Assembly (NCBI GenBank): GCA_030041435.1
Contig: JASHNW010000006.1
Span: forward strand, 1-42,557
Source: Acidobacteriaceae bacterium
GTDB taxonomy: Bacteria > Acidobacteriota > Terriglobia > Terriglobales > Acidobacteriaceae
Length of the DNA: 42,557 bases
Direction: 5' to 3'
The position numbers and the translations under genes are program-made. The notes below the pieces were generated by a model that was given only the letters and a program-made list of their open reading frames with translations, was not told the DNA's origin and did not search any database. Every line of letters starts with the position of its first letter. The first letter of the stretch is position 1. This document shows positions 1-42,557 of this stretch, in pieces.

Positions 1-987
1 AAAATCCTCCTGAAAGGTCTGCTGCGATCCGTCAAAACGGTCCTGCGTCCCGTGGTAGACGTTCACCGCCGGAATATCGAGCACCGCGGCGACGGCATTC
101 TCGTTCACGTCCGCCCGCATTACCCCGCCGAAATCCGTCGTCACAAACTGGTCCGGCCCGCGATACTTCCGCACCAGCGCCGCCTGCCATGCCAGAAAGT
201 CCGTCACCCGCATCTGCTGCCAGCGCGACCATTCCAGCTTGTAGCCGGTGCTTTGCGCGTCATCGCGGGTTGGCATATCTTCCCAGGAGTTGATGTCCTC
301 GCCCCAGTAGTTCATGAACCACGCTTTGTTCAGGTTCTCCGGCGTGCCGAATTTCTGTTTGAGATGATTGACGAACCCCACAAACACATCCCGGTTCGAA
401 GCACCGTACGACGCCGTCTCATTGTCGATCTGCCAACCGATAACATTGGGATTATTGCGGTAGTGCTCGACTAAGTTCGTGATCAGGCGCTGGGCATAAT
501 AGCGATACGTTGGATTTTCGATATCCATGTTCTGCCGCATGCCGTAAAACGTCTCGCCCCCGCCCAGCGGCCGCGCCAGAATTTCCGGGTGCTCGTGATA
601 CAGCCACGTTGGAATCGAGTACGTCGGCGTCCCCATAATCACCCTGATGCCCGCCTTGCCCATGGCATCCACTACGCGGTCCATCCACGCGTACTCGAAG
701 TGGCCGTCCTCCGGTTCCCACAGGCTCCATGTCGACTCGCCCATGCGCACCACAGTGAGCCCGGCATCTTTCATCATCTTCACGTCCTGGTCCAGCCGCT
801 CGTAGGGCTCGTACTCGTGGTAATACGCCGCACCATAGAGCACCGTCGGAAGCTGCACGGGGCGGGCGGCCTGCGCCCCATTGTCGTCAGTTTCAGGTTG
901 CGTTTGCTGGCCGTGCGCTGTCGCCAAAATGCCAATTGCGAGAAACGCGATCATCCAACCTCTGTACCGATTCATAAGGCGATCCAT
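1..987 (-). CDS. Exported GH42-type beta-galactosidase, C-terminus beyond the window edge
   Basis: The minus-strand frame is open from position 987 to the left edge and gives 329 residues without a stop. A signal peptide (residues about 1-26, ending ATAHGQ) predicts export. The mature part starts like GH42 enzymes: LYGAAYYHEYEPYERLDQD (residues 50-68), then GESTWSLWEPEDG, and WQIDNE at residues 185-190, whose Glu190 is the expected acid/base. The family nucleophile Glu lies roughly 170 residues further on and is outside the window. By family it hydrolyses terminal beta-galactosides. I chose ATG 987 because a GGAGG lies 13 bases upstream; ATG 975 is in frame and possible. It is divergent from the flavoprotein gene. 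Confidence 0.88.
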   Translation of the reverse strand, partial: MDRLMNRYRGWMIAFLAIGILATAHGQQTQPETDDNGAQAARPVQLPTVLYGAAYYHEYEPYERLDQDVKMMKDAGLTVVRMGESTWSLWEPEDGHFEYAWMDRVVDAMGKAGIRVIMGTPTYSIPTWLYHEHPEILARPLGGGETFYGMRQNMDIENPTYRYYAQRLITNLVEHYRNNPNVIGWQIDNETASYGASNRDVFVGFVNHLKQKFGTPENLNKAWFMNYWGEDINSWEDMPTRDDAQSTGYKLEWSRWQQMRVTDFLAWQAALVRKYRGPDQFVTTDFGGVMRADVNENAVAAVLDIPAVNVYHGTQDRFDGSQQTFQEDF

Positions 988-1205
988 AAGCTTGCGAGCT
1001 CCTCCGCGCAAATTCCTCACCGAGTGTAGTCGAATTCGTGGCCGCGAAGCCTCGGGTGGCCGATGCCGATTGCCTCGCCGGATGCTCTACGGCAATTCCT
1101 GAGTTCCTGTGACCTTTCGGATTCAGTGCCAGGTCGCTGCTCCCTGAGGGTCGCGTCGACTTGAGTCGAGCGGCTTCGGGATACACCGACTCAGGAATAG
1201 CGATA

Positions 1206-2462
1206 ATGGACCTGCACTCCGTCCACATGAACGCTGCCGCGGGCCACAACTTCGACGTCATCATCCTGGGCGCAGGCGCCGCCGGTCTCATGACTGCCAT
1301 CGAAGCCGGCCGCCGCGGACGACGCGTCGCAGTGCTGGAGCGCTCCGATCGGGCCGGGAAGAAGATCCTTATCTCCGGCGGAGGCCGCTGCAACTTTACC
1401 AACGTCCACACACGCCCGGACAATTTCCTTTCCGCCAATCCCCACTTCGCAAAATCCGCGCTGGCCCGCTACACCGCCGCCGACTTCATTGCCCTGGTTG
1501 AAAAGCACCGCATCGCTTACCACGAGAAGACGCTCGGCCAGCTCTTCTGCGACGGCTCCGCCCAGCAGATCGTGGACATGCTGCTGGGCGAATGTTCGTC
1601 CGCAGGAGTCGCCATCTTTCCGGGATCGCAAATCCAGGAGGTTCGCCGCGCCACCTCATCGGCAACATCAGCCGCGGATCACCCCGCAAACCCAGGCTTC
1701 ATCGTCCGTGCTCAATCCGCCGTTTTCAGTGCACCCAGGCTGGTCGTCGCTACCGGTGGCCTCTCCATCCCAAAAATGGGCGCCACTGGATTTGGATACG
1801 ATCTCGCTCGCCAATTCGGCGTTCCCATCGTTGAACCGCGCCCCGGCCTGGTGCCTTTGGTTCTTGGCGGTGAGGATTTCGCGCGTTTCTCCGACCTCAC
1901 GGGCGTTTCCGCCGCGGTCCGCGTCTCCACCGGCAAGCGCTCCTTCGCGGAGAAGCTGCTTTTCACCCATCGCGGACTCAGCGGTCCCGCCATTCTCCAA
2001 ATCTCCTCCTACTGGAATGGGTCCGGCGAAAATTCCCCGGCCCCCATTCTCATCGACTGGGCTCCCGGCCAGGAACTACTCGCCCCGCTGCTCGCGCCGG
2101 GGTCCGCACGCCGCGACCTCGCCGCCGCCCGTGCCACTCTGCGCCGTGCCCTGCCCGCGCGCCTGGCCGACCGCCTGCTCGAAGTCGCTGCCCCGCACAG
2201 CTTCACGAATCATGGCCTTGCCGAACTCGAGCGCTGTCTGCACGCGTGGCCCTGCACCCCTGCCGGCACCGAGGGCTTCGATAAAGCGGAAGTTACCGCC
2301 GGCGGCGTCAGCACCGACGCGCTTTCTGCCCGCACCATGGAGTGCCGTGATGTCCCCGGCCTCTACTTTATCGGCGAGGTCGTCGACGTCACCGGCCATC
2401 TCGGCGGATTCAACTTTCAGTGGGCCTGGGCCTCCGGAGCTGCCGCCGGCCGCGCAGTCTAG
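1206..2462 (+). CDS. HI0933/YhiN-family FAD-dependent flavoprotein
   Basis: A 418-residue protein with an N-terminal Rossmann dinucleotide-binding motif (DVIILGAGAAGLMTAIEAG), the family signature GKKILISGGGRCNFTN, and a C-terminal FAD-contact segment (GLYFIGEVVDVTGHLGGFNFQWAWASG). This is the HI0933-like / BaiN family of uncharacterised NAD(P)/FAD oxidoreductases; the substrate is unknown. The length fits the family (about 400). ATG 1206 is preceded by AGGAA at a good distance; an upstream in-frame TTG at 1161 would add a non-conserved extension. It converges with the rhamnosidase gene, leaving only three bases between the two stop codons. Confidence 0.9.
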   Translation: MDLHSVHMNAAAGHNFDVIILGAGAAGLMTAIEAGRRGRRVAVLERSDRAGKKILISGGGRCNFTNVHTRPDNFLSANPHFAKSALARYTAADFIALVEKHRIAYHEKTLGQLFCDGSAQQIVDMLLGECSSAGVAIFPGSQIQEVRRATSSATSAADHPANPGFIVRAQSAVFSAPRLVVATGGLSIPKMGATGFGYDLARQFGVPIVEPRPGLVPLVLGGEDFARFSDLTGVSAAVRVSTGKRSFAEKLLFTHRGLSGPAILQISSYWNGSGENSPAPILIDWAPGQELLAPLLAPGSARRDLAAARATLRRALPARLADRLLEVAAPHSFTNHGLAELERCLHAWPCTPAGTEGFDKAEVTAGGVSTDALSARTMECRDVPGLYFIGEVVDVTGHLGGFNFQWAWASGAAAGRAV

Positions 2463-2465
2463 CTT

Positions 2466-4874
2466 TCAGGGCAGTTGCAGCGTCTGCTGCCCGCCATGCA
2501 GCGGATAGCTCCGCCCCGTCCACACCAGCTCGCCGTTCAATCCCGCAGGCAGCGACACCTCCGCGCTCCACCGCCCGCCCTTCAGCTCATACACCGTGTG
2601 GATCGCCCCTCCTGCATGCGGCATGGTCGCGTCCAGTTCGTGGAGTCCGCGCAGATGCGGAGCGATCCGCACTCGCCGAAACCCGGGCGCGTCCGGCGCA
2701 ATCCCCGCTACCAGCGTCAGCAGGTCATAGTTCGGGCTCGCACTCCAGGCGTGGCAGTCCGACCGCGTTGGTTCCGGCTGTTCCGCCCACGTGCTCAGCC
2801 CCAGTTGCAGCATCGCATACCAGGGTTGTAACTGCTGCAGATACAAATCTCCCATCCCTGCATGTTCCAGCGCCCGCGCCAGATAAAAGCGGAAATAATA
2901 CGTCGGGGTCGACAGCGCCGGCACCGTCTTCCCATCCAACGTCGTCTCCGCGTCGGGCTTCGATGCCAGCAGCCGCCGCAATATTGCCTGTTGCTCCGCA
3001 CGCGGGGCCACATCCAGCCACACTGCCAGTATGTTCGCCTCCCAGCTGAACGTCTTCCTGGCCGGCGTGTCCGCATAGAGCCCGTACTGTGGGTCCCAGT
3101 TTTCGCGATTCAGCGCCGCGGCCGCCTTCTGCATGATCGCGCGATACTGCGCTGCCCGCTCCTGGCTGCCGAACCTCGCTTCCATCTCTGCTGCATCCCG
3201 CAGCGCCTCTACAAACTGCAGCGTCAGCAGCGCCGACCCGCCATCCGCGTCCTGCGGCGGCACGCCGTCCTTATAATCCGCCGTCCAGTCCCCAAAATCC
3301 CACCACGGCAATTTGCCCAGCAAACCGTCCGGCCGCAGCCGGGCTGCAAACCAATCGATCACCGTCCGCGTGTGTGGCACCGTCTCCCGCACCAGCGCCT
3401 CATCGTCCACGTACATCCAGTAGTCGTGCAGCATGCCCACCCACAGGAGCGAAAACGGCGGGATGAACTGCGGCAGCCCCGACGGATATCGGCTTTGCGT
3501 AATCCCCTCCGGCACGCGCGAGTCGTCGATGTTCTCGATCGCCTGCTTTGCCAGCCGCGCATCGCCCGTCACCGCATACGAAATGAGTGCCTGGATGCGC
3601 GTGTCGCCCACATACTGCAGCTGCTCCCAGTAGGGACAATCCATGTACGTCTCATGCGCGCAGAGCCGCGCCGTCCGCCAGCCCGTCTTCCACAGCGCTT
3701 CCAGCTGCGGAATATCCCCGCGAATCGAAGCCTTCTCGTCAAACGGATACGCCGTGAACCACGCCCGCATTCCCTCCAGCCGCAGGGGTTCCGCGCCGGT
3801 CTTTACGTCGATCTGCACGTAGCGCCAGGTCCGCCACCACAGCGGCGCAAAAGTCTCGTGATCTCCGCCCCCCGCCACAAACCGGTCAGTGATTCCCTGA
3901 ATGTGCCTGCCCTCAATCTCGTTTCGGTTCCCCTTCTGCCCCTGCGCGTCGTAGAGCGCCTCGGAAAACGTCACCGCAATGGTGGCATTGGCGCCCCCGC
4001 TCACCGTCAGCTCCGGATAGGCCGTCTGCAGCACACGATGATCCAGCAACAGCGTCGCATGCGTATTCGGCGAAATCTCCAGCGGCGCGGCAGGAAACTG
4101 CGGCAGGCCGTCCGCTCCTGGCAACCCCTCCGCGCGCACCACCGTGCCGGCATCCGTAAGGCGATGTTCCATCGCTGGCAGTTCATCCTGCACCAGCTCC
4201 CAGTTGTTGTCCGCATCCTGCGCCCCGCGCGTCGCCGCCCGCCCCACAATCTTCGGCGTCACCCACCCAGCGTTACGCTCTCCGGGCAGATCCCACGTCC
4301 AGTCCAGCACGCGTCCGTCGATGCTCTCCCCCGGACCCGCACCGTAGTATCCTTCTGCCCCGTTGTTTTCGAGCGCGGCCCTCCCCGGCTCCTCGCGCAC
4401 GTGCCACTGCGGGCCCGTATTTACCGCCGCCTCAACCGCGGTGTCGCCCTGCATCAGGAAGCCCGTGCGGTTGCTCATCTGCGCCACCGGCGCCTGCTCG
4501 TCGAAGTTCCACACCACCGCGGCCACCACGTTCTCGCCGGAGTGCAGCAGCGGCGCCAGATCCACGGTCTCAAAGCGCCAGTGGAACAGATCCCCGCGCG
4601 CCGGTCCCTCCGCCGCGTAATTTCCGTTCACATGCAGCACGTAGCGGTTGTCCGCGCTGACGTGCACCCAGTAATGCATTGGCACGGCTTCAAGATTGAT
4701 CTCGGTCCGAAAGTAGAAGACTCCCGGGCCCTTCGCCGGAGCCGCCGGGCTCGCAATCCAGTACGCCGGCCACGTTGCTGCCTGCAGAGCCGGATTCAGC
4801 GGAGGTGCCTGCTCGGCCAAAGCAGAGAAGAGGCCACCACTCAACAGCAACGCAATCGCAATTGTTCGCCGCAT
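2466..4874 (-). CDS. Exported alpha-L-rhamnosidase-like protein (GH78 type)
   Basis: An 802-residue protein beginning with a signal peptide (MRRTIAIALLLSGGLFSALA). The first third contains beta-sandwich modules typical of bacterial rhamnosidases (WPAYWIASP, FYFRTEINLE, YVLHVNGNYAAEGPARGD). It is followed by the six-hairpin catalytic region with WWRTWRYVQIDV, DCPYWEQLQYVGDTR and GDWTADY, and a closing beta domain (GFRRVRIAPHL). By family it removes terminal L-rhamnose from plant or microbial glycans in the periplasm or outside. The catalytic segment reads DCPYWEQLQYVGD rather than the commoner DCPTRE form, so exact specificity is uncertain. An in-frame ATG at 4970 exists, but only ATG 4874 places a signal peptide at the N-terminus. 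No strong ribosome site is visible. Confidence 0.85.
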   Translation of the reverse strand: MRRTIAIALLLSGGLFSALAEQAPPLNPALQAATWPAYWIASPAAPAKGPGVFYFRTEINLEAVPMHYWVHVSADNRYVLHVNGNYAAEGPARGDLFHWRFETVDLAPLLHSGENVVAAVVWNFDEQAPVAQMSNRTGFLMQGDTAVEAAVNTGPQWHVREEPGRAALENNGAEGYYGAGPGESIDGRVLDWTWDLPGERNAGWVTPKIVGRAATRGAQDADNNWELVQDELPAMEHRLTDAGTVVRAEGLPGADGLPQFPAAPLEISPNTHATLLLDHRVLQTAYPELTVSGGANATIAVTFSEALYDAQGQKGNRNEIEGRHIQGITDRFVAGGGDHETFAPLWWRTWRYVQIDVKTGAEPLRLEGMRAWFTAYPFDEKASIRGDIPQLEALWKTGWRTARLCAHETYMDCPYWEQLQYVGDTRIQALISYAVTGDARLAKQAIENIDDSRVPEGITQSRYPSGLPQFIPPFSLLWVGMLHDYWMYVDDEALVRETVPHTRTVIDWFAARLRPDGLLGKLPWWDFGDWTADYKDGVPPQDADGGSALLTLQFVEALRDAAEMEARFGSQERAAQYRAIMQKAAAALNRENWDPQYGLYADTPARKTFSWEANILAVWLDVAPRAEQQAILRRLLASKPDAETTLDGKTVPALSTPTYYFRFYLARALEHAGMGDLYLQQLQPWYAMLQLGLSTWAEQPEPTRSDCHAWSASPNYDLLTLVAGIAPDAPGFRRVRIAPHLRGLHELDATMPHAGGAIHTVYELKGGRWSAEVSLPAGLNGELVWTGRSYPLHGGQQTLQLP

Positions 4875-5085
4875 CGCCGCAAGGGTATCAGAAACCGCCG
4901 GCGAGCAGGCCATCGCAACGGCCCATGCCGTCCACGAGGAAGATGCTACCGGCTGCATTTTCGCGAGCAACGTGGACGTCGCCGTCTTCGATATTCACTT
5001 CGGCGAGTACTCGGACCTTGCTCTGAACGCGTACGGCGCGCGCGGCACAGGAAAAATCGGCCTAGCGGGAACGGCCCCGGCTAGA

Positions 5086-6111
5086 TGTGAGGTTTCAATA
5101 GGTTGTCCATCTGATCGAGAACTGGGAAGCTGGGTTTGCGAAGACTCAGAGTTCCAGGAGACCAGATGGACTGTCACCAGAATGCCCGACTGACGATGCG
5201 CAGTCGAGAGCAGTTAATCCGGAAAGTGGTTGAGGAGAGATGCACGCTGAAGCAGGCCGCGGCCTGCTTCAGCGTGAGCGCGAAGACGGCCGCCAAATGG
5301 GTGCGGCGTTTTCGTGAGGAGGGAGTGGAGGGCCTGCGGGATCGCACCTCGCGCCCGCACCGGCTGCGCCGTCCAACAGCGATTGAGCTGGTGCAGCGCG
5401 TCGAACAGCTGCGCCGCCAGCGCTGGACGGGACTGCGCATCGCGCAGCAGACAGGTCTCAGCCGCGCCACCGTCAGCCGCATCCTGCGCCGGCTGAAGCT
5501 GAGCCGGGTGCGTGACCTGGAGCCGAAAGTGCCCGTGCAGCGCTACGAACACGCCCGCCCCGGCGATCTGCTCCATCTGGACATCAAGAAGCTGGGCCGC
5601 ATCGCACGGCCCTCGCACCGGGTTACCGGCGACCGGCGCGACCGCGTTGCCGGCATCGGCTGGGAGTACCTGCACGTGGCTATCGACGACCACTCGCGCA
5701 TCGCCTTCTCCGCCATCCATCCGGACGAAAAACGCGAGTCGGCGCTGGCCTTCCTGGTCGCCGCGCTGGAATACTACGCTCGCTTCGGCATCCGCTTCCG
5801 CGCCCTGCTGACCGACAACGGTCCGGCTTACCGCTCGCGCGCCTTCGCTCAGGCCTGCCGCGCTCTGGGCCTCAAGCACCGCTTCACCCGCCCCTACACG
5901 CCGCGCACCAACGGCAAGGCCGAACGCTTCATCCAGACCGCCCTGCGGGAATGGGCCTATGCGCGCACCTATCAGAACTCAAATGAACGCAGCCAGGAGC
6001 TTCGCCCCTGGCTGCATCAGTACAACTGGCACCGGCCGCATGGTAGTCTCGGCTGGTCGCCGTCCGTCAGCCGATCAGCTCTCGATCGGAACAACCTGTT
6101 GAGACTCCACA
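5086..6111 (+). mobile_element. IS481-family insertion sequence, apparently complete
   Basis: The element is about 1.03 kb with imperfect terminal inverted repeats of at least 21 bp. The left end is TGTGAGGTTTCAATAGGTTG and the right end, read inward on the minus strand, is TGTGGAGTCTCAACAGGTTG. The flanks are GCTAGA (5080-5085) and CCTAGA (6112-6117), five of six bases identical. They fit the NCTAGN target and 6-bp duplication described for Bordetella IS481. It carries one transposase gene and lies inside a molybdenum hydroxylase remnant. The slight mismatch in the duplication and in the repeats suggests some age. Confidence 0.88.
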
Positions 6112-6116
6112 CCTAG
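5166..6116 (+). CDS. IS481-family DDE transposase
   Basis: A 316-residue transposase. N-terminal helix-turn-helix segments (LKQAAACFSVSAKTAAKWVRR, then GLRIAQQTGLSRATVSRILRR) precede an integrase-type catalytic core with the three acidic residues visible in LLHLDIKKLG, LLTDNGPAY and TNGKAERFIQT. The length is normal for the family and the frame is intact, so it may be active. ATG 5166 has AGGAG five bases upstream; an in-frame upstream start at 5136 has no such site. The stop codon TAG (6114-6116) is not part of the element: it is supplied by the CTAG of the right target-site copy. Confidence 0.93.
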   Translation: MDCHQNARLTMRSREQLIRKVVEERCTLKQAAACFSVSAKTAAKWVRRFREEGVEGLRDRTSRPHRLRRPTAIELVQRVEQLRRQRWTGLRIAQQTGLSRATVSRILRRLKLSRVRDLEPKVPVQRYEHARPGDLLHLDIKKLGRIARPSHRVTGDRRDRVAGIGWEYLHVAIDDHSRIAFSAIHPDEKRESALAFLVAALEYYARFGIRFRALLTDNGPAYRSRAFAQACRALGLKHRFTRPYTPRTNGKAERFIQTALREWAYARTYQNSNERSQELRPWLHQYNWHRPHGSLGWSPSVSRSALDRNNLLRLHT

Positions 6117-6200
6117 AGCAGCGGCTGTCGGCCACGCTACCGTCGTCGACTTCCGCGACCTTGCCATCCGCGCCGAAGACTTGCTGCCTGCCTGGACGGG

Positions 6201-6479
6201 CAAACCGCCCAGAGAAGACCGTTTGCCGAGATCGGACATGCCCATGTTGCCGGCACAGGCTCGTCTCGTGCCCATTTGGAGCAGAAAGAGCTATTTGCGT
6301 ATCCGGTTAACAAGCTTATTTTTAAACGAGTTGCAAACTGGAGCATACAATCTGCTAGTAGAACGCTCATATTTTATGAATCGATTGTGCTATAGTGGCA
6401 ATCATATGGCTGTGCGGGTCGCCCTGCGGAACCGGGGTGGCCCCAAATCCTAACTTTCATTCGTATGGAGGAACTTCCA
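6201..6479 (+). other. AT-richer intergenic region upstream of hsp20
   Basis: No gene is supported here; the hydroxylase frame stays open to 6453 but no longer resembles the family. The stretch 6295-6415 is clearly richer in A and T than the rest of the window and holds a possible -10 TATAGT at 6391-6396. There is no convincing -35 box and no CIRCE or HspR-type inverted repeat. Confidence 0.4.
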
Positions 6480-6974
6480 ATGGCTATTACCCGGTGGGAT
6501 CCGTTTCGTGACGTGCTGGCACTCCAGAACCGCATGAATTCCCTCTTCCAGGAGTACAGCCGCAACCAGAGTGAGGGCGATGCGCTCACCACTGCCTCAT
6601 TTGTGCCCCCTGTCGACATTTATGAAGATGAGCACAAAATCGCGCTCAAGCTCGAAGTGCCGGGCCTCAAAGAGAGCGACCTCGACATCCAGCTCGAAAA
6701 CAACGTGCTCACCATCAAAGGCGAGCGCAAATTCGAGAAGGAAGAGAAGGAAGAGAACTTCCACCGCATCGAGCGGCGCTACGGCAGCTTCTTCCGCTCT
6801 TTCACGATTCCTAACACGGTGAATCCGGAGAGTGTGAAAGCGAGTTATGATGCAGGCGTGCTGCGCGTCGAGCTCGAGAAGCGCGCGGAAGCGAAGCCGA
6901 AGCAGATCAAGGTGGAGATCGGCGCGAACAAGCCGATTGAAGCCGTGAAAAAGGAAGTGAAGCCCGCCGCCTGA
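6480..6974 (+). CDS. Small heat shock protein, Hsp20/alpha-crystallin family
   Basis: A 164-residue holdase. The N-terminus (MAITRWDPFRDVLALQNRMNSLF) is typical of bacterial class A Hsp20. The alpha-crystallin domain spans about residues 42-140, with VPPVDIYEDEHKIALKLEVPG and the GVLRVELEK motif near the end. A lysine-rich tail follows. It binds unfolding cytoplasmic proteins without ATP and hands them to ClpB/DnaK. ATG 6480 has GGAGG eight bases upstream. A strong terminator lies about 80 bases downstream, and clpB follows on the same strand, so the two chaperones are neighbours but probably separate transcripts. Confidence 0.95.
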   Translation: MAITRWDPFRDVLALQNRMNSLFQEYSRNQSEGDALTTASFVPPVDIYEDEHKIALKLEVPGLKESDLDIQLENNVLTIKGERKFEKEEKEENFHRIERRYGSFFRSFTIPNTVNPESVKASYDAGVLRVELEKRAEAKPKQIKVEIGANKPIEAVKKEVKPAA

Positions 6975-7051
6975 GCCGGCTCGCCCGATGACGAAGCGCC
7001 CGATTCAATAGCGGTGGCGTGAATACGCTGCCGCGATCAGGCTTCAATGCT

Positions 7052-7084
7052 GCGGGAGGGTGGTGATACCCTCCCGCTATTTTT
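7052..7084 (+). terminator. Rho-independent terminator after hsp20
   Basis: A perfect 9-bp stem (GCGGGAGGG at 7052-7060, CCCTCCCGC at 7069-7077) with an 8-base loop is followed by TATTTTT. It lies 78 bases past the hsp20 stop. Confidence 0.88.
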
Positions 7085-7111
7085 CAGCGCGCGGCACTGA
7101 CGGCTTTTCCG

Positions 7112-7155
7112 GCTGACCGGTTCATCGCTGACCGGCCTGCTAGCCATAAGCTAGC
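7112..7155 (+). repeat. Direct and inverted repeats just upstream of clpB
   Basis: GCTGACCGG occurs at 7112-7120 and again at 7127-7135, a 15-base step. Directly after comes GCTAGC-CATAA-GCTAGC (7139-7155), a paired palindrome. The block ends 41 bases before the clpB start and could hold operator sites. It does not match CIRCE or HAIR. Confidence 0.45.
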
Positions 7156-7195
7156 GGCTCAATCCTGAACGTTACGTTGTACATTTTGAGGTCTT

Positions 7196-9853
<2,658 letters not shown>

Positions 9854-9887
9854 CCCGGGAGAGGCCGGTTCCGGTGTCCCCGTCAGA

Positions 9888-9917
9888 GGCCTGCGGAAGC
9901 CGCAGGCCCTTTTTTTT
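9888..9917 (+). terminator. Rho-independent terminator after clpB
   Basis: A 9-bp perfect stem (GGCCTGCGG at 9888-9896, CCGCAGGCC at 9900-9908) with a three-base loop is followed by CTTTTTTTT. It lies 35 bases past the clpB stop. Confidence 0.92.
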
Positions 9918-10172
9918 GAGACGGGCTGTCCGAGGAAAGCAGCCAAATTTTTGCGGTTGAACCGAGGGGGATTCGAGGCAGGCGGGGGGGAGCGGTACGA
10001 GAGTCAGGGGGCAGGAAGTTCAGGATGGGGCGGAGGGCGCGACCTCGGACTCGCATGTCCCGTCGCAGGACCAAGCCCTCGGCGCTCGACCGATGGCGCA
10101 TTTTGACGTCAATCACATTGTTGCAGCCGCGTTATTGTATGAACGCAAATGGTCCCAACCGGAGGTTTGGTC

Positions 10173-10376
10173 GTGACGAACGAGTTTTTCCCGGCGTTCA
10201 CACATTCTCCGCTGCGCAGCGGAGATCGATTAATGATCCAGTCGGTCTGCACCAAATGCGGGGCTTATCAAATCGTGTCCATGTCGGACCGCTCTTTAGA
10301 GGAGTGGGAAGACGGACACGTGTGTGAGAATGGGCCGCGCGGTGGCGACCAGCCAGGGTCAATGCCACAACAATAG
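10173..10376 (+). CDS. Small hypothetical protein with a C-x2-C-x19-H-x-C motif
   Basis: A 67-residue protein with no recognised family. Start GTG 10173 is chosen because GGAGG lies exactly seven bases upstream; an in-frame ATG at 10149 lacks such a site and another ATG at 10233 is also possible. Cys26, Cys29, His49 and Cys51 form a spacing that could bind one zinc. The region between them is acidic (SDRSLEEWEDG). A second protein in this window (41903-42115) has the same Cys/His spacing. It stands alone between the clpB terminator and the convergent poxB-like gene. Function unknown. Confidence 0.55.
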   Translation: MTNEFFPAFTHSPLRSGDRLMIQSVCTKCGAYQIVSMSDRSLEEWEDGHVCENGPRGGDQPGSMPQQ

Positions 10377-10596
10377 ATCGCAAAATCTCAAAAGGTTGAC
10401 GCCGAAGCACTACCCGAAGCCGCGGCACTTCCGATTCACGGATGCGGGTACGCGGCGGGCGGGCCGCCGATGCCGGAACTGGAGTCGCTCCGTCGATGAG
10501 CACTACGGAGCGGCGTCTGAGAACGTCCTTCGGGGCAAAACACTGAAGCCTCACGGCCGCATCGCGGCGATCCGGTGGCAACGCAGAGCAGATCGT

Positions 10597-12330
10597 TCAA
10601 ATCAGGCGAACGTTGTGCTCGATGGTGCTGATCACTGAGTCCATATGGCCGGACAACACCTGCTTTGCCATGCTCAGGGTGTAGCCTTTGGCCGTGTGCA
10701 ATGGCACGTGCGATGGCAAGGAGAGCGCAAACCGATCGACAACCGCGTCCACGACCACCGGTCCATCTTTGTACGCCAGGGCTTCTGAAAGGGCGTCTTT
10801 CACGTCGCCAGGCTCCTCCAGGCGGATACCCTTCGCGCCCATGGCCTCTGCTACCCGGGCAAAATTTGGGTTCTTGAAGTCCACGCCAAACGGAACTAAC
10901 CCCGCTTCCTGCTGCTCGATGTTCACGAAGTTGAGGGACTCATTATTGAAGACGATCTGAACGACCGGCGTCCTGCGCTCCACCTGAGTGAGGAGGTCGC
11001 CGAGCGCCAGCATGGTGAATCCTCCGTCGCCGCAAAGAGCGATGGTTTGCCGCCCTGGATATGCCAACTGCGCGCCAAAGGCATTGGGCGCGGCGTTGGC
11101 CATGGACGCCCACGTGAACGACCCGAAAAGCCTGCGCCTGGCCGAGCCCCTGATGTGCCGTGCCAGCCACATGCACGGTGTGCCCGTATCGGCAAAAAAC
11201 ATAGCGTCGTCGGCAGCCAGTAGACTGAGCGTGGCGGCCAGAAACTCCGGCCGAATCGGCTTCATGCCCGGTCCTTTCTCGACGTAATGGTTCATCAGTT
11301 CGTAGAAGTCACGCGTCTCCGCGAGGCGCTTCTCGAGAAAAGCCGCAGCGGTGCGTTCGCGAAGTTTCGGTAACAACGCTTCGAGCGTAGACTTCACGTC
11401 GCCGACGAGGGCCAGGTCGACATGCGTGCGCCGGCCGATGTGGCTCGGATCGCGATCGATCTGCACCTTCTTTACGTTGTCCTGGGGCAGAAACTCCGGG
11501 AAAGGAAAATCGGTTCCCAGCATCAGCAGGAGATCCGCCTCGTTCATGGCGCTCCAGGCACCGCCGTACCCAAGCAGCCCGGTCATGCCCACAGCCTGCG
11601 GATTATTGTGCTCCAGCCATTGCTTGCCGCGGAACGAATAGCCGACCGGAGCCTTTAGCTTGCCTGCCAGTGCCAGCACCTGGTCGCGCGCATCCCGGCA
11701 GCCGTCGCCACCGAAGATCGCAACCGTTGCGACGGCCTCAATCATCTCCGCCAGCCTGTCGACATCGGCATCCGCGGGGCGCAGTACGGGCGTAACGGGC
11801 GCCGCAATTGCATAAGCGCCTGAGAGCGCATCCGACGCCGCCACGTCGCCGGGCAGAGAGATCACCGTAGAACCCTTTTCGAGCATCGCTGTCAGGATGG
11901 CTGTTCCAATGACGGGCCGAGCCTGTCGCGGGTCGACGATGCGGCCCACGTACAGGCAGGCCGTATCGAAGAACTTATAGGGGTTCAGCTCTTCGAGTGC
12001 ATTCGTATCGATCAGCGATCTTTCCACGTCGCCAGCGATAGCGATAACGGGCGCGCCCTCCTTCGTTGCATCGATCAGGCCATTGAACAGATGTGTCACG
12101 CCCGGGCCCGCGGTTCCGCAGACCGCCACCGGACTGCCGGTGAAATACGCTTCGGCCACCGCCGCGAAAACTCCGTATTCTTCGTGCCGGACGTGCACGA
12201 AATCGATATTTCCATTGCGGTGCAGTGCATCGATCACGGGATTCAGCGCGTCGCCAACGATTCCGTAACAGCGTTTTACGCCGGCTTTCTCGAGCATTTC
12301 CCACAGCAGGTCGGCAACGTTTTGCGCCAT
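10597..12330 (-). CDS. poxB: Pyruvate oxidase-like ThDP-dependent enzyme (PoxB type)
   Basis: A 577-residue enzyme colinear with E. coli PoxB (572 residues). The N-terminal pyrimidine-binding domain carries the catalytic Glu in VRHEEYGVFAA. A central FAD/DHS-like domain follows, then the C-terminal pyrophosphate domain with the ThDP motif GDGGFTMLALGDLL and the paired Asn (VFNNESL). The end (LSMAKQVLSGHMDSVI) matches the region before the PoxB membrane-binding helix. By family it decarboxylates pyruvate to acetate and CO2, passing electrons to quinone. An acetolactate synthase-like role cannot be fully excluded, but the C-terminal match favours PoxB. ATG 12330 has GGAGG six bases upstream. 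Confidence 0.85.
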   Translation of the reverse strand: MAQNVADLLWEMLEKAGVKRCYGIVGDALNPVIDALHRNGNIDFVHVRHEEYGVFAAVAEAYFTGSPVAVCGTAGPGVTHLFNGLIDATKEGAPVIAIAGDVERSLIDTNALEELNPYKFFDTACLYVGRIVDPRQARPVIGTAILTAMLEKGSTVISLPGDVAASDALSGAYAIAAPVTPVLRPADADVDRLAEMIEAVATVAIFGGDGCRDARDQVLALAGKLKAPVGYSFRGKQWLEHNNPQAVGMTGLLGYGGAWSAMNEADLLLMLGTDFPFPEFLPQDNVKKVQIDRDPSHIGRRTHVDLALVGDVKSTLEALLPKLRERTAAAFLEKRLAETRDFYELMNHYVEKGPGMKPIRPEFLAATLSLLAADDAMFFADTGTPCMWLARHIRGSARRRLFGSFTWASMANAAPNAFGAQLAYPGRQTIALCGDGGFTMLALGDLLTQVERRTPVVQIVFNNESLNFVNIEQQEAGLVPFGVDFKNPNFARVAEAMGAKGIRLEEPGDVKDALSEALAYKDGPVVVDAVVDRFALSLPSHVPLHTAKGYTLSMAKQVLSGHMDSVISTIEHNVRLI

Positions 12331-12729
12331 ATCAGACCTCCAGGTGTGGCTATCCAGAGCAATTGAATTTCAGATCAGGCTGTAATTCGCTCCGGAACGG
12401 GCCCATGAAGAAAACTACCGGGGTCCGGGGCGCCCTGCGCCCCATGGATGATGCCGCTTTCGATTTCGCCGGTGGCCGATGGCTCCGCAACAAAAGCAGA
12501 GGTGCTGCCAGTCAGATCGACGCGGCCACGGAAGAGCAGCGTGATAGCCGCGCACCAGGAGCTTTGGGAGCGGACACCTCTGCAAGCGCCCGCTCATGAG
12601 ATGCCCGCATCGGCACGGAGGAGTCGGCTTTTCGTATCCCCAGGGTATGGGGTGCGGGTGCAGTCGAGGTACCGGTTGACCGGCCTTCCGTTTGAGGGTG
12701 AGCCTCCTGTTTGGTCGATGTTCAAAGGG
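12331..12729. other. Intergenic region without a supportable gene
   Basis: About 400 bases between poxB and the end of the ArsR-led operon. Several short open frames exist on both strands, but none has a ribosome site plus recognisable protein features. A 7-bp GC hairpin (GGGGCGC-CCT-GCGCCCC, 12427-12443) is the only structure seen; it has no T tract. Confidence 0.5.
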
Positions 12730-13230
12730 TTAGGTCTTATCTCTGCCTTTCCGCTGGGCGCGGTTGTACGCGATTGCGGTCTTCACGAGGCGGCGCAGCG
12801 CCTGCTCGTCGAGCCGGTCATTCTCGAAGATGTCGATAGCGCGCCACTCGTTCCCCTCGAGGCCGGCGTTGAACAGACGATCCGCGTCGGCGAGGTGCGC
12901 CCCTTTGGAGAAGGTCCACTTCACCTTGCCGCGGTGAGGGTTGGCCAGGGAGACCATCCCGTCGCAGTACCATACGGGCGTTCCCATCCACTTCCAGTCC
13001 TCGGTGACGGCCGGGGCGGCCTCGCGCATGATGCGCCGGATGGTGGCGAGCACCGGACCCCGCCAGTCGGTGATGCCGACGATATGGCGATCGATCCGTT
13101 CCGTGGGCGTCAGGCGGCTTTCCGGACTCTCAGCGGTTGGGCCGGCGCCTTTGGCTCCGGCACTTCTGCGAGGCTGCGGTCTCGCGCGCTCAGGCTGTCG
13201 CGCTGCTTTTGCTGCGTTTTTTGTCTGCAT
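12730..13230 (-). CDS. DUF1801 (YdhG-like) protein
   Basis: A 166-residue protein. After a Lys/Arg/Ala-rich N-terminal tail (about 40 residues) comes a DUF1801 domain with the usual features APAVTEDWKWMGTPVWYCDGMVSLANPHRGKVKWTFSKGAHL. The family has a YdhG-like fold and unknown biochemical function. Two ATG codons are adjacent; the second (13230) lies five bases after GGAGG, a better distance than the first (13233). It is the last gene of the six-gene minus-strand operon, 25 bases after the previous stop. A domain paralogue sits immediately upstream. Confidence 0.82.
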   Translation of the reverse strand: MQTKNAAKAARQPERARPQPRRSAGAKGAGPTAESPESRLTPTERIDRHIVGITDWRGPVLATIRRIMREAAPAVTEDWKWMGTPVWYCDGMVSLANPHRGKVKWTFSKGAHLADADRLFNAGLEGNEWRAIDIFENDRLDEQALRRLVKTAIAYNRAQRKGRDKT

Positions 13231-13255
13231 CATTCCCTCCTTTTTCCGCGCGCCC

Positions 13256-13651
13256 TCAGCGCGCGACCCTGCGCACGATGGCGGAGAGCCTGGCCTCGGT
13301 CGCGTCGTCCAGCGCGGTAAAGAACCACGCAGATTCAATGAGCTGGTGTGGGGCGTCCGCCTCGCGGACGAGGTTCGCCTCCTGAGTGAAGCCGAAGGTC
13401 ATGTATCTCTTGTCCGCACGGAAGAAGCAGACGGTCCTGCCGTCCTGCGCGTACCCTGGCATGCCATACCACACGGCGGGCTGGAGCGCCGGCGCGCTGC
13501 GCAGGATGAGAGCGTGGAGGCGCTCGCCCAAGTCGCGCCAGGGCTCGGGGAGCGCGGCGATCTTCGCAAGCACCGCGGCCTCGCCGGCGGCATGCTTCGC
13601 AACCGGACTCGCGGACACGGTAGCTTTCCCGACTGCCTTCTTCTCAGGCAT
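13256..13651 (-). CDS. DUF1801 protein
   Basis: A 131-residue single-domain protein: a short Ala/Lys-rich start, then LPEPWRDLGERLHALILRSAP, AVWYGMPGYAQDGRTVCFF and YMTFGFTQEANL, which are DUF1801 hallmarks. Function is unknown. It lies 19 bases after the VOC gene and 25 before the second DUF1801 gene, inside the ArsR-led operon, where such proteins commonly accompany SRPBCC and VOC genes. Confidence 0.85.
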   Translation of the reverse strand: MPEKKAVGKATVSASPVAKHAAGEAAVLAKIAALPEPWRDLGERLHALILRSAPALQPAVWYGMPGYAQDGRTVCFFRADKRYMTFGFTQEANLVREADAPHQLIESAWFFTALDDATEARLSAIVRRVAR

Positions 13652-13670
13652 AGAGACTCCGCAGGCTGGG

Positions 13671-14069
13671 TCAGGCCTGCCAGCGCATCAGCTGCGTGAG
13701 CTGAATGCGATTGCCGCAGGTGTCGTTCACCATGGCGATCTTCGAGGCCGTCACGTCCGTTGGCGGCATGGTGAACTCGGCGCCGTGCGCTTTCATGCGC
13801 TCGTAATCGGCCTGCACATCGTCGGTGAAGAACATGGCCGCGGGCTGGCTTTGCTGGAACAGCGCCTGCTGATACGCCTGAGCCGCGGGGTTGTTGTTGA
13901 GCGCCAGCTGCAGTTCTGTGCCGTCGGGCTCCTCGGGCGAAGCCACCGTAAGCCAGCGGTACGGCCCCTGGCTGAAATCGTTCTTCTTCACGAAGCCCAG
14001 CACTTCGGTATAGAAGCGCAGGGCCTTGTCCTGGTCGTCGACATAGACACTGGTCACTTTGATTTTCAT
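13671..14069 (-). CDS. VOC-superfamily protein (glyoxalase/bleomycin resistance type)
   Basis: A 132-residue protein with the paired beta-alpha-beta-beta-beta modules of vicinal oxygen chelate proteins: MKIKVTSVYVDDQDKALRFYTEVLGF at the start and FFTDDVQADYERMKAHGAEFTMPP followed by DTCGNRIQLTQ in the second half. Members bind a metal and act as dioxygenases, lyases or drug-binding proteins; the substrate here is unknown. ATG 14069 has GGAG eight bases upstream. It starts one base after the DoxX stop and is probably translationally coupled in the operon. Confidence 0.88.
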   Translation of the reverse strand: MKIKVTSVYVDDQDKALRFYTEVLGFVKKNDFSQGPYRWLTVASPEEPDGTELQLALNNNPAAQAYQQALFQQSQPAAMFFTDDVQADYERMKAHGAEFTMPPTDVTASKIAMVNDTCGNRIQLTQLMRWQA

Positions 14070-14070
14070 T

Positions 14071-14478
14071 TTAGTTCTCCGTTTTCGCAGGAATGAGGAT
14101 GCCGATTTTACGGCTATCCGGCCGAAGCCCCCACGAGGCTACGGCAAGAACAGCCAGGATGAGAGGGGAGAGGACGTGAAAACCGTAGGCGCCGTATCCG
14201 CCGACCGCAGCGCAGGAGGCAGCCGCACCCGTGAGGTCGAAGAAGATGCCGGCATAGGCCCATTCCTTGAGCTGCGGAAAACGCGGCACGAGGATAGCAA
14301 TAGCTCCAGAGACCTTCCAAAACCCCAAAATGGTTACGAAGTACGGGGGGTAGTGGAGGATGCGCACAAAGCCATCGACCGTGGCCCGCACATGCGCGAG
14401 TTGAGCGACGCCACCGCTCCCGATGGGAAGAGCTACGAGTACGGTCGTAATCCAATAGGCAAGGGTTTTCGATTTCAT
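14071..14478 (-). CDS. DoxX-family membrane protein
   Basis: A 135-residue integral membrane protein with four hydrophobic segments (about residues 6-24, 45-62, 71-92 and 102-120). The family-typical pattern GGVAQLAHVRATVDGFVRILHYPPYFVTILGFWKVSGAIAILVP is present. DoxX-like proteins of this type are common beside ArsR/SRPBCC genes; their role is unclear. ATG 14478 lies two bases after the AHSA1 stop. A longer reading from 14631 would overlap the neighbouring gene heavily and is unlikely. Confidence 0.86.
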   Translation of the reverse strand: MKSKTLAYWITTVLVALPIGSGGVAQLAHVRATVDGFVRILHYPPYFVTILGFWKVSGAIAILVPRFPQLKEWAYAGIFFDLTGAAASCAAVGGYGAYGFHVLSPLILAVLAVASWGLRPDSRKIGILIPAKTEN

Positions 14479-14480
14479 GG

Positions 14481-14918
14481 TTAGTCCAACTCCCCAACGA
14501 GACGTTCGAGGTTGCCGAAGAACTTCTGCCAGCCGTATTTTGCCCCCTGATAATTTGCCTTCTGACTGGGGCTGAAGCCGGACTGCTCCATGCGCACATG
14601 CGTGCCACCCTCCGCTGGGGTTAAGGTCCACTCCACCACCCAGTGCAGTCCGGCTTCGCCCTCGCCAATACCCCAGCTATAGGACAGGCGCTGGAGTGGG
14701 TCGACGACCAGCACCTCGCAGTCGACAACACCATTCCAGTTCGGCATGGGGTCGCGCCGGAACTGGAACTTGTGCCCGACCAGCGGCTCGAAGTCGTTGT
14801 TCAGCATCCACTCCGCGAGGAGCGTGCTCTCGGTGAGAGCGCGCCACAGCTTCTGCGGCGGGTGCGGGAAGACCCTCTCGACCACAAGGGTGCGGGGAGA
14901 CTCCGGCGGATTGCTCAT
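14481..14918 (-). CDS. SRPBCC protein, AHSA1 (activator of Hsp90 ATPase 1-like) family
   Basis: A 145-residue START/Bet v1-like domain. Hallmarks are RTLVVERVFPHPPQKLWRALTE near the start, MLNNDFEPLVGHKFQFR in the middle and GTHVRMEQSGF then GWQKFFGNLERLV at the end. Despite the name, bacterial members are not known Hsp90 cochaperones; the fold binds hydrophobic ligands. Its ATG overlaps the ArsR stop codon as ATGA (14915-14918), so the two are coupled. The ArsR-SRPBCC pairing is one of the most frequent in bacteria. Confidence 0.9.
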   Translation of the reverse strand: MSNPPESPRTLVVERVFPHPPQKLWRALTESTLLAEWMLNNDFEPLVGHKFQFRRDPMPNWNGVVDCEVLVVDPLQRLSYSWGIGEGEAGLHWVVEWTLTPAEGGTHVRMEQSGFSPSQKANYQGAKYGWQKFFGNLERLVGELD

Positions 14919-15241
14919 GGGCCCATTCGCTCCAGTAAAGATTCGAGGCGGTCAAATCGTTCGCGCCAGAAGGCGCCGTAGAGATCGAGCCAGTCCACCA
15001 TCGGCGCCAGCGCCTGAGGCTGGGCGCGATAGTGCGTTTCGCGTCCCTCGCGGCGGTGCCGCACCAGCTTTGCCCGCTTCAGCACGGTGAGGTGCCGCGA
15101 GACGGCCGGCTGAGAGACGCCGGCATAGCGAGTCAATGCGTGGACGGTCTGTTCGCCCTGGCGGGTCAACTCCTCGAAAATGGCCCTGCGGGTCGGGTCG
15201 GCGAGAGCGCGAAACACGTGATTGGCATTGGCCAGCGTCAC
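14915..15241 (-). CDS. ArsR/SmtB-family winged-helix repressor
   Basis: A 108-residue DNA-binding protein: FRALADPTRRAIFEELTRQGEQTVHALTR, the recognition helix region VSQPAVSRHLTVLKRAKLVRHRREGRETHY, and a C-terminal helix. No Cys-rich metal site (ELCVCDL-type) is present, as usual for the SRPBCC-linked subgroup. Start: the promoter (-10 TATGGT at 15248-15253) puts the transcription start near 15241, where GTG begins an in-frame codon. The upstream TTG at 15247 would lie outside the transcript. The gene therefore looks leaderless. It heads the operon and very probably represses it through the palindrome in its own promoter. Confidence 0.88.
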   Translation of the reverse strand: MTLANANHVFRALADPTRRAIFEELTRQGEQTVHALTRYAGVSQPAVSRHLTVLKRAKLVRHRREGRETHYRAQPQALAPMVDWLDLYGAFWRERFDRLESLLERMGP

Positions 15242-15247
15242 GCACAA

Positions 15248-15276
15248 ACCATAACCAAACGGTTATGGATTGTCAA
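15248..15276 (-). promoter_or_regulatory. Promoter of the arsR operon with an embedded operator palindrome
   Basis: On the minus strand TTGACA (15271-15276), a 17-base spacer and TATGGT (15248-15253) form a near-consensus sigma-70 promoter. A perfect inverted repeat, CCATAACC-AAAC-GGTTATGG (15249-15268 on the plus strand), fills the spacer and most of the -10 box. A repressor bound there would block RNA polymerase directly. ArsR is the obvious ligand. Confidence 0.85.
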
Positions 15277-15399
15277 GAGGAAGAGAATACATTTTCGACT
15301 GCGCTTTGCGGGAAGCAATTTTTCGATTGCGCAACAGGCAGTGACACGATGGACAGATTCGTTGCGAGTCTCGCCTGATCCGGCTTGAAACTCTCCATG

Positions 15400-15426
15400 A
15401 GCGCACCGCCGGCTATGCGGTGCGCT
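15400..15426 (-). terminator. Perfect stem-loop after the aminotransferase gene, possible terminator
   Basis: AGCGCACCGC (15400-15409) pairs with GCGGTGCGCT (15417-15426) across a seven-base loop, eight bases past the stop codon. There is no T tract, so it may be an mRNA-stabilising hairpin or a weak terminator. Confidence 0.5.
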
Positions 15427-15433
15427 GGGCTGC

Positions 15434-16729
15434 TTAGCCGCGCGCGATCTCCCCAATCGCCCCCACCAGAGTGTCGAGGTCGGCAATCCGCGTATAGACA
15501 TGCGGCGTCACCCGAACACAGCGGATGTTCTCCCACACAATCCCCACGGTGTGGATCTTCCAGCGGTCGAAGAGCGCGCCCGCTACCTGCCCCGGCGTCA
15601 TGCCGTCGATGCTGACGCCGCCGATGGCGCAGGAGTATTCCGGACTGAGCGAGGTGTGGAGTCTAACCCTGGGAATCGACTGAACGCGCGTAGACCAGTA
15701 GTTCTTGAGATAGAAGATGCGCTCCTGCTTGCGTCTGCTCCCGATCCCCTCGTGAAAATTGATCGCCTCCCCGATGCCCTGCTCGATGGGAAAGCTGCGC
15801 GTGCCCAGCGACTCGAACTTCCGAATATCCACCGCATCCGGGTTCGCACTGCAGGTCAGCGGCCACACCTTTTCAATGTGGCCGGCTTTGATCCACATCA
15901 TCCCCGTCCCAATAGGCGCGGACAAAAATTTGTGCAGGCTCGTCCCAAAGTAGTCGCAGTGCAGGTCCGGCACTTTGAAATCGAGCAGCCCGAACGAGTG
16001 TGCGCCGTCTGCGATCACCTCAATGCCGTGTGCGTGCGCCATATCGGAGATTTTCGCGACGGGCATCGTTTGCCCCACCCAGTTCACCATGTGCGTCACG
16101 TGAATGAGCCGCGTCCGGGGTGTGATCGCCTCTTCATAGGCCTTCACAATCGCGTCATCGTCTTCGATGGGGAAGTCGAAGCTGATCTGCTTGTAGACAA
16201 TCCCATCGCGCTCGGCCCGCTGCCGGTAGGCCTCGATCATGTTGGGATAATCCTGCTTCGTCCCAATCACCTCATCGCCTGCCTTGAGCGGTATCCCGTA
16301 GATGATCGTGTTGAGCGCCTCCGTCGAGTTGCGGTCGATAGCGATCTCCCCCGGCTGCGCCCCGGCCAGCGCCGCCAGCTTCTGCCGCAGCGGCTCGCGT
16401 CCCTGGTCAAGAATCTGCCACATGTAATACGACGGCCCCTCGTTCGAGAGCTGGTTGTAGCGTTCCACCGCCTCCTGCACGACGATGGGCGCGGGCGAAA
16501 CGCCGCCGTTGTTCAGGTTGATAATGTCCGGATTGACCGAGTAGGCCCGCTGGATCACGCTCCAGTAGTCTTCGTTCTGCGCGACCTCAGCCGGGGCGCG
16601 GCCGGCCACGCTCCGTGCGGCGTCGTCAAACTCCGCCGCGTGCGCCTGGCGGAAGAGGCTGTTGGCGGAGAACGCTCCGGCAAGCACAGCAGAGCGCCTG
16701 AGGAAGGTGCGGCGGTCGTGAGACATCAT
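15434..16729 (-). CDS. Tat-exported class V aminotransferase-fold protein (isopenicillin N epimerase-like)
   Basis: A 431-residue PLP-fold protein. The N-terminus is a twin-arginine signal: DRRTFLRRSAVLAGAFSANSLFRQAHA. The remainder is a class V fold: NLNNGGVSPAP, DRNSTEALNTIIYGI, VTHMVNWVGQTMPV, IADGAHSFGLLDF (PLP-binding Asp) and TSLHKFLSAPIG with the PLP-linking Lys. The closest named groups are isopenicillin N epimerase-like and cysteine desulfurase-like proteins; the substrate is unknown. Export through Tat suggests the cofactor is loaded in the cytoplasm before transport. Two adjacent ATG codons (16729, 16726) are possible; no Shine-Dalgarno site is visible. Confidence 0.88.
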   Translation of the reverse strand: MMSHDRRTFLRRSAVLAGAFSANSLFRQAHAAEFDDAARSVAGRAPAEVAQNEDYWSVIQRAYSVNPDIINLNNGGVSPAPIVVQEAVERYNQLSNEGPSYYMWQILDQGREPLRQKLAALAGAQPGEIAIDRNSTEALNTIIYGIPLKAGDEVIGTKQDYPNMIEAYRQRAERDGIVYKQISFDFPIEDDDAIVKAYEEAITPRTRLIHVTHMVNWVGQTMPVAKISDMAHAHGIEVIADGAHSFGLLDFKVPDLHCDYFGTSLHKFLSAPIGTGMMWIKAGHIEKVWPLTCSANPDAVDIRKFESLGTRSFPIEQGIGEAINFHEGIGSRRKQERIFYLKNYWSTRVQSIPRVRLHTSLSPEYSCAIGGVSIDGMTPGQVAGALFDRWKIHTVGIVWENIRCVRVTPHVYTRIADLDTLVGAIGEIARG

Positions 16730-16801
16730 GGAGAGCTACTGTAGAGCGATTTGCGACCAGGAATCAACCTTTCTCCTCACGCCGGCCCTCCTGCACCCTG
16801 A

Positions 16802-16828
16802 GCTCTGAGCCCCGAACTCTGAGCCCTG
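16802..16828 (+). repeat. Short direct repeat upstream of trpE
   Basis: CTCTGAGCCC occurs twice (16803-16812 and 16817-16826), preceded by a related CTGAGCTCTGAG. This is low-complexity spacer sequence; no leader peptide or attenuator is visible before trpE. Confidence 0.5.
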
Positions 16829-16846
16829 TTCCTGTAACCTCGTTCC

Positions 16847-18373
16847 ATGCGCATCTCGCTGCCCGCCCGCGCCGAATTCCTCCGCCTGGCCCGCACGCAC
16901 ACGCTCGTTCCGCTCTACCGGAAGCTAACCGCCGACCTCGAAACCCCGGTCTCCGCGTTTCTCCGCGTCGCGGCCGCCGAACCCGAATGCTTCCTGCTCG
17001 AATCCGTCGAGGGCGGCGAGCACCTCGGGCGCTACACCTACATCGGCATTCGCCCCAGCCGCCGCATCGTGTCACACGGGAACGAAATCGAAATTACCGA
17101 GCACGGCCGCACCCGCCGCATCACCGGCGATGTGTTTGCCCTGTTGCGCGACATGCTCTCCGGCCACACGCCCGCCCGCATCCCCGGCCTGCCGCCCTTC
17201 ACCGCCGGCGCCGTCGGCTTTCTCTCGTATGATGTCGTCCGCCAGATCGAGCGCCTGCCCGACCGCACCGTCGACGACCTCGGCCTGCCTGACGCCTGCC
17301 TCATGTTCTTCGATGAAGTCCTCGCCTTCGATCACGTGAAGAAGGAAATCCTCCTCATCGTCACCGCCGACCTGCGCCGCCATAAGCCACAGGCAGCGTA
17401 TGCCGACGCACTGAAGCGTCTGGACCGCCTCGAACGCCGCCTCGACCAACCTCTGCCGAAACTCGCCGCGAAGAAATCGCATGGCAAGCTGCATCCCGCC
17501 TCGCGCACCAGGAAAGCAGCCTTCGTCAAAGCCGTCGAGCGTGCCAAAGAATATATCGCGGCCGGCGATATCTTTCAGGTCGTCCTCTCCCAGCGCCTCG
17601 ATTTCGAGCCGGGCGCCGATCCTTTTTCCGTCTACCGCGCCCTGCGCATCGTCAACCCCTCGCCCTATATGTATTTCCTGCGCTTCAACCGCAGAAAAGC
17701 CGGCACGCAATCGGGGAAAAATGCCCGCGGCCCGCAGCAGGAACCCACCCACATCGTCGGCTCCTCGCCGGAACTGCTCGTCCGCGTCGAGGGCCGCCGC
17801 GTCGAATACCGACCCATTGCCGGAACCCGCCCCCGCGGCGCCAGTGAGACCCTCGACCTCGAGGCCGAGCGCGAGATGCTCACCGACGAGAAAGAACGCG
17901 CCGAGCACGTGATGCTCGTCGACCTCGGCCGCAACGACGTGGGCCGCGTCAGCGAATATGGCACAGTCAAAGTCACGAATCTCATGCACGTCGAGCGCTA
18001 CTCGCACGTCATGCACCTCGTCAGCGACATCGAAGGCAAACTCCGCCCCGAGTTGAGCGCCGTCGATGCCCTGCGCTCCTGTTTCCCCGCTGGAACCCTG
18101 AGCGGCGCACCCAAAATCCGCGCTATGGAGATCATCGAAGAGCTGGAGCCCACGAAACGCGGCATCTACGGAGGCAGCGTCCTCTACGCCGACTACTCCG
18201 GCAACCTCACCAGCTGCATCGCCATCCGCACCCTGCTCGTCGAGGGCCGTCAGGGATACATTCAGGCCGGCGCCGGGATTGTCGCCGATTCCGTTCCCGA
18301 AAAGGAATACGAGGAGAGCCTCAACAAGGCCAAAGCCGTAGTGCGCGCGGTGGAACGGGCGCGAGAGGACTAA
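16847..18373 (+). CDS. trpE: Anthranilate synthase component I
   Basis: A 508-residue chorismate-using enzyme of tryptophan synthesis. The N-terminal domain contains FLLESVEGGEHLGRYTYIG, including the LLES element linked to tryptophan feedback. The catalytic domain (from about residue 220) has FVKAVERAKEYIAAGDIFQVVLSQR, IVGSSPELLVRVEGR, PIAGTRPRG, DLGRNDVGRV, FPAGTLSGAPK and GAGIVADSVPEKEYEE. A short Lys/Arg/Gly-rich insertion (about residues 283-300) separates two core strands. With TrpG it converts chorismate and glutamine to anthranilate. The trpG gene is 1.4 kb downstream on the same strand, separated by two genes on the other strand. No ribosome site is visible at ATG 16847. Confidence 0.96.
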   Translation: MRISLPARAEFLRLARTHTLVPLYRKLTADLETPVSAFLRVAAAEPECFLLESVEGGEHLGRYTYIGIRPSRRIVSHGNEIEITEHGRTRRITGDVFALLRDMLSGHTPARIPGLPPFTAGAVGFLSYDVVRQIERLPDRTVDDLGLPDACLMFFDEVLAFDHVKKEILLIVTADLRRHKPQAAYADALKRLDRLERRLDQPLPKLAAKKSHGKLHPASRTRKAAFVKAVERAKEYIAAGDIFQVVLSQRLDFEPGADPFSVYRALRIVNPSPYMYFLRFNRRKAGTQSGKNARGPQQEPTHIVGSSPELLVRVEGRRVEYRPIAGTRPRGASETLDLEAEREMLTDEKERAEHVMLVDLGRNDVGRVSEYGTVKVTNLMHVERYSHVMHLVSDIEGKLRPELSAVDALRSCFPAGTLSGAPKIRAMEIIEELEPTKRGIYGGSVLYADYSGNLTSCIAIRTLLVEGRQGYIQAGAGIVADSVPEKEYEESLNKAKAVVRAVERARED

Positions 18374-18442
18374 TTCCGATCATGATCGCCGCGGACACCG
18401 CGTCCGCCGTTGCGCGAAGCTCATTCGCCCGGATTGCGAGTC

Positions 18443-19030
18443 CTACTTCGATTCCACCAGTTCGTTGCCCGGTCCGCTCGTGGCGCAGCTATTGTGCGTC
18501 GGCGAAGCCGTCCACACGCTGCCGTCGGTGAAGGTCACCTGGTCGAGCGTCACGCGCACCACGCCGAACAGATAAACGTGCTCCGGCAGCGCAATCCGCG
18601 TGAGCTGGTCGAGGGCCTTGTTCTCATCGGTGACGCGAGCAAAGGCGAGGTGCAGCTCCAGCGGATGCGCATCGAGCGCGTAGATATCGGTTTTGACGTT
18701 CAGGTGTGCGGTGATGGCAGCGGAGACGATCCGCTTGCCGCTCTGGTTGCGGAAACGCAGCTCGAGCGCGCCATCGCCCTTCGCCTGCGCATCGACCGGC
18801 AAATACCCGGCCGAAGGCGCGACGCTGGCGCTTTCGAGATAGAGCGGACAGGCGGCCTGGTTCTCCGGAGAGGCACTGTGCGCAACCAGGTCGTTGACCA
18901 CGACGGCCGGCTGAAGCCCCTGGGACTGGACGGCGTTCTGCTGCTGAACTGCGCTCGCCGGCGGCGCGGGCTGCTGGGCCAGAGCCGCCGGAACGGCAGC
19001 AAGAAAAAGAGCGGAGAGGAAGAGCTTCAT
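18443..19030 (-). CDS. Exported protein of unknown function
   Basis: A 195-residue protein with a clear signal peptide ([20 protein letters not shown]), then a Gln/Ala/Pro-rich linker. A probable beta-sandwich segment follows, containing [44 protein letters not shown] and [16 protein letters not shown]. That pattern resembles extracellular immunoglobulin-like folds, but no family is recognised. ATG 19030 has GGAGG seven bases upstream; the longer upstream frame is not needed. It lies between trpE and the GNAT gene on the opposite strand. Confidence 0.75.
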
Positions 19031-19077
19031 ACGAGCACCTCCAATGCCGCCAGCATAGCACCGCATGCGGAGACCCG

Positions 19078-19662
19078 TCAGCCAAAGGCCGCCAGCCGTT
19101 CCGTGAGTCGCATCTTCACCGCCGGCCACTCCCGATCGACGATGGAAAAGTAGACGGTATCGCGGATGAACCCCGTCCACGTCATGCGGTCGCAGCGCAG
19201 AACCCCCTCTCTGACTGCGCCGAGTTTGGCCACAGCGGCCTGGCTGCGCCGGTTCCGCGTGTCCACGCGGAACTGCACCCGCGCCGCCCCCCCGGCGAAG
19301 GCGTGTTCCAGCATCAGCATCTTGCTTTCCGGATTGGCTGGACCGCCGCGCGCATCCGGATGCAGGAACGAGGTCCCAATTTCGATTCCGCCCTGGCTCG
19401 CCAGCGACGTGTAATACGACGACATGCCGATGACCCGCCCATCCGCGCAGCGGCGGATCGCATAGGCCATGCGCTCAGTGAGCGGTGCGCCGCACGCCGC
19501 GGCCCAGTATTCCCCGAAGCCCGGGCCAGTCGGATTCACAGACATGATCGTCCAGGTCTCGGGATCGCAATCGATGGCCGCGCGCACATCCTCTTTCAGG
19601 CGCGGCTCAAACGGCTCCAGCCGTACGAAGCGGCCCTGCAACGGCTCAAACGCGAGGTTCAT
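19078..19662 (-). CDS. GNAT-family N-acetyltransferase (RimJ/RimL type)
   Basis: A 194-residue acetyltransferase. The start [12 protein letters not shown] is typical of the RimJ/RimL group; [19 protein letters not shown] and [16 protein letters not shown] match the core strands, and [29 protein letters not shown] is the C-terminal acetyl-CoA domain. These enzymes acetylate N-terminal amino groups of proteins or small amines; the target here is unknown. It lies on the strand opposite trpE and trpG. Confidence 0.88.
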
Positions 19663-19746
19663 CCGTCCAGGCTACCACCGCTGGGCCCGACGGAGACCCC
19701 CCAACGGCTTCCCGGCGCTACACTCAAATCAGATGGTCTTCGTCCC

Positions 19747-20331
19747 ATGGTTTTCGTTTTAGACAACTACGACTCCTTCACCTTCAATCTGGTCCAGTAC
19801 ATGGGCGAGCTGGGCGCCGAGATCGACGTCCGCCGCAACGACCAGCTCACCGTCGACGAGGTCGAAGCCCTGCACCCCGATCGCATCGTGCTCTCGCCTG
19901 GCCCCTGCACGCCGCAGGAAGCCGGCATCTCCATCGATCTCATTCGGCGCATGGCCGGCAAGGTCCCCATCCTCGGGGTCTGTCTCGGTCATCAGGCTAT
20001 CGGCGCGGCCTTCGGTGGCCGGGTCGTTCGCGCGCCGAAGCTGATGCACGGCAAAACCAGCCAGGTCGACCACGACGGCCGCACCATCTTCGCCGGCATC
20101 GCCTCACCGATGACCTGCACCCGCTACCACTCCCTCATCGTCGAAGAAGAAGGCCTGCCCGCCGATCTCGAAATCTCCGCGCGCACGCCCGACGGCACCA
20201 TCATGGGCCTGCGCCACCGCCGCTTTCCGGTCGAAGGCGTCCAGTTCCACCCGGAAAGCGTGCTCACCGACGACGGCAAGCGCCTGATCCAAAACTTTCT
20301 GGAGTTGCAGATTAAAGATGCGTTATCGTGA
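19747..20331 (+). CDS. trpG: Anthranilate synthase component II (glutamine amidotransferase)
   Basis: A 194-residue class I glutamine amidotransferase. Visible are [19 protein letters not shown], the oxyanion and nucleophile segment [13 protein letters not shown] then [10 protein letters not shown] (catalytic Cys), and the His-Glu pair in [10 protein letters not shown]. It supplies ammonia to TrpE; such subunits often also serve PabB, so a dual TrpG/PabA role is possible. ATG 19747 gives the canonical N-terminus. The next gene starts 14 bases before the trpG stop. Confidence 0.95.
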
Positions 20332-21484
20332 GCGAAGTTTGGCAAATTCCCTCTGCCAAACGCAGGACCTGCACGGGTCTGCAGTGCGAATCGTCATGCT
20401 CGTTGCCGCTGTCTGCTTCTCCGGCAGCATCGCCGCCGCACAGCTCATCCCGCTCCCGCCCGATCAGATTCCCGGCAATGAGCCGGCATCTCCGGCTCCT
20501 GCAGCGCCGAAAGCCGAACCCGCGAAGAGTTCACCGGCAGCCCAGCCCATCTCCATCGCCACCGTCGCCATGCAGGGCGTTTCGCTCTCCGGCTACACCT
20601 TCGTCAAAGACGGTCGCGCAATCGTCGGCAATAACACCTCCATCGGCGCCGGCGACTCCACCGCTCAGGTCGCGCTCACTCGCGGCGGCAGCCTCAACGT
20701 CTGCGCCTCGACCAAAATCCATCTCTCCACCGACACTACCACCCCCGGCAGCGGCCTCATGGTTGCGCTCGATCGCGGCGCTTTCGAGGCCCACTATACG
20801 TCCGGTCAATACTCCGACGTCGTGCTCACACCCGATCTGCGCATCCTCGTTTCGCCGCCGGGGCAGGCCGACCTCAGCATCCGTGTCGGCGCCAACGGCG
20901 ACACCTGCGTCGACAACCATGGCGACCACGCCCCCTACGTCCTCGCCAGCAGCCTCTTCGACGGCGGAGCCTACCGCGTGCAGCCCAACCAGCGCGTCCT
21001 TTTCGAGCACGGCAGCCTGCGCGACGTGGTCGACACCGAGCAGGAACCCTGCGGGTGCCCGCCCGCGCAACCGCTGTCCGTTGCCGAAGCGGGGTCAACT
21101 GGCGCCGGCGCGGCGAAGCCTGGCGAGAAGGTTGCGCCGAGCCCCGCGGCCGCGCAAAATCCATTCCCCCTCGCGGAGAGCGAGGGGCTGAAGCCTCCGC
21201 CAGCTTTGCCGACGACGCCCGCTGTTCACTCCGGCCAGGTGCACGTCGAAGTCTCCGCTCCGATCTCTTACGACGCCAACCACCCCGACGCGCTTCCACC
21301 GCCGCCTCCAGTGGCGGCCGAACCGTCGAGCGCGGCAGCAGCCTCCTCAGCGCCCATCCCGGTCGCAACTTCGGCGATCCACATGGAGAGCGCCCAGGCT
21401 CCGCCGCCCACATCGAAACCGAAGTCACACGCGGGGTTCTTTGGGCACATCGGACATTTCTTCAAAAAGCTGTTTGGCGGGTAG
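20318..21484 (+). CDS. Exported, Ala/Pro-rich protein of unknown function
   Basis: A 388-residue protein. A hydrophobic stretch ([17 protein letters not shown], about residues 26-42) looks like a signal peptide preceded by a long N-region, so the true start may be ATG 20396. Next come a Pro/Ala linker and a globular part (about 85-245) with [25 protein letters not shown] and several short beta strands, somewhat like FecR-type or outer-surface domains. A long Pro/Ala/Ser tail ends in [18 protein letters not shown], a His/Phe-rich amphipathic end. It overlaps trpG by 14 bases. Function unknown. Confidence 0.7.
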
Positions 21485-21634
21485 GGATTCCGCGCCATGG
21501 CCTTCGAACTCAAGCACCTGCGATAAAATCAAAGAGCCGGAGTTTGTCTTGTTGCGGACCGCTGCCGGTCTGCCTCGCGCGGCCCTCGGCCGCCTCATTC
21601 CGCATCGATATCCGAAGTAAGGAGCCTTACCCGT

Positions 21635-22195
21635 ATGGCGATTCCCGCCACCCAAATGCGCCCGGGCATGATCATCAAGCACAATAACGATCTCCACCTC
21701 GTCTTTTCGGTGGAGCACCGCACCCCCGGCAACCTGCGCGCCTTCATCCAGGCCAAGCTGCGCAACATCCGCACCGGCGCCATGTTCGTGGAGCGCTTCC
21801 GCTCGCCCGACCCCATTGAACGCGTCGTCGTCGACGAAATCCCCATGGACTTCCTCTACAACGACGGCGACGACTACTACTTCATGAACACGGAAAACTA
21901 CGAGCAGACCCACCTGAAGCGCGATACCCTGGGCGATGCCGTCGAGTACCTCACCGCCAACCTGCAGATCAAAGTCTCGTTTCACGATGGCACGCCGGTC
22001 GGCATCGAGCTGCCGCAGACCGTCGAGCTGACCGTGGTCGAGACTGAGCCGGGCCTCAAGTCCGCAACCGCCTCGTCCGTAACCAAACCGGCGAAGACCG
22101 AAACCGGCCTCATCGTCCAGGTCCCGCCCTTCATCAACGAAGGCGAGAAGATCCGCGTCGACACCGCCGAAGGCGCCTACCTCAGCCGTGCTTAA
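21635..22195 (+). CDS. efp: Translation elongation factor P
   Basis: A 186-residue three-domain protein that relieves ribosome stalling at proline stretches. The KOW-like domain I (residues 1-65) contains VEHRTPGNLRAFIQAKLRN, the OB domains follow, and the C-terminal signature reads GLIVQVPPFINEGEKIRVDT. The loop tip that carries a modified Lys in E. coli, or Arg in Pseudomonas, is Asn33 here (PGN). Lysylation by EpmA or rhamnosylation by EarP is therefore not possible at this residue. The rest of the protein is normal in length and sequence. ATG 21635 is preceded by AAGGAG at a short distance. Confidence 0.96.
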   Translation: MAIPATQMRPGMIIKHNNDLHLVFSVEHRTPGNLRAFIQAKLRNIRTGAMFVERFRSPDPIERVVVDEIPMDFLYNDGDDYYFMNTENYEQTHLKRDTLGDAVEYLTANLQIKVSFHDGTPVGIELPQTVELTVVETEPGLKSATASSVTKPAKTETGLIVQVPPFINEGEKIRVDTAEGAYLSRA

Positions 22196-22310
22196 TCGGC
22201 ATTGAAGAATCAGCGGACCTGCGCCCGCTCTGAATCATTGGCGGGCCGGGCTTTCGCGGCGAAACTCGGGTTTCGGCAGACCCTCGCGCCGAGAAAAATT
22301 CTTCAAATTT

Positions 22311-22430
22311 CGCATGTGTGGGAAACAAAGTACTTAGCTCCAAACAACGCTGTAAGTGTGGAAAGCAGAGCACTTACAGGCGATCCCAAGCGTATGTATT
22401 GGGGATAAAGCACTTACGGATGAACGCCGG
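22311..22430 (+). repeat. Three degenerate tandem repeats with a 40-base period
   Basis: The units start at 22311, 22351 and 22391. Each has (C/T)G(C/T)A-GT followed by a purine-rich stretch and then AG(T/C)ACTTA at offset 19. In the middle unit TGTAAGTG and CACTTACA form a perfect 8-bp inverted repeat; the third unit keeps part of it. The agreement is only about 70 percent between neighbours. Confidence 0.5.
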
Positions 22431-22504
22431 GCCGACCCATCTGCGGAATTTCAAAGAGCGGACACGTGTCCAGCCTCGGCCGGACCAACCAATTCCCTGC
22501 AAAG

Positions 22505-22534
22505 GAAAAAGCCCTGATTCAAAGGACAGGGCTT
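22505..22534 (-). terminator. Rho-independent terminator for the TPR gene
   Basis: Read on the minus strand, AAGCCCTG and CAGGGCTT form an 8-bp stem around a ten-base loop, followed by a run of T (plus-strand A 22506-22510). It lies about 115 bases past the stop of the TPR gene. Confidence 0.75.
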
Positions 22535-22649
22535 CCCTGCTTCTCAGGATAAGGACCTGAGAGAAATCGAAGCAAGGAAAATCGGCTGCCGAGAGGGTAC
22601 GAAGGTCATGGGTTTTGGCGACGGGGCCAGTCTGCTGCCTGCTGATTCT

Positions 22650-24542
22650 CTACTTCATCATCATGATCGCCACAATCTGCCCGTCGACCGTCTTGTCCGC
22701 CGTCGCAAAGTACTCCACTTCTGCCTTCATTCCCTCCAGGTCCTGGCAGGGATGCACCTCGCCCGACGGCGTGTAATTGCCGGCCCGGTAATCCACCTTG
22801 TAGTAGTTGTTCGCGTAGACTGACACCTTCCGTTTCGTTCCCTCAACCGTCAGCTCCATCACCGCCGGATAGCTGCACGTCACGCCGCGAATCGTGCCCC
22901 AGAAGGTCAGCATCTTCCCGTGCGGCGTTTCTGTGGGGTGCTTCAGCCTGGGCAGCGCCGACTCTCCACTCGAGCCCCCTGGCCCGGATCCCCCCGATCC
23001 CGGCCCGTTGAGAATGCGCTCCGTGCCCTGCGTCGTTTGTATCTCCGCCTGCTCAGCCCGCTGCTGCTTTTCCCGCTCCGTCTCTGCCTGCAGTTGCTGC
23101 ACCTGGACGATCCGCGCCTGCACAAAGTCCGCTTCCTGCGGCGTCTTCGCTACCTCCTTCGCCGCCTGCAACACTCGAACGCTGTCGTCGAACCGTCCCT
23201 GCTCCATCAGCAGGTTCGCACTGTCCATCCGAAAGTTGACGTTTCCCGGCTCCAGCGACACGGCCTGCACGCTCAGCATGTGCGCCTCGTCCAGATTCTC
23301 GCGCCGCCTTCCGTAGAGGCTCGCCAGCGCGTCGTACGCCGGCGCAAACCGCGGATTCAGCCTGATCGCCGTCCGCAGGCTGGCCTCCACCTGCGCATCG
23401 GTAACGTCGTCCATCAGCGAAAGCGCGGCGAAGTAGTAGTGCGCCAGACAGCTTTGCGAGTCGAGCGTTACGGCCTGCGCGTACCACTTCTTCGCCTCGG
23501 CGCGGTTCCCCTCGCGAAACTCCAGATACCCCATCGTCTCGTGCGCCAGCACGTTGTTGGGATCGGCCTGCAGCACCCCCTCGAGCATCGTCCGCGCATC
23601 GGCGGTGCGCCCGTTGTACGCCAGGAAATCCGCGCGGATCGCATCCGCCTGCGCCGCGGTAATGGGCACAATCGTGAACGCAGCCTCATTCAGAGGCGCG
23701 GTGCTCAGCCTGAAGTATTGGTACGACGCGCGGCTGGTGTAGTTCCGCAGCGCGTCTTGCAATTTGCCCAGATCGCCGAATGCCGTCTGCGCCGCCGCTA
23801 CGGGGTCCTGATGCTCGCTGACCAGCTGCGCATAGGTCCCCACGCGGTTCGTGTGCTGCATCGCATCGTTCACTTCCAGATAATGCGTCAGCGCCCACGA
23901 CTCCGCGTAGAACACCGAGCCCTTCTGTTCCTCGTGATAGTAGGGTGAGTTCGCGTCCACGCGGAACAGCGTTTCCAGCGGGATCAGCCGATGCTGCTGC
24001 AGATAGAGCAGATCGTCGCCGCTCGGCTCGCTCAGCCGCGCCGTCTTGTCCTCTAACTCCGTGTTCTGAAAGAACTCCGCCAGCCCCTCGTTGAGCCACA
24101 GCGGCATCCACTCGATGGCATCGCCGATCTCCAGGTGCGTGTACTCGTGGTAGACGGTCGCATAGGGGTGGTTCTCATCCTCGGTATCCAGCCGCAGCAT
24201 GATGAAGTTCTTGTCCGGCGCGCGCAGAAAATAGCCCGCCAGGTTCAGCTTGCCCTTGCCCAGATACGCCGCCGGCTCCAGCGCCTGGAAATCCTTCTGG
24301 TTCTTCAGCGCCAGCACCTCGATTGGCGACACCGGATCGACGTTCATTTTGGGGAACATCGTCTGGAACACCCATCGCATGCGTTCGAACTGGTCGATCA
24401 CGTGGCGGCCCTGCTTCTCGCCGGCATTGGTCACGACGGTGAAGTGCTCGCTGCGGATTTCGATCCAGGCAGGCGAAGAATCGCGCGCCCAGAGAGGGAG
24501 AGCGGCGAGAAGAAGCAGCAGCAGAGCCGAAATGCGCAGCAT
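22650..24542 (-). CDS. Exported HExxH metallopeptidase-like protein with TPR repeats
   Basis: A 630-residue protein with a signal peptide (MLRISALLLLLLAALPLWA). The N-terminal domain (about 25-260) is gluzincin-like: VYHEYTHLEIG gives His132, Glu133 and His136, and LNEGLAEFF supplies Glu152 as a likely third zinc ligand. Residues about 330-480 are TPR-like helical repeats (NVLAHETMGYLEFREGNRAEAKKW and following). A charged Gln/Glu helix and a Gly/Ser linker precede a C-terminal beta domain (about 545-630). The domain order resembles peptidase-MA/DUF1570-type proteins of acidobacteria. The substrate is unknown. Confidence 0.82.
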   Translation of the reverse strand: MLRISALLLLLLAALPLWARDSSPAWIEIRSEHFTVVTNAGEKQGRHVIDQFERMRWVFQTMFPKMNVDPVSPIEVLALKNQKDFQALEPAAYLGKGKLNLAGYFLRAPDKNFIMLRLDTEDENHPYATVYHEYTHLEIGDAIEWMPLWLNEGLAEFFQNTELEDKTARLSEPSGDDLLYLQQHRLIPLETLFRVDANSPYYHEEQKGSVFYAESWALTHYLEVNDAMQHTNRVGTYAQLVSEHQDPVAAAQTAFGDLGKLQDALRNYTSRASYQYFRLSTAPLNEAAFTIVPITAAQADAIRADFLAYNGRTADARTMLEGVLQADPNNVLAHETMGYLEFREGNRAEAKKWYAQAVTLDSQSCLAHYYFAALSLMDDVTDAQVEASLRTAIRLNPRFAPAYDALASLYGRRRENLDEAHMLSVQAVSLEPGNVNFRMDSANLLMEQGRFDDSVRVLQAAKEVAKTPQEADFVQARIVQVQQLQAETEREKQQRAEQAEIQTTQGTERILNGPGSGGSGPGGSSGESALPRLKHPTETPHGKMLTFWGTIRGVTCSYPAVMELTVEGTKRKVSVYANNYYKVDYRAGNYTPSGEVHPCQDLEGMKAEVEYFATADKTVDGQIVAIMMMK

Positions 24543-24655
24543 GGGATTTTGCGTGGGATCGTATCACGCAGCGTCCAGGTGCGAAATAGTCAATTGGGAT
24601 AAGTCGCATAACCCCCGTTTCAGCCGAATTTCTGAAGCGTGGTACATTGTCGGGC

Positions 24656-24931
24656 ATGGCCGTTCGGGAAGGATTCCGCCGCGTCCGGCTGATCGGGAAC
24701 ATCGTCCTCGCCATCGGTCTCCTGCTGGACGCCCTCTTGCTCGTGGGCTTCCTCGCGGCCGCTTTCGGCGAACGCGTTGAGATTTTTGGCGTCGGCTTCT
24801 TCGGAATCCCTCCGACGATCCTCGGCGCCATCATCTTCCTCGCTGCCTGGGTGGCCGAGGGATTCACGACCCGGCCCCACTCTGCTGCCAGGCAAACGCC
24901 GCAGTCTCCTGGAGCTCGTCCGGTAAACTGA
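24656..24931 (+). CDS. Small membrane protein of unknown function
   Basis: A 91-residue protein with two hydrophobic segments (about 12-37 and 48-68: LIGNIVLAIGLLLDALLLVGF and GIPPTILGAIIFLAAWVA). No family is recognised. ATG 24656 follows an in-frame TTG at 24647. Its last five codons and stop lie inside the left copy of the 19-bp direct repeat that flanks the toxin-antitoxin pair, so its present C-terminus may be a product of that event. Confidence 0.55.
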   Translation: MAVREGFRRVRLIGNIVLAIGLLLDALLLVGFLAAAFGERVEIFGVGFFGIPPTILGAIIFLAAWVAEGFTTRPHSAARQTPQSPGARPVN

Positions 24932-24933
24932 AC
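24915..24933 (+). repeat. Left copy of a 19-bp direct repeat flanking the TA module
   Basis: CTCGTCCGGTAAACTGAAC is identical to bases 25663-25681, 748 bases away. A CCTGG lies a few bases before both copies. The toxin and antitoxin genes lie wholly between the two. Confidence 0.9.
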
Positions 24934-24956
24934 ACGACTGACGGGTCTTGCATTTC

Positions 24957-24974
24957 GATATTGCATGCAATATC
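24957..24974. promoter_or_regulatory. Perfect 18-bp palindrome, candidate TA operator
   Basis: GATATTGCATGCAATATC is a perfect palindrome ending eight bases before the chosen PIN start. Autoregulated toxin-antitoxin operons usually carry such a site, bound by the ribbon-helix-helix antitoxin. Confidence 0.75.
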
Positions 24975-24981
24975 ATTTGTT

Positions 24982-25407
24982 TTGAGACTTGTGCTTGACA
25001 CTTCGGTGCTGGTTGCAGCGGTGCGCAGCTCATCCGGTGCGTCGAATCTGCTTCTGCACCGGGCGATCAATCGCCGATTCACGCTTCTGTTGTCAGTCCC
25101 GCTGATGCTTGAGTATGAATCGGTGCTGACACGCGAAGAGCATCTGAGCGCATCCGGTTTGTCCATCGGGGACGTGAACCTTTTGCTGGACACCCTGGCT
25201 GCAAAATGCGAACCCGTCCGCCTGCCTTTCCACTGGCGTCCGATACTCCGCGATGCGGATGACGATATGGTGTTGGAGGCAGCGGTCAACGGACATGCTG
25301 ACGGTTTGGTTACTTTCAATATGAGAGACTTCTCACCGGTGGCGGCGCAGTTCGGCATCAGCGTCCTGTCTCCGCTTCAGGCGCTGCGCATGCAGGAGGA
25401 AAAATGA
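24982..25407 (+). CDS. PIN-domain toxin of a type II toxin-antitoxin pair
   Basis: A 141-residue PIN domain, by family a metal-dependent RNase. The conserved acidic residues are visible in LVLDTSVLVAAV, MLEYESVLTREE, LRDADDDMVLEAAV and TFNMRDFSP. This is the COG1569-type 'PIN family toxin'. Start TTG 24982 gives the usual short N-terminus and leaves the palindrome as upstream DNA; an in-frame TTG at 24961 would place the operator inside the gene. The stop overlaps the antitoxin ATG as ATGA (25404-25407). Toxin before antitoxin is the less common order. Confidence 0.85.
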   Translation: MRLVLDTSVLVAAVRSSSGASNLLLHRAINRRFTLLLSVPLMLEYESVLTREEHLSASGLSIGDVNLLLDTLAAKCEPVRLPFHWRPILRDADDDMVLEAAVNGHADGLVTFNMRDFSPVAAQFGISVLSPLQALRMQEEK

Positions 25408-25652
25408 GGAAGAATAACTTTGCCCTCCGGGTGCAGAGCTCTCTGCTGGATGAGGCCCGCAAAGTCGCCGAGGCAGAAGGCGTGGCACTGAATCAGCTGA
25501 TCAATGTTGCCCTGGCGGAGAAACTCTCCGCACTCCGCACGGAGAGCTACTTTCGCGAGCGGGCGGTGCGAGCCGATCGCCGCAAAGCTCTCCGGATCCT
25601 CAAGAAAGCCGGCGGAGCCAACCCTCCCATAGCGGGGGACGAGCTCGATTAG
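25404..25652 (+). CDS. Ribbon-helix-helix-like antitoxin
   Basis: An 82-residue protein. NFALRVQSSLLDEARKVAEAEGVALNQLINVALAEKL fits a ribbon-helix-helix DNA-binding domain of the kind seen in HicB/Arc-like antitoxins. The charged C-terminal half is the expected toxin-binding part. It is translationally coupled to the PIN gene through ATGA, and GGAGG lies a few bases upstream inside that gene. It should neutralise the PIN RNase and repress the operon at the palindrome. Confidence 0.83.
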   Translation: MRKNNFALRVQSSLLDEARKVAEAEGVALNQLINVALAEKLSALRTESYFRERAVRADRRKALRILKKAGGANPPIAGDELD

Positions 25653-25662
25653 CCCCTGGGAC

Positions 25663-25681
25663 CTCGTCCGGTAAACTGAAC
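25663..25681 (+). repeat. Right copy of the 19-bp direct repeat flanking the TA module
   Basis: This is identical to 24915-24933. It lies 10 bases after the antitoxin stop and 20 bases before hisS, so the TA pair sits exactly between the two copies. Confidence 0.9.
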
Positions 25682-25701
25682 TCTGGACCGCAATCTTTCC
25701 G

Positions 25702-27396
25702 ATGACCCTCCTGAAAGCCGTGCGCGGCACGCGCGACCTGCTGCCGCCCGAAACCGAACTTTGGAACCGCGTCGAAGCCACCGCCCGCCGCGTCTTCGCC
25801 CGCTACAACTTCGGCGAAATCCGCACCCCCATCTTCGAGGACACGCAGCTCTTCGCCCGCGGCGTCGGCGAAGAAACCGACATCGTCTCCAAAGAGATGT
25901 ACACGTGGGAGGACGGCGAGCGTTTCAACGAGCGGAAACTAATCGCCGACTGGGTCAAAACAAACGAGTCCGACGAACCAAGCCGCGTCCAAGGTGGGCG
26001 CGTGAATATTCAAGGAGTTCCGTCATTCCTCGCCAAACTCAAAGAAATCGGCGTTCAACTCCAAGTTTGGCGCGGGGTCAATGCCGGGGAAGAACATCTG
26101 CTTAGCGGCCACGTCGAGCTCGTGAGCTTTCGCCCAAGCGTGTCCTCGGATGCGATAGCGAGCCTTCTAAAGGCCCGTGATCTAGGAAAATCTGATCCGA
26201 CGGGTCAGATTCAGCAGTTCCCCATTCGTCTACGCTTGGTGATTCCGATGTCGGGGGCCGTGAATACGTGGGTTGACCGGAAGGATGTGATCGTAGAACC
26301 ATTCGAGGGGAAATTTTTCGACTCTGCTCAGTCCCTGACGCTCCGCCCGGAAAACACCGCCGGCGTCGTCCGCGCGTACCTCGAGCACAAGCTCGGCGAA
26401 TCCGGTTTGCTGCAGAAGCTCTACTACATCGGCCCGCAGTTCCGGCGCGAACGTCCGCAAAAAGGACGCTACCGCCAGTTCTGGCAAATCGGCGCCGAGG
26501 TCATCGGCCCGCCCTCGGCCGGTTCCGAATCCCCCCTCCGCGACGCCGAAGTTCTCGAAATGCTGGCCAGCTTCCTCGACGAACTCGGCATCGCTGGCTG
26601 GACCCTCACCCTCAACTCGGTCGGCTCCTCCACAGACCGCCCCCGCTACATCGCCGCTCTCCGCGAAGCCCTCCAGGACAAGGCCCCGCTCATGTGCGTC
26701 GATTGCCAGCGCCGCGCCGAGACCAATCCTCTCCGCGTCCTCGACTGCAAAGTCCCCGAAGACCAGCCCATCATCGAGACGCTGCCCCGCATCGCCGACT
26801 ACCTCGACGACGCCTCCGAAGCCCATTTCGCCCAGGTCCTCGCCGCCCTCGACGCCTGCGGCGTGAAGTACGAAGTCAACCCCCGTCTCGTGCGCGGCCT
26901 CGACTACTACACCCGCACCACGTTTGAGTTCACCCACGGCGGGCTTGGGGCCCAGAATGCGCTGCTGGGCGGGGGGCGGTATGACGGATTGTCAGAGATG
27001 CTGGGCGGACCGAAGGCGCCGGGCATTGGATTTGCTATAGGGCTGGACCGGGTCGTCCTGACCCTCCAGGCGCAGGCCGAAGCCGCCCCGCGAAAACCTG
27101 CTCCCGCACTCGCTGACGCCTTCATCGCCCCGCTCGGCGAATCCCTCAACGCCTCCGCGCTCGAGCTGGCCCGCGAGCTGCGCCGCCAGGGCCTCCGCAT
27201 CGAGCTGGGCGACGGTAGCTTCCGCCTCAAAAAATCCTTTGAAATCGGCAACAAGCTAGCCCGCAGCATCGTTCTCTACGGCGAAGACGAACACGCCTCC
27301 GGTATCCTGACGGTGAAGAACTTCGCCACCGGCGAGCAAACCAAAATCCCGCGCGACCAGCTCGCGCAGGCGCTGCAGCGGACAGGAAAAATGTAA
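25702..27396 (+). CDS. hisS: Histidyl-tRNA synthetase with a large in-frame insert
   Basis: A class II synthetase of 564 residues; the family norm is about 420-430. The start AVRGTRDLLPPE and motif 1 region EIRTPIFEDTQLF lead to KEMYTWED (residues 64-71). In normal HisRS this is followed within about ten residues by the LTLRPE element, but here LTLRPENTAG comes at residues 212-221. Between them lie about 135 extra residues with no recognised domain. After the insert the enzyme is canonical: motif 2 (FRRERPQKGRYRQFWQIGAEVIG), the histidine-binding motif VRGLDYYTRTTFE, motif 3 (PGIGFAIGLDR) and an anticodon-binding domain. A second HisRS is not seen here. The start has no visible ribosome site. 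Confidence 0.95.
   Translation: MTLLKAVRGTRDLLPPETELWNRVEATARRVFARYNFGEIRTPIFEDTQLFARGVGEETDIVSKEMYTWEDGERFNERKLIADWVKTNESDEPSRVQGGRVNIQGVPSFLAKLKEIGVQLQVWRGVNAGEEHLLSGHVELVSFRPSVSSDAIASLLKARDLGKSDPTGQIQQFPIRLRLVIPMSGAVNTWVDRKDVIVEPFEGKFFDSAQSLTLRPENTAGVVRAYLEHKLGESGLLQKLYYIGPQFRRERPQKGRYRQFWQIGAEVIGPPSAGSESPLRDAEVLEMLASFLDELGIAGWTLTLNSVGSSTDRPRYIAALREALQDKAPLMCVDCQRRAETNPLRVLDCKVPEDQPIIETLPRIADYLDDASEAHFAQVLAALDACGVKYEVNPRLVRGLDYYTRTTFEFTHGGLGAQNALLGGGRYDGLSEMLGGPKAPGIGFAIGLDRVVLTLQAQAEAAPRKPAPALADAFIAPLGESLNASALELARELRRQGLRIELGDGSFRLKKSFEIGNKLARSIVLYGEDEHASGILTVKNFATGEQTKIPRDQLAQALQRTGKM
25921..26328 (+). other. Insert of about 135 codons inside hisS
   Basis: The segment is open throughout and keeps the hisS frame. 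By hand count bases 25921-26320 are about 54 percent GC, against about 62-65 percent in flanking hisS. The strong C/G preference at third codon positions in the flanks is relaxed here. Predicted pieces alternate helix and strand (GVPSFLAKLKEIGVQLQVWR; SVSSDAIASLLKARDLG; RLRLVIPMSG). There is no intein signature (no Cys/Ser start, no His-Asn end) and no obvious duplication at the joints. Confidence 0.8.
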
Positions 27397-27440
27397 TCGT
27401 ATCGGCCAGCAGCACACACCCCGCGGAGAAGGCTTTTGTA

Positions 27441-27499
27441 TCAGGGCACGACTTCAGTTGTGCCGAAAGCGCGCCAGGAGCAGTTGGGCTTTAGCCCCT
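27441..27499 (+). repeat. Double-hairpin intergenic repeat upstream of aspS
   Basis: Hairpin 1 is GGCACGAC-TTCA-GTTGTGCC (27445-27464) with one G-T wobble. Hairpin 2 is GGGC-TTTA-GCCC (27486-27497). From memory, similar 'gggcacgact... gggctttagcccctg' units recur in acidobacterial intergenic regions; only one copy is in this window. Confidence 0.5.
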
Positions 27500-27545
27500 G
27501 CAGCGCGATCAATTCGGCCTCTACAGGCAGTTAGGACATGAAACG

Positions 27546-29381
27546 TTGCTTGACTTTCTAGGCACCCGCCAACGCACTCATACCTGCGGCCAGCTCCGCG
27601 CCGCCGACGCCGGCCAAACCGTCACCCTCATGGGCTGGGTCAACCGCCGCCGCGACCACGGCAGCCTCATCTTCCTCGACCTGAGGGACCGCTACGGCAT
27701 CACGCAGGTCGTTCTGGATAAAGACCTCGCCCCCGAAGGCCACGCCAAAGCCGAGCAAGCCCGGCCCGAGTACGTTATCTGCGCCATCGGCAAGGTCCGC
27801 CTGCGCGGCCCCGAGTCCGTGAACCCTAAAATGCCCACCGGCGAAATTGAAATCGCCGCGACGGAACTCCTCGTCCTCAACGACTCCAAAGTCCCGCCCT
27901 TTTCCCCCGCCGAAGACGCCATCCAGAACGAGGAAGTCCGCCTCAAATACCGCTACCTCGATCTGCGCCGCCCTGAGATGGCGCACAACCTCGAGATCCG
28001 CCACAAAGTCGCGCTCGCCATGCGCGAATACCTCAACGCCCAGGGCTTCTTCGAGATCGAGACGCCTTTCCTCACCCGCTCCACGCCCGAAGGCGCCCGC
28101 GACTACCTCGTCCCCAGCCGCGTTCACCCTGCGCACTTCTACGCCCTGCCCCAGTCGCCGCAGCTTTTCAAGCAGATCCTTATGATCTCCGGCCTCGACA
28201 AGTATTTCCAGATCGTTCGCTGCTTTCGCGATGAGGACCTGCGTGCCGACCGCCAGCCCGAGTTCACGCAGATCGACCTCGAGATGACCTTCCCCCAGCA
28301 GGAAACCATCTTCCAGGTCGTCGAAGGCTTCCTCAAGGACTCCTTCGAAGTCGTCGGCGAGCAGATCGCCACGCCCTTCCTGCGCATGACCTACGACGAG
28401 GCCATCCGCCAGTACGGCATCGACAAGCCCGACCTCCGCCTGCCGCCCATGACCGACGTCCGCGATGTCTTCACCGCTGAAGAGCTTTCATCGCTGAAGA
28501 TTGAGCCGGGCCTGCCCATCGTCGCCATCGTCATTCCCAACAAGCAGGCGATGAGCAACACGCAGAAGAAGGCCTTCGCGCAGGAACTCAACGCCGCCGT
28601 CGCCCCTGACCTCGCTTACCTCGACGTCGACCGCCTCGCTGCCGCGCCGCAGTATGCTGCCCTTGCGCAGCACATCGACGCAGCCGCCGCCAAAAATTGT
28701 GGCCTCGCGCGCGTCGAGCCGGAGAACCGCCTCATCGTCGTCTCGCCCCGCGTCGGCGCCACAGCCCCCGCCCGCGACCACCTGTGGCTCTACAAGAAAG
28801 CCGGCCAGCTCCGCCTCGATCTCGCCAAACGCTTCCAGGACGAGCACAAGGCCTTCGAGAAAAAAGGTATCAGCGACGATTACAAATTCCTCTGGGTCAC
28901 CGATTTCCCTTTCTTCGAATGGGACGAGGAGACAAAGACGTGGACCTTCGCCCATCATCCCTTCACTTCGCCGCATGAGGACGACCTCATCGCCGGCCGC
29001 ATGACCTCCGATCCCGAGAATGTCCGCGCGCTGGCCTACGACATCGTCCTCAACGGCATGGAACTGGGCTCCGGCTCCATCCGCATCCATCGCCAGGACG
29101 TCCAGCAGCAGATCTTCCGCGCTCTCGGCATGTCTGACGAGGAGGCCCGCGAACGCTTCGGCTTCTTCCTTGAAGCTCTGCAGTACGGCACGCCGCCCCA
29201 CGGCGGCGTTGCCCTTGGCCTCGATCGCCTCGTCATGATCCTCGCCGGAGCTTCGAGCCTGCGCGAAGTCATCGCCTTCCCCAAGACCGCCAAAGCCATC
29301 GACCTCATGGTCGACGCGCCCACCCCGGTCAGCGACGCGCAGCTCAAAGAGCTGCACATCCGGCCGGTGATCCGCAGCTAG
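27546..29381 (+). CDS. aspS: Aspartyl-tRNA synthetase, probably non-discriminating
   Basis: A 611-residue bacterial-type AspRS. The N-terminal OB fold carries RTHTCGQLRAADAGQTVTLMGWVNRRRDHG. The catalytic core shows RYLDLRRPEM, YALPQSPQLFKQ and the motif 2 region FRDEDLRADRQPEFTQIDLEM, a GAD insert, and motif 3 (GGVALGLDRL). The residue before the anticodon-loop contact is His38 (RRRDHG) where E. coli has Leu, a known mark of AspRS that also charges tRNA-Asn. That would need GatCAB, not seen here. Start TTG 27546 fits the conserved N-terminus and has AGGA nine bases upstream. The stop TAG lies at the edge of a MITE-like hairpin. Confidence 0.95.
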   Translation: MLDFLGTRQRTHTCGQLRAADAGQTVTLMGWVNRRRDHGSLIFLDLRDRYGITQVVLDKDLAPEGHAKAEQARPEYVICAIGKVRLRGPESVNPKMPTGEIEIAATELLVLNDSKVPPFSPAEDAIQNEEVRLKYRYLDLRRPEMAHNLEIRHKVALAMREYLNAQGFFEIETPFLTRSTPEGARDYLVPSRVHPAHFYALPQSPQLFKQILMISGLDKYFQIVRCFRDEDLRADRQPEFTQIDLEMTFPQQETIFQVVEGFLKDSFEVVGEQIATPFLRMTYDEAIRQYGIDKPDLRLPPMTDVRDVFTAEELSSLKIEPGLPIVAIVIPNKQAMSNTQKKAFAQELNAAVAPDLAYLDVDRLAAAPQYAALAQHIDAAAAKNCGLARVEPENRLIVVSPRVGATAPARDHLWLYKKAGQLRLDLAKRFQDEHKAFEKKGISDDYKFLWVTDFPFFEWDEETKTWTFAHHPFTSPHEDDLIAGRMTSDPENVRALAYDIVLNGMELGSGSIRIHRQDVQQQIFRALGMSDEEARERFGFFLEALQYGTPPHGGVALGLDRLVMILAGASSLREVIAFPKTAKAIDLMVDAPTPVSDAQLKELHIRPVIRS

Positions 29382-29493
29382 AGCAGTTTCGGAATACACG
29401 CAGACTTTTTGAGGCCGGTACAGGGTGGCTTTTTTTGATTAAAAAGCCTCTTGAGTGTGTGCCTTCGGTCTACGCCAATTCCGAAACTGCTAT
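29380..29493. mobile_element. MITE-like hairpin element between aspS and the kinase gene
   Basis: AGCAGTTTCGGAAT (29382-29395) and ATTCCGAAACTGCT (29478-29491) are perfect 14-bp inverted repeats. TA lies beside both ends (29379-29380 and 29492-29493). Inside, ACAC...ACT...GAGGC and GCCTC...AGTGTGTG pair imperfectly, and GGCTTTTT pairs with AAAAAGCC, so the whole 110 bases can fold into one long hairpin. It has no coding capacity. Structure and TA ends fit a miniature element of the Tc1/IS630 type. The inner hairpin could also serve as a terminator. Confidence 0.65.
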
Positions 29494-29508
29494 AACGGCG
29501 CGCGTCCG

Positions 29509-32211
29509 TTACTGGAATTTCACATCGAGCGCGTAGATGTCGTCACTGCTGATGTCGCGCAGCACCAGCGGAGCATCGGTGGGATCGAGTTGCAGCGAAA
29601 ACGACCAGTAGCCGGTGGTGTGGAAGTCCTTCATATCCACGACGCGTTCAGCCGCGCCGCCGGTGATGGGAACGCGGAACACGTCCAGATGATTCACAAC
29701 CGCACGATCCTCGCCCTCATGATCCTGGACCGTTTGCAGGAAATAGATAAACCGGCTGTCATGCGAGAACTGCGGATAATTTGCCTCGCCCTCGGTCAGG
29801 TCCGTCCATCGCTTTGTCCTGAGATCGAGAATCTTCATGCCGTTCCCCTTGTTCCAGTCCAGGGCGACAATATAGCGTCCGTCGGACGACCATCCTTCCG
29901 GCCGCATGCCCTCGCCCCCAGGAATCGTCGAGACCTGGCCGGTAGCCACGTCGAGGATACGTCCGTCCACCTGCCAGCTTCCCACCACCCGGACGGATGA
30001 AAAAAGGATTTGCTTCCCATCCGGCGACCATGACGGATCCATGGTGCGATCCTTCTCCCCCGGCAGCAGAACCGACGGAACTCCGCCATCGGAGGGGATC
30101 GTGCCCATGCGCCAGGTGGACCGGTCGTAGAAGACGATCTGTTTGCCGTCGGCCGACCAGCCGATGTTCATGGGGAGGAGGGGCGGCTGGGTCAGCTGCA
30201 CTGCGTTGCTGCCGTCGCGATCGGCTCGCCACAGAACGCCATCGGGCCACGTGACCCAGGCCACGTATTTGCCGTCGCGGGAAAAGACCACATCGTCGGT
30301 GGAGATGCCGCCAAGAAAGGGCTGGAACTGGCGCGTCTTTGCGTCCCAGCGCGACAGCTCTCCGCGCGGGGTTTGTCCGACGGCAAAAATGGTCTTGCCG
30401 TCCCTGCCCGGCAGAGGCCCCGCCCAGCGGATCGGACCATTCGTCAAGGGAAAAGGCTCGGAGGATAGATGGTGAAAAAGACCGCGCCGCTCATCGAGCG
30501 CCCAAAGCTGGCCTGCGGCACCACGTGCGGACACGGCGCCGACGATAAAAAAATAGAGGCTGCCGTCGGGGCTCCAGCGCCCGGACGACTGCGCGCCCGG
30601 TGCATGCCAGTTCGGGAGCAGGGGATGCATACCGGTTCCATCGGCGTTCATCTCCCACAGCACGCCATCTTTGGCAAACCGAATGAGCTTTCCGTCGGGT
30701 GACAGGCTGAGGTCTCCCAGTCCGGTCAACCCGTAGCCGGGAGTGGCGAGGGTCCGCAGTCCGCTTCCGTCGCTGTGCACGAGGTTGATCTCGCCGCTGG
30801 CGGACCAAAACAGAATGGATGCGCCGTCCGGAGAGAACGATCCGCCGAAGCCTTGCCCCACTGGCCGCACCGGTCCTCCCAGAACAGGCGCGGTCCACAG
30901 ACTATTGTTGGAAAAAAGCAGCAGCCGGGAGCCATCCGGCGACACATCGAGAATCTGATTCCGGCTCCCCGGCGGCAGGGAGACCGAGAGCGGCGCAGTC
31001 TGGCCTCCGGCGATCGTAAGCTGGGCCAGCGAACCGGGAGAAAGCAGGGTGTAGTAGAGGCGATTTCCGTCGGTTCCGCCGAGAATCTTCAGGCGCCCAT
31101 CGTGCGTGAGCTGGTGGTAGGCAGCGATGCGCGGCACGGGCAGCGGCCGGTGCAAATACCAAAACAGCAGCGCGGCAAGGAGGGACAAACCCGCCGCGGA
31201 CGGGAACAGCCAGCGGCGGATGGGGCGGCGCGGCACAGCGGATGATGAGGGGATGGCAGCGGTCTGCGCCGGCGCCTGCGGGAAAGATCGAACCGAGGCC
31301 GCCAGCGACCCTGCATCGGTTGGAGTAACGCTCGCGCTGGAGCGGCCGGAGTCAGTATCGCGCTTCAACCGCTTCAGATCGGCGCGGATATCGGCGGCAT
31401 GCTGATAGCGGAGGTCACGGTCCTTCTCGAGCGCCTTGTTGATGATGTCTTCGAGAGCGACGGGGAGATCGGGATTGAGCCGGATCGGGGAGACCGGTAC
31501 GCGGTTCAGAATGGCATCGAAGATCAGCCCCGTGCTCTCCCCGCGAAACGGCGCCGTCCCCGTGACCATTTCGTAGAGCACCACGCCGAACGAGAAGAGG
31601 TTGCTGCGAGCATCGACTTCCTTGCCGCGCACCTGCTCCGGCGACATGTAGGCGATGGTGCCCACGGTGGATCCGGGACTGGTGAGGTGCTCCTCGGGAA
31701 CCGTAGCAGCGTTGGCCGCGGCAGGCGCTCTGACGGCAACCTTGGCCAGGCCGAAGTCCAGGATTTTCGCATGCCCCCGCGCGGTGACGAAGATGTTCGC
31801 CGGTTTGATGTCGCGATGCACAATGCCGGCCGCGTGCGCTGCGTCGAGAGCGTCGGCCACTTCAATGGCCAGCGTGAGCGCTGTTTCCGCATCGACCGGG
31901 CCCCCTGCGACGCGTTGACGCAGCGTCATCCCATCGAGGAATTCCATGGCGAGGAAGGCCTCGCTTTCGGCCTCGCCAATCTCGTAAATGGTGCAAATGC
32001 CGGGATGATTGAGCGCCGACGCGGATTTGGCCTCGCGGCGGAAACGGCTGAGCGCCTGCGGATCCCTGGCCACATCCTCGGGCAGAAATTTCAGCGCGAC
32101 ATACCGCTCCAGCCGGGTGTCCTGCGCCTTGTACACCACCCCCATGCCGCCGGAACCGACCTGTTCGATCAGGGTGTAAGGGCCCAGAGTTGTGCCTGGA
32201 GCGATGGCCAT
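29509..32211 (-). CDS. Membrane Ser/Thr protein kinase with TolB/WD40-like propeller
   Basis: A 900-residue receptor-like kinase. The cytoplasmic kinase domain (about 10-280) has the glycine loop [19 protein letters not shown] (catalytic Lys), [13 protein letters not shown] and ILDFGLAKV, with MSPEQVRG as the APE equivalent. The usual Asp of the DxxSxG element is Asn (ARSNLFSFG). A Ser/Pro linker leads to one membrane helix at about 330-350 ([19 protein letters not shown]). The rest, outside the membrane, is built of repeated SPDG-type motifs ([38 protein letters not shown]), a TolB-like beta propeller. The signal sensed is unknown. ATG 32211 has a TATAAT 13 bases upstream, so the leader may be very short. 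Confidence 0.92.
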
Positions 32212-32223
32212 GGAGTGGCCCCG

Positions 32224-32229
32224 ATTATA
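32224..32229 (-). promoter_or_regulatory. Possible -10 box of the kinase gene
   Basis: TATAAT on the minus strand ends 12 bases before the kinase ATG. No matching -35 box is seen at 16-18 bases, so this is a tentative call. If used, the mRNA leader would be only a few bases. Confidence 0.35.
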
Positions 32230-32373
32230 GCGGCCACTTCCCAGGCCAGGGATTATCTTTGACGCCAATCTCCGTTCTTCCCGCCCCGCCGCAGCCCGGC
32301 TCTCGCCCGGCCGCCCCACCGCTCAGGTGGTATCTTGAAACTTGCAACCCCTTTTCCTGAGGTTTCTTGCCGC

Positions 32374-33039
32374 GTGAAAGCTGTGATGTCTCGTCTTGTG
32401 CCCCTGCTTGCGCTGGGGATCGTGTTCGCTCCGCTGACTCGCCTCCACGCACAGGTCACCGCCACGGCTCCCGAAGCGGAAGCACCGCAGTACACCCAGC
32501 GCTGGGACTTCTTCGCCGGCGCGCAATACATGCACTTCAATCCCGGCACCGGCAAGGGCAACGGCATCAAGGCCGTCAACCTGCTCGGCTGGCAGGGATC
32601 GGCCACCATCTGGCTGCGCCCGGCATGGGGCATTGAAGCCTCCGCGCGCGGCGGCTACGGCAACCTCATCGTTCCGGCAAACCCCTATAATATCCCTGCG
32701 AATCCGCCCATGTCGGAGCACCTGTTTCTCTTCGGCCCCAGCGTCCGCATGCATCGCTCTCCCAGAATTACCCTGGGCATGCACGCGCTCATCGGCGCAG
32801 CCTACGGCTCTTTCTCCTCAGGATTCCCTGCCGGCATTCAGCCCCAGACCGTGAACATCTACAACGACAAGCTGGCTTTCGGAATGGCTGTCGGAGGCAT
32901 AGCCGATTATGTCGTTACGCCGCGCCTCTCGGTCCGCTTCGTCTCGGACTGGCAGCCCACCCACTACGGCTTTTCCTTCCAGAACGAATTCGCCGGCTCG
33001 GTTGGCCTGGTCTACAAAATCGGCTCGCTCAGCAAGTAA
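32374..33039 (+). CDS. Outer-membrane beta-barrel-like exported protein
   Basis: A 221-residue protein with a signal peptide ending in PLTRLHAQ. The mature part is built of alternating amphipathic strands (WDFFAGAQYMHFNPG, SATIWLRPAWGIEASARGGYG, LFLFGPSVRMHRS, GMHALIGAAYGSF, LSVRFVSDWQPTHYGF). It closes with an aromatic-rich strand (FAGSVGLVYKIG), as in small OmpA/OmpX-like barrels. No ligand or enzyme site is seen. GTG 32374 lies 11 bases after TGAGG; ATG 32386 is in frame and also plausible. It is divergent from the kinase gene. Confidence 0.75.
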   Translation: MKAVMSRLVPLLALGIVFAPLTRLHAQVTATAPEAEAPQYTQRWDFFAGAQYMHFNPGTGKGNGIKAVNLLGWQGSATIWLRPAWGIEASARGGYGNLIVPANPYNIPANPPMSEHLFLFGPSVRMHRSPRITLGMHALIGAAYGSFSSGFPAGIQPQTVNIYNDKLAFGMAVGGIADYVVTPRLSVRFVSDWQPTHYGFSFQNEFAGSVGLVYKIGSLSK

Positions 33040-33134
33040 GCAATACGGGCGCTTCATCTGAATCGGCGACTCGGGAAGGGCGCGGTGCCCGCCGCGCAGC
33101 CGGCCTTCTAAACCGTAACCCCTATACCCTGCCT

Positions 33135-33875
33135 TCAGTTATCCCGGTGCTTTCGCATGTACACTTCGAACTTTCGAGCCGCCCGGCGGCGCTTCCAGCG
33201 GTAATACCGGTTGCGCAATCCAAACAGGCTCTCGGTCCCCGCAAACGCGAATCCCCGCCGCGGCGCAAACTTGATGTAGAAATATCCGGCCAGCGCCCCG
33301 CCAAGCTGTGAAAACGCAAACACTTTCTCGGCGGAAAACAGCATCGCCAGCGCGATCAGCATGTAGACCGCAACCAGATACTTCGCCTTGATGTTGATGG
33401 GCAAGGGAAACATCATGAATTCCATATCCGCATACAGCACGCCAAACGCGATCAGCAGGCCGAAGATTCCGCCCCAGCACCCGTAGAGCGCGATCCCGAA
33501 TACGTGCAGGTAAAGCCCCAGCGCCACCGCTGCCAGCCCCGCCCCCAGCACGGAAATAAAGAAAATCTCCCCCAGCCAGCGCGACCCGTGATTCGACTCA
33601 AGAAAGCTGCCCAGAAACCACAGCGACAGCAGTTCGAATGCGGTGTTCAGAATGCCGACATGGAAGAAGCAGTAGGTGATCAGCTGCCAGATGCGCCCAT
33701 GAACGACAGCGCTCGGATCCAGAGCAAACAGCGCCGCCAGATCGCCAGCAATGGGTTTGGCGAACGCGCCGAGGATCAGCAGCAGAAAATACGCCGCCAG
33801 GTTCCACAGCACCAGCCGCCGCGTGAACCCGCGAAAGTCCGGAAACCCCAGCATTCCCGCAGAAAGTCGTGGCAC
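33135..33875 (-). CDS. Rhomboid-family membrane protein lacking the catalytic dyad
   Basis: A 246-residue polytopic protein with the rhomboid layout: VVHGRIWQLITYCFFHVGILNTAFELLSLWFLGSFLE, then YGCWGGIFGLLIAFG, then AFSQLGGALAGYFYIKF. In active rhomboids the second motif is GxSG and the last begins with His. Here they read GCWG (Trp134 for Ser) and SQLGG (Gln190 for His), and the Asn of the oxyanion region is Glu81. It is therefore a pseudoprotease like iRhoms or derlins, perhaps binding or guiding membrane proteins. The cytoplasmic end is Arg-rich. It converges with the barrel-like protein gene. Confidence 0.82.
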   Translation of the reverse strand: MPRLSAGMLGFPDFRGFTRRLVLWNLAAYFLLLILGAFAKPIAGDLAALFALDPSAVVHGRIWQLITYCFFHVGILNTAFELLSLWFLGSFLESNHGSRWLGEIFFISVLGAGLAAVALGLYLHVFGIALYGCWGGIFGLLIAFGVLYADMEFMMFPLPINIKAKYLVAVYMLIALAMLFSAEKVFAFSQLGGALAGYFYIKFAPRRGFAFAGTESLFGLRNRYYRWKRRRAARKFEVYMRKHRDN

Positions 33876-33958
33876 GGGTTTATTGTCTCATTGCCGCTTG
33901 CGGTCTCATTCTTCGTCCGGGGCAGGCCGCCCCTCCGCCCTGAGATGCGCGCCCTGCG

Positions 33959-35479
33959 TTAGCGCCGCATCTCCGGCATCGGCACCACCGCCGGGCTGCG
34001 GTGCCCCGCCGCATCGATGGCCCGCACCCCGAAGACCACATTGTCTTTGGAGACCGGCAGCGTCACGGAGAACGTGTCCCCGTCCTTCGATGCCTTCGCC
34101 GCGTCCGCCAGAATCGATCGCTGCCAGTCCGGTGCGTCCGTTGCCCGCCACACGATCTCATACTTAGTCCCCGCCGGCGCACCCGGCCCATCCTGCCAGG
34201 TGATCGTGGTGTCGTCGATCGAGTTGTCGAACACCTTGATCGGCGGGTACTGCACATCCACCGGCTCCGGCGGCGCGGCGGCCAGCACCGCCATGGTCGC
34301 CGCGTTCAGCCGCGCTACGCGCGCGACGTAGTCGAAGTCCACGTATCGCAGCAAATCCCCGAACTGCACGCCGTTCTCCACGCGCACATTCTGGTGCTGA
34401 TGGTCAAAGTCCTCGCGCCACTCCGTAAAGCGGACGGCGGCGTAGCCCTCCTCATTGAACGATTCGTGATCGCCTCCGCGCAGGAAGCGGTCGTGCCGGA
34501 ACTCCAACACCGGCTCCAGCCCCGTCGCAATCGGCTCGGACGTGTTGGCCGGCGACCCGGTGTACGTGCGTGCCGTGTACGTGATCGCACGCGCCAGTTC
34601 CCGCGAAGGCGAGTCGCCGTCGTACCCGAGAAAGAGCAGCCTGCGGATTTGCTCGGGCGTGGCATTGGCCGAGACCGGCTCGCTGTAGACGCGCACTGCG
34701 TGCTTGTCCTGGAACTTGTCGCCGGGCGTGGTGTTGCCGCCCACGATGTCGTTATTCAGCGCGCCTTCCAGTTGCCAGTTCTGCTGCTTCGCCAGTTCCG
34801 CCAGGTGGTGGCTGCCGTACAGCCCCTGCTCCTCGCCCGCCACGGCGACAAACACCAGCGTTGCCGGAAACTTCGAGTGCGAGAGCGCCTGGGCGCACGC
34901 GAGGCTCACCGCCACCCCGCTCGCGTCGTCGTTGGCTCCCGGCGCTTCGCCGTGCGTGTCGAAATTGCTGCTGTCGCGAGAATCGTAATGCCCGGTCACC
35001 AAAATCATCCGCGCCGCCTGCGCAGGATCGCTGCCGCGCATCACCGCATAAACATTCGTGATCGTCGTCGGCTGCGTCACGCGCGCATTGGGCCCGGTGC
35101 CCGGCGGCTGCGTGAAGGTGTCGCGCTCGACATCGAGACATCCCCCGCACCCGGCCGATATTTGTTTGAACTGTGCCTCGATCCAGTCCGCTGCCGCGCT
35201 CACGCCGGTGCCCGGCGGCAGGTCTGTATCCATACTGGAGAGTGTGCTGCGATTGTGGAACGCGACAAGGGTCGCAATCGTATGCTGTATTTGTGCAGGA
35301 GAGATTCGGGCCAGTGCGCGGCTGATCGCGGCATCGGCGGGCATCGGCCGAATCGGTGCGCCGATGGCATCCAGATCGCGGCGTGCCGCATCGGCAGTAG
35401 AAGCAGCAAGGCAGGACATCGCCGTTGCGGCAAGAACAAGCGAGAGCAGAGTGGCAGCACAGGAGCGATTGATCCTCAT
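33959..35479 (-). CDS. Exported M28-family zinc aminopeptidase with a C-terminal Ig/FN3-like domain
   Basis: A 506-residue protein with a signal peptide (about 1-25). The M28 core shows the two-zinc ligands: ILVTGHYDSR (His), GANDDASGV (bridging Asp), VAGEEQGLYGS (catalytic Glu and ligand Glu), LNNDIVGG (Asp) and GGDHESFNEEGY (His). A pair of Cys in CGGC precedes the core. From about residue 405 a fibronectin type III-like domain follows (TTITWQDGPGAPAGTKYEIVWR). By family it releases N-terminal amino acids from peptides outside the cytoplasm. Confidence 0.92.
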   Translation of the reverse strand: MRINRSCAATLLSLVLAATAMSCLAASTADAARRDLDAIGAPIRPMPADAAISRALARISPAQIQHTIATLVAFHNRSTLSSMDTDLPPGTGVSAAADWIEAQFKQISAGCGGCLDVERDTFTQPPGTGPNARVTQPTTITNVYAVMRGSDPAQAARMILVTGHYDSRDSSNFDTHGEAPGANDDASGVAVSLACAQALSHSKFPATLVFVAVAGEEQGLYGSHHLAELAKQQNWQLEGALNNDIVGGNTTPGDKFQDKHAVRVYSEPVSANATPEQIRRLLFLGYDGDSPSRELARAITYTARTYTGSPANTSEPIATGLEPVLEFRHDRFLRGGDHESFNEEGYAAVRFTEWREDFDHQHQNVRVENGVQFGDLLRYVDFDYVARVARLNAATMAVLAAAPPEPVDVQYPPIKVFDNSIDDTTITWQDGPGAPAGTKYEIVWRATDAPDWQRSILADAAKASKDGDTFSVTLPVSKDNVVFGVRAIDAAGHRSPAVVPMPEMRR

Positions 35480-35742
35480 GACTATCGAGTATGCCCTGGA
35501 GGACGCAGGAACGCACCCGCTTGACGCGTGGGAGGCTTCTCTTCAAAACTAGCGGAGGCAACACCATTTTTCTGAGAATGGCTGCGTCGCCAGCCGGCAA
35601 CCGTCGGCTGTCAGCCGATCTGAAAACGGCGGTCCGGCGGCCAGGGCGCAGCTCAGATTTTCCATGATCGCAGCCAGACTTTTTGATCCGGTTTGCGTCA
35701 CCCTGATGGACTCAGGATGCCTTTCTCCTGTTGGAGGGATTC

Positions 35743-35931
35743 ATGCCGATTTGCCCTGAATGCGAAACCGCTCTGGATTTCGACGAGGAAGAAGTCGAAG
35801 AAGGGGACGTCATTATTTGCGACGAATGCGGAACCGAGTATGAGGTCGTCGCTACCGATCCACTCGAACTCAGTAAAGTGGAAGAGGGCTACGAAGACGA
35901 AGAAGAGTTCGGCGAAGAGGAGGAAGAATGA
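35743..35931 (+). CDS. LysW-like acidic zinc-ribbon carrier protein
   Basis: A 62-residue, very acidic protein. Two CxxC knuckles (Cys4, Cys7, Cys26, Cys29) form a zinc ribbon, and the pattern CPECETALDFDEEEVEEGDVIICDECG followed by YEVVATDPLEL is that of LysW/AmCP. LysW carries amino groups of alpha-aminoadipate or glutamate through its C-terminal Glu in EDWGE. Here the tail is EDEEEFGEEEEE, so a terminal Glu exists but the motif is altered. No lysX, lysZ, lysY, lysJ or lysK is in the window. ATG 35743 has GGAGGG five bases upstream. The stop overlaps the next start as ATGA. Confidence 0.8.
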   Translation: MPICPECETALDFDEEEVEEGDVIICDECGTEYEVVATDPLELSKVEEGYEDEEEFGEEEEE

Positions 35932-36329
35932 CCAGACGGAGCGGTTCGCCGCGCCTGCTCAGCACCACGAAAGCTGTTCGGCTGCACATGCGCCGCGTGG
36001 GCTTGTGGATCGCCTTGTTGGCGGTCTTCGCTGCGCTTGCGCCCCTCGCCGGCGCGCAGAACTTCGGTCTGCGGACCCTCAATGGCAAAGTCCTCGGCGC
36101 GCAGGATGCGCCCATCAACGGCGCCATCGTCTACCTCGAGAACTCCCGCAATAACGACATCAAGTCCTACATCTCGGAAAAGGACGGCACCTACCACTTC
36201 GCCGATCTCTCCTCCGACACCGACTACACCCTGTGGGCTTCCTTCAAAGGAAAGAAAAGCTCCACCAAAACCATCAGTTCCTTCGACACCCGCAAGCAGG
36301 TCTACATCGACTTGCACGTCAAGGAGTAG
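35928..36329 (+). CDS. Exported carboxypeptidase-regulatory-like (CarboxypepD_reg) domain protein
   Basis: A 133-residue protein. After a basic N-region (MTRRSGSPRLLSTTKAVRLHMRR) comes a hydrophobic signal (VGLWIALLAVFAALAPLAGAQ). One transthyretin-like domain follows (NGKVLGAQDAPINGAIVYLENS, GTYHFADLSSDTDYTLWASFKGKKS). Such domains are common on acidobacterial envelope proteins and may bind surface partners. It is coupled to the LysW-like gene by ATGA and ends at a bidirectional terminator. ATG 35988 is an alternative start giving a shorter signal peptide. Confidence 0.85.
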   Translation: MTRRSGSPRLLSTTKAVRLHMRRVGLWIALLAVFAALAPLAGAQNFGLRTLNGKVLGAQDAPINGAIVYLENSRNNDIKSYISEKDGTYHFADLSSDTDYTLWASFKGKKSSTKTISSFDTRKQVYIDLHVKE

Positions 36330-36342
36330 CCTTCGCATCCGC

Positions 36343-36380
36343 AAACAGAAACGCCACCCCGCTGGGTGGCGTTTCTGTTT
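36343..36380. terminator. Bidirectional rho-independent terminator
   Basis: AAACAGAAACGCCACCC (36343-36359) pairs perfectly over 17 bp with GGGTGGCGTTTCTGTTT (36364-36380) around a CGCT loop, giving a T tract on both strands. It separates two converging genes whose stops are at 36329 and 36402. Confidence 0.94.
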
Positions 36381-36401
36381 TCCTAAACGCTCTACTCTGC
36401 C

Positions 36402-38279
36402 TTACCGTTCCTTCTTCCAGTTCACCAGGTCGCCCAGCGTCGTGGTGGAGCTCGATACCGGCTGCTTGTAGGCTTCCACGTCGGCGCGGCTGGCTTCGGC
36501 GCCGCTGACCGCGCGCAGGCTCAGCGCCACCTTCTTCTCTTCCGGGTTCATCCGGATGATCTTGAAGTCGTGCTCCGAGCCCTGTTCCAGCTTCACCGGC
36601 GCGCCATGCGCATCGGTCGCCTCGGAAACGTGGCATAGACCCTCCACGCCCTCCGCGATCTCGACGAACGCGCCGAACTGCGCCGTCCTCAGGACCTTGC
36701 CCTTCACCACATCGCCTACGCGATGCTGCGCGAAGAACGTCTCCCACACATCGGGCTGCAGTTGCTTGATGCCCAGCGAAAGCCGCCGGTTCTCCGGCTC
36801 CACGCCCAGCACCACGGCGCGCACCTTCTCGCCCTTCTTCAGCACTTCCGAAGGATGCTTCACGCGCTTGGTCCAGCTCAGATTGCTCACGTGCACCAGG
36901 CCGTCGATGCCGTCTTCGATCTCGATGAACGCTCCGAAGTCGGTGAGGTTGCGGACGCGGCCTTCCACGGTCGCGCCGGTGGGATACTTGTCGCCCAGGT
37001 GCTCCCAGGGATTATCGAGCAGCTGTTTCATGCCCAGCGAAATCCGACGATCCGCCGGATTCACCTGCAGGATCACCGTCTCCACTTCGTCTCCGGGCTT
37101 CACGATCTTCGACGGATGCTTCATCCGCTTCGACCACGTCATCTCGGAAACGTGCACCAGCCCTTCGATCCCCTGTTCCAGCTCGACGAACGCCCCGTAA
37201 TCGGTCACGCTCAGCACCCGTCCGCGCACGCGCGCACCGATCGGATACCGCTCCGCCGCATCCAGCCACGGATCGGGCGTGAGCTGCTTAAAGCCGAGCG
37301 AAACCCTCTGTTTCTCTTTGTCGAACTTCAGCACCTTGACCTGGATCTCGTCGCCCACATTCACCAGATCCCGCGGATGCGTCAGACGCCCCCACGACAT
37401 ATCCGTAATGTGCAGCAGCCCGTCGATCCCGCCCAGATCCACAAACGCGCCGTAATCGGTCAGGTTCTTCACCGTGCCCGTCAGCACCGCGCCCTCTTCC
37501 AGGTGCTCCAGGGTGTGCGAGCGCCGTTCTGCCTGCTCTTCCTCGAGGATCTCCTTGCGCGAAACCACCACGTTTCCGCGCTTCTTGTTCAGCTTGATCA
37601 CCCGAACCTGAATCGGCTGGCCGATCCAGGCGTCCAGATTACGCACTGGACGCAGTTCGAGCTGCGACCCCGGCAGGAACGCCTTGATCCCTACGTCGAC
37701 CGTCAGCCCGCCCTTCACCCGGCCCACCACCGTGCCCGTCAGCGGGGTCTTCTCCGTGGCGGCCTTCTCCACCGTGTCCCAGACACGCAGCCGCTGGGCT
37801 TTCTCATAGCCCAGCAGGTAGCCGCCTTCGGGCTCCTCGCGTTCGATCACCACTTCTACCGTGTCGCCCGGCTTCAGCTTCGGCGTTCCAGTGTGGTCCA
37901 CGACCTGCTCGAGCGGGATCAGCCCTTCGGACTTCATTCCCACGTCGACCACGACGTGTTTATCGGTGAGTTTGATCACGGTGCCGGAAACAATCGCGGA
38001 ATCGTCGAAGGCCTGTGCGGCGGCTTCGGCGGCCTGCTCGCGATCGAAAGACTCGAGCGCGGCGGCGAAATCTTCCATGCTGAGGTCGGGTTCTTCCTGG
38101 TGCTCGCCAGTCAGGCCCTCAGCGTGCGCGGCATCCGTTACAGCGGACGCGCTTTCCGGGTTCAGGGTGGTTTCAGTGGTCGGCTCCGACGGCTCCGCCA
38201 CGGCTTCAAGCGTTGGGGTTTCGAGTTCGGTGTTCAGAGGAGTGCTCTCGGTTTGTTCAGGATTGAGGACGTCTGCCAT
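36402..38279 (-). CDS. rpsA: 30S ribosomal protein S1
   Basis: A 625-residue S1 with six S1 RNA-binding domains, recognisable by repeats such as VLTGTVKNLTDYGAFVDL, RVRGRVLSVTDYGAFVEL and TVEGRVRNLTDFGAFIEI. The first two (IVSGTVIKLTDKHVVVDV, PLTGTVVGRVKGGLTVDV) are the ribosome-binding type. E. coli S1 is 557 residues; the surplus here is an acidic Glu/Thr/Ser-rich N-terminal extension of about 95 residues. S1 unfolds and delivers mRNA to the 30S subunit. ATG 38279 has GGAG eight bases upstream. A consensus promoter lies some 320 bases upstream, leaving a long leader. Confidence 0.95.
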   Translation of the reverse strand: MADVLNPEQTESTPLNTELETPTLEAVAEPSEPTTETTLNPESASAVTDAAHAEGLTGEHQEEPDLSMEDFAAALESFDREQAAEAAAQAFDDSAIVSGTVIKLTDKHVVVDVGMKSEGLIPLEQVVDHTGTPKLKPGDTVEVVIEREEPEGGYLLGYEKAQRLRVWDTVEKAATEKTPLTGTVVGRVKGGLTVDVGIKAFLPGSQLELRPVRNLDAWIGQPIQVRVIKLNKKRGNVVVSRKEILEEEQAERRSHTLEHLEEGAVLTGTVKNLTDYGAFVDLGGIDGLLHITDMSWGRLTHPRDLVNVGDEIQVKVLKFDKEKQRVSLGFKQLTPDPWLDAAERYPIGARVRGRVLSVTDYGAFVELEQGIEGLVHVSEMTWSKRMKHPSKIVKPGDEVETVILQVNPADRRISLGMKQLLDNPWEHLGDKYPTGATVEGRVRNLTDFGAFIEIEDGIDGLVHVSNLSWTKRVKHPSEVLKKGEKVRAVVLGVEPENRRLSLGIKQLQPDVWETFFAQHRVGDVVKGKVLRTAQFGAFVEIAEGVEGLCHVSEATDAHGAPVKLEQGSEHDFKIIRMNPEEKKVALSLRAVSGAEASRADVEAYKQPVSSSTTTLGDLVNWKKER

Positions 38280-38602
38280 GCAGCCAGCTCCGGGACTCAG
38301 TCGCGGCTCCCGCGTTTCCGCGCCACAGCGAAAAACCTGGCCCTGCTAACCACGGCCCGTTGCCGCTGCGGATTTCTTCGTCGTTGGCCCTGAGTCTCAG
38401 CCCTCAGCGGGGTTCTCGGCGAAGTTCGGGGATCGTCCCTCCCGGCTTCCGCTTCTTACGCGGAGCAACACTGCTGGAGACGGTGCGGTGTGGGAGCGCA
38501 ACATCTATCTCCAGACTGGAGCACCCGGCAGGACAGGGATGAACGGGAGTGGCGATCTCGGGCCTGCGCAACGAATCCCGCACGCGCATGCCCCCTCTCC
38601 AA
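38280..38602 (-). other. Long 5' leader of rpsA, no clear gene
   Basis: Roughly 315 bases separate the inferred transcription start (about 38596) from the rpsA ATG. Short open frames exist, but none has a ribosome site plus recognisable protein features. A leader of this length could hold an autoregulatory structure, as E. coli rpsA does; I cannot define one by eye. Confidence 0.45.
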
Positions 38603-38631
38603 ACTATAGTGCTGCCCTGGGGGCGTGTCAA
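38603..38631 (-). promoter_or_regulatory. Consensus sigma-70 promoter of rpsA
   Basis: On the minus strand TTGACA (38626-38631), exactly 17 bases, then TATAGT (38603-38608). The expected transcription start is near 38596. This is the strongest promoter sequence in the window, fitting a ribosomal protein gene. Confidence 0.83.
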
Positions 38632-38735
38632 TTCTCGGTCGGTTGCCGCCGCGCGGATCCGCTCGCACTCTGCGGCGCTTGCGCCATGCCCTCGCCGCCC
38701 CTGCCTTCACATCGCCCCTTCTCACTCCGCAAAGC

Positions 38736-38759
38736 AAAAGGAGCGACCCCGGTCGCTCC
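38736..38759 (-). terminator. Rho-independent terminator after the sigma/anti-sigma/Spy operon
   Basis: GGAGCGAC (38740-38747) and GTCGCTCC (38752-38759) form an 8-bp stem with a four-base loop; on the minus strand it is followed by TTTT. It lies 24 bases past the stop of the Spy-like gene. Confidence 0.82.
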
Positions 38760-38782
38760 CTCTCGCATGCTTCCCGCATGGA

Positions 38783-39469
38783 TTACGGCTGCGGCGGAGC
38801 AGGCGCTCCATCCTGCGGCGCCGGGGGCGGGCCCTGCGGGGCAGGCGCGCCATCAGGCGGAGCCGGTGTCGATTGTGGGCTCGCTCCAGCCGGCGCTGGC
38901 CCCTGACGATGCTGCCGCCACATCCCTGGCCCGCCCGGGCCGCCCTGGCCGTCGCGCCCGCGGCCTGTCATCCGGTGGTCGCGATGCTCGGCGTGCAGCG
39001 CCTTCAGCTTTTGCCACTGCTCCGGCGTCAGCGTCTTGCGGATATCGAATAACATCCGCGCATTCGCCTTTTCCAGCTCCGCCCGCGCCTGCGCCACTTT
39101 GTCGATCTGCGCCAGCGTCTGCTCTTCGTTCGGCTGATCCGCGCCGATCATTGGCCCCAGCATCACTTCCTGCTTCTCAAGGTTCGCATCCAAGTCGATC
39201 AGATTCAGCCGGTGCTGCTGAAAGATATCGTCCATCTTCTTCTTCTGATCGTCGGTCAGTCCCAGTTGCTGCGAGAGCCGCGGATCGTTCCACCACCGCC
39301 CGAAGCCGCCATCGTGGAACATCCGTTCCATCGGCGGCCGGCCCCAGCCGACTTGTCCCGGGCCGGCTTCAGGTCCGCCGCTCAGTCCGCCAGGGCCCTG
39401 CGCAAGCACCACGCCGCCGGAAGCAAGGCAGAAAATTGCTGCAAAAATCAGGTTATTCCTGTGTCGCAT
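38783..39469 (-). CDS. Periplasmic Spy/CpxP-like (LTxxQ) protein
   Basis: A 228-residue exported protein (signal MRHRNNLIFAAIFCLASGGVVLAQ). The helical core carries two LTxxQ-type motifs: LGLTDDQKKKMDDIFQQHRLNLIDLDANLEKQE and KTLTPEQWQKLKALHAEHRDHR. A Gly-rich stretch precedes it, and a Pro/Ala/Gln-rich tail of about 55 residues follows. Spy and CpxP proteins are ATP-independent chaperones or stress sensors of the periplasm. Its start lies 17 bases before the anti-sigma stop, so it is the third gene of one operon. Confidence 0.85.
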   Translation of the reverse strand: MRHRNNLIFAAIFCLASGGVVLAQGPGGLSGGPEAGPGQVGWGRPPMERMFHDGGFGRWWNDPRLSQQLGLTDDQKKKMDDIFQQHRLNLIDLDANLEKQEVMLGPMIGADQPNEEQTLAQIDKVAQARAELEKANARMLFDIRKTLTPEQWQKLKALHAEHRDHRMTGRGRDGQGGPGGPGMWRQHRQGPAPAGASPQSTPAPPDGAPAPQGPPPAPQDGAPAPPQP

Positions 39470-39944
39470 TCTTCTTCTCCGATACTGAATTCTGAGTTGC
39501 CGCCGCCTGCTCGCTCACGTTCACCAGTGGCTGCAGCGCGTCCGGCACATCCTCTGAAACTTCACTGTCGATCTGGTTCATCAGCGCTGTGTCGTCCAGC
39601 TTCTCGTTCGCGGTTGCCGGCGAATTTTCCGCAGCCGGCTGCACCAGGTGCGCCACGGGGTGCGGCGTTGTCCCTGCTCCGTGGTGCAGATGTATCAGCG
39701 TCGGGGCCATCACGGCCGCCACCAGCGCCCCCGCCAGCACCGGCACCAGCATCAGCCGCATGGGGATCGACCTCGCCGTACGCCGTTCCGCCACCCACGG
39801 CTGCGGCGGCTGCTTCTGCGTCACATGATGCATCGCCGACCGGTACAGACCGATCGCCTCCGCCAGTTCGCGCATCTCGTCGCGCGATTCCGGCCGCGCC
39901 TCCGCCGCTTCTCCATTCGTAACCGTGTCTGTGCGGATTTTCAT
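39453..39944 (-). CDS. Single-pass membrane anti-sigma-like protein
   Basis: A 163-residue protein. An N-terminal cytoplasmic part (about 1-60, with EARPESRDEMRELAEAIGLYRSAMHHV) would contact sigma. One membrane helix (about 63-85: LMLVPVLAGALVAAVMAPTLI) leads to a periplasmic tail rich in Ala, Glu and Asp. There is no HxxxCxxC zinc motif. The assignment rests mainly on position: its ATG overlaps the sigma factor stop as ATGA (39941-39944), the normal arrangement of ECF sigma and anti-sigma. Confidence 0.72.
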   Translation of the reverse strand: MKIRTDTVTNGEAAEARPESRDEMRELAEAIGLYRSAMHHVTQKQPPQPWVAERRTARSIPMRLMLVPVLAGALVAAVMAPTLIHLHHGAGTTPHPVAHLVQPAAENSPATANEKLDDTALMNQIDSEVSEDVPDALQPLVNVSEQAAATQNSVSEKKNATQE

Positions 39945-40519
39945 TTTTTCCCTCCCATGCGCTCGCGCAGAATCCCCAGCGCCCGATACAAATGGGATTT
40001 CACCGTGCTCAGGTTCATCCCGATGGTCCCCGCAATCTCGTCTAACTCCATCTCCTCCACAAACCGCAGAACAAACACCGTCCGCTGGTGCGCCGACAGC
40101 TCGTTCACCGCCTTCCAAACCGCTGCCACCTGATCGCGCGCCACCGCCACGCTTTCCGGCGAGGTGCGCCCGTCCGGAATCCAGTCGCTGATGTCCATCA
40201 CATCCAGCGTTGTCCCGCGCGTCTTCTGCCAGAACCGCAGGCTGCGGCTGCGCAGATGGTCGCGCATCAGGTTGACTGCGATCCGCGTCAGCCACGTACT
40301 CAGGCTGGAGTCGCCTCGAAACTGATGGCGCGCGTTCCACGCCTTTAAAAAACACTCCTGCGTCAGCGTCTCCGCCGCGTCGCGGTCGGTGAGCGACGAC
40401 AATAGGAACCGCAGGATGCGCGGCCGGTAGACCCGCACGACTTCGTCGAAGTCGGCGAGCTCCAGGACTGCTTGTTCCTTCTTCTCGATGGCGAGCTCGT
40501 TGCCGGCGATCTCTTCCAT
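39941..40519 (-). CDS. ECF RNA polymerase sigma factor
   Basis: A 192-residue sigma-70 family protein with region 2 (RVYRPRILRFLLSSLTDRDAAETLTQECFLKAWNARHQFRGDSSLSTWLTRIAVNLMRDHLR) and region 4 (LSAHQRTVFVLRFVEEMELDEIAGTIGMNLSTVKSHLYRALGILRE). There is no region 3, so it is ECF type. ATG 40519 is chosen; an in-frame GTG at 40543 would add eight residues, and neither has a clear ribosome site. It is the first gene of a sigma, anti-sigma, Spy-like operon, suggesting control of an envelope response. Confidence 0.93.
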   Translation of the reverse strand: MEEIAGNELAIEKKEQAVLELADFDEVVRVYRPRILRFLLSSLTDRDAAETLTQECFLKAWNARHQFRGDSSLSTWLTRIAVNLMRDHLRSRSLRFWQKTRGTTLDVMDISDWIPDGRTSPESVAVARDQVAAVWKAVNELSAHQRTVFVLRFVEEMELDEIAGTIGMNLSTVKSHLYRALGILRERMGGKK

Positions 40520-40607
40520 GCAACGAGATAGACGGGGTTTCACGCGCCAAGTTTACAGCGCGGCAGAAATTCGTGAACGCCAGGAAATTCGTGCTGGCAG
40601 GGCCTCG

Positions 40608-41603
40608 TTACCCAGCCTTCCTCCCGACCGCAGCTGCCGGCAGAAATCCATCCTCTGCCCGCGTCTCCTTCGGCCCATAGCACCGCACGCAGTTCTTCCC
40701 CGCCAGCTTTGCCTCGGCCAGTGCGCGCTCGGCCTCGCGCAAGACCACCAGCGGCGATCGCCCCCGGCTCGAGGCAATCCCAAAGCTCGCCGTCAGCGTC
40801 GTCGCCTCGCTGCCGACTGCAAACGGCCGACCCAGTATCGTCTCTCGAATCCTCTCCGCCAGTGCCGCCGCGTTTTCGCACCCGCAGCCCGGCAGCGCCA
40901 GCAGGAATTCGTCTTCGCCGCAGCGTCCGATCAGGTCGTAACTGCGCAGCTGCCTGCGGAACCGGTTCGACAGCCCCGTCAGCACGCTGTCCCCGGCCTC
41001 ATACCCGTAGTCATGATTGATCCGCGAAAACTCGTCGAGGTCCAGCAGCATCAGGCACAGGTCCGTTTTCATCCGCTGCACCCGGTCCGTCTCCTGGAAC
41101 ACCAGGCACAGCAGCGCCTCTCGATTCCATAGCCCGGTCAGCCCGTCGTGGGTCGACTGGTACCGCAGCTCTGCCGTTTGCTTCTCCACCTGCATCATCA
41201 ATCCCCTCACCCGCTCCGCCACGCGCAGCCGGATCTTCAGTTCCAGCGGATCCGCCGGCAAGCGGAGAAAATCGTCGCATCCGCACTCCAGCGCGGCCCG
41301 CATCCTCTCTGTCCCAGGCTCCTGGCTCATCAGCATCAGCCAGCTCCGTCTCTGCTCCTGTCGACGGGTCACTTCCCACACAATCTCCACGCCTCCCGGC
41401 GAGTGTAAATCCATGTCCAGCATGGCAATAGCGGGTGGTGCAGGCTCGTCCAGCCGGGCCAGTGCCGTAGATCCCGCAGCGGCGACCTCCACCACGCAGC
41501 GCCAGGTCTCGAGGATCTCCGTCAGCCGCTCCACCACCCGCGGCTGCGCGCAGCCAAGCAGGACGTGCGGGCCCGTGCGCTCCCCGCTCATCGTCGCTTC
41601 CAT
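40608..41603 (-). CDS. Response regulator-like GGDEF protein with a degenerate active site
   Basis: A 331-residue protein. The N-terminal receiver-like domain (about 12-135) has Asp63/Asp65 in AIAMLDMDLHSPGG as the likely phosphate acceptor, and LMSQEPGTERMRAALECGCDDFLRLP in the usual places. A GGDEF domain follows (about 148-315): STHDGLTGLWNREAL, LLDLDEFSRINHDYGYEAGD and the signature itself as GEDEF (residues 229-233) instead of GGDEF. An RxxD inhibitory site (RSYD, 220-223) is kept. It may make or merely bind c-di-GMP. ATG 41603 has GGGAG six bases upstream. Confidence 0.87.
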   Translation of the reverse strand: MEATMSGERTGPHVLLGCAQPRVVERLTEILETWRCVVEVAAAGSTALARLDEPAPPAIAMLDMDLHSPGGVEIVWEVTRRQEQRRSWLMLMSQEPGTERMRAALECGCDDFLRLPADPLELKIRLRVAERVRGLMMQVEKQTAELRYQSTHDGLTGLWNREALLCLVFQETDRVQRMKTDLCLMLLDLDEFSRINHDYGYEAGDSVLTGLSNRFRRQLRSYDLIGRCGEDEFLLALPGCGCENAAALAERIRETILGRPFAVGSEATTLTASFGIASSRGRSPLVVLREAERALAEAKLAGKNCVRCYGPKETRAEDGFLPAAAVGRKAG

Positions 41604-41902
41604 AAACCGCTCCCAGGGAGGGTTTCTCCCTGCCCCTCTGATCGGGTTACCGATTAGAAATCTTTAATATTGTCGAAATTTTGCGAGATTTTCAGCCAGC
41701 TGCACCGGTTTTAGGCGCATCATGCTAGATAGAACAGCCGACGAATCGGTGCCCCCGACGCTTGCACGTTCTTCTGCAGGTCGTTTGTTCGGTATCCTCC
41801 CCCTTCAACGCAACACATCCGATCGACCAGGATATCCGAACGAGCAGCATTTCTGAGGTGTCTAGGGCTCGCCAGTAGCGGCTTCTTCGAGGAGAGCGAG
41901 CG

Positions 41903-42115
41903 ATGAACCCTTCTGTGAAAACAACGCACGTTGTCCCGAGTCATCTTCCGCCTGTTCGTCTGGCGACTGTCTCCACGCTGTTGGTTTGCCGTTATTGCGT
42001 AACCACCATCGGCGCGTATAAGACACCCGCTGAACGGACGCGCATCGAATCCATGCACGTTTGCCCCGAAAAGCTCGGCCTCGCAAAACCTGCGGTCTCG
42101 ATTCCGTATAACTAG
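41903..42115 (+). CDS. Small hypothetical protein with a C-x2-C-x19-H-x-C motif
   Basis: A 70-residue protein; ATG 41903 has AGGAGA about eight bases upstream. No family is recognised. Cys29, Cys32, His52 and Cys54 repeat exactly the Cys/His spacing of the 67-residue protein at 10173-10376, including HVC at the end. The stretch between is basic here (YKTPAERTRIES), acidic in the other. It stands alone, divergent from the GGDEF gene. The conserved spacing and good ribosome site are the reasons to call it real. Confidence 0.5.
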   Translation: MNPSVKTTHVVPSHLPPVRLATVSTLLVCRYCVTTIGAYKTPAERTRIESMHVCPEKLGLAKPAVSIPYN

Positions 42116-42396
42116 GCTCATCGGTCCTTTAGCAACGAACTCCCGGGTTCTCGCTCTCCGAGGGTGAGGCGGGGGTTTGTGCGCACTCGAGCCTGGCATC
42201 GTCTGCCAGTCTTCGTCCCGGGCCGATTCCCCCCGGTTCCAGCAAAGACTTCCTGCCGCCCCCGTCGCTCAGGACTATCCTGTTGGAAGCAAAACCTCGG
42301 TAACCATCCTGCAACGCGTCACCCATCCCTGGCATCGTAGGCCGCCAGTACCAGATGCGGATCCTTTCCGCAGAACATTCCTGTGAGGTCACGACC

Positions 42397-42557
42397 ATGA
42401 AAGCGAGTCTTGTCCTGATTGCAGTCGCAGCGTTCGCGATTTCGGCGGGCGCCCAAACCGCCAGTTCCGCGAGTTCGGCCAGCGCCGCAGGCGCCGCGCA
42501 GGCCGGCAATGCTTCTGCGAGTGCGGAACAAGCCACCGGAGTCTCCGCCGAGCTCAC
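42397..42557 (+). CDS. Exported Ala/Ser-rich protein, truncated by the window edge
   Basis: The first 53 residues are visible. A signal peptide (MKASLVLIAVAAFAISAGAQ) with a clean AGA-Q cleavage site is followed by a low-complexity Ala/Ser/Gly stretch. GAGG lies eight bases before ATG 42397. The frame is open at the right edge. The Ala/Ser linker suggests a surface-exposed protein; the domain beyond cannot be seen. Confidence 0.7.
   Translation, partial: MKASLVLIAVAAFAISAGAQTASSASSASAAGAAQAGNASASAEQATGVSAEL

Follow-up and report, generated by a model that had tools for sequence, protein, structure and literature searches.

A horizontally exchanged domain with a predicted nuclease-like fold inserted in the histidyl-tRNA synthetase of Acidobacteriaceae

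The window considered here, that is, the whole stretch of 42,557 nucleotides that was analysed, comes from an Acidobacteriaceae bacterium and carries the histidyl-tRNA synthetase (HisRS) gene hisS, followed by aspS (Table 1). In tblastn searches, aspS was observed near hisS in 24 of the 27 neighbourhoods with the insert described below and in 12 of the 14 insert-free ones, some contigs ending early. Directly upstream of hisS (positions 24961-25652) there are two genes, one PIN_3 toxin-like and the other resembling CopG/HicB antitoxins; the Pfam matches of the latter lie below the cut-offs.

Table 1. Features of the hisS locus; positions are those of the window.
Feature	Positions	Strand	Remarks
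hisS, histidyl-tRNA synthetase, 564 aa	25702..27396	+	single copy; family match on both sides of the insert
Inserted domain, residues 72-209	25915..26328	+	stands where insert-free relatives have a 9-residue loop
First domain helix, residues 77-88	25930..25965	+	DSSP of the model; Trp kept in 30/30 aligned inserts
Strand GHVELVSF, residues 136-143	26107..26130	+	E139-L-V141 at the place expected for (D/E)-x-K of active PD-(D/E)XK
Second long domain helix, residues 149-163	26146..26190	+	model
Strand RLRLVIPM, residues 175-182	26224..26247	+	second conserved strand of the family
QSLTLRPENTAG, point where the HisRS core resumes	26329..26364	+	alignment
aspS	27546..29381	+	usual downstream neighbour of hisS; context only

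The TIGR00442 model matches the window HisRS in two pieces in one frame (model positions 2-68 and 67-405), which are jointly above the cut-off. The earlier note proposed to check for a second hisS gene; in the window's genome, only one hisS passes this cut-off. Between D71 and Q210 there are 138 residues, compared to nine, R(A/G)RAQSEKS, in insert-free hisS of the same genus (n = 8 extracted genes), and hence the window gene has about 129 extra residues. In the alignment with E. coli HisRS (chain sequence of 1kmm), the gap is at 73-75, directly before SLTLRPE. The GC content of the insert is 0.55 vs 0.66 in the remaining part of hisS, and at fourfold-degenerate sites it is 0.66 vs 0.89 in the core. 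Thus, the insert described in the earlier note as in-frame, unexplained and foreign in composition is real, and its composition is indeed different. The fourfold-site GC content is below that of the core in all 30 inserts considered, and in 27 of them it is below every core window of the same length that we tried.

An in-frame insertion in an essential gene could be an intein, an intron or an assembly artefact. Inteins have splicing blocks and a terminal His-Asn; however, no intein or Hint model of Pfam or NCBIfam is matched by the 30 inserts, and there is no terminal His-Asn at the junctions, in line with the initial impression that the insert is not intein-like. No Rfam intron match was found either, and an artefact is contradicted by the inserts inside contigs of 2.4 and 2.6 Mb (G199 and G330; here and below G with a number denotes a genome) and by the one recorded for Granulicella sp. 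dw_53. Taken together, these three variants are extremely improbable.

A sequence search with the window's insert alone gave no match in 40 relatives, but with the hisS model three of these (G004, G008, G021) were seen to have the gene split where the window's is. In the family sample of 200 genomes, a hisS match (E 1e-20 or better) was found in 180, and an insert of approximately 110-140 residues at the same site was confirmed in 16, so the insert is sporadic rather than universal, as the earlier note had expected. This count includes the re-search of 17 out of 24 genomes with at least two hisS matches; four others were already known, and three (G019, G111, G193) had a near full-length best match. 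A profile (A2) built from these 16 inserts yielded 32 matches in 398 Acidobacteriaceae genomes, the 16 source genomes included, from 14 of 79 genera. Thirty of the 32 were extracted complete, every one at the same hisS loop; G359 (contig end) and G253 (weak match, internal stop) were left out as inserts, and the truncated genes of G373 and G290 were excluded from the core trees. In genus g42, inserts were observed in four of 62 genomes, two of them new, which brings the number of complete inserts to 32, that is, 31 at the same hisS site besides the window's. A junction search in named genomes matched 27 stretches, of which ten were confirmed, all in hisS; two of the records are from Granulicella (Granulicella sp. 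dw_53 among them), and the others are MAGs of Acidobacteriaceae, one Acidobacterium MAG and one acidobacterial MAG whose name gives no family.

In the phylum-wide sample (n = 396), a profile (A7) matched strongly only in G000 and G021; four weak matches (E 0.006-0.008), of which one is from the window's own genome and the other three are from outside the family, were taken as noise. In the 398-genome and 396-genome searches at most 11 first-look candidates were scored per genome, often a third of the candidates, and among those scored we observed no credible free-standing copy and no credible copy outside the family; a stand-alone copy may still exist, as only so many candidates were scored. 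From other families, 21 genomes were examined (20 with several hisS matches, and G040), and HisRS was split at this site in none of them. In two acidobacteria outside the family HisRS is split elsewhere (G461:C16 and G722:C6; model positions 198/219 and 244/211). Plasmids gave three Rhizobium matches (E 0.006), one of which (H1) is, by our reading, antisense to an ABC-transporter-like ORF. The domain was not found in phages, and a search of viral contigs with a pattern from A3 gave no confirmed match.

Several peculiarities of hisS were seen along the way. In 20 of the 200 family-sample genomes there was no hisS match at E 1e-20, probably due to assembly gaps, although G086, one of them, is listed as 100% complete. 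G019 has a second hisS match (C81, L216; model positions 1-128, ORF of 230 aa) in addition to a full-length insert-free hisS elsewhere in the genome, and G111 has two full-length hisS matches (L214, L215).

The earlier note suggested that the insert might be a module tied to the adjacent PIN toxin-antitoxin pair. The pair adjoins hisS in the window, and the antitoxin is also found next to hisS in G008 (84% identical to the window's, the PIN match there being a stretch of 36 aa only), both loci being insert-bearing. However, the antitoxin (tblastn, E 1e-3) is absent from the other 25 of 27 insert-bearing loci, and it was observed beside none of the 14 insert-free genes. This link is hence dropped, the pair is rejected as a general partner of the insert, and we consider such a module hardly credible. 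Clustering of picked ORFs revealed no neighbour common to most insert-bearing loci besides aspS; the ORF picker misses genes and chose antisense ORFs over the PIN pair, and for this reason the clustering could not address the toxin-antitoxin link.

The inserts fall into 17 classes, many pairs being only 10-20% identical. When one class was left out and the shared flanks were removed, the resulting profiles in every case scored the omitted class better than shuffled sequences and 298 unrelated proteins, the E-values being mostly from 1e-6 to 1e-17 and weak for G021 (8e-4), G151 (1e-3), G074 (0.017) and G765 (0.029). When six outliers (G021, G049, G268, G074, G130, G151) were withheld jointly, only G130 was clearly recovered (8.5e-5); four others were above the best decoy (E 0.017-0.34), and G151 was below it. 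The window's insert has no Pfam match, and the best library matches of the 30 inserts (Pfam 0.0024, NCBIfam 0.056, PHROGs 0.012, and 0.033, in one insert, for the PADLOC models of anti-phage defence, so that no known defence system was matched) are scattered over unrelated families, each matched by one or two inserts. The PDB sequences gave a single match, with E 1. The inserts thus are an undescribed domain family; as none of the named families of four libraries was matched, establishing a new family would be warranted. Among the literature matches listed, no HisRS insert of this kind was described.

The AlphaFold2 model of the window domain with short flanks has a mean pLDDT of 79.9 and pTM of 0.76, as expected of an autonomous domain, whereas in the model of full-length HisRS the core is predicted poorly (mean pLDDT 62). 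Among the structural matches listed, the best are PD-(D/E)XK nucleases, namely NucS/EndoMS (the top three) and XisH; in Foldseek searches of PDB and of viral models, no match reached E 0.001. The PD-(D/E)XK core is alpha-beta-beta-beta-alpha-beta, and this arrangement is seen in the predicted structure. Judging from this single model built from 11 sequences, the insert domain has a predicted NucS/XisH-like PD-(D/E)XK fold. Thus, the statement that the insert matches no recognised domain stands as far as named sequence families are concerned, but the fold is recognisable as nuclease-like.

The catalytic triad of this fold comprises an acid and a downstream (D/E)-x-K, and the sequences of the inserts do not retain it in the canonical form. 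In the aligned column of the catalytic lysine, the 30 inserts have V (n = 27), I (n = 2) or F (n = 1), and never lysine. G074 alone has ELK, three columns beyond; at the position of this lysine, 15 of the 30 inserts, the window's included, have arginine, which might be a stand-in. The acid before the strand with the glutamate is kept in several classes, e.g. IDLECKDHDGNLEYV in G004, and a D...(D/E)xK string occurs somewhere in the domain in 13 of 32 inserts. Nuclease catalysis, as far as the residues allow one to tell, has probably been lost.

The history of the inserts differs from that of the enzyme. The nearest insert was in another genus in 15 of 24 cases, while the nearest core was within the own genus in all 24. 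The window's insert has 67% identity with the insert of G764 (genus g42) and at most 26% with those from its own genus; in turn, the identity of the G764 insert with those of G330 and G366, which belong to the same genus as G764, is 33-35%. Within genera, cores are 82-94% identical and inserts 17-75%. In AU tests on the insert data, a single clade was rejected for g1 (2e-7), g9 (1e-145), g72 (5e-7) and g7 (1e-4), and in those on the core data six pairs suggested by the inserts were rejected (p from 5e-4 to 2e-53). The inserts of g71 group by genus in the tree (support 85/81), and the identities of inserts and cores over all pairs show a Spearman correlation of 0.34, so the decoupling is incomplete. 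The presence or absence of the insert requires at least 16 changes on the core tree of 55 rows and 18 on an earlier tree of 67 rows, both sets being non-random samples. Hence the inserts move independently of the enzyme, and the horizontal exchange proposed at the outset is borne out.

The closest insert pair from different genera is 72% identical, with no near-identical copies, and in six cross-genus pairs no clearly closer stretch of flanking sequence was observed at the insert edge. Since the flanks retain no tract of recent transfer between genera, the classes look old, and the exchange is mostly not recent. In most insert-free genes of the family that we read, the loop has a sequence near RARAQSEKxQ; being near-constant, it points to an empty allele of ancient standing and not to a set of independent deletion scars.

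Selection was assessed with Nei-Gojobori counts, for which dS of the inserts is saturated and the ratio not computable in many pairs. For same-class inserts from different genera, dN/dS was 0.12 (G163/G184), 0.11 (G162/G409) and 0.17 (G047/G326), and the inserts of the window and G764 had pN of 0.21 and pS of 0.80. Over cross-genus same-class pairs, the proteins are 67-72% identical at pS of 0.63-0.80. The protein sequence is therefore kept over strong silent divergence, and inserts are under purifying selection within a class. In pairs from the same genus with inserts of different classes, the silent distance is much larger in the insert than in the core (0.80 vs 0.22 for G312/G348; 0.75 vs 0.44 for G338/G383), which means replacement and not merely fast change. 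In the same-genus pair G163/G220, the silent distance is 0.54 in the insert and 0.44 in the core, with dN/dS of 0.51 vs 0.08. No pair with computable dS had dN/dS above 1.

Such data allow for several explanations. The insert could be a homing-like selfish element that persists unspliced within the frame of an essential gene: a homing endonuclease cuts the insert-free allele, and an ancestral nuclease of this kind would have cut insert-free hisS and been copied in by repair, present copies being mostly inactive relics. This agrees with the predicted nuclease fold, the one fixed site, the patchy presence, the low GC content of all inserts and the ELK triad kept in G074. It also agrees with the 25-residue loop at the hisS site of G195 (L211 / L079), which ends with VLEVASGTRGRFSGQS and, to the eye, looks like a tail remaining from an insert that was deleted. 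However, a dead relic should decay, and a recently active one should have spread as near-identical copies, whereas we observe purifying selection within classes, at most 72% identity between genera and no lysine in the canonical column; we therefore consider this explanation unlikely.

If the loop simply accepts in-frame sequence, the domain could be a passenger with no function for the cell. Indeed, in G211 (L204), G134 (L205), G015 (L017) and G017 (L023) this loop contains different and shorter additional stretches, 36-49 residues long with the boundaries applied, which by eye are unrelated to the domain. Nevertheless, protein identity retained between genera despite the silent divergence, and a single domain family in 32 genomes, speak against a passenger, making it quite improbable.

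Alternatively, since insertion domains of other synthetases tune aminoacylation or sense stress, the insert could be an appended tRNA- or substrate-related domain with such a role. Its position directly before the SLTLRPE strand would suit this role, as would its being folded in the model and constrained in sequence. On the other hand, it is not found in most relatives, and one conserved reaction should not need 17 classes as divergent as these. Moreover, no core residues were enriched together with the insert (permutation p 0.92, seven genera; the strongest depletion, -3.42, was inside the permuted range, and the 95% point for enrichment was 3.88). Thus, the chances of this explanation seem low.

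We tentatively prefer another explanation, granting it somewhat less than an even chance, namely, that the insert is an accessory binding domain under conflict over HisRS, with many old alleles and an empty one. The self-contained domain would occupy a hairpin of the single HisRS of the cell, between motif 1 and the strand of the ATP site, stay in the mature enzyme and act as a binding module for protein or nucleic acid; its binding would alter which molecules are able to bind to HisRS or its tRNA. It would most likely protect HisRS against an antagonist, or sequester the latter, candidates being phage proteins and delivered toxins, and the pressure of this antagonist would keep the old divergent alleles and the empty one circulating via recombination at one loop. 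Old divergent alleles, an empty allele and constraint within classes form the pattern expected when an antagonist picks on a surface. Of the options in the earlier note, we accordingly favour a transferred domain, under diversifying selection, over a selfish element, although fast divergence and horizontal exchange would also be expected of the latter.

Neither an antagonist nor a partner of the domain was found in our searches, and the literature matches listed contained no phage or toxin acting on HisRS. The only hint of hisS under attack among these matches is a CRISPR spacer matching hisS in Pelobacter carbinolicus (PMC2923632). In a stronger form, which we hold to be rather unlikely, HisRS of Acidobacteriaceae would be a battleground, the exchangeable pseudo-nuclease domain being an immunity module with multiple alleles, including an empty one, against an undiscovered phage protein or toxin acting on HisRS or tRNA-His. 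If true, a synthetase with a housekeeping role would have an immunity locus built into it. Synthetase genes are commonly regarded as conserved and inherited for the most part vertically; the HisRS loop, with its old, divergent, exchanged alleles and an empty one, resembles in its behaviour a defence gene or a polymorphic surface antigen. If these alleles are maintained by selection, HisRS of these soil bacteria is being attacked or used by something, and, as the domain is present in the Granulicella sp. dw_53 record, allele swaps may be testable.

Among known systems, the insert is similar to the nuclease domain of NucS/EndoMS in the predicted fold, but differs from it by the lack of Pfam or PDB sequence matches and of the canonical lysine, and by its location inside a tRNA synthetase. 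XisH, the fdxN element excision controlling factor, unlike the insert, forms chains of its own of 128-129 residues and has no sequence match to it; in the Pfam scan, none of the 30 inserts belonged to the NucS or XisH family, the best match, in one insert, being to an unrelated family. Like inteins and homing endonucleases, the insert is in frame, at a fixed site of an essential gene, patchy and horizontally exchanged; unlike them, it has no splicing signature and has lost the canonical catalytic residue. Elements of the Rickettsia palindromic type have several copies per genome and palindromic DNA, whereas the window's genome has no credible second copy of the insert (the two protein matches, with E 0.02 and 0.5, are weak; C87), and the only inverted repeats are of 9-12 nt. 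The nearest concept is that of segmentally variable genes, which include ProRS with its inserted domain (PMC387263): here, too, a conserved enzyme has one variable, sometimes missing segment, and in hisS this long variable segment lies between conserved parts. Compared to those genes as described there, the HisRS segment is distinguished by its predicted nuclease-type fold, its presence in 32 of 398 genomes of the family and the exchange of its alleles between genera.
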